From contig OX485808.1 of NCBI GenBank assembly GCA_950295325.1, forward strand, positions 11,904,501 through 11,968,500: a DNA stretch of 64,000 nt. Direction: 5' to 3'. The translations under genes were made by a program, and so were the position numbers. Position 1 is the first letter of the stretch; each line of letters starts with the position of its first letter. The DNA is from Polytrichum commune. Lineage: Eukaryota > Streptophyta > Polytrichopsida > Polytrichales > Polytrichaceae. Below the pieces are notes generated by a model. It searched no databases. It saw nothing but the letters and a program-made list of their open reading frames with translations, and was not told the DNA's origin. This document shows, in pieces, positions 1 to 64,000 of the stretch.

Positions 1-507
1 ATAGTCACGCACCTCCTATATTCCAAAAAGAAAAGAACGAACCGTATAGTAACACCCACATACCTTAAAGCCTTTGTAAATCGTAAGGGAGTTTGTGTAA
101 AGTGCCGTATACATGCTAGGCAAGATATTTGCCTGGCCTCTCTTGCATTGAAGTGCCTGGGTTGGAGTACCATGTATTTTAAGGCTCGTGATCAAATTTT
201 TTGGGGAGCCCCGCAAATAATAAGGATGGTATTGAGAGGCATGCCTGATTTATTAGAAGCAGGACGTATTCTGCTGGCAGAGAATTTTGCACAGCTGTGT
301 AGGTTATAATATTGTTGAAGTAAACTAACACGATACGGTCCCCCTCTTGAAAACCAAATATCCGTAATTCAAAGGACATTCATGCCCTGGGCTAGATCAC
401 ATCTTCATTCGGCTGGGCTTCGCCCCTCTCACGCCTTCTTCACTGCCTGGTCTTCCTGCCCGCATCTGCGTGGAAACTCCTCCTTGTTGGGAACCAATGT
501 GATAATA

Positions 508-1078
508 CAGTGTTCTCCCGTTTAAGTACACACTTTGAACCGGAGCCGTTGGTGGGCACTTAGTTGGTAGGTGCGTACTTTGCATATTTCCATTGAACCA
601 GAGGGAAATGAGCGGTTTTTAAAATATCGATGATGCAAACAACGAAGAAGATGTGTTGTTATGCTGGAGGACGTTGATGAAGTTCTCGAAACGATGCGAA
701 TCGAAGAAGAACCACCTATCGATGAGGAAATCCAGCCTAACGAGACATTTGTTGAATCTAAAAGTGCTATTGACTTCAAGGGCTTTGAAGCTCTACACAA
801 CATTGTCCTCGACATCGATGACCAATTGCTTTGTTTAAATGCTCAAATGGAAGTTGGACAAATGTATGATGATCTGCGACAATCATTTGAGACGTTTCAG
901 CGAAATGTTAGCAAATTGACATTGAATGTCAAGCGTAACAAATTCATGCATTCGCGACAAATGACTCTGCATGACATGTTCAAACAATAAAGTATGAACC
1001 CTGATTTTTGTCAAGAAATTTGTGCACTTAACCGGGATGCGTACTTAAACATGTGCGTACTTAAGCGGGAGATTATTG
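508..1078 (+). mobile_element. Nested pogo/Tigger-like element (Tc1/mariner superfamily), TA target site
   Basis: The element starts CAGTGTTCTCCCGTTTAAG and ends CTTAAGCGGGAGATTATTG, which are imperfect terminal inverted repeats. It is flanked on both sides by the dinucleotide TA (506-507 and 1079-1080). A CAG start and TA duplication are typical of pogo/Tigger elements. Comparison with the related copy at 27269-27649 shows an empty site at exactly this point: the host repeat there runs through without the 571-bp insert. At 571 bp it is far shorter than an autonomous pogo element and keeps only the end of the transposase gene. Confidence 0.75.
661..990 (+). pseudogene. C-terminal remnant of a pogo/Tigger-type transposase
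   Basis: An open frame of 109 codons lies wholly inside the nested pogo-like element. The sequence is acidic and helical at first (MLEDVDEVLETM) and finishes RQMTLHDMFKQ. The tail resembles the short conserved C-terminal peptide of Tigger/pogo/jerky-type transposases, which often ends in a TTL-x-x-FF-like motif. The helix-turn-helix DNA-binding region and the DDE catalytic core are absent, so the piece cannot be an active enzyme. Its position between matching inverted repeats supports the origin more than the weak protein similarity does. The ATG is simply the first in the frame; the ancestral frame probably entered from further 5'. Confidence 0.5.
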
Positions 1079-1313
1079 TACATGGTCAAAATTACAAATA
1101 TTCAAGTTGACATCACTTTCATTATTCCCATGTGAATTGATGGAGTTCCTTCACATGCCAAAGGAGCTTAATTGCTTAAGTGACCAGGTATTGTCACATT
1201 GGTTCCCAACGAGAAAGAGTTCCCACGCAGGTGCAACGAGGAAGACCGGGCAATGAAGGAGGCGTGGAAGGGGTGTGACCCAGCTGAATGAAGATGTGAT
1301 CTAGCCCGGGGCC

Positions 1314-2029
1314 TAGTGCTATATGTTTGTGAAGTTCTTAGTTTTAGTTTTTATATGTCAATCTTTGGAAGCTGATGGAAATGATGTAGGTAGTCCACAT
1401 CCAACATAACATTCTTTAGGTTAGGTTCCAGTGCAAATGGAATAAATTGTTGCTAATTTGGATAACTTAAGAATGATTCCGTTTGGGACGGACCTTTCAA
1501 TTGACTCTTTGTTCATGGAATAAGACTTTGTGTCAAACATAGGCAAACAATGAGGTGTCGACTAATAAGAGCTTGCCACTTGACTATGCTTGGCATTCGT
1601 TCATGCATACTCATCATCTTTGATTCTTGTAAATTTATACTTGGAGAGCGAGAGAGAGTCAGTCCTTGAACATGCTTAAGAATGCTATGGAAGAGGATTC
1701 AAGCTGTGTGCATGCAAACAATATCATCCCATGCTCTGTGACTCAAGGATCGAACATGACCCAATTGACTTTGTAGTTCCTATGTGTGAAGATGAGTTTT
1801 GAGATTTCCATTTTCTTGTCATAAATTCTATTGGAATCTCTGTGTACATAAAACATTGTTAAGCAACGAGAAGATTGTTCCATTTCACTGCCTCATATTA
1901 CAAACTGCTCTTTCTTGGTGTTAATCATTTTTTGGGTTATGTGAGTGTTATTCAATTACTTTTCTTGATTGGACACCTATATTTCATTGATGTGTGGATC
2001 AAAGCAAAAACATCATAAAGGCACATGTT
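1314..2029. other. Gene-free AT-rich spacer
   Basis: I see no coding frame, inverted repeat or recognised element in this stretch, only a short GA-rich run near 1647. Confidence 0.5.
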
Positions 2030-2160
2030 TAAAAGAGATTGGAGTACGTCTTCAAATTGTATTAACTACTCCACACTCAATAATGAACACAATTGGGAGG
2101 ACCTATGCATTCAGTTAAAGAATCAACAAATGTGCACTTTCAATCATCATAACTTAATTA
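2030..2160 (+). repeat. Fragment of dispersed repeat R1
   Basis: This carries the R1 landmarks in order: an AAAGAGATTGGAGTA block, an AACACAATTGGGAGG block and a GGACCTATG block. It is a partial copy lacking both termini. R1 is described at 58782-59109. Confidence 0.5.
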
Positions 2161-2489
2161 GAGGAGGTCCAATTTTCACAACCAAGATTTAACATAGTAT
2201 TGTGATATGCAATGGTAAGGAGTTTAGGCTTCATATATAATATGCCAACCTTAATCCGAGTTAATCCACCTTTAGATAAAGTCAGATTGACACTCAATTT
2301 ACTAACAATTGCACTTTTCAAAATTCTACCTAACAGTATGAAGCAACATGTGTTTGTTCATGTGGGCCCTGAGAATATAACCATGAGATGCCGCAACTAC
2401 TGTAGATTCAATCTATGTAGACTCCCCTACTTCTACGTAAGCCATAGTGGACTTTACATTAGATTGACCAACATTTTTATGTTCATCAA

Positions 2490-2900
2490 ATAAAAACTTC
2501 CAAGGCTTGACGAAGCTCACTTTGCAACTCCACATCTTCATATAAACCATTTTCAACGTGCAATTGCATCAACTCCGTCTCTATGTCAATATCCTTGCAC
2601 ATGTTTGAATTCTCTTCTCCAACACTAAGATTTTCCTTGTCAGCACCTTGTGCACTAGAATCATCCACCAATGTGTGATCAAAATCACACTCCTCATCCT
2701 TTTCCATGCTTCCAAATAGATGAGGCTCAATAAGTGACCCTTACCATACAAGTAGAAATGTTGTATATTTTCTAGAGGTCCTCCATACATGTACGTAACT
2801 ATGAGTTATAATTTGTGTAGCATATGCATATGCAGTACGAAAAAATTCAAATTAATACCCCTTTTGTGCACTAACATATACTCATAAGTTTTATGAAAGG
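2490..2900. repeat. Dispersed repeat also present near 19010-19210
   Basis: The run containing TACCATACAAGTA, TTTGTGTAG, CTTTTGTGCACT and a closing GTGCACCC block reappears in the same order at about 19045-19205. The two copies are diverged. The element class is unknown. Overlapping open frames here are incidental. Confidence 0.4.
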
Positions 2901-4194
2901 TGCACCCCCCTGGGCCAACGGTGCGAAAAGGCCCACATAAACTTTCTGCTTACCTCCTGCAAAAATAGGGTTTCTGCCCAAAAAACCCTATAGTGCAAAT
3001 TATAGGACCTTTGACAAATCCCTCCTAAATCATCAAAATTGGTCACTTGAGAGTCAACCATGTTGCTTCAGACACAAGACTATGTAACTATAATTGATAT
3101 ATTCAAAACACATCTTGTACAATATTGCACATTTTCCATAATCACAAAAAAAAAAAACTAAGAACATGAATACACAGTATATCTGCTGTATCAAAATGTT
3201 GGCCACTAGATGTAGGCTCATCATTCCAATTTTAGACTATTTCATTTTGAGATCACCCAAGATTCAGTACCAAATAAGATGTAATGAATTGAAATGTTTC
3301 TGAAGCTGTGTACATCAATCAGAAATACATCACCTTCCAGAGAGTTAAATGGCCAACAATGCTTGGAGGTTGGCATTAACTTTGTGCTTCCCTTCTGCAA
3401 AAATGTCGCAGTGCAAAATGGAAGATCCTTCAACAGCTACTTAGATCTCCACATCGGTCATTTGAGCTCAACCATATGCCTCAGAAAACCTGACAACTCA
3501 ACTGCAATTGATACAATCAAAAACTCATCATTTGTCCATGATACTATATTGCTCATTTTTTCATAAACACAACACTAGAATTAATGAACATCAAAACAGT
3601 CTGCAAGTATCCGGTGTACAACAAAGTGGCAATGAGTTTGATGATGCAGATTGAATATCTTTGAGAGACTAAAATTGTTCAAGGAAAATCAAAGCTGGCT
3701 ACATATTTGCATATGTTAGTACCTTATAGCACTAGGGAGAGATAGTTCTCAACCTTGAAGCACACCATTGCAAGAATACTGCAGTGTAGTGAATATAAAT
3801 ATTTCCAAGATTCAGGAACCAACAGGATGTAGGATCTGGGCAAACCAACCCACACACTTGTTCCTCGTTGGATGCCTAAACCCTTGCCTCCAAGGAACCA
3901 GTGTACAGGTTGGTTTGCCCCAGCCCAGGATGTAGTGAATACAAATGTTCTGAAGCTGTGTACCTCAACCATCCAGAGAGGCATATGGGCAACAGAGCTT
4001 GACGGTTGAAATGAGGTTTTTGCTTCACCTGCAAAAATATCTCACACTGTGAATTAGACTTTTGACAACTTCATCTCCAGGATGTAAACCCATCAGTTGT
4101 CAATAATATATTGCTCATTTATTCCATAATCACAGTAGCACCAGACCTAGGAACATTGAAGCAGTTAGATGTTGTAAATTGAATACACTCATCT

Positions 4195-4475
4195 TGATCA
4201 GACATCTATATTTGAGTGATATAAGGCAAGGCTTGGAGTAAGAACAGACCTTAAAAGACAAGTGTTAAGATGAGATTGGACTATGTGCTGATCATATAAA
4301 CACTATTCTAAGTCCAATAGTGAACACAACTGGGGCCTATGTGATCGTTTAAAGAGATTGAGAATCTTCACCTTCACCTCCTATAACGTTTGAGTGGATT
4401 AGACAATTCCATTGTCGATCCAATAGCCAGAAATCTATGTGGAGTTGGAAATGCCCACAATAGGGCCAGACCCCT
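4195..4475 (+). repeat. Dispersed repeat R1, near-complete copy
   Basis: It holds the R1 internal blocks in order: GATATAAGGCAAGG, GAGATTGGACTATGTGCT, AACACAACTGGGGCCTATG, GAGAATCTTCAC and a closing GGAGTTGGAAATGCCCACAAT followed by AGGGCC. The right terminus matches the R1 end; the left terminus is eroded. Confidence 0.6.
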
Positions 4476-4816
4476 TAGATTATGCAAGTTGAATATCCTG
4501 AACGACTCAAATGTTCAAGAATTACAGTTCTCAGCCTGCATTGCAGCAAATCTATACTTATACTTCTTTTTCGCTTTCGTGTGGATGGAGGGATTTTGAA
4601 GCAGCTGCACCAGTGTTTAAGATAGTGACTAACCTAGCATTCTGTTGCAGAAAATTAATTACCTGTCGTCCACAACACTGGGAGAAATGAAAATCCATGT
4701 ACTTATCCTTGTGACGATTTTTTCTGCAGCATCTCCATAAACTCCTCTGGATCAGCACTTTTAATTCAAAGATAAATTTTCGAATCAGCAGCAGCAGCGC
4801 CTTCGAGTCCAGAGAG

Positions 4817-5062
4817 CTAGAGATGCGATATTTCGAGGTAGCAGCGACTAGTCCTACTTGCTTCGAAAGCAGCAACACTGTAGTAAAGCAAATGAATATC
4901 CCCATGCGCAGAAACAGAAATTTTCGCAGCTCCCAAATCTGCGGTTGGAAACGACAAACGTGCATACGCAGTGTTCCCGTCAGGCCTGGGAGTTTTTTGA
5001 GCAATGGTTAGAACACTTTCTTGAAGTTTCAAGAAAATCTTGAACCGCGAAATCTGCAACAT
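4817..5062 (-). CDS. Coding-like ORF, 81 codons, function unknown
   Basis: The frame reads MLQISRFKIFLKLQESV and continues through QKTPRPDGNTAYARLSF to a stop after LEISHL. Composition and codon choice look like real plant coding sequence, unlike the surrounding AT-rich DNA. A pyrimidine-poor but usable 3' splice site (TGTTGCAG) lies just inside the 5' end, and a better one (CTTTCAG) lies near 5233. This could therefore be the last exon of a multi-exon gene. It is on the same strand as the J-domain gene and about 600 bp downstream of its stop. I recognise no domain. A second, overlapping frame (4980-5354) is a weaker alternative. Confidence 0.35.
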   Translation of the reverse strand: MLQISRFKIFLKLQESVLTIAQKTPRPDGNTAYARLSFPTADLGAAKISVSAHGDIHLLYYSVAAFEASRTSRCYLEISHL

Positions 5063-5660
5063 TCATTAGAATGATCCAAATGCTTGGATCCCGACTCCCA
5101 TCAACCATTGCCCGGGACATTCTCCGAGAGAGTTCAGATAGTTTGTTCAGTAGACAAGTAAATAAAAGAAAGTCTGCCAACATCATTTTCAAGAAAACAA
5201 GGATGAGGTTCATCAAGCTCCGCATCGACATCTGAAAGGATAGAAAGCAGATTATGTAGAAAAGAAGGAATTTTGGAGCACAAAGCTCCAAAAAACTGGT
5301 GTCATGCAACTGAAAATCAGACTTCCAATGGACGGAAGTGGCACAAAAGAACATGTACCGACGACCAAGAGAGAAAGAATATGATAAAACAGGGCGTGAT
5401 AATATCTCGCTCCCTTTGCTGTTTCCAGTGTTGATGTAGTGTTACAAAAAAATCATCAGGGCAGCTTAAGACTTCGTGCTACCAGATTGAAATGCGAGAC
5501 TTCAATTTCTAGCCCGCTTAAGAAAGAATTTGTACTCGCTGCAGGCGGCATTATAGCTCTCCCTTCAGCATTCACCTACAGTCTATCTACGTCCATAAAT
5601 GATGTTTTATATACAATTGAATATGTTACAAACTAATGAGACATGATGAAAGACGTTAAT

Positions 5661-6293
5661 CTACCAGCACTGATCAGTCTCCCAGTTTCGTCCTCTAAAA
5701 GAGAAATGGCCAGAAGACGGGTAACACTCTTCGTTAGCCGGAGTGAACCCCCAGGCGGGCGTCATTGTGACAGAGTCTCGGTTCCTGAAGTTCTCGAAGC
5801 TCGCAGATACTGACAGGGACATATCGTAAGCTGCTCTCCTTTCAGGGTCGGAGAGAGTAGCGTAGATATTGTGAACTTCAAGAAACGCAGCCGTGGCTTC
5901 TTCTCTTTGATCTGCTGGTACAACATCAGGATGCAAGCGGCGAGCTGCGCACCTATAGGCCGCTTTGATTTCCTTAGCCGTAGCGGTTCTTGAAACTCCT
6001 AAAGACTCATACAAGTCTGTTGCACATCCAGTAGAAGCAGAATAGGCTGAGCTGTCTCTTCCTGTGCGCTCTTCCGTTGCGGTGTACGCTCGGGCGCCTC
6101 CATTATAACTCCTTGACTCCTTCCAAGAAACCGAGGAGACTCCAAAACTTTGCCCGCAGAATTGGGATGCTGAGCTCTCACATGATCCTGCCAATCCAGA
6201 TGACGTTCGTAACCTCAAATTTGCTTCATTTTTAAGCGTCTGCCTCAACGGCACTGCCGCAATAGTTGCTGTAAAAAGTCCCGCTGCCGCCAT
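5661..6293 (-). CDS. J-domain (DnaJ-like) protein, probably plastid-targeted
   Basis: This single-exon gene encodes 210 residues. J-domain proteins stimulate the ATPase of Hsp70 chaperones and deliver clients to them. The J domain spans about residues 93-160 (DLYESLGVSRTATAKEIKAA onwards) and keeps the essential HPD tripeptide at about 121-123, followed by the usual helix ending LSDPERRAAYD. There is no Gly/Phe-rich region or zinc finger, so it is a type III (DnaJ C) protein, similar in size and layout to small chloroplast J proteins such as the J11/J20 group. The first 90 residues are rich in Ala, Ser, Thr and Arg, start MAAAGLFTATIAAVP and are poor in acids, as a transit peptide would be. 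I chose the ATG at 6293; the frame extends nine codons further 5' but without an earlier ATG. Targeting is inferred. Confidence 0.88.
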   Translation of the reverse strand: MAAAGLFTATIAAVPLRQTLKNEANLRLRTSSGLAGSCESSASQFCGQSFGVSSVSWKESRSYNGGARAYTATEERTGRDSSAYSASTGCATDLYESLGVSRTATAKEIKAAYRCAARRLHPDVVPADQREEATAAFLEVHNIYATLSDPERRAAYDMSLSVSASFENFRNRDSVTMTPAWGFTPANEECYPSSGHFSFRGRNWETDQCW

Positions 6294-6970
6294 AGCCACT
6301 CCAAAATGTCTCCAAATCAACTTATATTAACACTCCTCCAAACGTCACAAGAACAATCTCCTCGTCACTTTCTGCAAACTTCTCACCAATGCAATTACAA
6401 GCAGGTTGTAGAAGCACCGCGCGAGATTCTCAGAGACGGACACAGACAAATCGGCTGCCCAAAAAATAAAGGAACCTTCTCTGTCTCTCTTTCTCAGATT
6501 TGAAACCCCGACCTAAAATTGATCGTTCAGTGTATCTCAAAATCGAAAACAAAACAGAAGACAGATGGAAATTTTTTTGGAAAAGTTAGACGCAATGCAA
6601 TCCAAACTAACCCGAGCTCTAAGAATTCAAACTATCTACTAGAAGTTCTTGGAGTCCAAAGCAGAACTTGTCTCCAAATTTGAAACCAGTGGTTTGAAAT
6701 TTCTTTCTTCCAAGATTGTCTGAGAGACTCTTGAAGCTATCCACACAAGTGAAAACTTTCGAAAGATGAATGAAGAGTGGAGTGAAAGATTGCTTAAAAG
6801 ACGTAGCAAAAGTGGTTGCGAGAATTTTCTGAGTCTGGTGAGTCATCCGAACCGATTCGTTCAGGCTTGGCTTCATGCATAAGCTTAGCTGCCGAGTCAC
6901 CAAAGGAAAAGAAGCCTGCAGAAGGATTGGCAAGCTCTGCGAAGCTGACTCACCCCCATCCAATTGGATT

Positions 6971-7140
6971 AGGTGGCGGGGCCACCTGGACCAATAGAAG
7001 CCCTCCGAACTTTGCTACCTCCACGGCGATATCCTGTCGATGGTGTCGGACCTATCATGTAACAATAAAGGTATTGGCTGAGGTGGCGGGCCACCTGGAG
7101 CGGAGACACCCTCCGAGCCCTGCCACGTCGACAACCACTT
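6971..7140. repeat. Tandem repeat, 110-bp period
   Basis: Two units begin with AGGTGGCGGG, at 6971 and 7081, and share the GCCACCTGGA and CCCTCCGA blocks. A degenerate third copy starts near 8131 (AGGTGGTAGGGCCCCAC). The GC content is much higher than in the flanks. Confidence 0.6.
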
Positions 7141-7304
7141 GGGTGCCTCGCATATATCTTCTATTATAGTAAAGGCACCTATCCCTGATCACGATCCCAT
7201 TGGGAATCTATTAGAGTACCGGAATTTCGATTAGGTTGGGACTAAATTTTGATCAGGTCAGAACCAATAGTGTCAATGACACATGTCTTGTTTTTAAAAG
7301 TGTC

Positions 7305-7776
7305 AACCAATCACTTTAGAAATTCTGCCAGATTTGGAGAAGTATAAGGCAGTGCAATTTTTACGTTGTGTAGGAAGATAGAAATCAAGAGGATTGCAAC
7401 TGTTTTGGTAATTTTATTCCTTAAATTATAATTATTGTGAATTTTTGAAGCCAAAAGTTGGCATGAACATAACACCAATGTCTGATCGAAGTTGGGAATA
7501 AATTTTGATCGGGCTAGAACCAATAGTGCTATGACACATGTCATGTTTTTGAATGCTAAAGTGAGGAGGAATGAGCGGTTAAAATGAGTGGTTATGGCAA
7601 ACTCTAGACATTGGCAATATGTTCAGACCAACTTTTGGCTTCATAACTTCAATTCTTGGAATAAAATTACCGAGAAGATTGCAATCCTCTTGATTCTTTA
7701 TCTTCCTACATGGGGAAAAATTGCACCACCTTATACTTCTCCAAATTTGGCGCAAACTCTCTTAAGTGATTGGTTA
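7305..7776. repeat. Inverted repeat, arms of about 165 bp with a 147-bp spacer
   Basis: The left arm (7305-7471) runs from AACCAATCACTT to AAAGTTGGCATGAACAT. The right arm (7619-7776) is its reverse complement with scattered mismatches, including CCAACTTTTGGCTTCAT and CTTAAGTGATTGGTT. The spacer repeats the sequence that precedes the left arm: AAATTTTGATC, AACCAATAGTG and ATGACACATGTC occur at 7242-7290 and again at 7497-7547. The structure looks like a foldback element or two opposed copies of one repeat. Confidence 0.6.
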
Positions 7777-7834
7777 TGGGCGCCTCTACTATACAACAGT
7801 GGCGCCACCCCCCCCCCTCTATTATAGTGAATAA

Positions 7835-8010
7835 CGACTTTAGAACAATTAACAAATTTTGAACATGTAGTCCAATTTCTTTTTTACACACATATTTGTG
7901 GGGTCCATTTGAACATCCACACATAACCATACACCATTCAAATTTAGGTGACCGAATAAGATAAGTGGATGAATTAGACACGTTTATCTTAAAACATATT
8001 TTTGGTTTAG
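7835..8010 (-). repeat. Fragment of the R1-related repeat, minus orientation
   Basis: Blocks GAACATGTAGTCCAAT, ACACATAACCATACACCATT and CAAATTTAGGTG match the minus-oriented copies at 19255-19560, 61085-61440 and 63690-64000. A C10 tract immediately precedes it (7808-7817). Confidence 0.45.
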
Positions 8011-8815
8011 AAAAGATGTCAAATGACATTTGATGTGGCAGGGTAAGTCACAGGGATGGCTCTAATTGACATGGCACACCAATTTTGATCCCACGCTACA
8101 TCAAATGGTTAGTGTCGTTGGTATTTGCTAAGGTGGTAGGGCCCCACATGCACAATAGAAGCCTCCATCGGCTGCCATGTACAAAGTGAGGTCTATCCAT
8201 GTGATCTTTAGACGGTAGCCTTCATTGATGTTGTTGGCACACGGAAAGCGGATGTGGTTGGAGACTTGGAGTAGTGTCGGCTTCATAGTTGTTCTATTTA
8301 ATAGTGTTTTATTCCAACAAGCTTGGTTTTCCATGGAAGCATCCGTGTCCGGTGTACTTTTGGAAAGGGTACATGAAGAAGTAAGTAGATGGAGGAGAAC
8401 TAGAAGGTGAGAAGGTGTTGTGAAATTTCACTTTGTCATCCTTTCCACGATTCAAAGGTAGTGATGTTGGAAGGGGGTAGTAGATCTAGAACATTTGTAT
8501 GGGTATTGAGTGTGTGTGTGTGCATGCCAAGAAATTAATAGTGTGGGTAATTAAAATACAAAAGATTGAACATGTGTGCAAGACTCAATTCATTGGTCAA
8601 TCTTCAAGGTGTTGCGAAGCACTTGTATGTGCGGCCCTTGTGATCGACTAGGGTTTGAGCTGAGGTGTTGTAAATATTTATGTATTACATTCTTTTGTCC
8701 AAATCATGCATACGACATCAATCCCTAAAGTGTGACATAGGAGGGAGCACACGGTGAGCCATCGGATGTTGTCACCTTTGATATATTATAAATATTGTGA
8801 TGTTTATAAGATGGA

Positions 8816-9040
8816 TTTGCATACAAGTGTATCTCTCATTTATCCAACGTAGAAAATTAGACCCCTTATAGGGTTGTGGCTAATTTATCTTGAAATGATG
8901 TTGACCAAACTAGTCCGGAGTCTTTGAAGTTGATTCCGGTGTTAAATCAACTTAAAAAGTGACTTTCAAGTTTCATACTATTTTAGGACTTTATGCTGAA
9001 TGAATGAGAGATAAACTTATACGCAATAATTCTCTCTCGC
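8816..9040. mobile_element. TA-type MITE family M2, degenerate copy
   Basis: Inverted ends GCATACAAGTGTATCTCTCAT (left) and ATGAGAGATAAACTTATACG (right) enclose about 170 bp. The family is defined at 9232-9476. Confidence 0.5.
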
Positions 9041-9231
9041 CTTGCTGCAATGAAGGGTAAGAGAGGGACATCAATTGCTTCAGTCTTGATCATATGTGAA
9101 TTCCAAATTTACGGAGCATGGTTGAAAAGCACCTACTTAGCTATGGTTCCATGATCACCTTGTTAATAAGGTTAGCATTAATTCAAATGAGAATAAGACT
9201 ATGAAACTTAGCCTTTAACATGCTCGTTATA

Positions 9232-9476
9232 GGAGATAGGGGATTATCGCATACGAGCATACCTCTCATTCGTCCAACATAAAAGCTTTGAAATAGTATG
9301 CAACCTCAAGGTTATTAATTTAAGTTAATTGCACACTAGACGAAGCTTTAAAGACCCTAGACTGGTCTGGTCCAAGTCATTGGAGATGAATCGGCCACAA
9401 ACTTATAGGGAGTCAAGCTTCTATGTTGAATGGATGAGAAACACGCTCGTATGCAATAATTCTCTCTTTCCCTCCC
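9232..9476. mobile_element. TA-type MITE family M2, best copy
   Basis: The 245-bp element begins GGAGATAGGGGATTATCGCA and ends in CTCTCTTTCCCTCCC. It has inverted repeats of about 50 bp containing a block like CGAGCATACCTCTCATTCGT. A TA dinucleotide flanks it at 9230-9231 and 9477-9478. The TA site and the CTCCC-type end resemble Stowaway elements of the Tc1/mariner superfamily. It has no coding capacity. Related copies are at 8816-9040, 12594-12709, 38599-38819 and 38822-39034. Confidence 0.65.
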
Positions 9477-10072
9477 TATGTGACATGGGTAGCTCTATAA
9501 TATTCACATTGCACTTGAGACCTTGTATTTGTAAGTGAAAACTAAAGGCACTAGAAAGAGTTATGTATTCAAAGGAGGGGATCAAGGTAATCATTTTTTT
9601 TTTATTGTTACTTCGGTGTTGCTTGCATTGTATCATGTGAGCTCATGGTTGGGAGGTTAACCCCTAAAGGCATACGCATACATTTATGTCCAGGCAATCA
9701 CTATTACTAAAACATACCAACATACATGTAAATATTTCAAACATTTGATTTTGGATAAATGGACGATTGTAAATTTCTGTGAAAAATCATAACTACACAA
9801 AGATGTCATCATACAGTCATATGTATTATAAGAGGTGTTGATTTTCTTTTATAAGTTGTTGAATTGGACTACATTGATTTAAATGATTTTGAAAAGATTT
9901 TGCTTCAGCCTTTAGGGGTCAACATGTCCAACTACCGTCTTCTATTACGAGGATTACATGCTTCTTATTGTGGTTGGGTGCATTCATGAGAATGCACCCA
10001 ATTGGGCTTGTTGGAGGGAGATGAGCTTGATGGGAAGTGAATATAAGCAAATATAAAGGCAATCAACCGCTG

Positions 10073-10125
10073 AGGACCATTTCACACATGAGACTAAGAG
10101 CCCGTGACCATTTCCCTAAGAGCTT
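10073..10125. repeat. Isolated terminal fragment of a PIF-type MITE
   Basis: CCATTTCACACATGAG and AGCCCGTGACCATT match the left end of the complete element at 11582. I did not find the matching right end nearby. Confidence 0.4.
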
Positions 10126-10129
10126 ATGG

Positions 10130-11570
10130 AAAGTAATAATTTTGTCATGTTTCAACAAAATATATAAATATATATGTATGTATATATATATAGCAAAGAA
10201 GTGTTTTTTAAACAAAGCACACAAAAGTCCCATCTACCGCAACTTTATAGCAACTTGAGCAAAAAATAATTGAATTTAAAGGTGCCTAAATTTACGGGAA
10301 AATAACATTACAATAATGCAAGTGACATTCATTGGAATCCAACAAAGTAGCATCAAATCAAAGCAAAACTTGTTGCCAAGCAAAATCTTGACTTACAAGT
10401 AAAAGACAAATTTTAGGGTAAGGAATGTTGGTTAAGGGAAGTGTTTAGGGTTAATCGTAGCCACCATAGAGGAAATTGGGAAAACCATCCATGAATAGAA
10501 ATGACTTGGATGAATGTCTAATATATTTTAAATATATTTTTTATTTTGCCCAATTTTAGAATATATTTTTATGGGTTGCCTAACTTACTTTTGCACTTTA
10601 ATTAATTATTAGGCAAAAGGGTGCCCAAGCTGCTAGAGAGCTATGGTATTTCAAAGATAGTTTGTCCTGTTGTGTTACTTGGTAAGCAAGGGAAGTGGAC
10701 TTCCTTTTATTGGAAACAATATTATAGTAGAGCATCTTAAAACCACACACCGCACTCAAAACCAACAACCTACAATCTTGCACTATTATTAATCCTACAT
10801 GGGCAACTTCCATGGAAATCATACTATTTCCTAAAACACCATAATTTACAAAAAAATCTTATATTTAGGAACAAACCCTTGAATGACAAGGATTCTTGGA
10901 AATAAATAAAATAATCGATTCTTAGATTCGAAATTGCCCAAGTAAGCCAATCATACATACTTATTTAGTAGTGATTTGGTGTATGTCCACCACCTTAACA
11001 TCATGCTCCCGTGTTGGTTTTGGATCATCTATCAGTAAAACTTCAAACCCTTATAGCTTTTGCATACTAGACTCAAACACGGCAAACATCAACACTTTGG
11101 GATCTACTTCCAATTGGCAAATGAGAAACATCTAAAACTTTAACAATAGAATAACAATAGTATATCCAATCAACGCTCTTATAACCATCTTCCTCACATT
11201 CAACTGAAATCTACTCATGCTCTCCTTCCAAAACTGTGCTTTTGTCATAAGAGTGATACTTATATCATTTACGTATCCAGTCTTCTTCTTGAGACGTATT
11301 TTGTTTGTGGAGACGGTCACATCCTTGGGGAAAGGGAAAGCCTTATCCTCTCTCTGATTCATTCAATTTGAATGTTTCTTGAATGCTAATGAGTCCTATA
11401 TAGGCTATGCAACATTGATTGACCTTGTATCATTTTACACCTTTTCTTAACCCCTAAAGGCCAAGAAGGATTATTTTGTATGGGCAGTCACCTCTACCTG
11501 TCTATACCAGTGTACACATTTACGTTATACTCTTCCAAATTGAGACGCCTAGTTTGCTACATTGTTTTCT
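10130..11570. other. AT-rich spacer without supported genes
   Basis: The stretch contains a short TA-rich simple repeat near 10160-10190. The open frames present, such as those near 10600-10820 and 11130-11360, lack recognisable domains and splice context, so I do not call them. Confidence 0.45.
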
Positions 11571-11581
11571 GAACAATCTTA

Positions 11582-12083
11582 GGGCCACTTCACACACGAG
11601 GCTGAGAGCCCGTGATCATTACACTTCAAGCACTCTCATTGGTGGAAAAGGCGGAGCCCGTCCAAGTTCGCTCCACACTGCGCTTGAGGGATCAATGGAG
11701 TGAGTATGTAATGCAATATGGATGTAAAGTCTACATGGATTCCTATATGGCATCGAATGGATCATGTTTCATGGTCACGCGGACTGTGTTCCAAAACCAC
11801 CTCTTGGAGGTAGGCCTAACAAAAAATTGGAAGACCATGGCACTCCAAATGCTCAAAGCCGTTGATTTATTCTATTCAATCATGTGTGAAGACCCGCATG
11901 AATAGAAATTCATCGAGATAGTATTTGGTTGAGGGCCCGGTCACATATGGCTTCACACTACACTTGAGGGTCCGTGACCACACTACATGATTGTGGAGGT
12001 GTGTTGGGATGGCCTTTGGACACTTTCTTTTGGGCTCTCACAATTTCACGGTCACGGCTCTTGGCTCGTGTGTGAAGTGGCCC
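11582..12083. mobile_element. PIF/Harbinger-type MITE (Tourist-like), TTA target duplication
   Basis: The 502-bp element has near-perfect inverted ends: GGGCCACTTCACACACGAG on the left and CTCGTGTGTGAAGTGGCCC on the right. TTA flanks it directly at 11579-11581 and 12084-12086. A three-base TWA duplication with GGGCC-type termini is diagnostic of PIF/Harbinger. It carries no transposase. A 97-codon frame inside (11612-11905) shows no similarity to a transposase domain. Related ends are seen at 10073-10125 and 62963-63257. Confidence 0.85.
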
Positions 12084-12593
12084 TTAACATGTCATGTCAC
12101 AAACATGTCATCCGAATGATCATATCCATCATCGGAAGTACACATTTCATTTCTTAAGCTATTGAACTAAAATGTGCTTCTCAAGAAGATTTTGGAACGA
12201 TTTGGGTTTTTTTTTTTTTTTGGGGGGGGACGAATACATGCCACCAACCAGCTAACATAGCTAAAAGCCGGCGGAGATGGTCTGTGGCGAATAATAAAAG
12301 GAAAAGCCCTAAGAGGAAGATTCCAGAAGGTTCGACAAGAAGTCCTTGACTTCCTTTCCCGACTCGATGCCTTGGTTAACTTCACACCTGTTGTTTCTCC
12401 TTCTTGGCCATCGTAATGCATGCATGAGAACGTTCCAAGTCGGCATTTCTGGAATTGGGGTACATTCTCCATGCATTTGTGTTCATTCTTCTAGAAGGAA
12501 GACCGTCAATGTATTGTATTTTGGTTTGAGAATTGTCATTATAATTCAAGTAAAAGTTACTAATACATGATGGTGGTGGGCACCTTCTTTTTG

Positions 12594-12709
12594 GGAGAGA
12601 GAGGGGGGGGGGGGAATATAATCAAATACGAGTATTACTTCTCATTCATCCAACAATTTTATGTTGGATGGATGAGAGGTACACTCGGATACAATAATTC
12701 TCTCTCTCC
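12594..12709. mobile_element. TA-type MITE family M2, internally deleted hairpin
   Basis: Only the two inverted ends remain, almost touching: a left arm ending TTCATCCAACA and a right arm starting TGTTGGATGGATGAG. The left end contains a G12 run (12603-12614). Confidence 0.6.
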
Positions 12710-13499
12710 TATATAGATGTGTATAAATTATCTTGGTATATTAATTTTAGTACCTAAACTTATTACATGACTTGTTTAAAATTGAATCTTAGATCTAGAT
12801 AGAAAATGGAAATGTAATAAAAATACCAATTTTGTCAATAATAAAAACAGTAAAAGTGAATATAAAAAAAGGACTTCAAGAAGTTCGTTTTGTTATCTAG
12901 TTGAATTACCAAACAAGTGACATCGACTTGAAGTTGTATTTCAAGTTTGACCATCAAAAAGCTCCAAAGGGGTTGGAAGGTGAATGTCCCACAACACCTT
13001 CCGAGGGGGACATCAAACCGGGGGAGAGGAGGGTGAAAGGTTGATTGCTAGATTATAGAAAGTGAAGGCTTTTCTTTGAAGGTAAATCAATGGCTTAATC
13101 AAGGTTAGAGACCTCGAATCAACTGTGTGAGCTTAAATTGGGATGAATCAACAACCTACCTATAAGGGGTCAATTATTACCCTCTTGGTAGGTGTGAGGG
13201 AAACCAAATTGGGTGCACCTCATGCAATCAAGGCTTAGAATACCTACCTGAAGGCAACCAGGGCTAGACGCCCACTTGTTTCAGCTAGGGGTCACCACTA
13301 TTACCTAGATAAAGGGGATCTAGTAAAGGCATGACCCATAGGTCATCTCACATGGGTCTCTATAGACTAATTAAGGGCATCGGCTGCTAATTTTGGAGTC
13401 AAAATTTATAATATATATGTCTATATGAATATGTTTGAATAGAATTGCATGCATTTCCACCTTAGGTGATGATGGTAAGGCCCCAACTCAAAGAGGTAG

Positions 13500-13700
13500 G
13501 GGACTCAAGGGTGGAAAAAACCCAACTTTTTCTAGCTAATGCATTGGGTTTTTGGTTTTAATGCTAAAAACCTAATGTTTGCATATAAAACCATGGTTTT
13601 ATTCCACGTACCGCCATGTGCATTCTAGCCGGCAAATATCATCAAGGGTGGGAAAACTCCAACTTTTTTCGGCTAATGCATTGGATTTTTTGTTTTAATG
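13500..13700. repeat. Two-copy repeat, also present inverted near 56860-57000
   Basis: The block GGGTGGAAAAAACCCAAC, then GCTAATGCATTGG and a TTTTAATGC run, occurs at 13510 and again near 13648. The reverse complement is found at about 56885-57002, including ATAAAACCATGGTTTTAT, a perfect palindrome shared by both loci. Confidence 0.5.
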
Positions 13701-13887
13701 CCAAAAAAAACCGAATAAAACCAGATTTTGCTGGACCTCAAATGATTGGGCTCTAAGAAAAACCCCAAAAAACCCAACTGAAAAAAAAACCGCGTGCTGC
13801 CAACCCTAAGGGGACTAGCCCCTCGCTCCAAAAACCCCCACTATAGAGGATATAAGGTCACGTGCGATATCCAAGGAGATGATTGAA

Positions 13888-14510
13888 CATAATCAGTTGA
13901 AATCCTAGTGTTTTCAAGTCCAACCGGTTACATGTTGACATCTTTCGGTTTTTCCTTTTACTAAATTGGGGTTTATTCCTATGTCCAGGGAGAACCAACG
14001 GTTAGTTACAGATGAACTGGTTGAGTTTGAGAAACAACCGGTTGAAGTTGGAGACTTCAAGAGAATCACCCATCATTCTAGAGGAATCTATAGAAGAATA
14101 TACCTCAAATGAAGGAAAGCAAAAGCGGAAGATGCCAACATGTAACCGGTTGGATTTAGAATCACATGGATCTCGACCGACTATGCCCACAAACTTCCCG
14201 GGCACCGCTTTATTCTATAAACTCCTCCTAAACCGATCGGTAAGTTTCCTCAAGTCTTGGAGGACTTCGACCAGTTAACTTAGTTCTCAACAGTGATTGG
14301 GAAGATTTTTGGGCATAATCGGTTGAGATCCTAGTGTTTGCAAGTCCAACCGGTTACATGTTGACATCCTCCGGTTTTCTTTTAATAAATTGGGGTGAAT
14401 TCTATAAGTTCCTCTAAAATAATCAGTAATTTTCCTAAAGTCTTGAACATCAACCGGTTATTTCTCAAACTCAACCGGTTCATGTGTAACTAACTGCCGG
14501 TTCTCCCCGA
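13888..14510. repeat. AACCGGTT-rich complex repeat (direct and inverted units)
   Basis: The palindromic octamer AACCGGTT occurs six times: at 13922, 14036, 14144, 14348, 14452 and 14473. A unit of about 85 bp at 13888 is repeated directly at 14314 (period 426). A segment at 13991-14105 is the reverse complement of 14395-14505. The ORF at 14012-14278 falls across these units and is not a convincing gene. Confidence 0.6.
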
Positions 14511-14519
14511 TCATTGGTT

Positions 14520-15202
14520 CTCAACCTCCACTCCCTTGTTCATTAAGTCACGTGTTACAAATAGGCACCCTAGAGCCTATACACTGACCTTAATTTGTTT
14601 GGTAGCATATGGCACTGGGTGCCACCTTGAAACAAATTCTATATAATTGGCATAAAATAATCCCCCCCCCCCTCCCTTTGTCGATTGCGTTGGCTTCAAC
14701 CTGTCTGGAATTGGGGCACATTCTGCAGGTATTCCTTGGAAAAGAAAGAAATATGTGGCATGTATTAGGGTTTTTTTATTCGATAAAAACCCATGAATTG
14801 TAACACGTTGTGGTCACCATTGTCACGCCATGCGTGGTTTAGGGTTTACGGTAGCCGTTTGCCACATAAGCGTTGCTAATCCCAACTCTTACGACGTCTT
14901 TTCGTGTTGTTGGTGGTATACCACCAGAGGGTCCCTGGATCCTTCACCTTTTCCCAAAAGAGACCACCTCCGACAGGATGCAGTAGGCCTTGTCCCTCAT
15001 CCATCCATGTTTCATGGACTTGGGTCTTGGGTTTCTATATGAGTTTGCGGCTTGGACCTGATCGAAGCTCACGTGCTGCAAATGGGTGCCTACACTGGCC
15101 TTACATCGTTGTTTGGTTTCATATTGTTCGTTAGCATATGCATTGGTGGGTGAGACACTAAGAGCAAGTTGGAAACATGTATTAACCTTATATATTTATG
15201 TC

Positions 15203-15234
<32 letters not shown>

Positions 15235-15880
15235 TTCATATGTTATTGTAACAAATTTGAAGGTCATACTAAGGTATAGAGGAGGTAGAAGCACATGCAT
15301 GTTTATGATGTAGTGAAAGATGATATTTGAAAATGACTATCTATCTATGGATGAATCTATGGATGAATCTATGGAAATAGTACCAACCTAAACTATTTAT
15401 ATGTAAATGTGCATTTGTCAAGTACTATTTAGTTGTGATTTAACATATGTATTTTATAAATATTGATTTGTGAACACTCTAGCAATTTTCAATTACTTTT
15501 AGGTCATTACAAGTTTAAGCCATGTATAAATTGCATGGATGTATGCTATAGTTTTTTTCTTCTTAAAATATATCTTGGAGTGATTTTTGAACATGGAATT
15601 CACCTCTATTTCTCAAGGACTTTGAGCTTCCTTTGGATTGAATTGGTGAAAATTCGTAACATCCAAACCCTTTTTGTGAAAGTGCTTGAGCCAAATACCT
15701 AGAAATGGTCCAAAGTGAATGGAACCAAGGAACACTCTAATTTGACATGGAAACCATAGGCTTGGGAATAATGCCAAAGATAGAGGAGGAACATTACGGG
15801 GTCTCTTTAATACTTTAATGTGAGTATTGCTTTGGCCTCCTTTCTTCATGCTCATGGTGGGGCAACAACCCCATGTCACT
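14520..15880. other. Spacer with simple repeats, no supported gene
   Basis: It contains a C11 tract at 14662-14672, an alternating TA run followed by CA repeats near 15205-15235, and a two-unit ATGGATGAATCT repeat near 15345-15370. I saw no coding signal that survives inspection. Confidence 0.45.
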
Positions 15881-16067
15881 AAGGCGGTATGAATGGAGGG
15901 TGTGTGGTCGTGGGTAGACCACATCCAAGCCATTCATTCATAGAGCCCCATCCTACGGTTTACAAAGCTGCTCAAGTAGTCCAAAAAAAACTTCCCACGG
16001 ATGAGATTTTGACAGATGAAAATCAATATTTGCAAGATGAAGGGGTTGATTGCTTATCCCATCGTAT

Positions 16068-16168
16068 GAAAGCATTTGTGTGGGATTTTGAAGATTCCCA
16101 TATGGTTTTCTAAGTTCCCAATGGAGTTCCCGAAACATTTGTGTGAGATTTTGAAGGTTCCCAAAGGG
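16068..16168. repeat. Short tandem duplication
   Basis: CATTTGTGTGGGATTTTGAAG (21 of 21 with one change) recurs about 61 bp downstream, together with the following TTCCCA block. The duplication lies in a frame that stops in both units. Confidence 0.4.
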
Positions 16169-16659
16169 TTTCGTTTACCACACCCCCCCCAAGGCGGCCA
16201 ATCAATGTGACGCATCCGGGTCCATTGTCACATTGTCCATGAAAATGTGACATGAAGGATGTAGACATGATAACTTTGCATCCGATAGTGTTTGTCACAA
16301 CTATGATCCACGAGTCCAATCCTACATTGCAATAAATAGTTGCCTATTTCCTACTATTGTTCATATTTTCTCCTTTACAACCCACATTATTTTAAAGTGT
16401 ACAAAAAGATTGAGATTGTATCCTTGAGCAATTTCGAAGATTATAGGAGTTACTTGTTCATATTTGTTCACATATATGGGTTGGGGGCATGTTTCCACAA
16501 GTTAGGATATGTGGTCTTATTGTGGGCATTTCCAACTTCGCATGCAATTTTGACCATTGCGTCGAACTAAGAACTATCTCATCCAATTAGTGATTGTGAA
16601 TCACGAAGATTGCCATTTCAAGTTTCAAAATTCAAAGTTTCAAAAATTCTTTGAAAGTT

Positions 16660-16890
16660 AGAAGAAATCTAACCGAAGATTCTCTTTCTCCTCAAACAAT
16701 CACATAGGTCAATTGTGTTAACTGTTGAGCCTAGAATGACCAGTGTCTATAGTTTGAGCACACATTGTCCAATCTAATTGTGACATGTGTAATTTGGGTG
16801 TATGTTGTGAACTACAAGCCTTGCCATGTACCACTTAAACATTAGTCTAGTTAACTAGAAAAGTGACCACATAAGGTCCACACATTGTTA
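16660..16890 (-). repeat. R1-family repeat, minus orientation
   Basis: Read on the minus strand it starts TGTGTGGACCTTATGTGGTC, the R1 left terminus. It then carries GTACATGGCAAGG, GATTGGACAATGTGTGCTCAA and GAGAAAGAGAATCTTC in the usual order. A diverged relative lies at about 24655-24850. Confidence 0.55.
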
Positions 16891-17334
16891 CTAGATTTAG
16901 GTGGACAATAGCAACCTTTTCTCCACTTTTGATTGACGGGAGCAATCCCACAAGAAAGTGTACAAGGTAGGCAATTGTGTGCGCAATTCTAGAATCTCTT
17001 AGTTATCCATACCTAATAAGTAGTGTATTTCTACTCTATTACGTAGTTGAGCTTCCCCCTCGTAAATAAAGTTGTTGAATTTTTTTTCATCCCCCAAGTG
17101 TAATTCATAAGCATCCAAGTCTCAAATAAGAACAAAAGAAAGAAAAGAAAAGAAAAAGTTGGCATTTAACTGACGTAAAGTTTGTCCATTAGCCATTTTG
17201 TTACTTTTCCTCATGGAAAGGTAAGAGGAAATGGTATACTACTTATTTTTCAATAGGTGGACATGTGATGAGGACATTTAAGGGAGAGAGAGGGAATGAG
17301 ATGAGGGGGGTTCCCCCTTAGACTATTAGGACCA

Positions 17335-18800
17335 CGCATTGGTGATCCTCGAGTTTTCTTTTGTTAAGAACACTGTATGTGAGATATTTAACGGCATTGA
17401 GGGAGACGAGTTTCATGAGTTGTTTGAGTTTATGTTGGGGTATGTCAAAGTATTTTAGGAGGTCGATGGAAGGTTGATGAATGGCGCCATGACTTCCCAC
17501 TATGATAATGAGGGGGGGGGAGGGGAATATTCTAGCCTCGACTCTCAAGGTGAGGGATAAGAGCATCATATTTGGCATGTCTCCATGTAGTTGCATCTCT
17601 TGGGAATTTGTCGTTACCATAAGTGAATCCAATGAATTGTAATGTGATGGAGCTATGAGGTATGATGGGTGGGGAGTCTATTGATGACTTAGCTTTTACG
17701 CAAAGGTTGCCAGGGCGCAATTTAGCTAAATATTTGCATTTGGTTAAGAAGCAATAACATGGGAGTAGCCATGTGGGAAGGGTATTTTGAGGTTGTCATT
17801 GGTGTTGGGTGCCTTCGTGTACAAGTGGAAAATGTCGGGTGTGTGGGTGTGCTAGTGGCATATCAACAATGGCATGAACCGCTTTGTTGAATTGATTATT
17901 GTGGAGGTTGTTGATGTGTTTGTTCGTGCAACAACATAGTAGGTGTAGGCATGTATCATTTTGGTTGAGACAACAAAGGGTACATTGTAGGGAAATGTTG
18001 GTGTTGAGTATTTTTGTTTTCACTAGTTGCCCATGAATCTACTATATCCAAATTTTAGGGTTTGTTTAATTTGGGCATCCGAGATGTGAGGTGAGGTCCA
18101 AAAGAGGTTGGACCAGTGTGATGGATATCTCCATCTTGTAGCCATTTGTTTTTGTAGGGGAATGTAGTGGATGAGGAGGAGACTATGGAACTTAAATGTC
18201 CTCTTTCTATATATCGTTTGAGGTTGCGGATGAAACTGTCGTGTTGGGTGGAGGTAGGAAGGGGATTGGGCCAATAGGGGATGTGGCCGCCAATGAGATG
18301 GAACAAAGTTAGTGAGAGAGGTATGGGATTTGATGTGGATCCTTGTTTAGCAAGTTTGTATGCGTGGACATTGCCAATTATGTTATTATGTGCTCTTACT
18401 TTTTGAATGGTGATGTGGTGTTTAGATTGTTTTATGTGAAAGAAGATTCTTGCAATGAGAAGTTTATATGGGTGGTTATGTTGGGAGGATGGTTGGCTGG
18501 GATGGTTTGTGACGAGGTATGTGTTGTTTACACTATCTGTGAAAATGTGGGTTTCAATGGTAAGGTGTTGAATGGCTATGAGAGGAGCATATAATTTTGC
18601 GTGTAAAATATTAGGGTAACCGAGGAGTTTTGCTGCACTGTTGGTGTTTGTTGGCTAGTTATAAATGCCAAAGCTTGCGATATTACCATGTTCATTGTTG
18701 TTTGGTGGGGTGAATGTTTCGTCTATGTAGTATGAGTCTTTAGGATGAAAATGGAGAGGGTGAAGACTCGATATGGACGGGGGAGTGGAGGTGTGAGTGT
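17335..18800 (-). pseudogene. LINE (non-LTR retrotransposon) ORF2 3' end with RNase H domain, decayed
   Basis: On the minus strand the frames, with shifts, spell a recognisable RNase H domain: YYIDETFTPPNNNEHGNIAS, then HAKLYAPLIAIQHL, then HIFTDSVNNTYL, and finally a VRAHNNIIGNVHAYKLA segment. A short Cys/His region with C-x2-C and H-x4-C spacing (CTLCCLNQNDTCLHLLCCCT) follows, typical of the zinc-knuckle tail after LINE reverse transcriptase/RNase H. RNase H in a LINE removes RNA from the cDNA hybrid during target-primed reverse transcription. The catalytic Glu is Lys here (AKLYA for AELxA), and the final Asp after GN is Tyr. At least two frameshifts and one in-frame stop interrupt it. The reverse transcriptase and endonuclease are missing, as expected for 5' truncation. 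Confidence 0.72.
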
Positions 18801-19254
18801 GGGTGTGGGGTTATGTGTGAGGGTGTGTGTAGCCTGCGATAAGCATCTAAGTGCGGCTCTTTAAGTTGCAACCTTAAGCAAGGAAGTGGCCTCGTTCTTA
18901 GGTCAACAAACCCCTTTCAAATCCCTATAATATTGCCTTTTCCATACATGCATGATGCCCACTGAAATACGGGAATGAGAAAATTATACATCCTAGTTTC
19001 CTCCAACAAAAAACTTATGCTATAAAGTCTAGTGACACTACCATACAAGTACAAATGTTACATATGTTTTAAAAATCCTTCTTCACTATAAATAATTAAG
19101 AATCATGATTTGTGTAGGATATGTATACATAGTACACCAAAAGTTCAATGAATATCCCTTTTGTGCACTCATGTAGTCGTACATGTTTAGTACCATGCAC
19201 CCTTCCCCCCCCCCTCCCCTCCCCCTTCTTACAGGTGATTAGTGAATCCAAATC

Positions 19255-19905
19255 ATTGTGCACATGACCATTTTCCTCATAATTTTTGGAGCTCATATAA
19301 ATTTCTTATTCATCATCAAAGTGAAGATTCTCTTTCTCAATAAATGAACATATAGGTCCCCCCCCCCAATTATGTTGACTAATGCATCTAGTATGGTAAC
19401 ATAACACATAGTCCAATCTCTTTTCAACACTGTCTTTCTAGTGTCCATTTATTAGATTCATACCCAACCACACACTAATTAAATATAAGTGTCCATTTGA
19501 GGTTAAACACTAAATTAGGCATATCCACCTTAAGGTATATGGTCCCTCTTCTTGATTAGACTCCTACATTTGCATGGTATATGGCAAGGTTTGTTATTAG
19601 GGATGTATACCAAAAGAACATGTTTTACAATGAGATTGGACTACTAGCTCAAAGTAATAACATGTTCAAACACTAATATAATACTCATTTAGAGTGTCCA
19701 CGTGATCACTCAAAGGGAAAGAGGATTTTCACTTTGACCTCCTACAACTATTAGATCTCAACTCCAATTCTAGGACTTGAAAATGACAATCCGCATGATT
19801 CGCAATTGCTAACCGTCCATGAGACAATCCCAATCCAATCTATCATTCAAAATTGTTGTGGAGTTGGAACAACCCACATACCTCAACTTAACCTTACATG
19901 ATGTA
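19255..19905. repeat. Head-to-head pair of R1-related repeats
   Basis: The left half (19255-19560) is minus oriented: GAAGATTCTCTTTCTC, a C10 tract at 19358-19367, CACATAGTCCAATCTC and ATTAGGCATATCCACCT. The right half (19570-19905) is plus oriented: GGTATATGGCAAGGTTTG, CAATGAGATTGGACTA and TGTGGAGTTGGAACAACCCA. The two halves are partly complementary, so the locus could fold back. Confidence 0.55.
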
Positions 19906-19909
19906 ACCT

Positions 19910-21390
19910 ACACTTGCCCTTGAAAATTGATCCTTTTTAAAAGAGGATTTGAAATCTCTTAATTTTGTGTGGCCAAAGTAGATCAGGTTCAACTTATAAG
20001 ACTTGTCTGTTGTCATATAGCTTGCACAACAATGTCAAACAGTCATTATATAGGCTGTTCTTTTGCATTTCATTTCTTACAGCTGAGTGTTGCTAATTTC
20101 AATGTAAGATATAATAACCAGTTGAATAAGTTACTGATCCACTCAAAGCCTCGGTTGAATCATACAGGATGACATTGATTATGAGGTTAAGTGGGAGTAA
20201 ATTGAGAGCACTTGAATCTGCATGTAAGATAGTAGAACCATTAAGTCTATCCGTCCACTCAAAATTATTAAGTAGACTGATTGCCCAAAAAATCATACAG
20301 AACACAACTCTTATGAATGTTTGGGTTTAAAGACTCTGTCACAAGAAATGAAGACGCAACCTAATATGATAGTTTTGCAAGCTCAATATTCTAGAACTCC
20401 AGGGAGAATTGATGATGGAGGATTCACATCTTGCACCACTATCACCATAAAATTTTAAAAAAGAGATTTTAAAAAAGTCTTGATTTCACTGCAAGTTTAA
20501 TGGCAAATATTGGCTCTATACATTGGTCCTATACTCAGTCGCCTGCCAAATCTCTCGTGGAGTACAAAACGCCACTTACAGCAAATTAAGTATCCTCTGA
20601 GCAGAGTCACGATGACTCGGAGTTGCAAAACTTGTAAAAGACAAGATGATCATTCTCCGGTCCCCAAAACCTCCCCCAATGTGATAATAATACTAGTTAC
20701 TGGCCGACATGTAATAAATTCTTACATGTATCAATATCTAGAAACTGATACTACAAAAGGACTTCAATTTTAGAAGCATATGTACTTGAGTAATATACTC
20801 CCTATGTATGATATATACTCAAGCTGCCCTAACTCACTCCACAGTACCCTTCCTTCATATACTCCCCTCACTTTCATACACATCATGCACATCATAAATT
20901 CTGTCCGTTGGGCGCTGTGGATAGTTATGTATAGATTTTCCGCGTCTGTGACATTTTGAAGCTCATAGATCGACCTGCGAGTGCCTCCCCGCCGCCATTC
21001 AAGCCTTCACTTGAAACCCTGTCCCCCTTGGTCACTGAATCTTGCAGACCTGCATCACCAATGAGGGTTGTTCAGTCAGTCAGGAATATTTTATCCAGGC
21101 GAGTTTCTACTTATCCTATACTCAGAACTAGCCTGACAATCATGTAGCAAGGATCTTAATTGCTCTGGCTGGAGGACACAGCTATATATCTGGAAACTCT
21201 AACTTTCATGCAGCTACCAAACTCATAGAAAAGGTGCACAACAGTCATAATTTTGGAACTTTAGGGTTTTCAGAACCCCACCCTACAATGTTTCCTATTG
21301 TGATGCATATACGATCCTGATGATTTCCATGTGCGAGTAGATTCTCTGAACACCGAAGCCACTTCCATGAAATCTACATGCAGAAGATTG
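19910..21390. other. Spacer, no supported gene
   Basis: A frame at 20956-21147 has plant-like composition (Pro/Ser-rich) but begins with TTG, not ATG, and shows no known domain. I see no repeat structure here. Confidence 0.4.
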
Positions 21391-21394
21391 CAAC

Positions 21395-22330
21395 TAGCTT
21401 ACGTAACACTGACATGTTATGTAATGAAACCTTGGTATGTAAGGTAAATGTAACCTACCAAGGTTTCACAACATTGTTATGTTATGCAATCTTCACTTAC
21501 AAACCTAGTTTTGGAGGCAGGATTCATACGGAGTTTTTTTTTTCAAGGTTGCCTTTAGTATACACTGATGGGAAGCTTGAGGTGGCGGGGTAACATCCAC
21601 AACTTAAGGAACAGACACAACGAGTTCAACATTGGTATGTAATGAAACCGTCTCAAACTTACGTCTGGAGGCGGTATTATTGTGGAGTTTGTTTCTTGGG
21701 TACCTCAAGCCGGCAAGGGAGGTGGGTCATGTGGCCGGCCACACACACGAGTCAAGAAACAAAGACGGCGGTGAATAATCTACCTTACATTGACATAATC
21801 AACATTGGTATGTAACAAATTAATCTTCACTTACAAACAGTAAACCTATTTCCAGATGTCGGACAGTTGCAGATTTTTGTATTTTTGGGTTACCTATTGT
21901 ATATACTGATGGGAGGCGCGGCAGGGATGAATATGCAGTCTACTGTACATTGACATGATAAACTTTGGCATATAATTAAGTAATCCTCACTCATAAACGG
22001 TAAACGTAGATCTGAAGGCGGGATTCAAGACTGTGGAGTTTTCGTTATTTCGGGTACCCTTTATATATGTACTAATGGGAAGGTCAAGGCGGTGAGGCAG
22101 GTGGTCGTGGAGTAGCGTGCACGAGTTAAGAAACAAAGATGACAACGAATAGGTAATCTACCTTACATTGACATAATCAACATTGGTACACTATCCAGTA
22201 ATCTAACCCAGAAACTGTAGATTAAGTAATCTTCGAGCACAAATGGCGGCGGGATTAAAGATTGAGGAATTTTGGGTATTGTTGGGTACCTTTTGTATAT
22301 ACTGATGGGAAGCTCAAGGCGGCGAGGCAG
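21395..22330. repeat. Degenerate tandem array, about five units of 140-235 bp
   Basis: Each unit holds an ACATTG(ACAT) AATCAACATTGGTATGTAA block, a CTTCACTTACAAAC block, a GGAGTTT(T) block and a closing (TA)ACTGATGGGAAG...GGCGGGG block. The closing block is found near 21564, 21702 (diverged), 21902, 22067 and 22302. The units differ by indels. Confidence 0.6.
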
Positions 22331-22644
22331 GTGGTCATGTGGTAGCATGCACGCGTTAAGGAACAAATTGGACGGCGACGAAGGCGAGCACACGGGCGGG
22401 GTGCACCGACTTGTAGCCGAAGTTGGGGTGGCCATGGTGGTTGTGGGGAGGAGGCGGATGAGGCACGGGCGTGTTCACCACCACGGGTGGGGGTGGGCGT
22501 GGGGGTGGCGGGTTGGTGTAGCAGCGAAGGCCTTGTGATGACGAAGAAGCTGTCAGCACCATGATCATGTACCAAGAAGTGTAAGTAAGTAGCAGATTGA
22601 GTATGTATGTAATTTTTTTTTCTTCTTTTTCTTTTTCTTCACAG

Positions 22645-23699
22645 AATCTCAAGGATGTCAAGAGCAACTTCGAAGATGGTGAGGAGGCAGCAGCAGTAGT
22701 AGTACGTAGTTACAGCAACAAAAAGACTTGAGCCTGCACATCGAATCACGCTATGTCAAAATGAATTGGTCATGAATGCAGTGAAATTCATTCCAGGAGA
22801 TATTATATGGTTATAGGTAAGACTGGACCAGCTGGAGAAGGTGGCTGCAGACAAGCATATACAAATGCCATGGTACCTCGACTCAATGACAATGATTGAG
22901 GTTGGAAAGGGTTAAGGTTTAGGCGCAAGAAAGAATTGGTCATGAATGCTGCAATGAAAAAAAACAAAAAAAACAAAAAAAACGAGCAGAACGTCACGTT
23001 ACAAACCAACCAATGATGGGAAGGAAACTTGACTCAATGATGATGGTTGAGGTCAACAAGGGTTAAGGTTTAGCAGGAGTTAGAAATGGTCTGCGAGGAA
23101 ATTAAGAAACTGGGAGATGATATTCAGTCAGACTTGCTGTGTAAAGGCATCATATCTGTGTCAGGTATACAAACCATTCATGATTCTTAATCTACTGTCC
23201 GTATCCATGTCAAACCAAATCTGGAAGCTAGCCAGGAACCGTCTTCACACACTTGCTTAAGTTATCATTAAAATAGGGTTGTCAATTTGTCAAACAAATT
23301 CCATGATGATGATAACCTGAGCTATGAGTTCACAATTCCAGAACAATTCCAGAACAATTCCATCCTCTGTGGCACTCTCACAATTAGGAGTACTAAACCA
23401 AACTTGATGCCGCAGACGTTAATCAAGCTACCAAGAAAAAACACGCAAGGCAGACTCTTAGCCTAGTCAGTTTGCAAGAGGAGATCAAACACCATGAGGA
23501 GGGACTGCATTGATGTAAGTGGTATGTGTCCAGACACCTACTTCAATTCTACAAGAGTGAAGAAATGAAGCAGCAGATGATAACCTGCAGCTTAGAGCAA
23601 TCAAACGTTGGAATCAACGGAATGTCGGAGGTGGACAAGATCGAGTCTTACAACGTTGGAAGGGGATGGCCACTTTATACCAACTACCCCAACTCGTGA
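22645..23699 (+). CDS. Possible exons of an unidentified plus-strand gene
   Basis: Three exon-like pieces are bounded by good splice signals. 22645-22678 follows a long pyrimidine tract ending TTCTTCACAG and ends at G|GTGAGG. 23074-23164 follows TTTAG, reads QELEMVCEEIKKLGDDIQSD and ends at CAG|GTATAC. 23534-23699 follows GTCCAG, reads EEMKQQMITCSLEQSN and stops after YTNYPNS. The middle piece has heptad-like spacing, suggesting a coiled coil. The phase between the last two pieces does not match directly, so an exon is missing or the model is wrong. I considered a MADS (MIKC-type) keratin-like region but found no MADS box upstream. No function is assigned. Confidence 0.25.
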
Positions 23700-24654
23700 T
23701 GACGTGTTTGTATCCCATGGAAATGTGTGTCCTCCGGTATGACGTGATGGCTCTGAAACCCTTGTCAGCGAATTACAAATTAAGAAATGGAGATTTTAGG
23801 AATGGAAAGAAAGAAAGAATGAATGTCGTAGGTGTAATTCCATGGCTTACGACTTTGGAGGTCACGGATGCTTTCTACCTTCCTCCAATGATAATGCTCT
23901 GCTGATAGTGCAGTAATTGAATCACACAACATCCAAGGTGTTTTGAATGTGCCAAGTGGAAGAACTGTGCGACTCGCCTGTAGATTGGGTTAAGTTACCA
24001 ACCTACTTATCTGCCAGGTTTTGCGAGTGGATGCTTTTGCAAGTGCAAAGCTGGCAATCTTTAATTTGTAAGGGAAATCGAATCCGAGCAACCCGGGGGA
24101 TAAATTAATGCAAATTGAAAAGGAAGAATGGGACTCGACGCTTTGAGCTGCATAGAACCCTAATTCATGACCTACCTCCACAGTTTTTGTAGCTCGTGGA
24201 TGCTTTCTCGACCAATCTTATGGAAATTTAGGTAATCTGTACTGCACAAACTCACAGTGAATCCCAACAACCAAGGTAATTGGAAGTTGCCATGTGGACT
24301 CCTGCAACCACAGAGACGGAGTTGTGCATTAATCAAATGTCAGAATCCTGACTAGGTGTATTGGAACTGAATTTCCATCTAGGGTTTGGTGAGAACTTCC
24401 CTTGAAGTTGCCACTTTCACATACCTTAGTTTGAGATGGCCTTACTGTGCGTGCTTCCAACTCCACAGACGATTTCGACCATTGGATTGGAGTGCAAATC
24501 CTCTCTTGTGGTTACCGATTGCGAATCATGAAGACTTGTATTTTCAAGTTTCAGATTCCAAGTTGAAATGCACGAGTTATAAGGGGTCAAAGTTGAAGAT
24601 TCTCCATGATCTCTTTCAGAAGCGATACACGCCTAGCCCCTCCCATTTGTGTTA

Positions 24655-24850
24655 ACTATTGAGCCTAGAATGGTGTTTATATATTAATTTTGCAAGCACA
24701 TCGGCCAATCTCAACATGACATGTGTCCTTAACCACAGGCCTTGCCATATAATTTCCATTTGAATAGATAGATAGATAGATAGATATGCGCGTGATTAAC
24801 TTGAAGTTTGATCACATAAGGTCCACATGTCTTACTAAGATATCATAATT
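24655..24850 (-). repeat. Diverged R1-family repeat with a GATA microsatellite
   Basis: TTGAGCCTAGAATG, CAATCTCAACATGACATGTG, CCTTGCCATATAA and CACATAAGGTCCACATG match the minus-oriented copy at 16660-16890. A short GATA run (about 24765-24785) interrupts it. Confidence 0.5.
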
Positions 24851-25523
24851 TGAACTTAAAACTTGAACTTAAAACCTTCACACTATTCAACACTTGAAGG
24901 GCTCTTCGGGTTGCTTGCAACAAATCAAGGATTCTAGGAGCCAAGTACACACATGGTGGACCTAATTAACCTTCTCCTACATCTAAACTCTAGGTTCTTG
25001 GTGACGGAAATTGAAATGCTACTAAGAAAAAACTGAATAAAAACACAATTTCAATAGTTGTTTGTGATACACGAATCAAACTCATAGGTATATAGAATGA
25101 AAAAACGATGACACTAAAACCGTTGATTGTTCAATCCCGCACTTGAGTTACGCAAGCTAGTGTCGATGGGTTTATGGGCGATGGTGATCTAAGTTTGCCT
25201 AGAAATTTGTGGGGATTGAGGAGTGCCCTCGTGAAGGGAATGCGGTATTAGAGTTCCAAACTTCACATGTAAGAGATATTTTGCATAACTAAGCAAAATG
25301 TGGTATATAAACTACTAAGGATTGTCATGTGTGCATAGTCTTGGTCACCTTATCCAGAATTGATCCAACACTAATTGATCAACAGCTTATTATAAGTATT
25401 TTCCCAATAACTTGCATGGCAAGCTAAATTCCCAAATTCTTCTCAATGACATGACAAGTAAGAGCCGCGGTATGTTTCCGTTTGTTGCAGCAAATGCATG
25501 AGGGATTGTGAGCCTCCACATCA

Positions 25524-26640
25524 GTGCAAGATATTAGTGTACCAATCGATGCTTGATAAGAAGGACATGGATGCGTCATCACATGATCTCTAGCAACCTA
25601 AAAAACTTGGAGCGCATCACTCTACTTTTTATACTATTTAACCCACTATATATATTATCATCTAAAGTCCACCCACATCAAACAAAATGGTTGAACACAT
25701 CCTCGGTTGAGCAAGAAGTCCCTTCCAAACTCACTACCCAATGCATTGCACTTCCCCTCATCAATATCTACCAAATGACATCTTCGTCATGTTTATGTTC
25801 ATGTTTCATCCTTGAAGGTTGTAGTGTATGTCAAGGGTGAGTTTCCATGCAGGCAAGCCGCTTGCCCACCAAATTCTAGTGAAATCGTAGATGCCATCAA
25901 GTGGAATCTACATCTGCGTTAGAATCTCGTGGACGAGTGGCTTACAGGGAAACTAACCCTTAAGAGCATATCCACTCATGCCACAAACATGTCACTACCA
26001 CAGTTTTTTGCTCTTTTGAATCCATACCACATGCTACGTCCCAACTCCAATGTCCATATATATATTGCCAACCAATTAGCTCATAAAGACCTCTCTTTGT
26101 TGAACCCTTAGACTCGTCATACTTGGTGAACTGAGGCAAAACCTAAGCTAAGATATAATCGGTGGACACATGCATTTTTAAATACATAAAGGGGCCTATG
26201 TTTGTTTGCCTTAAAAAACCAATCTTAAAAACCAACGATAATGATCCAGTTATGTCTCCCTGAGTGGAGATGCTCTACGAAGGAGATGGATGCATTGACA
26301 TCACACGATCTTGAACGTAAAAATAAGTAGGTGTGCTTTAAGTTCTATTTGTACTACCTACCTAAAGTTTACCCGCAAACACAAATCATCAACCCCTCCT
26401 CATTTGAACGAGATCGTGTGTCCTCCAAGGTCATGACGCCACTACCTAGTGCTTGACACTTGCCCTCAATATCTATGTAGCCGATGACACCTTGATCGAG
26501 TTTTTTGTTCTTATTTCGTGCAAGATATTAGTGTACTAATCGATGCTTGCTAAGTAGGAGACAGTGGCGTCATCACATGATCTGTAACCTACGAAGAATT
26601 CGGTGTGGAGTGAATCAATGCTATGTAACCCGATTGACTC
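25524..26640. repeat. Three degenerate tandem units
   Basis: The block GTGCAAGATATTAGTGTAC, AATCGATGCTTG and GCGTCATCACATGATCT occurs at 25524 and 26518. A unit lacking the first block starts near 26278. The following parts also correspond, for example CCTCGGTTGA and the TGACACTTGCCCTCAATATCT region. An AT-rich 95-codon frame at 25553-25840 lies across the first unit and is not called. Confidence 0.5.
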
Positions 26641-27085
26641 TCCAAAATTCACCTGCGGCCACGAATTATGAAGTCATCCTCGGTTGAACAAAAAACTTCT
26701 CCAAGAAATTCATGACCAAAAGGTAGATGGGTCTTTCATGGTAACATTTTCCAACTAGCCCATTTCTCCTAGGATATGAAACACGCGATTTGCACAAGAT
26801 GGGTAGCAAATTCAAGTTGAGGTTGTAGCCACTTCGCTCATAAGTTTTGGAGCTCGCACGATTATCTTATTCATTATCAAAGTGAAAAACCTCGTGGTTA
26901 TTTGATTATAAGACCATATACATAGTTTATACAGGCTTGATGAAGTTCATAAATCATATTTTATATATGTGTTTGAAACTTTCTTATGGCAAGGAGAAAA
27001 TGCAACATACTCACACTAGACATTGATGATCAAAATATAATGTATGTATTTGCATCCAAAGGCACCGAGATTGTGTATATGAACT

Positions 27086-27115
<30 letters not shown>
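27086..27115. repeat. (GA)n microsatellite
   Basis: About fifteen uninterrupted GA dinucleotides. Confidence 0.9.
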
Positions 27116-27118
<3 letters not shown>

Positions 27119-27268
27119 AACCTTTCGTGTTGGCGTGAATGAGAGATACTTCACCTTGATCATAGCCGCACACCAGGAGTGACGTGGTGCCAACCTCGGC
27201 CCAACTCAAGGATGGGAGCAACTTAAAATTTTCAATTATATCAAAGTGTTTAACTCATTCAAATCTAG

Positions 27269-27649
27269 GCCCTGGGCTAGATCACATCTTCATTTGACTA
27301 GGCCCCAACCTTCCCATGCCTCCTTCACTGCCCAGTCTTCCTACCTGCACATGTGTGGGAACTCTTCCATGTGAGGAACCAATGTGACAATACCCGGTCA
27401 CTTAAGCAATTAAGCACCCGGTTACTTAAGCCATGAAGCTCCTTTGGCATGTGAAGGAACTTCATCAATTAACTTGGGAATAATGAAAGTGATGTCAACC
27501 TGAATATTTGTAATTTTGACCGGGTATTGTCACATTGGTTCCCAATGAGGAAAAGTTCCCATGCAAGTGCGGGCAAGAAGACCAGATAGTGAAGGAGGTT
27601 TGGGAGAGGCGGGGACCACCCGAATGAAGATGTGATCTAGCCCGGGGCC
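27269..27649. mobile_element. TIR transposon/MITE copy 2 (empty-site copy) with 7-8 bp duplication
   Basis: It shares the ends GCCCTGGGCTAGATCAC and GTGATCTAGCCCGGGGCC, and the whole interior, with 384-507 plus 1079-1313, but lacks the pogo-like insert. AAATCTAG occurs immediately outside both ends (27261-27268 and 27650-27657). The last G also fits the element terminus, so the target duplication is 7 or 8 bp. That size favours hAT. No coding capacity remains. Confidence 0.82.
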
Positions 27650-27967
27650 AAATCTAGTGCATTTGAAAAATAAGCCAGTTTTAGACCCAAAAAAAGCACT
27701 TTTGACATGATTAACCAAAAATGAAAGTACACGCTAAACTCCATAGTATCACACATGTGGCAACCAAAGTGCACGTAATATTATGGAGTTTTGTAGTGTT
27801 AACATGGATGTGTGATACTATAGATTTGGTGTAGCATGTGACACTATGGAATAACACAAAGTGCAACATTTTAATGGCGTGGTGTGGTCCAGTATTCCAC
27901 TTGGTCTTCCCGGGCGATGTGGCACATGCGTGCACCAACATTCAACAAGTGGCATAAGAAGAAAAAG

Positions 27968-27995
27968 GAGAAGAAGAAGAAGAAGAAGAAGAAGA
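27968..27995. repeat. (GAA)n microsatellite
   Basis: A run of about nine GAA/AGA trinucleotides. Confidence 0.9.
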
Positions 27996-28208
27996 CACTC
28001 CACATATTGACACATGGCGCAATGCGAGGGTGTGTGTTGACTTCTTTGGTGGTTTGCATTAATGACAAAATTCATGATATATAAGGGATCGAAATGTGAC
28101 AATAAGGAGTGAGATTTGAACTACAAACCTCCGTTCCCTAGGGTTTTGGGATATTAGAAAGTGAATGACATTATGGGGGTTGATATTACGGAGTTTAGGG
28201 TGTATATA

Positions 28209-28745
28209 GCTCAAATACGCCATGTTTTGCTTGAACAGGTCCAGTGTGGGCCTCTTAGGTGCAAGTTAGGGTTAAGGCTTGACACTTGCCCTCTCCAACA
28301 TCTAGCAATTGACATCTCGCTCTCCTTTAGTTCGTTTTTGTTTTTCCTCTTTTCCTTTTTCCCATTCACATGAAGGGGGGGAGGTAGCGCTCCCCCCCCC
28401 TTGCGACCCATGCGAGGAAATCCGAGGGCATGTGTGCACTTGAAGAATAAGTTGGTTTTAGACAAAGGACACATTTAACATGATTAACCAAAAATGAAAA
28501 TACGTAGCTCAAATACGTTGTGTTTTGCTTGAACAGGTCCAGTTTGGACCTCTTATGTGGCAATTTAGGGTTTAAGGCTCGACACTTGCCCTCTCCAACA
28601 TCTAGCAATCGACACCTCGCTCTCGTTTAGTTTTATTTTTGGTCTTTCTTTCCCATTCACATGAAGAGGGGGGGGGGGGGGGGGGTGCTCGGAGACCCAT
28701 GCGAGGAAATCCAAGGGCATGTGTGCGCTTGGAGCATAATGAAGC
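28209..28745. repeat. Tandem duplication, 298-bp period, with G/C tracts
   Basis: Unit 1 starts at 28209 and unit 2 at 28507, both with GCTCAAATACG followed by TTTTGCTTGAACAGGTCCAG. Both carry CACTTGCCCTCTCCAACATC and ATGCGAGGAAATCC. At the equivalent point unit 1 has a G7...C9 foldback and unit 2 an uninterrupted G18 run (28668-28685). Part of the unit also precedes unit 1 near 27655-27730. Confidence 0.7.
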
Positions 28746-29913
28746 GGTCCAGATGCCAGCCGGCTCTCCATTGGCCCTCGAACGTGTGCACTTTACGGTC
28801 CGGGACAAAAAAGAATATCTCCCCCTTCCGGAAATAGAAGCCATGGATACGGGAGATCCTTCCGGTCGCTCGCACGCACCCACCATACACATAGCCCTAA
28901 CTTAACTTATTTTCCCCCTTGCAACGCAAAGATAAACAATTCGACGTCTAGCTACACACACAACCATGCATATACACACACCATGGGACTTGTTGATTAG
29001 GGTTTACCCGAGGATCAGACCTTCTAATTAAGAATGGCGTTCAATAAGGAAAATAACATACATAGGTGTGTAGCTACGTACATAGGGAGGCGGTGGAGTT
29101 GGCTGCAACCGGCCTTCCGGGAACTTTGGTGAGGTGTGGAGAATGAATAAAAATCAAGTCCTTGTGAATTTCAAAGAGTCGGACCAGCCGCAATTCAAGG
29201 CAAGCGTATGTGGGCCTTATGTGGTCACACACTTCTTACTCGGGCACCTACATTATTAGTGCGTGATACATGACGAGGCTTGTTATAATTGAGGAATGGA
29301 CCACCAAAACACCCAAGTTAAGAATCAAATGAATGGGTATAAAACCAAAAGACAAGTCAAAGTGTGTTTGAACGCTTATTGGCTTGGGGCCCACACGAAT
29401 GCGAGTTGGGGACTCTCGACATTTTTAACCGAGAGGGTTTGTCGTAGTCATTTCAAAGAAGGATCCGTAAAGGGGTCGTCGTAGCAGCCCTTAAAGGCCG
29501 CAACAGATGTTTTTGTCCCAGTAATTATTGTTTGCATGTTCATGCCAACATGTACATTTATGTTATTTGACTTCGGATACATGGACAACTAAAAGTTTGT
29601 GTGACCAATCTGGATTTTGCAAGGTTGTAATCCATACGGTCAAGTCTACTATAAAAGGCGGTGAGTTTCTTTAATAAGCTATTGAATTGGACTAAATTGC
29701 TTTAGGCAATCTTGGAAAGATTCTTCTTAAACCTTTAGGGGGGTTAAGCTTTGTAAGCCGGGTGAAAAGCTTAAGCATAAAGTGAGGTTGATAGCTCAAG
29801 TGTAAATTGGGGTTGAGAGCTTAAGTGTAAAGTTGACTTGAATGGACAAGCATACGTAAGCAGCTCCATTTGGCCAATGGAAAGGCTATTTCTTCAAGCT
29901 CTCAATCTTCGAG

Positions 29914-30200
29914 CTCTCAAACCTCTCTAGTGTACTAAAAGAGCCCTTGCATAGGTCCATGATACATTCATTTGATTGTCCCATTCTCAACTCAAATATC
30001 ATCATCATCACTTTTGAATGCCTCTTAGAACCTAGAGAGATTCAGTTGCAGTGAATCTCTCAAACCTCTCTAGTGTACTAAAAAGAGGCCTTAGATAGGT
30101 ACATACGTATGAGTTTATTTGATTGTCCCATTCTCGACTCAAATATCATCATCACTTTCGAGTGCTTCTTAAAACCTAGAAAGATTCAGTTACGGTGCCG
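29914..30200. repeat. Tandem duplication, 143-bp period
   Basis: Two units start CTCTCAAACCTCTCTAGTGT (29914 and 30057). Both continue with ATTTGATTGTCCCATTCTC and AACCTAGA-AGATTCAGTT. Confidence 0.7.
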
Positions 30201-30873
30201 TACCCATGTGTTGAATATTCTAGTCCCTCGGTGACACTAGTTTTGCATAGGTACCAAGGAAGCCCAGGTTCCAAATCGGATAGTTCCATTCAAATGGTTG
30301 ACACCAAGGTTAGGTGGGTATTTGATTTTGTTGCTAACCTCCAATTCCGATTTCCGAAGACAAATTAGAAGCAAAAAAACTTTCAGTTCCAAGATTTTAA
30401 GAGCTTGTAAACAATAAAAGATCCTCCAATCCCGGTTATTTGGAAAATTTAAGGATCCGGCAATTTCTGTGAAAGAACCGGCAAAGAACCGACGGTTTTG
30501 AGAAGATTATTTGACTGGGTTTTGATGTTACAAGAACCACGGTTGTGAATCTAGTCCGGTTATTTGAAAATTTGAGAACCACGGTCATTGATTGAAAGAA
30601 CCGCCTTGATAACTGGCAGGGGTGTGGAGCCAATATTAATACCCGCCCAACACTGGTTGACACGTACATCTGGGATATGCACAGAAACTTAGATGATTCA
30701 ATAGATTTAGTCACGATGGAGACTCAAATTAAGTTAGCTCCTCTTTAAGTCATGAGCTGCATCAATCTCGACAAAAACTCATACCTGCAAGCAGAGGGGG
30801 ACTGGCATGATTATTCTTTGCTGCTGACGTTCATTCTGCCACAAACAAAACCAACTGAAAGAAGCAAGATGAC

Positions 30874-31092
30874 ATGGCTATGGCTATCACTCATATCAAG
30901 CCTATCCTAGCCAACGCAAGCAGCATATATAGTCCACTTGGGATCCCAGCCTGGGGACAATTTGTGTGGGAAAATGAAAACAGAAAAAGGGCAGCCCGAC
31001 TCCCCACGATCGTGCAAGGAAGTGGGGGTTGGAAACGCGAGGAAAGCCACAAGTTGACCTCTTCTGACCGAGGCCCAAAGGAGTCGGCATAG
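30874..31092 (+). CDS. Coding-like ORF, 72 codons, transit-peptide-like start
   Basis: The frame starts MAMAITHIKPILANASSIYS, continues with a basic stretch (ENENRKRAARLP) and stops after GPKESA. Composition and codon use look plant-coding, and the first 20 residues resemble an organelle presequence. No domain is recognised. It may be a first exon whose donor I cannot place, or a chance frame; overlapping minus-strand frames in the same place are shadows. Confidence 0.25.
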   Translation: MAMAITHIKPILANASSIYSPLGIPAWGQFVWENENRKRAARLPTIVQGSGGWKREESHKLTSSDRGPKESA

Positions 31093-31159
31093 CAAATCCC
31101 GCAACTCAGATGGTAAAACACACACATACACACACGAGATTTCAGAGTAAATTGATCGG

Positions 31160-31485
31160 ACACCATATATGAGTGGTATTTGGCAAGGTTTCCAGTTAGA
31201 AATAGACACCCGAAAGACAGATGTTACAATGGGATTGGATTATCTGCTCAAAATTTACTAACCATACTAGGTAGCCTCAGTAGTTACGCAATTGGGAGGG
31301 CCTATGTGATCACCTAAAAGAGAAAAGAAAACCTTCACTGTGCCCTCTTGTGCTTTTGCATCTCCACTCTGATTCTCAAATTCAAAGGGACAACCATCGC
31401 AATTGCTAATCAAAAGGGACAATTTCAAGCTGATCCAACAGTCAAATGTATCTGAGGAGTTGGATGTGCCCAAAATAGTTGTCAG
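31160..31485 (+). repeat. Dispersed repeat R1 copy
   Basis: R1 blocks in order: GAGTGGTATTTGGCAAGG, CAATGGGATTGGATTATCTG, GCAATTGGGAGGGCCTATG, CAATTGCTAA and GAGGAGTTGGATGTGCCCA. Both outer termini are eroded. Confidence 0.6.
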
Positions 31486-31499
31486 TAATGTGAGTACAT

Positions 31500-33980
31500 G
31501 CACAGATTGACAGGTTCATCTATTTCAATTGGAGGGAAATGAAGACTGAGCTGAGACTTCGTCCTGCAATATTGAAGCTATTTATTGAACCTGCACCGGG
31601 GACAATCGCTAGGGTGAGACCCGGGAGCCCACAAGGCAACACAACCGGCCCGAGAATGATGCAAGGAGAATCGAGATTTTCACCCAAAAAATAATATAAA
31701 TCAGGTTGCCTTGGACTCAACCCCAGACAAGCCACCGCAGATTTTGCACCTACCCCAAACTAGGAATGAATATGCAATATTTGTAAATTAACCAGACTTG
31801 GGGTGATCTTTCAAGGTCTGTGGTTACCTTATTATGCGATTGTGAGCGCTGCTTCTGAATCACAAAGAGATTTTTTTGCCGCAACATGAATCCCTAGATG
31901 TCTCGGAAGTATTAGCATCCCCACGCACACTGGCGCACTCATATAATACGCCTACCGCTATTAAGTTGTGGGCTTGTACGGCGAGATCATGGGCATTCAT
32001 ACAGCCAGTCCCACCACTTGTCTTCCTACATACTAACACCTCGATCCTCGGCCGCTGGAATGCCAACACCCAAGATACCATCCCATGCTAGCACGTGCAA
32101 ATAAGACATTATATCTGCCCACATGAGTCTTTATTATGTTCTTGATTGAGGGTCCAAAGCCCCAACTATGTTTGTAGCTAGGAGCTGGCTCAATTCAATG
32201 ACACTTAAAAATCATCAGTTGACAACCAACTGGTAGCCCTTGAATAGCTTGGAAATCCCAAGAATAGTACTATTCATGTTAAATTGGGACTCAGATAACC
32301 CTAATATAGCCCACTCACATTTTTAGAAGGATAGTTGACCTGTAAGAGGAAATTACATGCAATTGAAAAAGTGAGGACACATGCTACACCATTGTAACCT
32401 CATCCTGATTTACTGTAAGGAATGTGGGTGTTATTCAGTTCACTTTTCATGTACTCCGATTTCTACCGCATAGATTTACACATCAAAAAATGTATTGCAT
32501 GAGCAAATCTACGATGAAGCATCAGCAGAAACCGGACCTCGAATGATTTACTTACAGTTATCAGAGGTGCATGTGTGTTGATTCCTTAAGCAAATACATA
32601 GAACCTCCTATTTATGTTTAGTATTGAGATTAATAGTCTTGACCCAATACGTTGACCTATGTCAGGCCAAGGACATGGGACACCTCCAAGAATTGAGGAG
32701 GCATTTCATGGACCCAGTCCAGGACAAGCTGTTGTTTATGGGGAACCAGTGGTTTGCCTTGACATTTTGAAGGTCCTCCTTCAACAGAACTTGTAACAAG
32801 TTGTTTCCTGCCAAGTGGAATTAATTTGGACCAATGGATGTGAATAGAATAAGACTAATCAAAATAGAAGCTTATCGTCCAACCGTCCACAACCGTCCAC
32901 TTGAAGTAGACTAGCTACTAGAAAACTTTATACCACTAGAATCGTGTGGGACTGGACATTGGACACCCACCAAGCCTCCACGTGGGGCCACACGGAAGAT
33001 TGAAACCTGCCCTAAGAGGATGAGAGACTCGAAGGAATCTACCTGAGTTATAAATCTATTTTGTGGAAGAAAATCATTATGATGATGAAAATTCCCAATA
33101 TGTGCAACCCCCATGCAATGTCTCTTGACTCGTCAATAGATAATCACAGACAAGCCATACCTTACATCTGTTAATTCGAGAAGGAGAGTAAAAGAGGCAG
33201 TGCCTGGTTCAAGTGCTGACTAGTATGTCAAACCTCTTTTTTGAGCCGCACACTTCTTCAGAATAATGCCATGTCATCAGCAACAGCCAACCAAGTCAGC
33301 ATAGCATGAGTTGGTGTGTACAGGCATTGATCAAAAGACGTCAAATAAAATGACCTGCATGTGTTCAGAATTCAGACCTGGGAAGGTGGAGTTTTATTTT
33401 GCTGCTAATTGGATGCTCATTGTTTCTATACAATGTTCCTCACCTTGTCATGATGCTTATATCATTTCTAGGCAAGGGGACCTTACGACAGGAACCATTG
33501 GCACCCAAAACCAGTCATATATATAAATCCCAGGATTCCTTTCTAAGGCAAATCCAGCGTGGCAATTTCGGCTACTCGCCATGCCGACACACTACTTGTT
33601 TGGTTGACCTTTTTGATGCTGTCATCAAACCACATATTACTAATGGGTGGAGAAACTCATATCTTTATTCCTGTGAAAATGACAAGCAATAACAAACATT
33701 GGGTCCCCTTGATTCCTGCATCTCAAAATGCAAGTGACCAGCATTTAATGTTGCGTCAGTATTGTTACGTACTACCCTTCAAGGGTTTGACATATCTTTA
33801 TTTTATGAGTTAAGATTCAAACGAGGATTTATTCAGCACTGCTTCAATGCAGATTCATTCTTTTAGATCTTGCAACTATAAAATAGAGGAACAAAAGATG
33901 AAAATTGCAACCCTATGTTTGATAGGCACTGTACATTGTCGTGTTTTGATGTGGTTGAATCAGTTTAAACTCAGTGTTGA
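31500..33980. other. Low-repeat spacer, no supported gene
   Basis: Short frames occur, such as 33984-34178 (MDLLRGCNVLPLKYDKEQ), which begins with ATG and crosses a CAG|GTAAAA donor-like site. None shows a recognisable domain or a consistent exon chain, so they are not annotated as genes. Confidence 0.4.
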
Positions 33981-34217
33981 CGTATGGATCTACTTAGAGG
34001 TTGTAATGTGTTGCCTCTTAAATATGACAAAGAGCAGAAGCCAAGTGAATTTTTCCTTCTACATACAGGTAAAAGTTTTTCCCATCTCCAAAGAAAATTT
34101 TATCTGGAAGAAAAGAGCAAGCAACAGTTAGGATGTGTAAAAGACTCCCATCATGCCCTGAGAACGCAGTTAAATTAGTTTACAGTAAAGCATGCATCAC
34201 TGCAAAAACTGTGCACT

Positions 34218-36886
34218 TTAAACATCGTTTAGATCTAAATCAGTGTTAGAACAAATGGACAACGGACAAAGAGAGGTTATCACTGAAGCAAGGTCATCCC
34301 AGATAAAACTTTCGGAATGGTGGCTGTCTCCACTTGCATCCAAACTCATATGAACGTTTTGAGCCCTGCTATACCTGGAAATAGAATATGCATAAGGTTG
34401 TCCAATCGCCTGGGCCCAGGAACATACAATCTGCAAACAAATAGCAGAATGAATTCCTAAACGTCCTATATCATCAGATGCACCAGTGTCCAGCATTTCC
34501 ATGTGACACAAAATTACACTGCCAGTTGACCCTGGATTCCACCACTTCCACCAACTAAATTGTGTCCTTGCAAAAAAGTGAGCCTCTCTGTGACAGCCAT
34601 ACTCCTCCAATCCAGACATCTTTGTCAACAACAGTGGACAAAGGACCAACTCCTGCAATTGACTACTGCAATTTCATAGAAGGTCAGTAAGTATCATAGA
34701 CCCCACTGTTAAGTGCTCCAAGAACCAGAAACAACGATCTGGATCAGCAAAGCCTGGTGTGACCTACATAGCCTGAAGGCAAAGCAGAGGAAAGTAAAAA
34801 ATATATAAGAATGGAAATGCAGTATGTGCAGACTTCATTCTTTTCTAGGTTCCAGGCGGTTCAAAGGAAAGTTACATACAAATGCCAATATGATGATGGC
34901 TCACCTGCACCATTGGTATAGCTCCCACTCCTGAGAGATGTTGCGTCCTTCAGCAGAAGCATCAATTGCAAAAGGGTGCAATTCTGAAAATAAATAGCAA
35001 TATTTTTACTTGTCGAATCCAATTCACAATCACAGTGACGCTCGATAAGAGAGGAATATCTACATGTATAACTGTCATAGTAGCATGTAACTGACTAAAC
35101 AAAGATAAATAGTTCATGAGGGGGAAGATGGTAAAAGTAGCTGCAAAACACCAGATTGAAAGAACAACATAGTATGAGCATGGGTTTAATTTAGACCTTG
35201 CACTACCACCTAGATATGGGATCGTCATCTCAAGGACACTATGAAAAGATACATACTACACTCTGATGTTGCACTGACCTGAAGCAAGGATGCAGTGGGC
35301 AGGCTCAAACCAGTGAGATAAAAACTGCACCTAAAATTCCTGCATAGGGTAGTGATAGAAAAAAGGCTCAATAGCTTGCCACCTCTATGATTGTCATTTT
35401 TGGTTCTTGCAAGCCATAAGTAGCAGTCTCACATATCCATTTTCAGGCTAGACTGTAGAATCTGTGGCAATTTTCTGTTAAAAATGTATGGCTGACAAAT
35501 ATATAACAGCCAGAGTGACCAGCCACAAACCACTCTCCCACAACCATTATACGCGTTATCCATGTTGCAAATCCCTCAAATTTGACAATCCCTATAACAG
35601 AAGGTCGCGATTCCAAAGATGAGGATGATACATGTGGTTGTTGTGGCCATGTAATCATATGCAAATGAAGGCACCTATTGTGGACTGTACTTAATGCAAA
35701 AAGAAACTACATTAAAACTCACTTAGAACAATCAGCATACTAAGGTTTCTATGTCGGGAGCTATGTACAGATAGCCCTTCATGAACATCCTTCAAATATA
35801 AAAAGCAGAGCCATCAACTTCGGTCAGTTAGAGATTCCTCCTGTACACCAGATGATACCTGTTAGGGCTGTCTGATCAGCCTACTTGCTGAAGGCTCTAC
35901 TGAGAATAGCCTTCTCATGTGTCAACTTTCTCTTGGCTTTGATCAAGAATGCCAGAGATCTATTCAATGCGGCATCCATCATTTGCTTACATTTCTGAAG
36001 ATTTGGTAGTAGAGGAAGTCAGTTGTCCTTGCAAACTGGTGTGATTTAGAGAAGAGAGATATACCAGCCTCCCTGCATGAATGTTAAGACAGACACAATT
36101 TTTACCACACAACTGACTACAAAACAGATTTCTACAATAGGGGGTAGACATCATGTAAAATCAACATGGGGTCATATCCATGCTGCCTTATGTTACAACT
36201 TCTTTGGAACAGGCAGGGATCTTTGCAGCAAGTGCTAAAGCACATATGAACAGACTTCAGAGTTATCCTCTAACTACTCAATGTAACTTTTGGTCTGGAT
36301 TTGGGTGTCTTGTAGGATACAAGACCTTCCTTGTTCAGTGAGTTTTTGGTGGATGCTTGGAGGTAGTGTGGAGATATGAATGAAGCAGTCATATCAGTTT
36401 ATTAAGGGTCAAACTCATTTTGGCATGCCAAGAGGTGCTAAAATGACTTTGGCCGTCAATGAAACGAAATATGTTGCTCTTCGTTCAAATTCAGATACTA
36501 TCTCCGTGCATGCACCACAACTGGAGAGAAATTATTGGTTTTGTATGCAAAATAACCAATGGAAAATCATAGGGGATGAACTCCCGACAAAAGCCCCATT
36601 GAGTTAAAAGGTAATTCTATTATTGTGTTTGTACATAAAAGTAAAGCAACTAAAAACACCAGAGGACACAATAAGATTTTTCTGTACACAAGTGTGAATT
36701 TTTAGGTTTATATTGATAGATGTACTCACAGGCTTCACCAGGGGGAGGTCCTGCAAGGGTAGTAATAACCGAAATAAGACTCGCTGAGAATAGTCAACTT
36801 CGACTAAACCTTTAGCAGCAGCCAAAGCACAAGATTCCGGCTGTATACTAAGTCTGGATCTAATCTTAGCTATAATTGATCATCGT
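34218..36886 (-). CDS. Probable multi-exon gene or pseudogene, function unknown
   Basis: On the minus strand five exon-like pieces with GT/AG boundaries are visible. (1) 36886-36730, containing CALAAAKGLVEVDYSQRVL, donor GTGAGT. (2) 35994-35885, containing KCKQMMDAALNRSLAFLIKA, donor GTAGGC. (3) 35140-35010, containing HVDIPLLSSVTVIVNWIRQ. (4) 34983-34905, containing LLLKDATSLRSGSYTNG, donor GTGAGC. (5) from 34753, FADPDRCFWFLEHLTVGSMI. Reading phase is preserved across 1-2, 3-4 and 4-5; an exon must be missing between 2 and 3. Exon 5 meets TGA at 34674-34676, yet the same frame then stays open for 146 codons to 34218, through WWKWWNPGSTGS. The TGA is either the true end or a disabling mutation. 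I recognise no family. The open frame at 35443-35664 could supply the missing exon. Confidence 0.42.
36380..36607 (+). other. Coding-like open frame, plus strand, unassigned
   Basis: From about 36393 the frame reads FIKGQTHFGMPRGAKMTL and ends GDELPTKAPLS, with plant-like codon use and a possible upstream acceptor (TCATATCAG). It lies opposite an intron of the minus-strand candidate gene. No domain is recognised. Confidence 0.2.
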
Positions 36887-37574
36887 CTACGACAGTGCAG
36901 CCAATGAGGTTGAACAGAATGTCAGTAATGTTCGAGGACAGATCGCAAAGCCCATCGTAGATGAATTCCACCACACTCAACATTGTTGTAGATCAAATAC
37001 TTGAGCAACTAATAAGGAGTAACGATGGCTATGGCTCTGGCTCTGGCTTTTAACCAGCTTCTTGTATCAAGATGAACACCTTCAGCACCATTCACCACAT
37101 CGACTTAGCCGATTGCCTTTCCATCTCAGACTTCAACTCAAACTTCAACAAATCGAAAGCGCACTACCATGAAGATTCACGCCATTGCCGATTTTGTTCA
37201 AGAGTGTTGTTCTGACTTGCAAATTCCTGTCACAGAAAACCTGCAAGTTTACAACGATCAATCACTTGTTCAGAGAATACGCAAGTTTCTCATCAATGCG
37301 GAAATCAAAACAAGTTACAAAGTTCACAAGAACATTCAGACTCCTGATTAAGTTTTCGACTATCATCAATATATGGACATGCAAACACCTGCGATGTAAA
37401 CCAAGATCACCAAACTTTACCGACTCTTAATTTGTAACGAACGCAAGAGATCCTCACCAATGCACCAACCAAACAAGCAGTTACTCCAAAATCCGACTGA
37501 CATCAACTCCAAAGTCTCCGAGTGTCATCTGGAAATGGTAATCATGTTTCCTACTAGAATCTACACTCATCACA

Positions 37575-37925
37575 CTTCATCAAATCTTCTGACATTCATC
37601 ATGTCTTCATAAAAGACACCAAAAACAGATAATCTAACTCCAACACAAAGCTCATTAATGGTCGTCGACTTGTCCCTCGGGACAAGAAAATCAAGAGATG
37701 AAACCACGACACGAACTTACATACATCGACCCTCTCTACTAGAACCACGCTTCATCAAGCCTTTTCACATTCATCCTGTCTACATACAAAACACCGAAAC
37801 AAACAACCTAACTTCAACTCACCAAGCTAAATGGTTCTCATTGATGTGTCCCTAAACACAAGAACCTCACATAATGCAACCACGACATGCACCAACGCTC
37901 TCTGCGCATCCGATTCTTGCAAACT
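37575..37925. repeat. Tandem duplication, 175-bp period, in a C-rich strand
   Basis: Units start at 37575 and 37750 with CTTCATCAA. They share CACATTCATCCTGTCTACAT (unit 1 differs by a few bases), AAACACC(G/A)AAA and ACCACGACA(C/T)G blocks. From 36950 to 38050 the plus strand is unusually rich in C and A and poor in G. Confidence 0.55.
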
Positions 37926-38598
37926 TACACTCTGCACCGTGCTTTGGTATCAAATTCCCTCAACTTCGTATTTCATATCCACATCCAAAAGCCGTTTAGA
38001 TAACCTTTTGAAAGGCACCAAGCTCATTAACCTATTCGCAGATTCCCAGTAATTATACGACCAGAATCGCTCACTTCAAAACCGAGCCCCGGTCATCCAT
38101 GCAGATTCCTGCAAAACATACAGGCATGACGGTAGCATCAGTGCTTCTTCTCGAATTCGTCCTCGAAATGATCCACATTCTTATCCCACTTGCTGTGCTG
38201 AGATCCGTTGTGAATCCTGGAGTCGGTAACGAAAGGGAGGCAAGCAAGCCATTCTAGAGCAACGTTTTCTGTTAGATGATATGATGGATGACAAAACTTA
38301 CTCATCCACTCGGGGCCGGGGCTATTGTCACTGTTTGTGTTATTTGGGGTGGCTTTACATTTAGGGTTAGTTTACATTATGGCCAAGCGGATTGGTTTCC
38401 TAACACCTATCAAAGGGGTAATAGTAAAACTTGCCCCGTATAGGTTAGTTGTTGATGCGTTCCAATTTAAGTTTAACACACTAATTTTGGTTTCTAATCT
38501 TGATCAAGGGTTGTGTGTATCTAAAAACAACAATCGTTCGGCTCTACAATAGGGGTAGAAATCTACATTTTCACCCTCTCCCTTGCAGAATGAGTGAA

Positions 38599-38819
38599 TT
38601 TATTGTATACGAGCGTACTTCGCATCCATCCAACATAAAACCTTGATCCCCTATAGGTTTGTTGCTAATTCATCTCACATGACCTCAAATAGACTATTTC
38701 AGGATTTTTAAGCTAATTCTAGTGTCAAATCCACTAAATAATGTAACTCATGAATCGTATATTGTTTAAGGGATGTTATGTTGGATGAATGAGATGTACG
38801 CTCGTATGCAAGAATTCCC
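38599..38819. mobile_element. TA-type MITE family M2 copy
   Basis: Left end TATTGTATACGAGCGTACTT followed by CGCATCCATCCAACATAA; right end TTATGTTGGATGAATGAG then TACGCTCGTATGCAAGAAT. The interior shares CCCCTATAGGTTTGTTGCTAAT with the neighbouring copy. Confidence 0.6.
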
Positions 38820-38821
38820 AA

Positions 38822-39034
38822 GGAGAGGGATATATTGTATACAAGTGTACTTCTCATCCATCCAACATAAAAACTTGACCCACTGTAAGTTTGTGGCCAA
38901 TTCATCTCAAATAACTTGGACTAGACTAATATGGGGTCTTGATTAGTATCCTCTGGGCTGCAAATTATTTCAAGGTTTTTATGTTGGATGAATGCGGGAA
39001 TTACGCCCATATGCAATAATTCTTTCCCCCTCCC
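38822..39034. mobile_element. TA-type MITE family M2 copy, tandem to the preceding one
   Basis: It begins GGAGAGGGATATATTGTATAC and ends CAATAATTCTTTCCCCCTCCC, followed by TA. Inverted blocks TCATCCATCCAACATAAAA and TTTATGTTGGATGAATG lie inside the ends. It sits only 2 bp after the previous copy. Confidence 0.6.
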
Positions 39035-39473
39035 TAGTTCACCCTCCCCTTCCATAGGTGTCATGAACATTCAAGATACCAACGGAGTGCCCTTTCGTCA
39101 AGCTCTAGGGAACAAATTCCAAAATTAGGGCCTTAGAATTTGCAAAGTTCCCAATGCCTCCGAATGTGGAGGTGTGGAAACTAGGGCAAGCCATTCACTA
39201 TTATGGATGAAATTTTCGATGGAGATGGATGGACTGCATGGATTGCATAAATGGTTGCCCCTACAATCCAATGTTATCCCAATAAGTGTTAAAATCGCAT
39301 ATGTGTAAATGAAAATTGCACCCCCCCCCCCCCCAAATATGTGTTAATTTTTAAGAGAATTTATAAAATTTATGTTGCCCTCTTCAAATGAAATTGTTTT
39401 GACAAGTGTCAATTTGAATGAAAGTGAGGTTATAAAATTTTATAACTTGGATGGAATTGATAGAAACCCTACC

Positions 39474-39829
39474 TAGAAACCCTAAATCTTATTACCTTAC
39501 TAGAACAATTGGCATTGGTATTTGCAGATAGTGTAAAATTAAATACACTATGATTGCACATATGAGAGCTAGAACTTGATCTAAAAAATCCCCACAAACC
39601 TGCTAAGGATGAAATTATAAGTATGCTTGATGAAAGAGATGATGCAATTGACAATGAATGCATTAAAGGAGTTGGTAATGTTCATATTGGTGATGTGGTG
39701 ATAGATAGAGTATGATTCAAGGATGCTAAAAGTGCATTAGTGACCTTGAAACAATATTTGAAACAAAAACTTATTGATGTTACACCTCTCATCCAAAGCA
39801 TTCAAACACTTCAGAAGGTAATAGGATCT
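39474..39829 (+). pseudogene. Decayed coding fragment, family unknown
   Basis: One frame stays coding-like for about 118 codons with three stops: LITLLEQLALVFADSVKLN, then ELELDLKNPHKPAKDEI, ISMLDERDDAIDNECIKGV and SALVTLKQYLKQKLIDV, ending at a donor-like CAGAAG|GTAATA. The charged, Leu-rich pattern is typical of a helical linker region. Because stops split it, it was probably once part of a transposon protein or gene. I cannot name the family. Confidence 0.35.
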
Positions 39830-40574
39830 TGAAGTGCACAAGAATCTCATCAAACCACTATAGCTTCATTCTTTCATTACACTTAAATCTATGACGATAT
39901 TCATATCTTATGCATTTACATAAGTGTTAATATTTTTAATTCCAAAGCCACACAAATGTTACTTATGTCAACATTACAAATTATAATGCTACCCTTGATA
40001 AGGGTTTCATAACATTAACACCACATAAGTGTTCCAAGTTTCTTTGCTCCGAAGTGTTAACAAATATCGAGGGTAGATTTTACACTTTTTAATGTTATTT
40101 TACACATAATGTTATCTTTATGGCACTAATAATATGAACCTTGAATCGAATCTCACCATTTTGATAGGACGAATCTGTGTTCATTTTAAGAGGATATGGT
40201 GAACAATGTGGACATCCAAATTGGACCCATTTTTATTGGAAATCCCACTTTTCAATGCATATTTTTAAACAAAATTCAAAATTAGAGTTCAAGCATGTTT
40301 TGGCACCAAAATGAACTCACGTCCACAAATGGAGGTTTTCTGATATTAGGGTTTGTGACATGATACTACCAACTTTAGGAGCGTTCAATTGGAGAATGGA
40401 GCAAGGTGGACATCAAATTTTTATTCAACCACACACAAACTCCATCCGTAAGTTACTATATCTAAACCATCATTGTCAATGTTCTTTATGTTCTATGTAC
40501 ACGTACTCATGCATCGGTTTAGTTTACACCCCTCCTCCTTCTGGTGTGAATATTGTATCATATTAGGTTTGAGA

Positions 40575-40770
40575 TGACCCGAAACTACCGGGTGATAGTG
40601 GAGAGGTATCCATTTCCAAATGAAGTGGTGGGCGGTTCAATTCCCACTGTGAAATCTTCTCTCTACTTGACAGGAAGATTAAAAATTGAAAGAAGAAGAA
40701 GAAGAAGAAGAGCCCACCCACCGCAAGGTAGGCAATAAACCCCACCTTGCACCAAGAGGATTCTTGACCA
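40575..40770 (+). mobile_element. tRNA-derived SINE
   Basis: A Pol III promoter is visible: A box TAGTGGAGAGG (40596-40606) matches TRGYNNANNNG, and B box GGTTCAATTCC (40634-40644) matches GGTTCRANTCC. They are 38 bp apart, as in tRNA genes. The cloverleaf is not intact, so it is not a tRNA gene. An unrelated body follows with a (GAA)n tract at about 40690-40710. Target duplications are not obvious. The ORF across it is incidental. Confidence 0.6.
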
Positions 40771-43700
40771 TGGTAAGGCCAACATGTTCAAATTCATGCC
40801 ACATTACCCGATGTTGGTTATTTATTTATTTATTCATATTTAGTGTAACACATGTGACCTTGTAGGTATCCATTTTCACAAAAAAAATTGTCATGTATCA
40901 TTTATTCCTTTGGAGTTGTATGATCCCAAACACCATCTGCTCACATGCTAAGTACAATAAAATATGATTAGTTTGAATGCCCACGTGAGCAATGTTTTAA
41001 ATATAATTTATGATGTGGATCCACCTTCATTTCACGTGATTTCAAAAAAATAGATAAATAAGTAAATAAAAATGTGTGCCTTTCAATGGGATATGCAAGA
41101 TCAATAATTGCCTTTAAATGAGGGAAGCTAAGATATGAGCGATGAGTGGTGAACATGGTGCAATAACATGTGATCAATAAAGTCAAATATAGTACATTTC
41201 CATGATTATTGGGGTCATAATTTATTCATTCAACTGTGTAGTATTCACATTTTAAAATTTGAGAACATAAAGGGGCCTATTACCATGGACTACTGGGAAA
41301 AAAATCAATCAATTGTTGACTTTTATTGTAATAATCCAAAACATTGTTGTATGCAACCAAAGTAGATTAAAAATAATTAATATCATCAATTAACAGTTTG
41401 GAGTATTATGATGAACACTATACTAAAATTATAACTTGTTTTTAACAACACCGACAAACTCAAGGAGTTGCATGACCTCGTTGTAGGTATATGTTGAAGC
41501 GTGGATAAACTACTTGTTGTGATTCATCTTGAATAGGAATTTGAACTCATAAAGTATTGCGGCCTCGAAGCAATACTTTGAGGAGAAAAAAAATATTTAA
41601 GGAAGGTTAAGTAGCTTGGAGGATTTTCAAAAAAGAAACCCATAGACTATGAAATCCATACAAGAATCTAATATATACATGCAACCTACAAAATTTTCTA
41701 AGTCATCTTAAGGAAATAGCCTTTCCCTCTCCACTAGGGGCTAGGGTGAACCAACTACTGCACTCATACCCCCGGTTGGTGAAGGACTTACGGATGACTC
41801 TCAAAATTTCGGACCCCCCCCCCCGGCATAAAAAAACCTATCTTTATGGCATGGGCAACATAAGATCTATACGAGTTGACATCCAAAGTCCATATTATAT
41901 TAGCTACAAGCAATGCATGAATCAAGGGTTTGGGCTTTAGGTTTCTTGTTCCACCTTTGCAAGCTTACTTGCACCAACTTCGTGAGTACAATTGTGATTC
42001 TGGGTTGTCAATCTTTGGAAAATTCATGGTGCAAGGATATGAATGTCAAGCTATGAAGGCCACGTTGTGAAAAAAACGAGTTTGAGCTGTGAATGTGAAG
42101 CTATGAAGGCCAAGTTGTGCAATAAGTTGTGTAAGTTTCTACAAACTCAATATTTGTGCGATATGCGAGCGATAAAGCCAAGTCCTGTGTAATTTGGGTC
42201 AGATTTGACAAACATCATTAATTGTTAAAAACAAGAATAAAATTGCGGGAGAGGCAGAAAGACGAAAAAAAAACAACATCGAAAGAAAACACAAAGAAGC
42301 TTCCGTAGGGTCGAGGTTTTTCATAAGATTTTTCAACAATTTCTTAGAGCCTGTATGTAGTAACTTAATCTACTATTGCTTTGGCATACGGAATAGGTTA
42401 TTACTTACACAGTAGACTGTTGTGGAGATTTTAGAAGTAAATAAACAATTTTGAGGATTTTCGTAGTTGTTCACTTGAATTGAGATCAATCACTAACATA
42501 AAAAAAATCTTCATGTTTTGATTATGTAACTGAGAAAATCGGTTCAAACTCTTGCCAATAATCGAAATAAAGATATTTGACCTTTCCACTTCTGCTACGA
42601 TATGATGGTGGTATAGTATGAGTTGACAAAATATCTCTAGCTTCGATAATACTCTTTTGAAGTATATCTTCAACGGTATTATTCCCAACAAAACCATTGA
42701 ATTTTCTCTCCATCAAATACATGTAATGATTGGCTACCGGGTTCGATAGCTGTCACACCAACCAATCGACCCTCCGATCTCATAGTTTTCGCACATATGC
42801 ATTCAACCATTTTTTCAATGTTCCATGATAAGTCTCAATACTAGATTAAATATACATATTTGAATGTAATACTCTTCATGTATTTATTGTCCAAAGATCT
42901 ATAAAAAACCGTTTGAAAATAAATATTAGTATTCAAATATACATTAAAATATATGTTATAACTTCATTAAAAAATCAAAATTATATTTCAATCACGATCA
43001 TGAAATTCATACGATTGATAATTACATATAATAATTAAATAATACGTACAGAAATATTCGGCAAAATCTTGGAGCATAATACCTCCACGTTCCGAAGCTT
43101 GTTTAGCACAAATGATAATGCGATCGTAAAACGATTGTACTCCTTCTCCATGTTGTAATTAAACATACATAAATATCCGGCAAATATTAAAAATGACATT
43201 TCAAACGAAAATATCATTAATTTTTTATATTATAATTTTGTTCTAATTTTTTAAAATATGTCATGTACAAAAAAAATAATGATATTGTTATATTGCTAAA
43301 TAAATATACGTGACCAATATAAAATGTTAATGAATAATAAATTATAGTATAATAGTATAATCTTAAAATCTTAAAATAAAAATAAAAATAAAAATAAAAC
43401 TTATTTGATAGCATTGCGTTCATGAATCACATCATCCACAATAAAACAACTTGGTCAGCATTCGGGTATAATGTTGATGATTTTCAATCATTAAGCAATC
43501 AATCATTATATCAAATCATATTTTTTTGCCTCGATGTTATGATCTAAGCTATTCATACTCCATGATGAAAAAACATCAAACACAATTAATGTGAATAAAT
43601 GATATTTCATATGGTTGGTACCAAATGTACTGAATGATCTTTAAACGTCATTATATTATCCATCATACCCATTCTACTACAAACAAAACGTTTAGAGTCT

Positions 43701-43812
43701 AATACAAAGTTACGACAATTTGGAAAAAATAAAAGTATTAAATTTATTCATGATAACCTTCAATGATGAATCTGCTAGAAGATGTCATTCACTGTTTAAT
43801 GAAGATTTATCA
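40771..43812. other. AT-rich spacer, no supported gene
   Basis: The AT content rises strongly after 42400. A minus frame at 42522-42722 (MYLMERKFNGFVGNNTVEDI) has some coding character but no identified domain. A C11 tract is at 41814-41824. Confidence 0.4.
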
Positions 43813-43936
43813 ATTCTTGAGGTATATTGTCACTTTATGTATGATTTTAGCTGTCACTTAAAGATGACATACTTACACTTGGCCTATCACTCGATGTGGG
43901 TAAGTTTGCATTAGAACTTGATGTTGCTGGTGTAAT

Positions 43937-45034
43937 CACTAGTAGAAATTCTGCGTCCGGATCAACAAAAAATCAACAGAAAGGCGTTGGTCGCGGTTGT
44001 TACTTAGGACGCGTTGACCTGAACACGATATAACACAATTTTGTTGATTTTTTCTGTTGATCTAGTCACAAATTTTTTATTTTTTTGAAAAAAAAAACTT
44101 ATTTTTTATTGCCCAGATTTTTCGGGCAAGAAAAAAGCTTTTTGGATTGTCTAGATTTCTATGGCAGCCTAAGTCTATCACCACGGTTCGCAATCGGGTT
44201 TGAACTCGAGACCTCACGCTTAACACTTAACACTCTAGCCAACTCACCATGCTTAGAATTTGATGAACAAAGAAAAATGTTTTTCTTATATATACACTTA
44301 CAATAGGCCATGTTCACAATTGGCCTATTGCCCTAAAAAAGTTTCACGTCCCACCCTACTTTTAGAATCCCCCTCAATACATCCAAACCGCACATTTTTC
44401 TACACCCCTCCCAAACGCCTCAAAAATTCACCCAGATCGACGTCCATTCCTTTTTTTAAATCGCCCCCAAAAACAACCAAAAATAGCATCCACAATAGTC
44501 TTCTTTTAGTCCCTTCGCAAACACCTCACTTCCGTATATTATTGAACATCCATCCCTACTTTCTACAACCTCCTAAATACACCTACTCTAAACCTTTATC
44601 TAATCCCCTTCTAAACACGTGAAAATCCCAAACACATGGACCTCCTAAATTTCACCCACATGGACATCGATCCCCTTTTTTAATCTGCCTCAAAATATGC
44701 CAAAAATAGCATCCGTAGTCTTTTTTTAAGTGTTAAGTGTTAAGTGTTAAATGTTAAGTGAGGACTCGAGTTCAAATTTGATTGCGAACCGTGGTGATAG
44801 ACTTAGGCTGCCATAGAAATCCAGACAATCCAAAAAACATTTTTCTTGCTCGAAAAATCCGGGTGGTAAAAAATAAGTTTAAAATAAGTTATATATATAT
44901 ATATATATTTTTGTGAACAGATCAATAGAAAAAATCAACAAAAATGTGTTACATCGTGTCCATGTCAACGCGTCCTAAGTAACAACCGCGACCAACGCCA
45001 TTCTGTTGATCCGGACGCAGAATTTCTACTAGTT
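43937..45034. mobile_element. CACTA (En/Spm)-like non-autonomous element A
   Basis: The left end is CACTAGTAGAAATTCTGCG; the right end is the reverse complement, except that the terminal G is T (CTAGTT at 45029-45034). Inverted similarity continues inward for about 300 bp and includes repeated GATCAACA/TGTTGATC motifs like the subterminal repeats bound by CACTA transposition proteins. No transposase is encoded; the 120-codon frame in the loop (44260-44622) is low-complexity Pro/Ser. The flanking triplets are AAT and ATT, which are inverted rather than direct, so there is no ordinary target duplication. Confidence 0.7.
44196..44241 (-). other. tRNA-like A/B box module inside CACTA-like element A
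   Basis: On the minus strand, TGGCTAGAGTG is a 10/11 match to the Pol III A box, and GAGTTCAAACCC matches a B box 34 bp later. The mirrored copy in the right arm (about 44735-44800) has a damaged B box. Confidence 0.45.
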
Positions 45035-46006
45035 ATTACACCAGCAGCATCAAGTTCTAATGCAAACTTACCCACATCGAGTGATAGACCAAGTATAAGC
45101 ATGTCATCTTTAAGTGACGGCTCAAATCATACACATAGTGACAATATACCTCAAGAATCGACTCAAAAGGATAATGCATGTTCCGAGACCAACTCAGTAC
45201 CTATTCAAACCCTAGAAATTCTAGTAGCACCATCATAGGGAGTAACACCATTACAGAGAGAACTCGTTGATCTACTTCAACTTAACTTCAATTGCCCATC
45301 ATCAGCTTTAGCGTCTCCGTCCAACATGAGTGAATCCGATGAACGAGTACATGAAGACAACAACTCAAATGAAGAAGACCTAGGGTTTAGACTCAAACCT
45401 CGGAGCAACGCTGGATCGGCTGTATCCATTGCTAAGAAGTCAGAAATAATCCATGAACCCAAAACATACAAGGAAGCGATGAATTCACCACATGCCCAAT
45501 AATGGAAACATGCAATGGCAAAAGAGTTTGCATCTTTGCTAGAAAATAAAACATGAATCCTGAAGCCTTTACCTGAAGGAAGAAAAACAGTAAAGGACAA
45601 GTGGATTTATAAGGTCAAATACAAACCATCCGGAGAAGTAGAATGATTTAAAGCACGACTTGTAGCAAAAAGATTTTCACAAGTAACAGGGGTAGATTTC
45701 ACTGAGACTTATACACCTGTTATCAAGTATGATGTTGTTCGAGCCGTATTTGTGATAAGCAACGAACATGGCATGTTCAAAGCACAGTTCAATATCTGCA
45801 CCGCATATCTAAATGTTGACCTTCGGGATATTATCTTCATGGAACAACCTGGAAAAATTTGAAGACTTTCAGTGGTCTTTCTACATGTGCTAACTACTCA
45901 AAAGTCTATACGGTCTTAAACAGAGTGCAAGATGTTGGAACAAAACTTTTGACAAATTTGCACAATAGTTCGATCTACTGCCCAGTATTGCCGATCCATG
46001 TGTATA
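45035..46006 (+). pseudogene. Ty1/copia pol fragment: linker and N-terminal reverse transcriptase
   Basis: The frame begins in the variable linker between integrase and reverse transcriptase (ITPAASSSNANLPTSSD) and passes EPKTYKEAMNSPHAQ. It then enters the conserved copia RT block: LPEGRKTVKDKWIYKVKYK, FKARLVAKRFSQVTGVDF, TETYTPV and DLRDIIFMEQP. RT copies the element RNA into DNA. In-frame stops occur after APS, HAQ, ENKT, SGEVE and PGKI. The first catalytic Asp region reads QFNICTAYLN, with Asn where LDVKTAFL is usual. Gag, protease and most of the integrase are absent. The 3' continuation lies beyond the CACTA-like insertion at 47053. Confidence 0.85.
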
Positions 46007-47049
46007 CACTACTAGAAAATCATGATCAGATCAACAAAATATCAACAGATCTTTGTTGATCCGGGCACTACAATGACCGATTTCACTGATTTTTGAATTT
46101 TTGTAAAAATCAACAGTTTGTTGTCTACATTTTTGTTGATCTGAATAGTACAATGACCAAATCAACAAAATTTTAGTAAATGTGGAATATTTTTGTAATA
46201 TTTTTGTAATATTCTAGAATATTTTTAATCTTTTGTAATTTATGGACTTGTAAGTATATGGGTGTGGAAATAATTACGAATTCAAAGGTGTGTAAATATT
46301 ATAAATATTATAATAGTTGATAGTTTATATTATTTATTTATTAATATATGTATATGTATATGAATTAATATAAATTAATATAAATATAAATATGTATATA
46401 AATATGTAACATATAATATATTTATATGTATATGTATTTATGTATTTATGTATTTATGTATGTATATGTATAATATGTATATATTAATATATGTATATAT
46501 TAATATTAATATAATTATAGTAAATATATACAGTATTTATTTATTATATATATATAGTATATATTTACTGTAAATATATATATCAAATAGGTAGTAAAGA
46601 GAAAATAATGGCCTTAGTCTAGAAAGGTTCAAAACACTCCATTTATATCATGTGTGATGTGATGACCTAGTGGATAAGGCACATGTGTGGGTGTCACTAG
46701 GTGCAAGGTTCGAACTTCGTGGCCGACACCTTTGGCCTTGGCCTTGCCACCTAGGTGAGTAGTAGGTAGTTTATTCTTGTAGGTGAGGTATAGGTTGAGG
46801 GTTATTTGGGAGGGGTTAGAAGTTGCAGACCTGCCAACCATTCATGTTTGATTTTTTAATGATATATGTATATATATAAATAAAATAAAATAAAAGTTTT
46901 TTTAAAAAATCTTTTTGTAACTAGATCAACAAAAAAAATCAACAAAATTGTGTTATATCATATCCAGGTCAACGCGTCCTAAGTAACAACCGCGACCAAC
47001 GCCTTTCTGTTGATTTTTTGTTGATCCGGACGCAGAATTTCTACTAGTG
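46007..47049. mobile_element. CACTA (En/Spm)-like non-autonomous element B, inserted in copia RT
   Basis: The element begins CACTACTAGAAAATCATGA and ends GCAGAATTTCTACTAGTG, and is 1043 bp long. ATA flanks it directly at 46004-46006 and 47050-47052, the 3-bp duplication expected of CACTA elements. Deleting the element and one ATA rejoins the copia frame exactly at DPCVYYSKD. About 127 bp of its right end matches the ends of element A, so the two belong to one family. Both ends carry ATCAACA motifs in both orientations. The interior is extremely AT-rich (46180-46570) and encodes no transposase. Confidence 0.88.
46650..46885 (+). mobile_element. tRNA-derived SINE-like insertion inside CACTA-like element B
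   Basis: A box TAGTGGATAAG (46668-46678) matches TRGYNNANNNG exactly. B box GGTTCGAACTT (46707-46717) matches except for its last two bases. The spacing of 39 bp is tRNA-like. A body of about 110 bp follows and the unit ends in a TAAAATAAAAT-type tail near 46880. Confidence 0.55.
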
Positions 47050-47052
47050 ATA

Positions 47053-47205
47053 TTACAGTAAGGATGTCACACATCCTGACAAAGTGGAAACGATCCTTGG
47101 GATATTTGTTGATGATGGTATTGTTTGTTCCACAAATGCAAAGAAGCTTGAGAATATTTTACAATATCTGGACAAAATTTTCAAGATTATAAGAGGCGAC
47201 ATGTT
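47053..47205 (+). pseudogene. Ty1/copia pol fragment, continuation of reverse transcriptase
   Basis: The frame resumes with YYSKDVTHPDKVETILGIF, then the catalytic box FVDDG (YVDD in active copia RT) and STNAKKLENILQYLDKIF. It then breaks off; RNase H and the 3' LTR are not found. Together with 45035-46006 it forms one interrupted RT. Confidence 0.82.
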
Positions 47206-47279
47206 ACATTACAAGATTACAAGACATGCGGATGTTTTGAACCGTTCTTGAGACATTCATATTCATTTGTTTAAGATTT

Positions 47280-50200
47280 ATGGGCGCCTCGTACAAGCAA
47301 CGAAAAAAACGTCTAAGAACGCGAAGGATATTGGCAGTACTGCCAATATCCCCCGATACGAAAAAATTCATGGCACTTGATCAGTATAAAAAATTTGTGA
47401 CTAAAACTATCGCAACGTGGTATTCATTTATCAAAGATTATGTCTTGGATTATTTGTATTATGTAAGTTTTTTCCATATTTTAATTTTTTTTATTCATAA
47501 AATTCTTACATGCTAAAATTTATATCATATCATTGTGGTTGTTAAATGATTCTTGTTATTTTTCAGCATGAGATTGCCGAGGCCGAAGATCTCAAACAAA
47601 CAAACAAACAAAAAAACAAAAAAACCATCTCACATCAAAGCTACAGTGGTCCTCTGAAGGTGTATCCGAGATTATGAATGCAACAATGAACGCTAAACGT
47701 GTCAAGTTGGATTTTAGTCTTGCAAACCATTTGCCTATTGCATATCCTTCTTTAGGTCTTGAATTCTTAGCTCAAGTTAAAAAAACATCATGACTTGTAT
47801 TGTAATGAGCCGTAAATGAATCAAGATTAACTTCAATGTCTCGTGACATCCAAAGTGGATTCTCAACAACAAAAAAATGAAGTGGTTGGAGCTCTAGAAT
47901 TTCAATCTTGCTTTTCAAATGGCTTTGAAATTCTTAAAAATGCCTCTCTTCGGTAAGGCTTTTGATACACAAAGCCACATTTTAGAGTCATGTATGTATA
48001 TGATTTTGATTTTTTTTTTTTAAATTTATAGTTGTGCTTATTTTTTTTCATTTCTAATCTTGTCTTTGTTTTTCAACAATTGGCTTGAATAAACTTCTAC
48101 GCTTTACGATTCCACAATTTTCAAGTTGAACATTGTTATCAATATGGACCTAAATGAAAGTGATTTTTTGCCAACTTTTGCTGATTATATTGAGTCTTGG
48201 AGGGTGATGTGTTGGAAAATGATTTTTTTTCACATGTTCAAATCAACTGATGGCATTATGAAAAACATGACCTTTGAAAAATAACCTATTGATTTTCAAG
48301 CCATGAGACAGGTTGTTACATGTACTCCCATATATATATATATATATATATATATTTATTTATTTATTTTCAACTTTTTATTTTGATTTTGTTTTCACAA
48401 ATATTCTAAGCGCGTCTTGCTTCTTCCTAATGTTTTGAACAAGCTACCACCTTTCTCTGATAGTTTGAAGGATGTTCAGTCAGAGAGTTCCATGTTCACT
48501 CCTGAAATATGTAGACAATGAAATAAGGTTCATTGGTATGAATGTAGATGGTATCTAGACCGTCCGCCTAATAAAGCTTCACATTTTGAATTATAATTGC
48601 GTGACTGTCTTAAACTTACGTTTGTTCCCTCCATCTTGGACCTCGATCCACCATATACAAAACCCACAAGAGGAAAGAGGGAAAAAAATACTCAAGTCTC
48701 GACACACTTTGACGAAAATGACATTCTGAGTGGTGAACCTTCTGCCAAGAAGTGCAAGGTGCTTCAACCTGCTACTTCATTTTATACTCCATTTTGTGTT
48801 GGAGCGTTCTCCTCTATCGTAATCAAGACTAAAGTTCCTAAACTTACGCCATGTAATTCTAATCATAACTCATTCGAGCTCATTTTGAATGACTCATTTT
48901 AAAAAAAATTTAATGTTGAAGAGCAAACCAAGACTTAGCCTCAATCTTTTCACGACATCAATACATTTCTCACAAAGGTGTTTTTTTTGTCCATTTTTTC
49001 AAGTCATATATTAATCTTTTTTCTTCTTTTAGTTATTCAACAGTCCTTTCACCTAATATAGCTTGTATTTTTGTTGCTTAGGTTGGTACAAATCGCAAAG
49101 TCTACTTTCAAAGAGTTTAAAAAGCAACACTGGCTGTTGATTTGGTTATAATGAATATCCCAGTGGGGTTTCCTATGCTTGGACTTTCAATACCTTCTTT
49201 TTCTATACCCCCTTGGAATGCAAAATCCGATAAATTTCTTCTTGTTTTATTTTTATTTTGCATGCAATATTTTCATGACAATGGTGTTTTATTGGTATTT
49301 TATCCTGATCATGCGAAATGGACAAAAAAATTGTCTTCTTATTTCTTCAATTACAACTCAAGATTGGCCATGAACCTTGGACTTGTGTGAATCCACTTCG
49401 TTTGGCCAATCCTCATAATTCCAACAAAATAGTATGTCTCCCAATTTTTTTCCACGTTTTCTTCATTTTTATAAGTACTTTTGATTTGTTACATTATATT
49501 ATCATTGGTTTCTCATTTTATTTTACTTTCATTGCTTTTGCAAACAATCAAACTCACGACACTCTTTCTTGTTCGTTATTTTCATAATACTTCCGGATTG
49601 AAATATCTGCTTTTGTCTTTTCAAATGAATATTGATAAAGATTTTTCAGACAATGATATGAATTTTGATGACGATGTGTTATACAACTTCACAAATGCCT
49701 CTCAACTTATGAGAGATGATGGTGTTACACCTTGGAGGGGTTCACGAGAAAAACATCCATTGTTCTTTCAAGTTTTGATCGATGCTTTTACAAAACCCAA
49801 AGGCATTGTTGCGGACTTCATTGCATCAACATGTGTAAATTCATTTATTTTTTCTTTAATGTTATTTTTTTCATATACTCGCAATATCAATTATTATGTG
49901 TCATTGATTGTTCTCTGAAGTCATAATTGTATTTTATTATGTCTTTCATAAGACCCTCCATATATGCTTGCCACACTTTGAAGCGTCACCTCTTGGCATT
50001 GGAAGGCGACAAAGATGTTTTTGATTTCATCTTGAAGCCTTTGATTATGCAATCCCTTTTACCTATCGACAAAGACATCAATTATGAAGACTCGGATGAT
50101 TCTTCAATTGTTGATCGCAAGGCCGTCAATATATTTTGTGAGTATGTTTGTTTGTTTTCTTTCTTAAATGCTTTATATGGTTGGTTTTTCTTTTTTTGCA

Positions 50201-50405
50201 ACATATTGCATATCTATTTCCCTAAAATCATATGAAGTAAATAATAATTATTAATATATTTATGTGGTGATCTTCTAGCAATGTGGTACCACAATGTCGT
50301 CGACGTTGGCGACCATTTTTTGCAGATGCAAGATTTTTATCAAGTCCATCTCCCCCTCAAGGCCTCCCTATCTATGTTGAGAGTATGCTCAACCTTCCCC
50401 TTTAG
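47280..50405 (+). pseudogene. Decayed multi-exon gene with C-terminal class-beta DNA methyltransferase-like domain
   Basis: About eight exons can be traced. E1 47280-47462 (MGASYKQRKKRLRTRRILAV), donor GTAAGT. E2 47567-47952 (NATMNAKRVKLDFSLANHLP; KNEVVGALEFQSCFSNGF), donor GTAAGG. E3 about 48080-48312 (MDLNESDFLPTFADYIESWR). E4 about 48395-48980 (basic, KCK). E5 about 49083-49431 (VIMNIPVGFPMLGL; YFHDNGVLLVFYPDHAKW; VNPLRLANP). E6 about 49610-49832 (WRGSREKHPLFFQVLID; GIVADFIAST). E7 about 49953-50137 (YACHTLKRHLLALEGDKDVF), donor GTGAGT. E8 about 50285-50405 (CRRRWRPFFADARFL), stop TAG. IPVG stands where D/N/S-PPY is expected, followed by a motif X-like EKHP and a motif I-like DFIAST, giving the class-beta order. 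These enzymes methylate adenine or cytosine amino groups. About nine stops and at least three frameshifts, one in a (CAAA)n run, disable it. Confidence 0.6.
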
Positions 50406-50999
50406 TGCCTAGATACACTAAATATATTATGATCGGCGGGTTTTGGATTTCATAGATTTAGAGGCCAATTCATGTTCATGATCCATCACAACAAGTTCTA
50501 ATGATAGTTAGTTCTTTGATGGCACTTGTTTAAGTACCTTAACTGAGGCTTTTATTATTTTATCATTTTTTAATATACTTTCATTTATATCTTGGAGTTA
50601 CACATGTTTTCTATCCACTTTTATCTTCCTTGCATTTTCTATGTTTGTATTATATTATTGACTTATTGCAATATTAAGTATATCTTGTAATATGTCATAT
50701 TTCATTTTTTAAGTTGGTCTTACTATGAATGTTAATGATAATTATTATTATCATGTCATAAGGGATGCACTACAATTATTAAAATTTCTATATGATACAT
50801 ATATATGGTGATTATCGTTTTCACTTCTCAATGTTCATTTCTCACTACTCATAATCTAGAATTTTGTTGTTTATTCTCCCCACCCTTCTTATTTTTTAAC
50901 CCTACAACTGTGCCAAAATACCATGGTTATACGATACCAGTGGGCTTATTACCAAATATTTTCCTTCCTCACCGCTCATGTGTTACTGTTCACCGCTCA

Positions 51000-51170
51000 T
51001 CACTCACCACTCACAAGATAGCACTCCCATATTGCAAGCATCTTTATTATGTGTTTAGATTTTTGTGCAAGGTGGATTATAATAGTGACAAGTTCATTCA
51101 CGCTCTAACGTACTCCTATAATGAGGTCATGCGGCTACTTGAACTTGCAGGTATGGTAGACTGTGAGTAA
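51000..51170 (+). other. Coding-like 3' exon fragment, unassigned
   Basis: The frame reads KIALPYCKHLYYVFRFLCKV and YSYNEVMRLLELAGMVDCE, then TAA. It looks conserved in character but matches no domain I know. It lies about 600 bp after the methyltransferase-like pseudogene and could be another relic of the same unit. Confidence 0.25.
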
Positions 51171-51459
51171 TATTGCAAGGGTTGTATTCAACCGCGTGTT
51201 TGACAATTTCAATGACATGTATTAGTGTGGATTGTTATAATAAAAAACAACAATGAATTGATAGTTTTTGAGTTATCCATGGTTATAGGCTCCTTTTATT
51301 TATTTTTCTTTGCAAAATGCACATATGTTTTAAATGTTTTAAATGTTTGATGTTATCACCTTGGCACCAAAACACTAAATTCACATCTTTCAAAATTTTA
51401 GAGAATAAAATCCACATTAAATTCAACCTTTCTTTTAGAAATCTTAGGTCCAAAACCTT

Positions 51460-51830
51460 CAAATCTAGGGTCTCAGATATGAGACACAAATTTGTCATTT
51501 TGGGATATCTCCTAGAACTTTGGGAAGCTTTACTAAGGTCATTTGGAGCCCACTTGACCAAATTTAGTTCAATTTTAGTGTCTCGGATCTATGACACAAA
51601 TTTTTCATTTTTAGGATTTCTTGTAGAAACTTGGAAAATGCTACTAGAGTCATTTGGAGCCCTCTCGACCACATTTATTTCAAAAAAAAATTATTGGAAG
51701 AAATGGAAAAATCTTGGAATTTAGTATCTCTGATTTGAGACACTAAATTTTCAAATTTCGGGGATTTTTTTCTTTCTAGAACCCTAGAAAATGTTGTCAA
51801 GGTTCTTTGGAGACATTTTGATTTAAAAAA
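51460..51830. repeat. Three degenerate tandem units, 110-145 bp
   Basis: Each unit has TCTC(G/A)GATxTxxGACAC(A/T)AA, TTTGTCATTTTGGG-like, TAGAACT(T)TGG and TCATTTGGAGCC-like blocks, near 51475, 51585 and 51730. Confidence 0.5.
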
Positions 51831-51899
51831 TATAACATCGTGAACAATCTTAAGAATGCCAAAAAAATATAAGATTTGTAGTGTCGGTATCAAAACATA

Positions 51900-54800
51900 A
51901 TATTCTCATTTTTTAGTAAGTATCAAATGCTCAAGGTTGTTTTATTGGGACTTTCAATTGATTCTTTGGACACCTCTTGAATGAATTATAAATATTGAAA
52001 AATAATGAAATTTCTCCAAGCTATTCAACAATATTCCTCACAATCACAATGAGGTATACTGCCCCTAACCACTCTCATACCTAACCCTAACTCAACAACA
52101 TATCCAAATCATCTTGGTGGTCCCACACCGAACTCCAAAAAAAACCCACCTATTACAACCACAACCTACATAAGTCTCCACCAAGATTAGCAACACTAGC
52201 CCAAACACAACAAGAAAATCCCACATCTAAAAAAAAAACAATCATAACAACTACATAAACAAAAAACAAAAAAAATAAATTGATACAAACAAAACCAACC
52301 CCACAACCTTCCACACTAGCCTCCTCACACTTTACTTAAAAAAAAACACCTCACACCTTGCTAAGATGCCATCCTCAATCACACACCTCATAACACAACA
52401 AGACATACTCCAAAATTAACAAAAAACCAAACAAAAAATAACAAATCAACGTGAATACAACACACACACAACCTTAATCCCGACAATGCACCAAAACCGC
52501 CAAGCTGCTGATATGAATTGCCACTCTTTCCACCCACATACCATGTCGCAACCCTCGCTAGCTCCCCTTAACTAACTTGGTCCATTTTTTCAATTCTAGC
52601 AAGGGTCACGTGCGCTAACCCTTCGCATTCCGCCATGCTAATAGTTAGCTCCCCATACCGCAGACCTCTTGGTTCATAGGAGGGGGACCAACCCTCCTAC
52701 ACTTGCATTCGAGACTCACCGCTTAATCGGTAACCAATTATAAGATGTGGACTTCCATCCATAGAAGTCCAATCTTTAGTTGGTCATCGTGTTGTCGGAA
52801 CAACACTTTAACAACCCTATCACGGTATGCAGTGTCGGTGGCCGCACCTTATCTGTGGGATTTCATTCATTTAGATTTGGATGAATGAATCTTAGAAGTT
52901 GGAGAGATGCTCCTAAGTGAGGAGCTTCTTCTTGGCTTGGCATTCTTACCAAGTCAAGCCTTGTGAGTGAGTGTGTGGAGAGAGCTTGTGTAAGGTGTAA
53001 ATTGCATGTTTTTGCAATAAATCTTGAGTTCTTATTCCCTTACTTACACTCTTCAGGCTGCTCATCTATTTGTCAACTTCCTAAAAAATTGAACATTGGT
53101 GAATGTTAAAATATACTAGAAGGTGAAGACAACAAATTAGGACCATACAACATTTTCGAAATGAACGATTGTTTAATCCTAAAAAAATGGAATTCTTGCA
53201 TCTTTTATCCATTGCAAATTATGTAACCACTCCCCTTGTGATTCTATACGTGATTTTTCATCTACAATGTATCCCTCCATTTTTGCAAAAAAAAAACTAA
53301 GACTACTACACAATGCCACAATATGTTGACAAGAAAAATGAGAGCATATTGTATACAACAACCTTATATACAAACAAGTAACATGTACTGTTTTATTGTT
53401 TATTGTAATAAGCATTTTTAATTATTTTAATGTGTTTTTATTGTTTTTTAACATTCTAATGGTTTCTTTTTATTTAACGTTCTACTATTTTCATTTAACT
53501 TCTTTTATTTCCAAAAATTATCTTATTTTTTATTATTTTAAAATAACGTAACATTTTCCTATGTTTTGGGATTTAGACATTGTACTGGTTTTTTGAATTA
53601 CACCGTTATATTGGTTTTTTTGAATTCTAACGTTTTTATGTACTGAAGGGCAACTGCCATATCATGCACAACCCCCAGAAAAAACTTCATTAAAATTTTA
53701 TTAAAACAATATTTCTCTGCCATAGGCCCTTGCCTTTTCCTACTAGACCACCTCTCTTGTCTCTCTCAATGCAAAACCCGTTGGACCATGTCAGTGCATT
53801 TATTAGACTTAAAAAATATATTTTGGGGACCTCGACCTCCATGGTCCCTCTGCCAATTTTTCTCTAGTGTAAACCGAAGTTGTGCCGAGACGAGTTCAGC
53901 AACCAATCAACACTCTTACCTCGCCCTGGGACAACTTCATGGTCCATAGTGTAAACCGGCCCTTAGTCAATGGTGTTTGGGTCAATGTTTCCTTGAGTGT
54001 CTCAATGAAGGACGGGGTCAAATTGTAGTGTCCGCCAAGTGTGAAGAAAGCCAAAACCAACCTCAAGTAACATCAAACTTGGGAAAATGTTGCCCATGCG
54101 CAAGCCATTGCAAGCATGGAGATGGTCAAGGCCACAAGGCTCATGGCTCAGATCTTCCAAAACACAATTACTCATAATTTTTTTGGGATTAATTTGCATG
54201 TATTGGTGGACCCTATAGCCAAGGATTACTACAACATGCGCCGAGGGGAAGAGCTTCAAAAGTTGAAAGAAGGTTTTGGTGAGGATGAAAACAACATCCA
54301 CAGGTTCAACCAAGAGTTGAACATCACTCCAACTAACTTGGCTACACATTTAAAATTGGTGTTTGACATGAATGGGTTTTACAGCCAATGAACACAATTT
54401 TGGCATATTCGTTTAGGATGCAAGAGGTTTTTGAGACTAAGGATTCATTTTTTTGGTTGTGGCGAAGTTGCAAACCACCCCTGGATTGTGCTCAAAAAAG
54501 TTTACACCTCCAATTTGGATGCCATCATTTATTATTTTGATTTTGCGCATTAGCTTGTGTGCTTCAATTTATGTCGCATTGGCTTGTTTGATTGCTTCAG
54601 TTTCTTCCTTGCATGACTTGTAGGTTTTGGTCTCGATGTTGTCTCTAATATGGGCTCTATGGTGTGCAAGTTGCTCAACCCCTAAACCAACCACTCAAAT
54701 CACAAACTAACATGACCAAATTGCAAACAAGGAGGCCCAAATTATATACTAGGAGGCCCGAATGACATGCTAGGAGGACCAAATTACATACTAGGAGCCT

Positions 54801-55180
54801 TAATTTCATGCTAGGATGCCCTAAATGCATACCAAAAGATCCAAATTACATTTTGGAAACCCACTTTGTTTGCCGAAAAGCCAAAATATGAATTTCAAAT
54901 GGAAGTACTATGAAATTACATAGTCAATGCTCAAAACTACTAGAAATTATCTAAAATATTAATAAAACCCTCATAATCGTCTAACCCGTACTTAGACAAA
55001 TCTCTAATTTTAATCAAAATTCCTTTGTTCTTTCTTTTCTTTATCACAAGTGCGCGATGAGGTCCCCCCTCAAATTGTAAAACATGTCAGTGTTTTCAAT
55101 TTCATTGGTTCCACAAACGAATTTCACAATAGGTCATTCCTTGCTCATTGTTTGAACCTCGTCATGATTGGATGATACCT
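51900..55180. other. AT-rich spacer with transposon-like debris
   Basis: A C/A-rich stretch (52050-52520) lacks open frames. 52780-53090 has a polyadenylation-like TGCAATAAATCTTGAG context that could be a solo LTR, but no ends are visible. A 91-codon frame at 54116-54391 (MEMVKATRLMAQIFQNT) is coding-like but unassigned; the reads near 53885-53975 end GTAAACCGGCCC-TTA, resembling one terminus of a PIF element. Confidence 0.35.
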
Positions 55181-55184
55181 CTAC

Positions 55185-56297
55185 ATTGTACCCATGCCCG
55201 TCCTCAATTATGAGGTTATGCATGTTTATGCATGCTTTCATAAAGCCATCAAGGTCGAGCCGGGCTTTGTAGTATCACCCAGCGTCATTGAAGAACTACA
55301 AATGCCCTTTCAACATCCTTTCTCACGTTCTCTTGTTCTTGTGCGCAATAAGCTCGTTTTTTTAATATATATTGAGGTTGATGTATTTTTTGGACAAAGC
55401 AATTCCAATTATGATAAATTTCATCGGGAAAGATGTAGTAGCATGAGTAAATAGTTCCATTAGCCTAGAATAACACACCCTCACCCTTACCACTAACCAA
55501 ATTGCTTATAAGAGGAGAATGGTCATTGTTAGACCTACAACTCCAAAATATGTGTGCCATATCCAACGGGAGTAATCAACAACGACCGCTAGCACTATAG
55601 GTATTTTACCTTTCTTATTTACAAATTGACATGCCCAACTAGATGGACAAATCTTTAATCACCGGTGCATGCAATTTACACTAGTGAACATGGCCGGCCA
55701 CCCCCTATCTTCATTTATGTTCATTTGGTTTAGGATCGATATCGTTTCATGTAGGTTGTCATAAGTATTCTCCTCATAAGTTTCTCGAATAACACGCACC
55801 CACCTATTCATACACTCATTGGCAATTGATGCACTTAAACAACAATAATCATCTACAAAATCACCTAACGCACCATAAGCTATGAGTCTAATGGCCGTTG
55901 TGCACTTTAAATAACTTGAAATACTTAAGGTGTTCATGTACTCATAACATTGGGTGAAATACACATCATGGTTAATAACATCATTCATCAATCTAAGAAA
56001 TAAGGAACGCTGCATGCGAAAGTGTTGTCACAACGTTCGATGTGATATCTATGAGACTCATTAAAGTAGTCCTCCCTAAAAGACTTATGTCCAATCTCTC
56101 TATCTCTATCTATATTCCTTGTTTTACCACTACACGATCCACCATGGCGGGAGTGTGTACCATCCTCATAAAGTTCTCAAACTAACTCAGTCAAATCATC
56201 AACCATTTGTTGGGTAAATTGGTCTTCATTGGAGTCATTTTGTAGACCGTCATTGAGAGAGTTAGCATAGCCTTGAGTCTATAACCTTGAGCCATAA
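55185..56297 (-). pseudogene. PIF/Harbinger transposase (HARBI1-like nuclease), decayed
   Basis: On the minus strand the frame starts near 56297 (MAQGYRLKAM) and reads GHKSFREDYFNESHRY. An uninterrupted stretch follows at 56015-55659: RSLFLRLMNDVINHDVYF, SSYLKCTTAIRLIAYGALGD and RGWPAMFTSVNCMH, the latter corresponding to the conserved GFPGMLGSIDCMHW with Asn for the catalytic Asp. Frameshifted downstream pieces read WIWHTYFGVVGLTM, CFVQKIHQPQYILKKRAYC, NVRKDVERAFVVLQ and KACINMHNLIIED. This order matches plant PIF/Harbinger DDE nucleases, which cut at TWA sites with a separate Myb-like partner. Several stops and frameshifts and the lost Asp make it inactive. No Myb-like gene is visible beside it. 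Confidence 0.85.
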
Positions 56298-56884
56298 GTG
56301 TAAGTCAGAGGAAGAGGAAGGGAGTGAGAGGAAAGAAACCAATGAGGTATATGTAGCACCTTCAAAATATCCTTTCAAAATGGATTGTATGATAGTACGC
56401 AATTAAGGTGCACATAAACATCCATTGTGGTTTCCTAAATAATTATTCAAACTTTTCTTCTCATGTTATGCCACCCTTTTAATTGAATCGGGGGAAGTTG
56501 ACAAATGTTAGGTTAGATGCCTTTAGATATGTAGAAATGTTTCACAACATCTTGGCTAGGCAATATATTCAACTTTGCCCATTTTATGAGCTAAAATGGA
56601 TGGTAATTTACGCGTGGCAACTCATGAGAGCCGAGTTGACACACTAATTGGACCTCGGTGGTAGGTGACTGTGTCACATATGTGGAAAGGACCCACATCA
56701 CACCCCCTCAGCCCCTGCATCCGAAATTACCAAGGCTGACATCACACAATTTTTAACAATTGGTTTTTTCATATATATATATAAAGAATCCAATCATTTG
56801 AGGTCCAACAAAATACGGTTTTATTATAGATGAGTTGAGATTATAGGGCAGAGGGCCCAATGTTTACCAATGGTGGTGTTGACT

Positions 56885-57005
56885 GCCAAGTGTTGAGTGC
56901 TGAAATAAAACCATGGTTTTATTTGCATGAATCCAGTTCTTTTGCATTAAAACCAAATACCCAATGCATCGGCCGCAAAAAAGTTGGGTTTTTTCCACCC
57001 TTGGG
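56885..57005 (-). repeat. Reverse copy of the 13500-13700 repeat
   Basis: ATAAAACCATGGTTTTAT, GCATTAAAACCAAATACCC, AATGCATCGGC and GTTGGGTTTTTTCCACCC are the reverse complement of blocks at 13510-13615. Confidence 0.55.
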
Positions 57006-57189
57006 AATTACGTTGTCAAATGGGCCCACATTGTACAAGCCCCGCATGCATTGAACAATTATGTAGCATGCATGTGTGAACTTTGGCATTGCAAATGGTC
57101 TCCTTAAACATTCCATTACCGATCACTTTGAGTTGGTGCTTGAAGTATAACGTGTAGCGATGGACTTGCATCTATAACATAAACAATAT

Positions 57190-57414
57190 ACACTCCGTCA
57201 AATAAGAAGACAAATGAGCAAAGTGTTCTCCAAGTATCAAGGAAGAAGCGACATTCAAGGCCCAACGCTCACGTGGCTGCTTGCGAAGTGCCAACAACTA
57301 GCACGGATTCTTCCATCTCGTACGCTTTGATTCTCCAAGCAGGCAAGCTCATGGGCGGCTCACACATTGATCCCTTCGTGGATTCTCTCTTACCTGGAAC
57401 CGCCATGAAACAGG
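57190..57414 (+). other. Possible 5' leader exon upstream of the PILS gene
   Basis: A GC-richer stretch, free of repeats, ends in a strong donor, CAGG|GTAAGT, at 57415. A pyrimidine-rich acceptor (TTTTTTCTTACCAG) lies at 57734, and the PILS ATG is at 58147 on the same strand. One frame is open throughout (ending LLPGTAMKQ) but has no convincing start. It could be untranslated leader or an unrelated exon. Confidence 0.3.
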
Positions 57415-58146
57415 GTAAGTGATTAGCTCAACAAGTTAAGAATCCATACATAAGGCCACAATCTGTTGTTCTCCACTCTTGAGGCTACCTTCAATGTAAG
57501 TATCTTCTTGCACAGCTAATTTAGTTTCAGTCTTGTTTCAGGATAAGCATTAGCGCATCGTAACCCTAGTTGGGGTTCTTAGCAACATAGGGCTCTTCAA
57601 GCTGCTGTGGTTTTATATTTAGAAATTGGTGATGTGAAGACAGCAATTCCGATCATTGTAAGGCACCGTCTCATCTTTTACTTGTAAAACACCTTGTAGG
57701 GAAAGTTATCTCAATTGGGGTTTTTTCTTACCAGGTTTTCGTTACGAAAGAGGGGAAGTAAGTAAAACAACGCGAGAGAGGATCGGTTGTTGAGTCTCAC
57801 AGCGGAGTTTGCGTTCCCTGTGTGTGCGAGTCGCGGCTTCTCGTGAGGTTTTTGATGAGCATTTGCCAATAATTAAAAACCCTAACTAGGAACCTTGCCA
57901 TCATATACCACTCATATATCACAGGTGTCCGATCAAGAAGAATCATCTTATGCATAAGGCCTACATACATACCTCAAATCCCCCTCTTCAAGATGTATGC
58001 ATGATGAGGTTTGGACAGCATAGCACTCAAGACAGGCTTGATTAGCCCTGCGACGAGGAGGAGGTGGATGGCGTAGGGTTTGTGGATTTGGGGTTAGGGA
58101 TTTTTGGGTTTGTTTTTGAGGGAGGGATTGGTGGAAGGATTCAGCC

Positions 58147-60145
58147 ATGAGGCTGTTACTGGAGCAGAGCATGGAGTTAGCCGCCCGAGTGGGCGGTGAG
58201 CTTCAGTACATGGTGGAACTCTCAGTGGTGCCCGTGATGAAGGTGTTAACCATGTGTGCACTTGGATCCCTCCTTGCGCAACCTCGGATCAACATCATCA
58301 CTCCTGCAGCGACAAGGTTGCTCAGCAAGCTTGTGTTTGCACTCTTCCTCCCATGTTTGATTTTCACGGAGCTAGGGGAGTATATGACCTTGGGCAACAT
58401 GCTGGAGTGGTGGTTCATTCCTGTCAATGTGGTTATCTGTTACTTCATTGGTTGCATAGCTGGGGTATTCGTGGCGCTCATTTGCAAGCCGCCTCCGGAG
58501 TTCTTCAGATTCACGGTCGTCATGACAGGGATTGGAAACGCGGGTAACCTGCCTCTTGCAATTATTGGCTCCATCTGCCATGGCCAGGATCACCCTTTTG
58601 GCAAAAAGTATGCAATTCTTCTTACCTCCATGTCCACATGTGTTGGGATGTTCTTTTGAGTTTGCCTCTCTATTATTGTTGTATCGTTTCAATTTCGCTT
58701 ACTACTCTTTGTGGTGAGATCTGGAGATGCTTTGAAAGTATGTTAGCGCTGTTCATCATAGTCTTAAAGGGATGTAAGGTGTGTGGGCCTTATGTGGTCA
58801 CTCTTATTAATTGGAGGCCTATATCTGAGTGGTATATGGTAAGGTTTGCGGTTAAGAATGGGCACTGGAAACGCTGTGGTACCATGAGATTGGACTATGT
58901 GCTCAAAAAACATTAACAATACTAGGCTCTATAGTTAATGCAATTGAAAGGGCCTATATGATCAAATTAAATATAACGAGAATCATCACTCTTCCCTCTG
59001 ACAGCTTTTGCCTTTCAACTCTGATTCTGAAAGTGATACACAGTTGCTAACTGAACATTCAACAATCAAATATGTCTGAGGAGTTGGAAGTGCCCATAAT
59101 AAGGCCACATGCCTTGTGGTTACTGTGTGTGGATTTCAAGATTATAAAATTATGTGTGGTCATGCTTATAAATTTGGTTAATTCCAGGAATGATACAATG
59201 AAGTGCTGATTTGAGAGCATAAGATCTCCCACCTTTACCAAACTTGACATGTGGTTTCAATGGAACAGGTGCAACCAGTCAGGGGTGGCCTATATAGCAT
59301 TCTCGCAATGGATTGCAGTCATCATCATCTATACATTTGTGTACCACATGCTTGAGCCTCCAGAGGAATATTATGAGCTAGTGGCAGATAGTGAGGAGGA
59401 AGACGTGACCAAGGAGGTCACTGACATTGATGCAGAATGCATGCCTTCTGTGACATCAGCAGAGTGGCCAGGTGCAAGGTTTGCAAGAACCCAAGACTCC
59501 CAGACACCTCTCCTGGCCCGTGTCTTTCGAACTCTGTCTTTGCGCTCGGAACCCTCATTGTCTCGTGCAAGTGTTGGATGCCTTGCTGAGCCTCGAGTCA
59601 TAAGAAGAATGCGAGTGGTTGCCGAGAAAACCCCAATTCAACACTTAATGCAGCCTCCACTCATTGCCTCCCTGTTAGCAATTCTGGTTGGATTGTTTCC
59701 CAATGCAAGCTCAATCATATTTGGAGATGACGCACCGCTTGGTTGGTTCACTGATAGCCTTACAATTCTTGGGGCAGCAATGGTTCCCTGTGTCATGTTG
59801 GTTCTTGGTGGGACTTTCTCAGTTGGACCGGGAAGCTCAAAGTTGGGCTTATCCACAACAATTGGGATCTCTGTCACTCGGTTGGTGATTCTGCCACCAA
59901 TTGGCATAGGAGTGGTCTTGCTTGCAAACAAACTTGGCATAATTCCACACGGTGATAAGATGTTCATGTTTGTGCTTCTTCTTCAACACACAATGCCCAC
60001 GGCTATTCTATCTGGAGCTTTGACAAGTATGCGGGGGTACGGTGAACGGGAAGCTTCAGCTCTTCTATTCTGGCAGCACATATTTGCAGTGGTCACCATT
60101 GCTGCTTACATTGTTGTCTATCTCAAGATTATATCCTACCTTTAG
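58147..60145 (+). CDS. PILS: PILS (PIN-LIKES) auxin transport facilitator, two coding exons
   Basis: CDS 58147-58607 joined to 59269-60145 encodes 445 residues. PILS proteins belong to the auxin efflux carrier (AEC) fold, sit in the ER membrane and limit nuclear auxin signalling by sequestering auxin. An N-terminal half of about five helices is visible (about residues 23-44, 58-77, 86-112, 119-143 and 159-182). It includes LLSKLVFALFLPCLIF and the hallmark GNAGNLPLAII at 130-140. A hydrophilic loop follows (about 183-279, acidic then Ser/Arg-rich), then about five C-terminal helices with GDDAPLGWFTDSL, MVPCVMLVLGGT and QHTMPTAILSGAL. Length and layout are normal for the family. The donor AAAAA|GTATGC and acceptor GGAACAG|GTGC restore GKKCNQSGVAYIAF in phase. 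The ATG is the first in frame after an untranslated stretch. No stop or frameshift is seen, so it is probably functional. Confidence 0.92.
58608..59268 (+). other. Single coding intron of the PILS gene, with MITE insertion
   Basis: The 661-bp intron runs from GTATGC to AACAG. Half of it is a complete R1 element. Without the element it would be about 330 bp. The junction keeps phase 2. Confidence 0.88.
58782..59109 (+). mobile_element. R1, MITE-like element in the PILS intron (reference copy)
   Basis: The ends are TGTGGGCCTTATGTGG (left) and GCCCATAATAAGGCCACA (right), imperfect inverted repeats of about 15 bp. The interior has GAGTGGTATATGGTAAGG, GAGATTGGACTATGTGCTC, GAAAGGGCCTATATGATCA and GAGGAGTTGGAAGTGCCC. 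The 328-bp element has no coding capacity. Target duplications are not evident, so the superfamily is unknown. Related copies: 2030, 4195, 16660, 19570, 24655 and 31160; a left-end fragment is at about 29208-29230. Confidence 0.65.
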
Positions 60146-60154
60146 GTTTCTCTT

Positions 60155-61740
60155 TATTTGAGCAGTAGGATTACTGCTCCTGTACATAAGTTATTCCATA
60201 GAAAAGAAGCTGAGGAGAAGATGGTGGAAGAGTTCCCTCAACACCACGACCTTGCAAAATTGCAAAAAGGAGGACATGACGGTGAGTCCACCATGTCACT
60301 ACATTTTTCATCATTCTGAGTTGTGCAACCGCTCCATGAGTAAAGAGTTGGTACTTGCAACAGCATGTGTCTCTAGATTTTGTGTATTATGAGACACTGT
60401 CAAATTAGGTAGCTGTCACCAAATTGTTCAATACCCTATCACTGGTGCATGCCTTGTGATTCTTTTTTAATAAACACAAGAACAACAGTGAAGCAAATAG
60501 TACTATACATGAATTGACAACTCTTTGTATTTTCAATGTCCATCTTCTAAGCCAGAGCTATTACTTTTGCTGATTCTGAGAAGCGGTGGCTGTTGCCATC
60601 TTTTATTTGTGCAATAGTATTACTGCACTCCGTACATACTGTAAGTTGCACATGAATTTGTGGAGAAGATGTTTGTGGAAGGGTTCCCTCACCACAACCT
60701 TGTGAATTTGTGAAAAGGACAACATGGCAGGGTGTTCTCCATGTCACTACATTTCATATCATTCTGATTTGTGCACCAGCAGTTGGTACGTACTAGAGCT
60801 CGTGTTTTAAGATTTGCTCTCATATATTTAATCATGTGACACTGTCAGATCAGCCGCGACCAGTTTTTTTACTATGTATCCTTATTGATACATGCCATAT
60901 GAATCTTCCCATAAACAGTGAAGTAATTAGTATTATGAATTGGAATCTCTTTTTGGTTTTCAATCTCCATCTTCTAAGTAGAGCTATTACTTTTGCTGAT
61001 TCTGAAAAGCTGTGATTGTGCCCATCTTTAATTGTGCAGTAGTAAGGTTGATGTGTGTTATTCGGACACTATTCTCTATGCACCCACTTCTCGAAGGACA
61101 AGCATGCAATTAGCATGAGCTCATGAGCAAATCCAAATTGGGCCCGTAGCCATTAGCTTCAAAATTTATGGAGCTAATATGAATATCTTGTTCACAATCA
61201 AATTGAAGATTCTCATGCTCATTAAATGGTCATATAGTTCTACTCCCCCCCCCAAAAATAAAATAAAATAAAATCATTGTTGACCATGGAACCTAAATGA
61301 TTAGCATATTTTGAGCATGTGGTCCAATCTCTTTTGAACACATGTCTTTTGGTATCCGTTCTTAGATCCACACCTAATTACATACCACTCAAAATAGGTG
61401 TCTAGATTATTGCTATGTTTAATTTAGGCACATCTACCTCATCGTTGCACTGCACTTTGTGGATACGTTACCCATAGGAAGTGTGGAGAAGATGATGGTA
61501 GAAGAGTTCCCTAAACATCACAACCTTGTGTATATTGAACGGGCGTCTTTGTGTAATTAGAACTTTTATTAATCTTTCTGATTTGTGCAATTGCAGCCAT
61601 GAGTAAAGAGTTGGTACTACAAGCAACAACCTTATGTGTTTTTGAAAATTGTTGTGTTCTTAATCACAAGGCATTGTCAGATTAGTTGTCAGATTAATTT
61701 CCCCGACCTATTCAAATTTGCTCACTGCAATCAACAAGTG
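60155..61740. repeat. Triplicated 3' flank of the PILS gene, about 450-bp units
   Basis: Unit A (about 60159-60608) and unit B (about 60609-61046) share GTATTACTGC-like, GGAGAAGATG, AGGGTTCCCTCA, CCATGTCACTACATTT, GACACTGTCA and TCCATCTTCTAAG, then GCTATTACTTTTGCTGATTC. Unit C (about 61440-61740) repeats the first half: GTGGAGAAGATGATGGTAG, AGAGTTCCCTAAACATCACA and ATGAGTAAAGAGTTGGTACT. An R1-related repeat sits exactly between B and C. Unit A overlaps the likely PILS 3' UTR; an AATAAA signal is at about 60469. Confidence 0.7.
61047..61439 (-). repeat. R1-related repeat inserted between flank units B and C
   Basis: It contains TGTGTTATTCGGACAC, GAAGATTCTCATGCTCATTA, a C9 tract at 61245-61253, TGGTCCAATCTCTTTTGAAC and a closing TTTAATTTAGGCACATCTACCT. 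The same series is found at 63640-64000 and 19255-19560. Confidence 0.6.
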
Positions 61741-62960
61741 TGACTAGTGCAGTGCACTCAAGTTTGTGTCCTTCTTGGCTCCATGGAGCCCATCAGACTA
61801 GGCAATTTGTTTTTTGCAACCATCAACTATTTGAGCTTTATAACATAAGGCAACATGGTTATGAGAACACTTCTTACTTGTTCAAGACTTCCAAAGAAAG
61901 CTCTACTGCAACATAATTGATGGACAATGGGCGATTTTGGTTTTCAAAGGATGGACAAATATTCCATCAAATCTTACAAAAGCTAGAAAAGTGAATGGTA
62001 GCAAAAGTGATTTGGACATGCTCGCTCTTATTAGTTCCTTAGCATGCTCACTAGGTTTGCCCTAAACTTACATAAAGTTTGTAAATACTATATCACAAAA
62101 GAGGAGACATCCATGAGAAGTTAGTCCATTTATTAAACATTATATTTGCATCCTTTCAACCTACATACGAGCACCTAGAAGCATCCATCCATGACCGAAA
62201 CATTGCAACAATTATTGTGCATGTGAAATGGACCTTGCATGTGACGATAGAAGGGCTCACATGTGATGACAAAAGGGTTTTCAAGATGACACCCAAGTGA
62301 TGCTCAGAGCCACTAGAAGCCGCCTTCTTAAAAGCAAGTACTACATGTCAAAACGTACGCATGTTATGCCCTTTGGCCCACCTCCATGGCCATCAACCAT
62401 GAAACAAATACATTGTTTGGATTTCCTTTCAATACGGGGGCTTAGTATTTAAAGTGTAAGAGACTAATGCAACACAAACAATATATGCGCATGGCACCCA
62501 TCATAGGTAGATGAGTGGGTGGATAGATAGGTGGGTTGATTGCTAAGTAAGTCGCCACATGGCAACCAAAGAATTTTGGAGGGCGAACATTCATCAATTG
62601 TACTAATGATACTACGTAGAGCATGCTCACTAGACTGGAAAACATTTTTTGGTATCATTGACTATTTCAAAATAAGATGGCATGTTTGTCTCATCATTTA
62701 GAAGTATACTTTCTCATCACCCAATGATCATGATAAAGTGGGTATCTCTGTCAAAGTCTTGGCCGTACCAATATGAAAATATTTTTACAAGTACTTCAAA
62801 CATGCATGTCACTACCGACATACGAACCTCTAAAAATTGTCCTACATCAGTAAAAGAATAACACCGATGATTTATGATAGATTTACAAAAGATCAGTGAT
62901 GTAGAACAAGTTTCCAATGACGGATGACAATCCCCCATGTCTCATATGCTTGTAGTGTGT
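61741..62960. other. Spacer, no supported gene
   Basis: No coding frame or repeat stands out. Short minus-strand frames near 62442-62658 overlap in several phases and are not called. Confidence 0.45.
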
Positions 62961-62962
62961 AA

Positions 62963-63257
62963 CGCCACTTCACACACGAAGTTGAAGGCCCGTGACCATT
63001 GTATTCTAATCTCATTCATTGGTCTAAAAGGCTGAGACCGTCCAAGTTCATTTCACAATAGAATTCTACATGGGTTCCTTCATGACATACTATAAACAAT
63101 GTTTCATGGTTTGCCGTGATTTACGTTAGACACACCTTTAAGAAATAGTCCTGATGCAGATTCCGACAAACCATGTCAGTGATATGACCTTTGGATTCGA
63201 ATAAAGGCCCCTCGCAATTACATGGTCACGGCCCATGGCTTGTATGTGAAGTCGCCC
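62963..63257. mobile_element. PIF-type MITE, diverged relative of 11582-12083
   Basis: Left end CGCCACTTCACACACGAA, then GGCCCGTGACCATT and CCGTCCAAGTTC; right end GTCACGGCCCATGGCTTG then TATGTGAAGTCGCCC. The order matches the complete element. TAA precedes the left end, but TTT follows the right, so the target duplication is eroded. Confidence 0.65.
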
Positions 63258-63639
63258 TTTGTCTGGTGAGTCAGGTGAATGTTTGTTTAACACTTTTACG
63301 GTTAAAGTGGATATAATAGCAGCTAGGAGCCAAGCGTGTGGGAATAGATTCTAGGAGGCAAGTGTAAGAAGTTGTCTCAAGTGGTTGTCATTGCCGCTTT
63401 CTTCACGTCAATGTAACCTACACATTCATTAGATCCATCCTATCAAGTGGTATCCCATATAAGAACCACCGTCTTAGGGTAGCATATGTAGACACTCCAT
63501 TCTTCAGTCAATATTGTCTCTCTTAGAATTGATGAGTCACTATAAAGTAGTCCTTTTTGCAAAAAGTGCAAGCAAAACCTTCATAAAGATCTCCAATGAG
63601 AATCGACTCCTTCCAACTTGACTTCCTTGTGAGTAAGGT

Positions 63640-64000
63640 AGTTGTGTGTTATTTGGATACTTTTCTATTTGGCCCCACTTCTTGGAGGGTATGAAACATG
63701 CAATTGGTGCAAGATGATCAACCAATCCAAATCATGTCCGTAGTCATTTGTCTGATGCTTTTCGTGAATGTCTTGATCAATATCAAAGTGAAGATTCTCG
63801 TGCTCATTAGGTGATCATATAGGTCTCCCCCCCCCCCCCAATCATGAACTTAGAACGGTTACCATATTTTGGAGCATGTAGACCAATCTATTTGAAACAC
63901 ATGTCTTCCTAGTGCCAATTCTTAAATTCACACCTAACCATATACCATTCAAATATAGGTGTCCAAATTATTGTTGTGTTTGATTTAGGCACGTCTACCT
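63640..64000 (-). repeat. R1-related repeat, cut by the window end
   Basis: TGTGTTATTTGGATAC, AAGTGAAGATTCTCGTGCTC, a C13 tract (63827-63839), GACCAATCTATTTGAAACAC and TTTAGGCACGTCTACCT reproduce the 61047-61439 copy. The element probably continues beyond the window. Confidence 0.6.

Follow-up and report, generated by a model that had tools for sequence, protein, structure and literature searches.

A decayed two-gene DNA transposon with a methyltransferase-like accessory gene of altered motif IV in Polytrichum commune

RESULTS

We analyzed a 64,000-nucleotide stretch of the Polytrichum commune genome (assembly GCA_950295325.1, contig OX485808.1, positions 11,904,501 to 11,968,500), which is referred to here as the window. 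Part of the window is very probably the remains of a two-gene DNA transposon, in which a transposase gene was accompanied by a divergent accessory gene encoding an N-terminal DGNHR domain (N-domain) and a class-beta-like C terminus with an altered motif IV, the product being a predicted array-acting regulator (Table 1). We observed the element borders, the gene pair, the spread of the family, a target duplication in some of the elements, the motif change, purifying selection, and arrays that are particular to subfamilies.

TABLE 1 Features of the decayed transposon and its surroundings (positions in the window)
Feature	Position	Strand	Evidence
Transposon copy of the window	41120-51029		
5' end of the window transposon (GAGGGAAGCTAAGATATGAGC)	41120..41140	+	2 mismatches to the 5' end of L027, L028, and L029 (pattern match)
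Transposase gene remnant, C-terminal end	41441..41581	-	tblastn E 3e-7; blastn 41445-41511, as far from the 5' end as in L029
Transposase gene remnant, middle	43630..43808	-	blastn 77-79% over 179 bp; tblastn E 2e-8
Copia-type reverse transcriptase remnant (retroelement inside the transposon)	45647..45862	+	Pfam RVT_2, E 7.6e-16
Last remaining unit of palindromic tandem array (GGATATTGGCAGTACTGCCAATATCC)	47321..47354	.	Alignment to L020 array, shuffled control; self-inverted match 47326-47351
Accessory gene exon 2, 3' part	47361..47459	+	tblastn with L020 exons; DNA match to relatives begins at 47362-47363
Accessory gene exon 3	47608..47918	+	tblastn with L020 exon; stops, frame changes
Accessory gene exon 4	48099..48317	+	tblastn with L020 exon; internal stop
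Accessory gene exon 5	48402..48899	+	tblastn with L020 exon, E 3e-50; internal stops
Accessory gene exon 6, methyltransferase-like, altered motif IV (NIPVG)	49082..49431	+	tblastn, alignment; stop, frame change
Accessory gene exon 7, with WRGSREK (motif X region) and DFIAST (beginning of motif I)	49547..49831	+	tblastn, alignment
Accessory gene exon 8, motif I region continued (LEGD)	49954..50142	+	tblastn with L020 exon
Accessory gene exon 9	50280..50466	+	Two tblastn matches, frame change between them
3' end of the transposon (ACTCACAAGATAGCACTCCCA)	51009..51029	+	End common to nine aligned copies, flanks differing beyond
Flanking transposase C-terminal fragment of another copy, inverted relative to the window element	51030..51255	+	blastn 86-87% over 230 bp

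The accessory gene in the window

The exons in the window were placed with the translated exons of a related genomic copy (L020), which have AG/GT at, or at most 2 bases off, most of the edges set. The decayed gene (47361 to 50466) comprises eight exons, i.e., part of exon 2 through exon 9. They are collinear with the L020 exons (best tblastn E value per exon, 1e-9 to 3e-50), and the region from exon 3 to exon 8 was matched independently by more distant subfamilies (26 to 41% identity). Splice signals are visible at the exon 2 donor, the exon 3 acceptor, the exon 6 acceptor and donor, the exon 7 donor, and the exon 9 acceptor. The original prediction of a decayed gene was borne out by stops in exons 3, 4, 5, and 6 and by frame changes inside exons 3, 6, and 9. 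Its estimate of eight exon blocks and approximately 750 residues was about right on both counts, but its first block was not an exon before approximately position 47360, where an array unit lies.

The window copy lacks exon 1, which carries the DGNHR domain, as well as the beginning of exon 2. With the array unit (47321 to 47354) immediately preceding the remaining part of exon 2, exon 1 was evidently lost from this copy. The unit aligned to the L020 array with a local score of 43 (maximum of 200 shuffles, 27), compared with a score of 14 against exon 2.

Dispersal and ends of the element

A nucleotide search of the genome (408 Mb; 64 contigs) with the gene stretch of the window gave at least 56 matching pieces, the query itself included, distributed over contigs C1 to C7 (candidates scored, 40 of 160), and relatives of the window element are present on all seven large contigs. 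The genome also contains a single MIR166 match slightly above the gathering score (61 bits; threshold, 60), consistent with a land plant. The nonself matches were 67 to 92% identical and spanned introns and exons alike, indicating that the unit is a dispersed DNA repeat rather than a single gene or a processed copy; this search ruled out a unique host gene. The proposed spread by transposons was supported, in that the gene is the accessory gene of a DNA transposon with genome-wide relatives and shared element ends. Genes of this type had also been expected to be rare in eukaryotes, which does not hold for this genome: all 150 of the N-domain candidates scored, from 1,199 rough first-look candidates, were matches.

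Nine aligned copies end sharply at CTCACAAGATAGCACTCCC(C), which corresponds to window position 51029, and their flanks differ beyond this point. The opposite end (GAGGGAAGCTAACACATGAGC) is common to L027, L028, and L029, recurs in L036 and L037, and is found in the window at 41120 with two mismatches. As inverted repeats the two ends are imperfect, agreeing at 13 of 21 positions. Six elements had both ends paired, and a 10-bp target duplication was present in three (GTAGATTATA, ACATGAGTAT, and ATTAAGAAAA) and absent in three, including the window element. The cleanest element (C2:13645061-13659757; 14,697 bp), with inverted ends that agree at 20 of 26 positions, contains an open transposase frame of 1,234 codons (L045) and an accessory gene (L043). 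The 5' end of an additional C7 element was looked for and not found; no inverted ends were recognized in the L042/L046 element, no 5' end in L039, and no 3' end in L031. L020 is truncated at its 5' side, short of the 5' end of the element.

Transposase and gene pairing

A transposase-like gene is located upstream of the methyltransferase-like gene on the opposite strand. Divergent transposase relatives occur in L041, L042 plus L046, and L043 plus L045 (31 to 62% identity, depending on the stretch), and the genome search placed a divergent match 7.4 kb upstream in L044 (the first 3,001 fetched bases of which are N). For the linkage test, 150 of 1,747 first-look transposase candidates and 150 of 1,199 N-domain candidates were scored, yielding 150 matches each. 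The nearest N-domain match within 20 kb was divergent for 46 of the 150 transposase matches and in another orientation for 4; random placement averaged 2.2 and reached at most 8 in 1,000 trials. The remaining 100 had no N-domain partner among the matches listed; because only part of each family was scored, their partners may lie outside the lists. In the window, the copia reverse transcriptase remnant sits between the transposase remnants and the accessory gene.

MULE target duplications are 9 to 11 bp long, and the 10-bp duplication (3 of 6 elements) falls within this range. A SWIM zinc finger near the C terminus is frequent, albeit not universal, in MULE transposases; the SWIM profile (PF04434) scored 18.4 bits in L046, below the cut-off of 19.6, and had an E value of 0.038 in L027 and no match in L045. 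Assignment of the transposase to the MULE superfamily was supported neither by Pfam nor by MULEs of the same genome. The 1,215-aa transposase did not match the Pfam MULE domain (PF10551), and none of the 142 PF10551 matches in the genome (150 of 271 candidates scored) was on L027, L028, L029, L041, L045, or L046. The hhalign comparison with three MULEs of the same genome resulted in a probability of 0.4 of 100 (0.6 with corrected letters). Matches to the PDB had E values of 0.13 and above only.

Kinship of the methyltransferase-like domain

The C-terminal half of the accessory gene encodes a class-beta amino-methyltransferase-like domain with the motif order IV, X, I. This part of the original prediction was upheld by a relative that exceeds the cut-off of PF01555 (N6_N4_Mtase; 26.7 bits) and by profile matches to DpnA and CcrM. 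Over the genome, PF01555 had five matches, all above the cut-off. Three were on the small contigs C10 and C12, in open frames of bacterial appearance, and two were on large contigs (C4 and C1). The C4 match (L004; 32.2 bits) belongs to the family, aligning with L041 at 29% identity (E 4e-24), and the C1 match scored 30.6 bits. PF01555, which had been named as the profile that would reveal the kinship, recognized a relative but not the window copy itself, which had no match when read through with X. L041 aligned over the whole length of the profile (20.9 bits), and L020 and L044 aligned over the X and I part (19.8 and 19.7 bits), all below the cut-off; L042 and L043, which were entered only up to motif I, had no match.

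L041 (residues 19 to 236) aligned to PF01555 (1 to 218) in the class-beta arrangement IV, X, I, in which motif I comes close to the C terminus. A profile of six copies, including that of the window, matched DpnA (E 2.8e-5), CcrM (0.015; nearly full length, 18 to 236 on 32 to 251), and RsrI (0.12) in the PDB. In the same search, an unrelated chain, msDPBB_sym2 (0.011), outranked CcrM. DNA methyltransferase families were matched in PHROGs at E values of 4e-4 (L041) and 0.017 (L044), and NCBIfam gave weak rows only, CcrM (E 0.17) among them. Scans of viral contigs with both domains gave 36 and 33 pattern matches, of which none was confirmed as a relative.

An altered motif IV in the subfamilies examined

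Motif IV was sought with the pattern D-L-x-I-A-[DE]-x-P-x-G, in which positions 2 and 4 of the motif were left free and position 1 was fixed to D or E, the pattern being uninformative on S. It matched exactly at 124 places in the genome (reversed control, 0). The 100 listed sites read EYPDG (52, in at least seven synonymous DNA spellings), DLPEG (22), DYPDG (12), DIPEG (4), DFPEG (3), DLPKG (3), and DLPQG, DYPNG, DLPNG, and DMPEG (1 each). The motif of the family is [D/E]-x-P-[D/E]-G, and position 4, where an aromatic residue is expected, is acidic in 94 of the 100 listed sites. A second pattern, requiring an aromatic codon at position 4 (and also admitting Cys, Leu TTG, and TAG), identified an aromatic residue at 2 of the 124 sites (L041 and C7:41240709, both DYPYG with identical letters). 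With respect to the canonical (D/N/S)PP(Y/F/W), the aromatic residue is missing at 122 of 124 sites, and PP occurs in none of the 100 listed.

Copies outside the pattern read AVIPEG (L020), MNIPVG (window), VDIPDG (L004), AAYPDG (L052), and ADIPEN (L043). Given that the change is present in all subfamilies examined, IPVG in the window represents decay on top of it. The idea that IPVG is an altered motif is thus correct for motif IV of the family, but IPVG itself is a decayed [D/E]-x-P-[D/E]-G. The associated suggestion of altered catalysis or a distinct family gains support to the extent that motif IV is altered at those 122 sites.

The suggested kinship with DN4MT, whose motif we take to be SPPY, was not supported: SPPY is absent from the 27 copies read (23 plus L004, L043, L020, and the window copy), and the gene has extra domains and lies inside a transposon. 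Identity with DN4MT was ruled out on motif and context. The passages available from PMC8885841 depict the Marchantia enzyme as having no extra domain at either terminus, and they place neither this enzyme nor the N4CMT of bdelloid rotifers in a transposon, where the window gene lies. The likeness is that of eukaryotic amino-methyltransferases of bacterial origin, N4CMT being of the N6_N4_MTase type (PMC8885841).

Alternatively, the accessory protein could be catalytically active and mark its own element by N6-adenine or N4-cytosine methylation of the DNA, as the available text of PMC12477816 proposes for the Ectocarpus Sola-1 protein. Such activity would agree with the PF01555 kinship and the class-beta order, with the acidic residue and the proline (positions 1 and 3, respectively) that most copies read have kept, and with the two DYPYG sites. 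However, the aromatic residue is gone from nearly all sites and PP from every listed one, and replacing SPPY with APPA abolished the activity of bdelloid N4CMT, according to the part of PMC8885841 consulted. We consider an active enzyme of this kind unlikely. We somewhat favor a domain that would not methylate bases in the usual way.

The N-domain

Relatives of the window copy carry a conserved N-terminal domain of approximately 150 residues with the motif FxVWDGNHRxxAW. Its DGNHR presumably resembles ParB, as judged by eye, and hhalign sets DGNHRxxAW on the DGHLRxxA site of ParB with a probability of 0.15 of 100. None of the 13 N-domains searched matched the ParB profile (PF02195), which over the genome had matches only on contigs C10, C12, and C23 (4 of 4 candidates scored). 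Identity with ParB was supported by none of the profile tests run, and a search for prokaryotic relatives of the N-domain gave three pattern matches, none of which was confirmed. The N-domain may therefore be termed ParB-like by motif and architecture only.

The bacterial-looking open frames on C10 and C12 are ParB-methyltransferase fusions with the same domain order as the family. The ParB_N match was over the cut-off in both searches for C12, and in one search but not the other for C10. Alignment of the family profile with these two fusions was confined to the X and I region (probability by hhalign, 89 of 100; E 2e-6), and the N-domains gave no significant alignment with them. Unlike the family copies, the fusions have DPPY, exceed the PF01555 cut-off, and consist of one open frame.

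Selection

Nucleotide substitutions were compared among 23 methyltransferase exons (79 of 253 pairs binned; dS was saturated in 156, 0 in 9, and above 3 in 9). The median dN/dS was 0.81 at dS up to 0.05 (24 pairs), 0.23 at 0.05 to 0.15 (6 pairs), 0.11 at 0.15 to 0.4 (15 pairs), 0.07 at 0.4 to 1 (25 pairs), and 0.33 at 1 to 3 (9 pairs; unreliable through saturation). For 18 N-domain exons (39 of 153 pairs binned; 112 saturated and 2 above 3), the medians in the same successive bins were 0.51 (8 pairs), 0.30 (21), 0.27 (5), 0.15 (3), and 0.19 (2). These estimates rest mostly on pairs within subfamilies, since most pairs between subfamilies were too diverged, and dN is biased downward because the copies were chosen from the best protein matches. 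The motif IV exons are under purifying selection, with a dN/dS of approximately 0.1 where measurable. The pattern fits lineages that were maintained by selection and whose individual copies then decayed.

These data bear on the possibility that a transposon picked up a gene of the host, either DN4MT-like or for a different plant methyltransferase, and multiplied it as Pack-MULE-like passenger pieces with no function for the element. Many copies are indeed decayed, near-identical pairs have a median of 0.81, and gene capture is described as common in plant MULEs in the text available from PMC6431247. However, the medians are lower for the older splits in both the methyltransferase exon (0.11 and 0.07; 15 and 25 pairs) and the N-domain (0.27 and 0.15; 5 and 3 pairs), different subfamilies share the gene pair in the same orientation, and no listed motif IV site has PP. 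A captured passenger is thus very improbable.

Palindromic arrays

Tandem repeats lie beside the accessory gene, and each unit holds a long palindrome (22 to 26 bp) that differs among three subfamilies: GGTATTGGCGG-CA-CCGCCAATACC in 64-bp units (L020), GGGTGGCCGTTAACGGCCACCC in 105-bp units (L041), and GGGGTGCCGTTGCCGGCACCCC in units of about 245 bp (L042). Palindromes with arms of at least 9 numbered 6, 3, and 5 in L020, L041, and L042, respectively (6, 3, and 4 of the array type), whereas 20 mononucleotide shuffles of these stretches averaged 0.00, 0.15, and 0.00. The intergenic stretch of L043/L045 had no such palindrome; this C2 element carries GAGGCCTCGGATCCGAGGCCTC in 138-bp repeats downstream of the accessory gene rather than between the genes. 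No palindrome was found in the 274 bases tested of L044.

Binding of these arrays by the N-domain is plausible, although we hold it at slightly less than probable. A rather doubtful alternative is that the transposase, and not the accessory protein, binds the arrays. It is common for transposases to bind repeats close to element ends, and the arrays and the transposases both differ between subfamilies; on the other hand, the arrays of L020 and L041 are several kilobases from the 3' end, which has short TCACCGC repeats of its own.

DISCUSSION

We propose that the transposase would act at the inverted ends and leave the 10-bp target duplication. The accessory protein would consist of the N-terminal DGNHR domain, a middle region, and a C-terminal methyltransferase-like domain that keeps motif X and the motif I region. 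If the N-domain binds the palindromic arrays, the methyltransferase-like domain may act there as a SAM-binding regulatory module, either lacking ordinary base methylation or having changed chemistry. The element might thereby be kept expressible, or its transposition might be steered. Among anti-silencing, regulation of the two genes, and help in transposition, we lean toward element-specific regulation at the arrays. More specifically, and only tentatively, the protein may be a ParB-methyltransferase that turned noncanonical, i.e., a probably nonmethylating SAM-domain regulator that recognizes the array of its own subfamily (parS-like or VANC-like), co-diversifies with it, and is under selection with a fixed [D/E]xP[D/E]G.

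In being a sequence-specific accessory protein of a plant DNA transposon, such a regulator would resemble the VANC anti-silencing proteins of Arabidopsis VANDAL transposons, as these are characterized in the passages at hand. We know of no VANC proteins that are methyltransferase-like.

Among the matches listed in a literature search on transposon-encoded amino-methyltransferases and such plant enzymes, PMC12477816 alone dealt directly with proteins of this kind. Its available passages describe ParB-plus-methyltransferase accessory proteins in algal transposons (e.g., Sola1-1_Ec32 of Ectocarpus, with green and red algal ones mentioned). Set beside them by description, the accessory protein of the window is of the same kind: like the Sola1-1_Ec32 protein, it belongs to a large DNA transposon, is encoded on the strand opposite to the transposase, and combines an N-terminal ParB-like part (here by motif only) with a C-terminal N4/N6 methyltransferase-like domain in approximately 1,000 residues. 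By the same description, it differs in its land-plant host, the 10-bp target duplication, a transposase with a weak SWIM match, an N-domain that the ParB profile does not recognize, the subfamily-specific palindromic arrays, and the altered motif IV (the passages do not give the algal motif IV). As far as seen in those passages, what sets the family apart from the algal cases is the land-plant host, the 10-bp duplication, a motif IV that is altered and kept under selection, and palindromes that vary by subfamily. In fungi, TET/JBP genes are carried by DNA transposons, according to the part of PMC12730594 available.

The family bears on how transposons escape, or make use of, DNA modification by the host. 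A single genome holds candidates for well above 1,000 copies, divided among several subfamilies, and since the copies are many and their presumed target arrays differ between subfamilies, specificity and co-evolution are directly testable. Annotators of such genomes should be aware that a gene model resembling a methyltransferase may belong to a transposon. The conserved change in a catalytic motif raises the question of whether a former methyltransferase now serves transposons as a reader.

Related sequences in the genome and the window

Bacterial-looking open frames were detected on three small contigs of the assembly; in two of these frames, ParB is fused to N6_N4_Mtase, and both have DPPY. 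The three contigs probably represent bacterial contamination or associated microbes. Within the window, one additional region weakly resembled the accessory gene's exon 9 (31% identity; E value, 1e-5), and no other-subfamily query matched it at an E value of 1e-3. This region is perhaps a second relic of greater age.

The methyltransferase-like exons of L041 and the L020 group, which belong to two subfamilies of the transposon, were ~43% identical. Despite this level of identity, their 3′ terminal regions were almost the same by eye, hinting at an exchange of parts between the subfamilies. Both L020 and L041 also contained a short open frame, basic and then acidic, between the transposase and accessory genes; it may encode a small third protein or instead be a first exon.

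In the single-exon methyltransferase-like subfamily, many copies had equal scores and one internal TAA each, which suggests that one stop-bearing copy was multiplied in a recent burst.

Coordinates of the features (single-exon copies are examples; others exist)
Feature	Location
Bacterial-looking open frames	L087 (C10), L089 (C12), L088 (C23)
Exon 9-like similarity	window 53755-53916
3′ terminal region	L041:8300-8620
Short open frame	L020:2430-2830; L041:2036-2461
Single-exon copies (G000)	C6:23007757; C6:3346043; C2:6458195
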